Positions 1-5,776 of a stretch of DNA of 5,776 nucleotides are shown piece after piece (the first letter of the stretch is position 1; every line of letters begins with the position of its first letter). The translations under genes and the position numbers were made by a program. Under the pieces are notes generated by a model. That model did no database searches. It saw nothing but the letters and a program-made list of their open reading frames with translations, and was not told where the DNA came from. This DNA comes from Candidatus Sumerlaeota bacterium (GTDB taxonomy: Bacteria; CG03; SLGR01), in NCBI GenBank assembly GCA_007136585.1, contig SLGR01000247.1, positions 1 through 5,776 of the forward strand. The letters are read 5' to 3'.

Positions 1-30
1 CACCCCTGCTTAAACCCCACCGCGGACGTC

Positions 31-58
31 TTGATTATAATTATAAAAATCATATACT
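31..58 (+). promoter_or_regulatory. Putative sigma-70 type promoter for the operon
   Basis: TTGATT (31-36) matches the -35 consensus at 4 of 6 positions and TATACT (53-58) matches the -10 consensus at 5 of 6, with a 16-base spacer. Transcription would start near 65, giving a leader of about 35 bases before the first gene. This is the only intergenic space ahead of six tightly packed genes, so a promoter is expected here. The region is very AT-rich and a perfect TATAAT also occurs at 36-41 without a good -35 partner, so the exact boxes are an inference. Confidence 0.5.
33..51. promoter_or_regulatory. AT-rich palindrome between -35 and -10; possible operator
   Basis: TTATAATTATAA at 35-46 is a perfect 12-base palindrome in the promoter spacer, where a repressor would block RNA polymerase. 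The wider stretch 33-51 begins GAT and ends ATC and agrees with the 19-base Fur-box consensus at 13 positions by my hand alignment. Low base complexity inflates such matches, so the binding protein is unknown and the site may be chance. Confidence 0.25.
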
Positions 59-99
59 TTAAATTATAAGAGGTAATAGCAACTTTATTTTGGAGATAA

Positions 100-336
100 A
101 TGAAGCCGGTTCCGGTTCAAGGGAGTTATAAAATAATGGAGAAAGAGATCCTGAAAGAGACAGAGGTGGGTGATAACCTTTACGTGGGGTCTGTGCTGCG
201 CGGAGATAATATTGAGTTCGTGGTTTCTACATACGAATCCTCAACGAGCTTCCTGTTCAGTTTCCGGGAATGGGAGGAGTTTGTAAAATGTGTGAATATG
301 GCAAACAGGGGGTACAAGCAGGAAATCCGTGAATGA
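100..336 (+). CDS. Small hypothetical protein, first gene of the operon
   Basis: I do not recognise this 78-residue protein. It has no signal peptide or membrane segment and looks like a small soluble alpha/beta domain. Its N-terminal half is charged and strand-rich (VGDNLYVGSVLRGDNIEFVVS, in two strand-like stretches), followed by a serine/threonine turn and a helix built around FSFREWEEFVKCVNMAN (residues about 53-69). Two starts fit. ATG at 100 has GGAG only 4 bases upstream. ATG at 136 has GGGAG (121-125) 10 bases upstream and would give 66 residues starting MEKEILKE; the extra 12 residues of the longer form look less protein-like. The stop overlaps the start of the adenosyltransferase gene by 8 bases, implying coupled translation. 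The strand-then-xEWxxF pattern resembles other tiny domains such as DUF397, but that is a look-alike only. Confidence 0.72.
   Translation: MKPVPVQGSYKIMEKEILKETEVGDNLYVGSVLRGDNIEFVVSTYESSTSFLFSFREWEEFVKCVNMANRGYKQEIRE
320..331 (+). promoter_or_regulatory. Ribosome binding site and GTG start of the adenosyltransferase
   Basis: AGGA (320-323) lies 5 bases ahead of the GTG at 329-331. The nearby ATG at 333-335 is in the wrong frame, and the next in-frame ATG lies deep inside the protein, beyond the P-loop, so GTG is the only sensible start. The site sits inside the end of the preceding gene. Confidence 0.75.
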
Positions 337-859
337 TAAAAGCGGAAAGATACACATATATACCGGAGACGGAAAAGGAAAGAGCACGGCAGCTGCGGGA
401 CAGGCCCTCAGGGCCGCGGCGGCCGGTTTTAAAGTAGCTCTGCTTTACTTCTGTAAAGAGCCCCGTTCCGGGGCCGGAGAGACCGGCCTCCTGGAAAAAT
501 GCGGAATCCGCGCGGAGTTTTACGCGCGCGGGCATCCCGGGTGCGGGGAATCGCCCCCGTTAAACGAACTGAGGAAAGATGCCGCTGCGGGTATGGATCG
601 GGCGGCGGAACTTTTACAGGCAGGCTCTACTGATATGCTTATACTTGACGAGGTTATAGTGGCGGTCCGTGACGGAATAATCCGCGAGGAGGATATCTTC
701 GCCCTTATGGACCAGGCTCGTGAGGAGACCTTTCTTATACTTACAGGAAGGGGGGCAACCGGGAAAATGATTGAAAAGGCGGAGCTGGTAAGCCGGATAG
801 AGGACGTAAAACATCCTTTTAAAAAGGGTGTCCGGTGCCGGACCGGTATAGAAATATGA
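329..859 (+). CDS. cobA: Cob(I)alamin adenosyltransferase, CobA/CobO/BtuR type
   Basis: This cytoplasmic enzyme transfers the adenosyl group of ATP to the cobalt of a reduced corrinoid, making adenosylcobalamin or its precursor. The 176 residues fit the family. The P-loop GDGKGKST is at 13-20, Walker B-like MLILDE at 103-108, LTGRG at 138-142, and the C-terminal signature VKHPFKKGVRCRTGIEI at 160-176 matches the family ending (VKHxFxxGxxxxxGI[DE]). The N-terminal arm of about 25 residues found in Salmonella CobA is absent; the protein begins directly at the first strand, as in many short bacterial and archaeal members. The FTW stretch that helps displace the lower cobalt ligand in Salmonella CobA (Phe91, Trp93) is replaced here by HPG (69-71). 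Cysteines lie at 42, 58, 72 and 170. The gene overlaps both neighbours. No other cobalamin gene and no cobalamin riboswitch is in view. The family call is firm; substrate preference (cobalamin or cobyrinate) is not. Confidence 0.93.
   Translation: MNDKSGKIHIYTGDGKGKSTAAAGQALRAAAAGFKVALLYFCKEPRSGAGETGLLEKCGIRAEFYARGHPGCGESPPLNELRKDAAAGMDRAAELLQAGSTDMLILDEVIVAVRDGIIREEDIFALMDQAREETFLILTGRGATGKMIEKAELVSRIEDVKHPFKKGVRCRTGIEI
824..858 (+). promoter_or_regulatory. Start region of the fusion gene: weak RBS, hairpin, two possible starts
   Basis: AAGGG at 824-828 is followed 6 bases later by GTG (835-837). An in-frame ATG (856-858) forms an ATGA overlap with the stop of the adenosyltransferase but has no Shine-Dalgarno of its own. 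CCGGT (832-836) and ACCGG (842-846) are inverted repeats with a 5-base loop. That hairpin would bury the GTG and bring the AAGGG to an effective 12 bases from the ATG. Both starts give a plausible signal peptide. I chose GTG because of the binding site. Confidence 0.45.
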
Positions 860-2934
860 GAGCGGCAGCGCTTCTTGCTTCGCTTATGGTCCTTTTTCCG
901 TCCGGGGCGGTTTCTTCAGAGCCCGGCGGCTCGGAACTTCTCTCCGGGGTAAGGACGGAGTATTCACAGCTCAAGACCTACAGCGCCAGTGTTGAGATAG
1001 ATATGGAGCTGGTATCTAACCGCCAGGCCCCCAACCGGGTCTCTTACGTATCCGATATATTCTTTGATTCCAAGGGAAGGTTTGCCGTCATGAACAGGTA
1101 CGGGCTGATGGGTAAATCAATTATATCCGACGGGGAGGATATGTGGATTTACCTTCCGGCTCTCAGAAGATACACAACACTGGATCCTCCCCCTTCAGGT
1201 ATAGAGTATCTTGCGGCAGACCCTTCTTCCATTGATACAATAGGCACTGAGCGTTTTCTTCTTTTTTCTCTCTTATCGGGGCAGCTGGACCCGCCTGAAG
1301 AGGATATAACAAAGATATCGGGGGAACTTGACGGGGTTCCCTGCGAGATCCTTGAATTCAATTACGGGGAACCGCTTTACCGTGTCTGGATAGATACTTT
1401 TTCGAAAAAAATACTTAAACTTGAACTTGAGACGACACCCAGGTTCCGTATGGCGGACGAGGTTCACGAAATGTCTTTCAGCTACTCCGAAGTACATACC
1501 CGGGTTGAATTTGACAGCATACTCCCGGAGGACGTCTTCCGGTTTAAGCCCGCGGCCGGGGACGAGGCAGCTGACGAACTGTACCTTATGCGCCAGTACG
1601 AAGAGGCTCTGTATATAGGCGACGAACTTCCGCTTTTCAGCTTCACTCCTCTCGGGGAAAGGAGGGAGCTTGATATTTCCGATCTCACAGGGGAGTACCC
1701 GGCGTTGATGGTTTTCTTCTGGGATTCGCAGAGCCCCTCATCCGGGAGAATGGGCAGGGCCCTTTCGGAGATAGCCTCAGAGAGCGATATACCTGTAATA
1801 GGGGTCAACCCTTCTGACGGGAGACGGGAGGCCGCCAGGTTTATCCGAGAAAACGGGTTTGATTTCCCCGTTGCGCTGGACGAAAACAGGGAGATATCCG
1901 AGAGGTATATGGTGGACTCATACCCCACTCTTTTCATAGCCTCCGGCGGAAGGATAAACCACATATATACCGGGTTTTTTGACGGGCTCCGGAGCAAGAT
2001 TTACGAGGATATACAGCATCTTGCCGCTCCGGAACGGCGGCGCCGGAGGGATAAAGGTTTTTCGCGGAAATGGCACGCCGATATAAAATCCTCAGGGATA
2101 ACTTCCGCGGGCGGATCGCTTGTCGCCCTTACAGTCAGCGACGAGTTTTATTTTATCGGGCCTTCCGGGCGCATTCGCAATGTAAAGGAAAGTCCCGAAG
2201 GGCTCAGAAGGCTTGTCGGAGCCGGGGATGACGGGGGATTTGCGGCTTACAGGCAGAGGGGAAGAAAGGTGGCTTTTTTTGACTCAGACGGAGATATCTC
2301 CTGGAGTTATGATACCTCAGGAGGGTTAAACATCCTTGGGTTCTACAGGAATAATTTTATTCTCGGTCAGAACTCATCTGACGGAACAGCGCTTATAGAC
2401 CTTGAGGGGAAGAAGGTCTGGTCAAGCACCGCCGTTGCCTCGGCCCTTCACGCTTCTGCCGGGGATCTTGACGCCAGGGGCGAGACAGAGGTCGCGGCCT
2501 CGGACGGGAGCAGCAGTCTCTATATAATAGGCTCCGGGGGAGAACTCCAGTCCTCCATAAATACGGAAATGAAACTGGAGTTTTCACAGATACTGGGAAG
2601 CAACAGTATACTGATTTCGGGGTCCACAAGGGGTAACCAGATACTCTCGCTTGTTGACAGCCAGGCGATGCCCGTCTGGGAGATAATACTCGGGGTGGAG
2701 GGTACCGCCAGGGTGACGGTATGCCGCCAGCATCCCCTGAAAGACTGGGTGGCGGTAGGAACGCTTGACGGCCAGGTATTTGTCTATGACCTTTCCGGGG
2801 ACCTTCTTGCCTACAGAAGGGAACGGGGAATGGATGTCCAGCTGGACTGGTTAGAGGTTGCCGAAGGGCAGTATATGCTGGCGACTTCTACGGTTGAGGG
2901 AGGGGTGACCTGCTACAGTGTAGTAAAGGAGTAG
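835..2934 (+). CDS. Exported LolA-like / cysteine-less thioredoxin / beta-propeller fusion protein
   Basis: This protein has 699 residues from the GTG start (692 from ATG 856). An N-terminal signal peptide (about 1-28: basic R4, R6, R9, then AAALLASLMVLF and a VSS-like cleavage site) sends it to the periplasm or beyond. Residues about 33-242 resemble the LolA-like/DUF2092 periplasmic fold: ISDGEDMWIYLPALRRYTTL at 97-116, a VWIDTFSKKILKLEL strand pair at 184-198, and the closing LPEDVFRFKPAAGDE at 230-244. Residues about 253-398 are a TlpA/ResA-like thioredoxin domain (FFWDSQSPSSGRM at 294-306; YMVDSYPTLFI at 358-368 with the expected cis-proline P364). The active site is SPSS (300-303) in place of CPPC, and the domain has no cysteine, so thiol chemistry is excluded. 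A basic linker RRRRR (401-405) follows. Residues about 410-699 form repeated strand blocks of a PQQ/WD-like propeller, including a GDLDARGETEVAASDG block like FG-GAP repeats. Likely role (inferred): binding or sensing of a lipid, glycan or protein at the envelope. Confidence 0.85.
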   Translation: MPDRYRNMRAAALLASLMVLFPSGAVSSEPGGSELLSGVRTEYSQLKTYSASVEIDMELVSNRQAPNRVSYVSDIFFDSKGRFAVMNRYGLMGKSIISDGEDMWIYLPALRRYTTLDPPPSGIEYLAADPSSIDTIGTERFLLFSLLSGQLDPPEEDITKISGELDGVPCEILEFNYGEPLYRVWIDTFSKKILKLELETTPRFRMADEVHEMSFSYSEVHTRVEFDSILPEDVFRFKPAAGDEAADELYLMRQYEEALYIGDELPLFSFTPLGERRELDISDLTGEYPALMVFFWDSQSPSSGRMGRALSEIASESDIPVIGVNPSDGRREAARFIRENGFDFPVALDENREISERYMVDSYPTLFIASGGRINHIYTGFFDGLRSKIYEDIQHLAAPERRRRRDKGFSRKWHADIKSSGITSAGGSLVALTVSDEFYFIGPSGRIRNVKESPEGLRRLVGAGDDGGFAAYRQRGRKVAFFDSDGDISWSYDTSGGLNILGFYRNNFILGQNSSDGTALIDLEGKKVWSSTAVASALHASAGDLDARGETEVAASDGSSSLYIIGSGGELQSSINTEMKLEFSQILGSNSILISGSTRGNQILSLVDSQAMPVWEIILGVEGTARVTVCRQHPLKDWVAVGTLDGQVFVYDLSGDLLAYRRERGMDVQLDWLEVAEGQYMLATSTVEGGVTCYSVVKE

Positions 2935-2937
2935 GGC

Positions 2938-2974
2938 GGAGTTTTTATGAAAAGGAGGTTTTTTTAAAGGTATG
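2938..2974 (+). promoter_or_regulatory. Double ribosome binding site with a T7 run ahead of the binding-protein gene
   Basis: GGAG (2938-2941) lies 5 bases before ATG 2947. AAAGGAGGT (2951-2959), a near-perfect Shine-Dalgarno, lies 13 bases before ATG 2972, which is long. Between them is a run of seven T (2959-2965). The strong site is itself the AAA AGG AGG codons of the short frame that begins at 2947. Confidence 0.7.
2947..2967 (+). other. Six-codon frame MKRRFF, possibly the displaced start of the binding protein
   Basis: ATG 2947 has a well-spaced GGAG and reads M-K-R-R-F-F before TAA at 2965-2967. The frame differs by one base from the gene starting at 2972. With one T fewer in the run 2959-2965, translation would read MKRRFFKGMFLKVLIG and continue into the lipoprotein, producing a textbook signal peptide with a strongly basic start. 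It could be a sequencing or assembly indel, a real mutation rescued by the inner ATG, or a tiny leader coupling translation. Confidence 0.45.
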
Positions 2975-4234
2975 TTTCTGAAAGTTCTTATCGGCGCGGC
3001 GCTCATAACGGCTTCCGGCTGCGCGCGGGAACCCGATGAAAGGGTTACAGTAAGGTTCTGGCACGGGATAGAGAGCCCCGAGAATAATCTCCTGCTGGAG
3101 GAGAAGGTCCGGGTATTTGAGGAGCGCAACCCTGAGGTCAGGATCAGTCTTGAGAATATAGGAGCTCAGGACCGGGCTATGCCAAGGATAATGACGGCGC
3201 TCAGCGCCGACCGGCAGCCGGAGCTCCTTTGGTTTGCGCCGGTTTACACGGGAAGGCTTGCCGAAAGCGGAAAGCTTATTCCGGCCCAGAGGTTCATAGA
3301 CGAAGACCCCGACTTCAGTACTGAAGATATCTATGAAGGGATCCTTGAATCGGGAAAATATAACGGAAAAATATATACTGTACCTTTTGAAACAAACTGC
3401 CTGGGAATATACTATAACAAAGAACACTTTGAAGCGGCGGGGATTGAAAACCTTCCCGGCACCTGGCAGGAACTGAGAGAAACGGCAGCGCGGCTGACAG
3501 AGTATTTCCGGGAAAAAGGCGATGAGGAGAGTTACGGGATGCTTATCCCGCTGGGGACACAGGAGTGGACAGTCTGGAGCTGGCAGACGTTCCTCTGGCA
3601 GGCCGGCGGAGAGATACTTTCCGAAGATATGACCGAACCGCGTTTCCAGGGGTCGCCGGGGGTAGAGGCTCTCAAGTACTGGATAAGCCTTGTGCATGAA
3701 GACGAATCCGCGGTCTTTTCAGAGAGAAACGCGGGTTACAAAGTAGAGCCGTTTCTCGCCGGAAGGGTATCTATGATGATAAACGGGCCGTGGAACTACC
3801 CCGTGCTTAAGGGTCAGGACGAGGTCAGGTACGGTTCTTTTCCACTTCCGAAGTCAAGGGAGCGGGCAACCAATATCGGCGGGGAGAACCTTTATATCTT
3901 TGAATCAGAACCGGAAAAAGAGGAGGCTTCCTGGAAATTCGCCAAATTTATTATGTCAGAGGAGTTCCAGGTTGAATGGGCAATGAATACGGGGTACCTC
4001 CCCGTAAACCGCAGCGCGGCGGAATCCGAAGAGTACTCGGAGTTTCTGAGTGAGAACCCCTTTATTGAAACCTTCGTGGACTCAATGGAGTTCGGAAGAT
4101 CCAGGCCCCCTGTAAAAGAATACTCAAGACTTTCAGACCGCCTGGGCAGGGCCCTGGAAGAGGCCCTGTACCGGCGCCAGAGCCCTGATGAAGCTCTGGA
4201 GAAAGCAGCGGAGGAAGCCGGGGAGTTTCTTTGA
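2972..4234 (+). CDS. ABC transporter family 1 substrate-binding lipoprotein (MalE/UgpB-like)
   Basis: This is the extracytoplasmic receptor of an ABC importer for a sugar or similar polar solute. Of 420 residues, the first 16 are a short hydrophobic signal ending in the lipobox ASGC; Cys17 would be lipidated, and Ala18 after it gives no Asp signal for inner-membrane retention. Family marks are the opening VTVRFWHGIESP (25-36), FEERNPEVRISLE (49-61), PELLWFAPVYTGRLAESGKLIP (83-104), KIYTVPFETNCLGIYYNKEHFEAAGI (133-158), the GRVSMMINGPWNYP block (264-277) and EFQVEWAMNTGYLPVN (331-346), all usual for SBP_bac_1 proteins. Tryptophans at 87, 199, 202, 204 and 274 suit stacking against sugar rings, but the ligand cannot be named. 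Length is normal. The annotated signal peptide has only one lysine before the hydrophobic core, which may reflect the upstream T7 run (see the entry at 2947). Its stop overlaps the next gene's TTG start. Function is strongly supported; the exact N-terminus is not. Confidence 0.93.
   Translation: MFLKVLIGAALITASGCAREPDERVTVRFWHGIESPENNLLLEEKVRVFEERNPEVRISLENIGAQDRAMPRIMTALSADRQPELLWFAPVYTGRLAESGKLIPAQRFIDEDPDFSTEDIYEGILESGKYNGKIYTVPFETNCLGIYYNKEHFEAAGIENLPGTWQELRETAARLTEYFREKGDEESYGMLIPLGTQEWTVWSWQTFLWQAGGEILSEDMTEPRFQGSPGVEALKYWISLVHEDESAVFSERNAGYKVEPFLAGRVSMMINGPWNYPVLKGQDEVRYGSFPLPKSRERATNIGGENLYIFESEPEKEEASWKFAKFIMSEEFQVEWAMNTGYLPVNRSAAESEEYSEFLSENPFIETFVDSMEFGRSRPPVKEYSRLSDRLGRALEEALYRRQSPDEALEKAAEEAGEFL
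4220..4233 (+). promoter_or_regulatory. Ribosome binding site and TTG start of the first permease
   Basis: GGGGAG (4220-4225) lies 5 bases ahead of TTG 4231-4233, which overlaps the TGA stop of the binding-protein gene (TTGA). The first residues after TTG, KRGRLEPYLYLSPG, form the expected short N-terminus of a MalF-type permease, which supports the rare start. Translation is probably coupled. Confidence 0.75.
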
Positions 4235-5091
4235 AACGGGGCCGGCTTGAGCCGTATCTTTACCTTTCTCCCGGGCTTCTTCTTCTTTTCTTCTTCATAA
4301 TCCTGCCGATTATCCTGCTTTTTCTTCTCTCATTTTTCAGGTGGGATATGCTTTCAGGGAGTTACTCCTTCGCGGGGCTGGAAAACTACAGGCATATGCT
4401 CGGGGACAGGCTTTTTTATAACGCCGCGCGCAATACAGGGCTTTACCTTGCCGGGGTGCTTCCTGTCGGTATTGGCGCAGCGCTTCTTATAGCCGTATCT
4501 GTAAACAGCCGGCTCAGGGTGTATTCGGTATACCGGAGCGCTATTTTCATCCCCGTGATAGTATCCCTTGCCGCCAGCGGGGTAATATGGCTCTGGATAT
4601 ATGATTACAGGAGCGGGATACTCAATCACCTGCTCCTAAGCGGAGGGTTCTCAAGGGTAAACTGGCTCGGAAGCCCCGATACGGCCCTCCTAAGCGTTAT
4701 AATTGTTACGCTCTGGCAGAGGATAGGTTACAATATGATCATCTTTTTTGCCGGGCTCCAGGTCATCCCCCGGCAGCTCTACGAAGCGGCTATGATAGAC
4801 GGGGCCAAACCTCTGGCCCGTTTCCGGTATGTAACCTGGCCCAACCTTCTTCCCACGACCTCTTTTGTTGTAGTGATAAACCTCATACTGGCCTTCAGGG
4901 ATTTCGACCAGATATACGTGATGACCAGGGGAGGTCCGATGAGAAGGACAACCACGCTTGTCTACCATATTTACGAGACCGCTTTCGCCGAGTTTAATAT
5001 GGGCAGGGCCGCGGCGGTTACAATGGTGCTTTTCATGGCGGTTATAACGGCAACCTGGCTTTACCTCCGGTTTTTCAGGGAGGAACCCTGA
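4231..5091 (+). CDS. ABC transporter inner-membrane permease, MalF/UgpA type
   Basis: This is one half of the transmembrane channel that receives the solute from the binding lipoprotein. The 286 residues contain six probable membrane helices: about 10-36, 68-91, 102-123, 150-175, 208-224 and 260-281. The coupling-helix EAA motif (EAAMIDGAKPLARFRYVTWP, 185-204) carries the conserved E185, A186, A187 and G191, and would dock onto the ATPase. PYLYLSPGLLLLF at the start and FRDFDQIYVMTRGGP (222-236) are typical of MalF-family members without the extra periplasmic domain of E. coli MalF. It overlaps the binding-protein gene by four bases and precedes the partner permease by 6 bases. Its ATPase is not in view. 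Substrate specificity rests mainly with the binding protein, so sugar type is unknown. Confidence 0.94.
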   Translation: MKRGRLEPYLYLSPGLLLLFFFIILPIILLFLLSFFRWDMLSGSYSFAGLENYRHMLGDRLFYNAARNTGLYLAGVLPVGIGAALLIAVSVNSRLRVYSVYRSAIFIPVIVSLAASGVIWLWIYDYRSGILNHLLLSGGFSRVNWLGSPDTALLSVIIVTLWQRIGYNMIIFFAGLQVIPRQLYEAAMIDGAKPLARFRYVTWPNLLPTTSFVVVINLILAFRDFDQIYVMTRGGPMRRTTTLVYHIYETAFAEFNMGRAAAVTMVLFMAVITATWLYLRFFREEP

Positions 5092-5097
5092 ATTGAA

Positions 5098-5776
5098 ATG
5101 AAAATAAAACCGGTTATATCTTCCGTTATACTTGGCGCTGTAAGCGCTATCTTTGTATTTCCGTTCATCTGGATAATAATAACCTCCCTTAGGGAGCCCG
5201 TGGATGTCCTGCGTCAGCACTCGATTCTCCTTAGAAGCTTCAGGTGGGAAAACTATATCTCGGCCTGGCGGGCGACGGATTTTCCCCGCCAGTTCCTGAA
5301 CTCCTTTATCGTGGCCGTCTCCGTAACTCTGGGGCAGATACTGACCTCGGCCCTTGCCGGGTACGCCCTTGCCCGTATGAGGTTCCGGGGGCGCCGGGTG
5401 ATTTTTATGACAGTTCTGGCCACCCTGATAATACCGTACCATATGCTGGTTGTGCCGCTTTTTGTTATGCTGGCCAGGCTGGGCTGGGTAGATACATACC
5501 GCGGCCTTATAGTGCCTATGCTCGCAAACGGGTTCGGGATATACCTTTTCAGGCAGTTTTTTATGAAAGTCCCGCTGGAGCTTGAGGAGGCCGCCGCCAT
5601 AGACGGAGCTTCCAGATGGTCCACTCTCTGGAGGGTGGTCTTTCCCCAGGCCCTACCGGCTGCCGGCACGCTTTTCATATTCACTTTCGTAGCCGAGTGG
5701 AACGATCTTTTCAGGTGGCTGATATTCACCCATTCCAGTGAGATGAGGAACGTCCAGCTGGGGCTGAGCGTATTCC
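5098..5776 (+). CDS. ABC transporter inner-membrane permease, MalG/UgpE type (3' end beyond window)
   Basis: This is the second half of the channel. The first 226 codons are present; family members have about 270-280, so about 50 residues are missing. Visible helices are about 7-30, 67-92, 101-125, 134-152 and 186-209. The EAA loop reads EEAAAIDGASRWSTLWRVVFPQALP (163-187), with E164, A165, A166 and G170. The FVAEWNDLFRWLIF stretch (197-210) is the MalG-type WN(D/E) signature. ATG 5098 is the first usable start: no stop separates it from the end, and the upstream frame hits the permease-1 stop TGA at 5089. Its only Shine-Dalgarno-like sequence, AGGGAGG (5077-5083), is 14 bases away, so re-initiation after the preceding gene is likely. 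Both permeases are in the same frame with TGA ATT GAA between them. Confidence 0.94.
   Translation, partial: MKIKPVISSVILGAVSAIFVFPFIWIIITSLREPVDVLRQHSILLRSFRWENYISAWRATDFPRQFLNSFIVAVSVTLGQILTSALAGYALARMRFRGRRVIFMTVLATLIIPYHMLVVPLFVMLARLGWVDTYRGLIVPMLANGFGIYLFRQFFMKVPLELEEAAAIDGASRWSTLWRVVFPQALPAAGTLFIFTFVAEWNDLFRWLIFTHSSEMRNVQLGLSVF

Follow-up and report, generated by a model that had tools for sequence, protein, structure and literature searches.

A conserved LolA-fold, cysteine-less thioredoxin and beta-propeller fusion protein of one bacterial order, with a possible role as an envelope adaptor

What kind of protein is made from a gene that joins a LolA-like, a thioredoxin-like and a propeller segment in a single chain, and does it belong with the solute importer that is encoded next to it? 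We addressed this question for the window (the whole stretch of 5,776 nucleotides that was analysed), which makes up the whole of contig C209 of a 1.88-Mb genome that is 88% complete. The features discussed below are as follows.

329..859, + strand: btuR/cobA, ATP:corrinoid adenosyltransferase (Pfam 5.7e-46); overlaps the fusion gene
835..2934, + strand: fusion gene, LolA-like/pseudo-thioredoxin/seven-bladed propeller, predicted to be exported; GTG start, 699 aa
835..918, + strand: predicted Sec signal peptide, residues 1-28 (by-eye reading of MPDRYRNMRAAALLASLMVLFPSGAVSS; N-terminal helix in the model)
919..1584, + strand: LolA-fold (DUF2092) domain, residues 29-250 (Pfam, PDB profile matches, AF2)
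1606..2022, + strand: ResA/TlpA-like thioredoxin domain without redox cysteines, residues 258-396 (Pfam and ResA profile match)
1720..1743, + strand: degenerate active site W-D-S-Q-S300-P-S-S303, the counterpart of W-A-T-W-C-x-P-C (aligned to L039)
1924..1926, + strand: P364, the cis-proline position of the thioredoxin fold, invariant in 13/13 aligned sequences
2059..2922, + strand: seven-bladed beta-propeller with PQQ/WD40-like sequence, residues 409-696 (28 strands in the model)
2972..4234, + strand: solute-binding lipoprotein (SBP_bac_8, Pfam), adjoining the fusion gene only in G000 (the window's genome) and G001
4231..5091, + strand: ABC permease, MalF/UgpA type
5098..5776, + strand: ABC permease, MalG/UgpE type, cut by the contig end

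The GTG start at 835 gives the fusion gene a 25-base overlap with btuR. In the relatives L063 and L064 the corresponding position has an ATG start with a clear ribosome-binding site; alternatively, translation may begin at an in-frame ATG at 856, which overlaps the stop codon of btuR (ATGA). The predicted signal peptide has no lipobox cysteine (as read by eye from the N-terminus). A frameshift or a chimeric assembly was ruled out as the source of the ORF, since the same open frame was observed in seven genomes. A phage or defence protein was also ruled out, as PHROGs and PADLOC gave no match.

We next considered the N-terminal domain. Pfam assigned residues 35-244 to DUF2092 (PF09865; E 1.6e-6, 28.1 bits against a cut-off of 21.2), with the match spanning model positions 4-207 of 212. 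A profile of the domain gave four sequence matches in the PDB, with LolA in 4/4, and hhalign against the order's own LolA proteins gave 92% over 61 columns. Modelled alone with AlphaFold (pLDDT 85.1, pTM 0.82), the domain could be superposed on LolA 4mxt (VIA Z 15.7, rmsd 3.1, 179 residues; Foldseek E to LolA of 5.3e-10) and on RseB (Z 13.5, 172 residues). DUF2092 has already been connected with LolA (PMC4520260). The literature searched contained no functional study of DUF2092. At the position of the LolA lid-latch arginine, which we take to be R43 of E. coli LolA in an xRP motif, the alignment has a serine in the window protein, and among the seven orthologues an arginine was seen in L008 only. 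Canonical LolA (PF03548) is separately encoded in the window's genome (G000:C77), and its gene is present across most of the order; a replacement of LolA by the fusion protein was considered unlikely on this ground. The order's canonical LolA gene (L086-L090) adjoins genes that, by eye, resemble RodZ and PgsA.

The second domain was assigned to AhpC-TSA (PF00578; residues 261-369, E 4.8e-9, above the cut-off), and a profile of the seven orthologues matched ResA in the PDB at 5e-16. We observed that WATWCNPC of L039 aligns with WDSQSPSS of the window protein; the CxxC of TlpA/ResA reads SPSS here, with S300 and S303 at the cysteine positions. Across the seven orthologues the first-cysteine position is occupied by S, S, S, D, T, E and E, and no orthologue has a cysteine at the second (0/7). 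L004 has a single cysteine, two residues ahead of the first CxxC position. An earlier note on this DNA had called the domain redox-dead, and this was confirmed for the family as a whole, as both catalytic cysteines are missing in 7/7 orthologues. A separate thioredoxin-like protein with a WCPPC motif (L002) is encoded in the window's genome. As this genome has its own LolA as well as L002, the fusion chain is unlikely to replace either.

The LolA part had a mean pairwise identity of 0.29, the thioredoxin 0.27 and the propeller 0.295, and the value fell to 0.21 in the half of the thioredoxin that holds the active site. W615, E616, H633, P634 and W672 are among the invariant residues. Between the congeners L007 and L008, dN/dS was 0.15, 0.13 and 0.25 for the LolA, thioredoxin and propeller parts, respectively; these values are rough because dS (~0.7-1.4) is near saturation. 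Judged by these substitution rates, purifying selection appears to act on all three domains, and the cysteine-less thioredoxin domain appears to be still constrained (dN/dS ~0.13, with dS near saturation).

In Pfam, the propeller was found sub-threshold only (PQQ_2, 2.3e-4), and the seven-orthologue profile matched the PQQ propeller 3hxj in the PDB at 1e-7. In the full-length model (pLDDT 71.6, pTM 0.51), residues 409-696 form 28 strands (7 x 4), and the model matches seven-bladed propellers (Z 27.9, rmsd 2.8, 273 residues). The packing between domains is unreliable at a pTM of only 0.51, and a joint docking surface is thus a proposal. With a propeller-only profile, the sole match from other parts of the phylum was weak and stand-alone (G012, E 9e-14), and the donor could thus not be traced. 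The three folds, their order and the predicted export, as read in the earlier note, agreed with Pfam, the profiles and the predicted structure. Segment-wise profile searches and the structure models also indicated that it had divided 835-2934 correctly.

The full-length three-domain chain was observed in 7/8 genomes of the same order (the window's genome and six others), with 25-40% identity to the window protein; the sole exception was G007 (66% complete). It was absent from the remainder of the phylum (eight genomes), and the whole-chain profile found none outside the order in 386 genomes. In searches with the two-domain profile, the best matches listed were two-domain or differently extended frames, with the C-termini scanned for some of them. 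A peptide-pattern scan of the genome contigs gave no match with the window protein and three matches with a 4-row alignment. The fusion is a real conserved protein made of known modules.

The best matches outside the order included L040-L043, which are two-domain DUF2092-thioredoxin chains with WCxPC, and further two-domain chains were seen among 14 genomes of G295's phylum. L044, also outside the order, has WSEPC and an N-terminal extension. L039 has WCNPC, a different C-terminal extension and a position directly after a CcdA/DsbD_TM gene. The CxxC homologue thus adjoins a CcdA/DsbD_TM gene in one genome, G089, a neighbour that would suit a redox-active form. The seven orthologues form one clade (100/100), and five of the relatives compared keep WCxPC; the root of the tree was not fixed by an outgroup. 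The fusion is a cysteine-less, propeller-extended variant of the known DUF2092-TlpA fusion. The earlier note had considered the domain order possibly novel, and the three-domain chain was indeed found only in this order (386 genomes, whole-chain profile). However, it is less isolated than was implied, since its first two domains are a widespread CxxC-bearing fusion and thioredoxin-propeller fusions are already known (NHLRC2/SOQ1). We also observed that L039 (733-4236) and L062 (6844-10971) share a DUF2092-thioredoxin arrangement (WCNPC) that continues into a long C-terminal extension and whose gene comes immediately after a DsbD_TM gene; the L062 chain has 1130 aa.

The recurrent partners of the fusion gene are btuR and metF. 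btuR lies directly upstream in 5/7 genomes; in G004 and G006 the fusion gene is kept, btuR is not detectable and a ~490-aa gene stands in its place (this gene is also in G003, there upstream of btuR). metF was seen downstream of the fusion gene in 6/7 genomes, the window contig ending too early to show it. It comes directly after the fusion gene in G002, G003, G004, G005 and G006; in G001 the transporter cassette stands between the two. metF was not detected anywhere in the window's own genome (which is incomplete), and the loci contained no cobalamin riboswitch.

Several other genes were noted upstream of these loci. A 78-aa ORF at 100-336 of the window had no Pfam, NCBIfam or PADLOC match and shares 61% identity with a segment that precedes btuR in G001 (L029 ~7967-8152). 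LpoB-type lipoprotein genes were seen in three families (L029 3917-5195, L031 47-628 and L032 14211-15472; assigned by Pfam for L029 and L031 and by resemblance for L032), accompanied in the three families by a larger lipoprotein-like gene and an FAD-linked oxidase. In G003 and G004, a MATCAP-family gene, an ATP-grasp gene and an unnamed ~490-aa gene form a conserved run (L030 550-4426; L032 7566-11422).

The solute importer beside the fusion gene had been raised as a possible sign of a joint system. The conserved-neighbourhood check did not bear this out, as only 2/7 genomes, both of one family, have the cassette next to the fusion gene. In these two, G000 and G001, the binding protein and the two permeases are 73-80% identical (window 2972-5776; L029 10787-13761), whereas the fusion proteins are 29% and btuR 39% identical. 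In G001 an ATPase follows the permeases, and then metF. The difference between 73-80% for the cassette and 29% for the fusion indicates that the cassette has a separate history, and the simplest reading of these sequence identities is that it entered or was exchanged separately. That the fusion protein is an accessory of the downstream ABC importer would fit the same strand and the 37-bp gap in the window, and the repeated gene order in G001. We nevertheless consider it extremely improbable, given the identities above, the five other genomes in which the cassette is not beside the gene, and G002, which is of the same family and has metF directly after the fusion gene.

We tentatively propose, with a probability of roughly 45%, that the fusion protein is a secreted, probably periplasmic, non-enzymatic adaptor, in which the LolA pocket would hold a hydrophobic ligand or lipoprotein and the other two domains would dock proteins. 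This reading follows from the analogy with ligand binding by the LolA fold and with the NHLRC2 cleft. LolA-fold proteins mostly bind hydrophobic ligands (PMC6363788), and in NHLRC2 the cleft between the TlpA-like thioredoxin and the propeller is the proposed site for a ligand or partner, the thioredoxin domain being without insulin-reductase activity (PMC6107167). The protein would have come from the widespread redox-active DUF2092 (LolA-fold)-TlpA fusion, or from a common ancestor with that fusion, with CxxC as the probable ancestral state; within the order, both thioredoxin cysteines would have been lost and the seven-bladed propeller gained. The ligand of the LolA-fold pocket is most likely hydrophobic (either lipid or lipoprotein acyl chains), the non-redox thioredoxin fold and the propeller would most likely be a protein-docking surface, and the protein may hold or present its ligand or client in the envelope. 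We infer the ligand from the fold, and the function from the ligand. VioE is an enzyme with a LolA fold, and the substrate that it binds is non-lipid. The adaptor reading does not account for the stable gene neighbours, which encode cytoplasmic enzymes of B12 and folate metabolism, and this speaks against it. It would be a long shot that a redox fusion gave rise here to an order-specific exported adaptor without redox activity, with a hydrophobic or cofactor ligand and a role in connecting the envelope with the B12/folate one-carbon metabolism encoded by the flanking genes.

Other functions suggested by the LolA fold were also evaluated. In an RseB/MucB-like sensor of envelope stress or lipid, the LolA fold would sense lipid or a mislocalised lipoprotein and the other domains would signal to a membrane partner. 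Structurally, RseB (Z 13.5, 172 residues) is one of the nearest matches and likewise combines a LolA fold with a second domain, and lipid signals are reported to antagonise MucA-MucB binding (PMC7400510). Fold similarity is no demonstration of function, however, and the scanned loci gave no recognisable sigma factor, anti-sigma factor or sensor kinase; we regard such a sensor as unlikely. A lipoprotein or lipid shuttle of the LolA type with a special client set would agree with the LolA fold being modelled at high confidence, but canonical LolA is separately present in the same genome and the lid arginine is lost in 6/7. We hold this to be rather unlikely, and LolA-like lipoprotein handling by the fusion is doubtful because the lid arginine is kept in 1/7.

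Two further readings start from the neighbours and from the divergence of the chain. The position of btuR suggested an exported corrinoid- or cofactor-binding protein feeding the btuR/metF pathway, like BtuG, the B12-binding propeller of Bacteroides (BtuG proteins are surface B12-binding lipoproteins; PMC6143338, PMC10404256). The btuR overlap in 5/7 genomes, metF next in the six readable ones, the seven-bladed propeller, and the B12-binding domains and FecCD/BtuC-type permease found in the order are consistent with this. It is weakened because G004 and G006 have the fusion gene without detectable btuR and the loci have no cobalamin riboswitch. The protein also has no lipobox, hence is not a surface lipoprotein, and BtuG was not among the PDB matches listed, which is weak evidence and does not exclude BtuG. 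Such a role appears very improbable to us. A constrained relic, i.e. a former redox protein kept without a specific ligand or partner and with an incidental operon position, could account for orthologues that diverge fast (25-40% identical to the window protein) and for neighbours without an obvious link, but it is improbable for a chain that is full length and uninterrupted in seven genomes and seems to be under purifying selection in all three domains.

It appears that, within one bacterial order, a redox-active envelope fusion has become a conserved non-redox protein with a propeller. The non-redox adaptor that we favour offers a defined and testable protein in a lineage with almost no biochemistry, and its ligand, if found, would suggest a role for the DUF2092/thioredoxin fusions.

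When compared with known systems, the window protein shares a (probably periplasmic) beta-propeller and a weak sequence match with BamB and the PQQ-type propellers. BamB is an eight-bladed lipoprotein, whereas the window protein has seven blades and no lipobox. With LolA it shares the fold of residues 29-250 (Z 15.7, and all four PDB sequence matches), but the family has extra domains and has lost the lid arginine in 6/7. RseB/MucB also joins an exported LolA-fold domain to another domain; that second domain, however, is neither a thioredoxin nor a propeller, and no counterpart of the partner anti-sigma factor was recognised at the loci. NHLRC2/SOQ1 share a TlpA-like thioredoxin followed by a propeller, and NHLRC2 (6gc1) was in the Foldseek list for the window model, with a poor superposition (rmsd 22.3). 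NHLRC2 has six blades, a CCINC motif and no LolA domain (PMC6107167), in contrast to the seven blades seen here, and the CC(I/V)NC motif of NHLRC2/SOQ1 is absent from the aligned region. The two-domain DUF2092-TlpA/redoxin fusion (PF09865 and PF00578; L040, L041, L042 and L043) begins with the same two domains, identically ordered, and aligns with the window protein over ~400 residues; it keeps WCxPC and is without a propeller, while the window protein has SPSS and a propeller.
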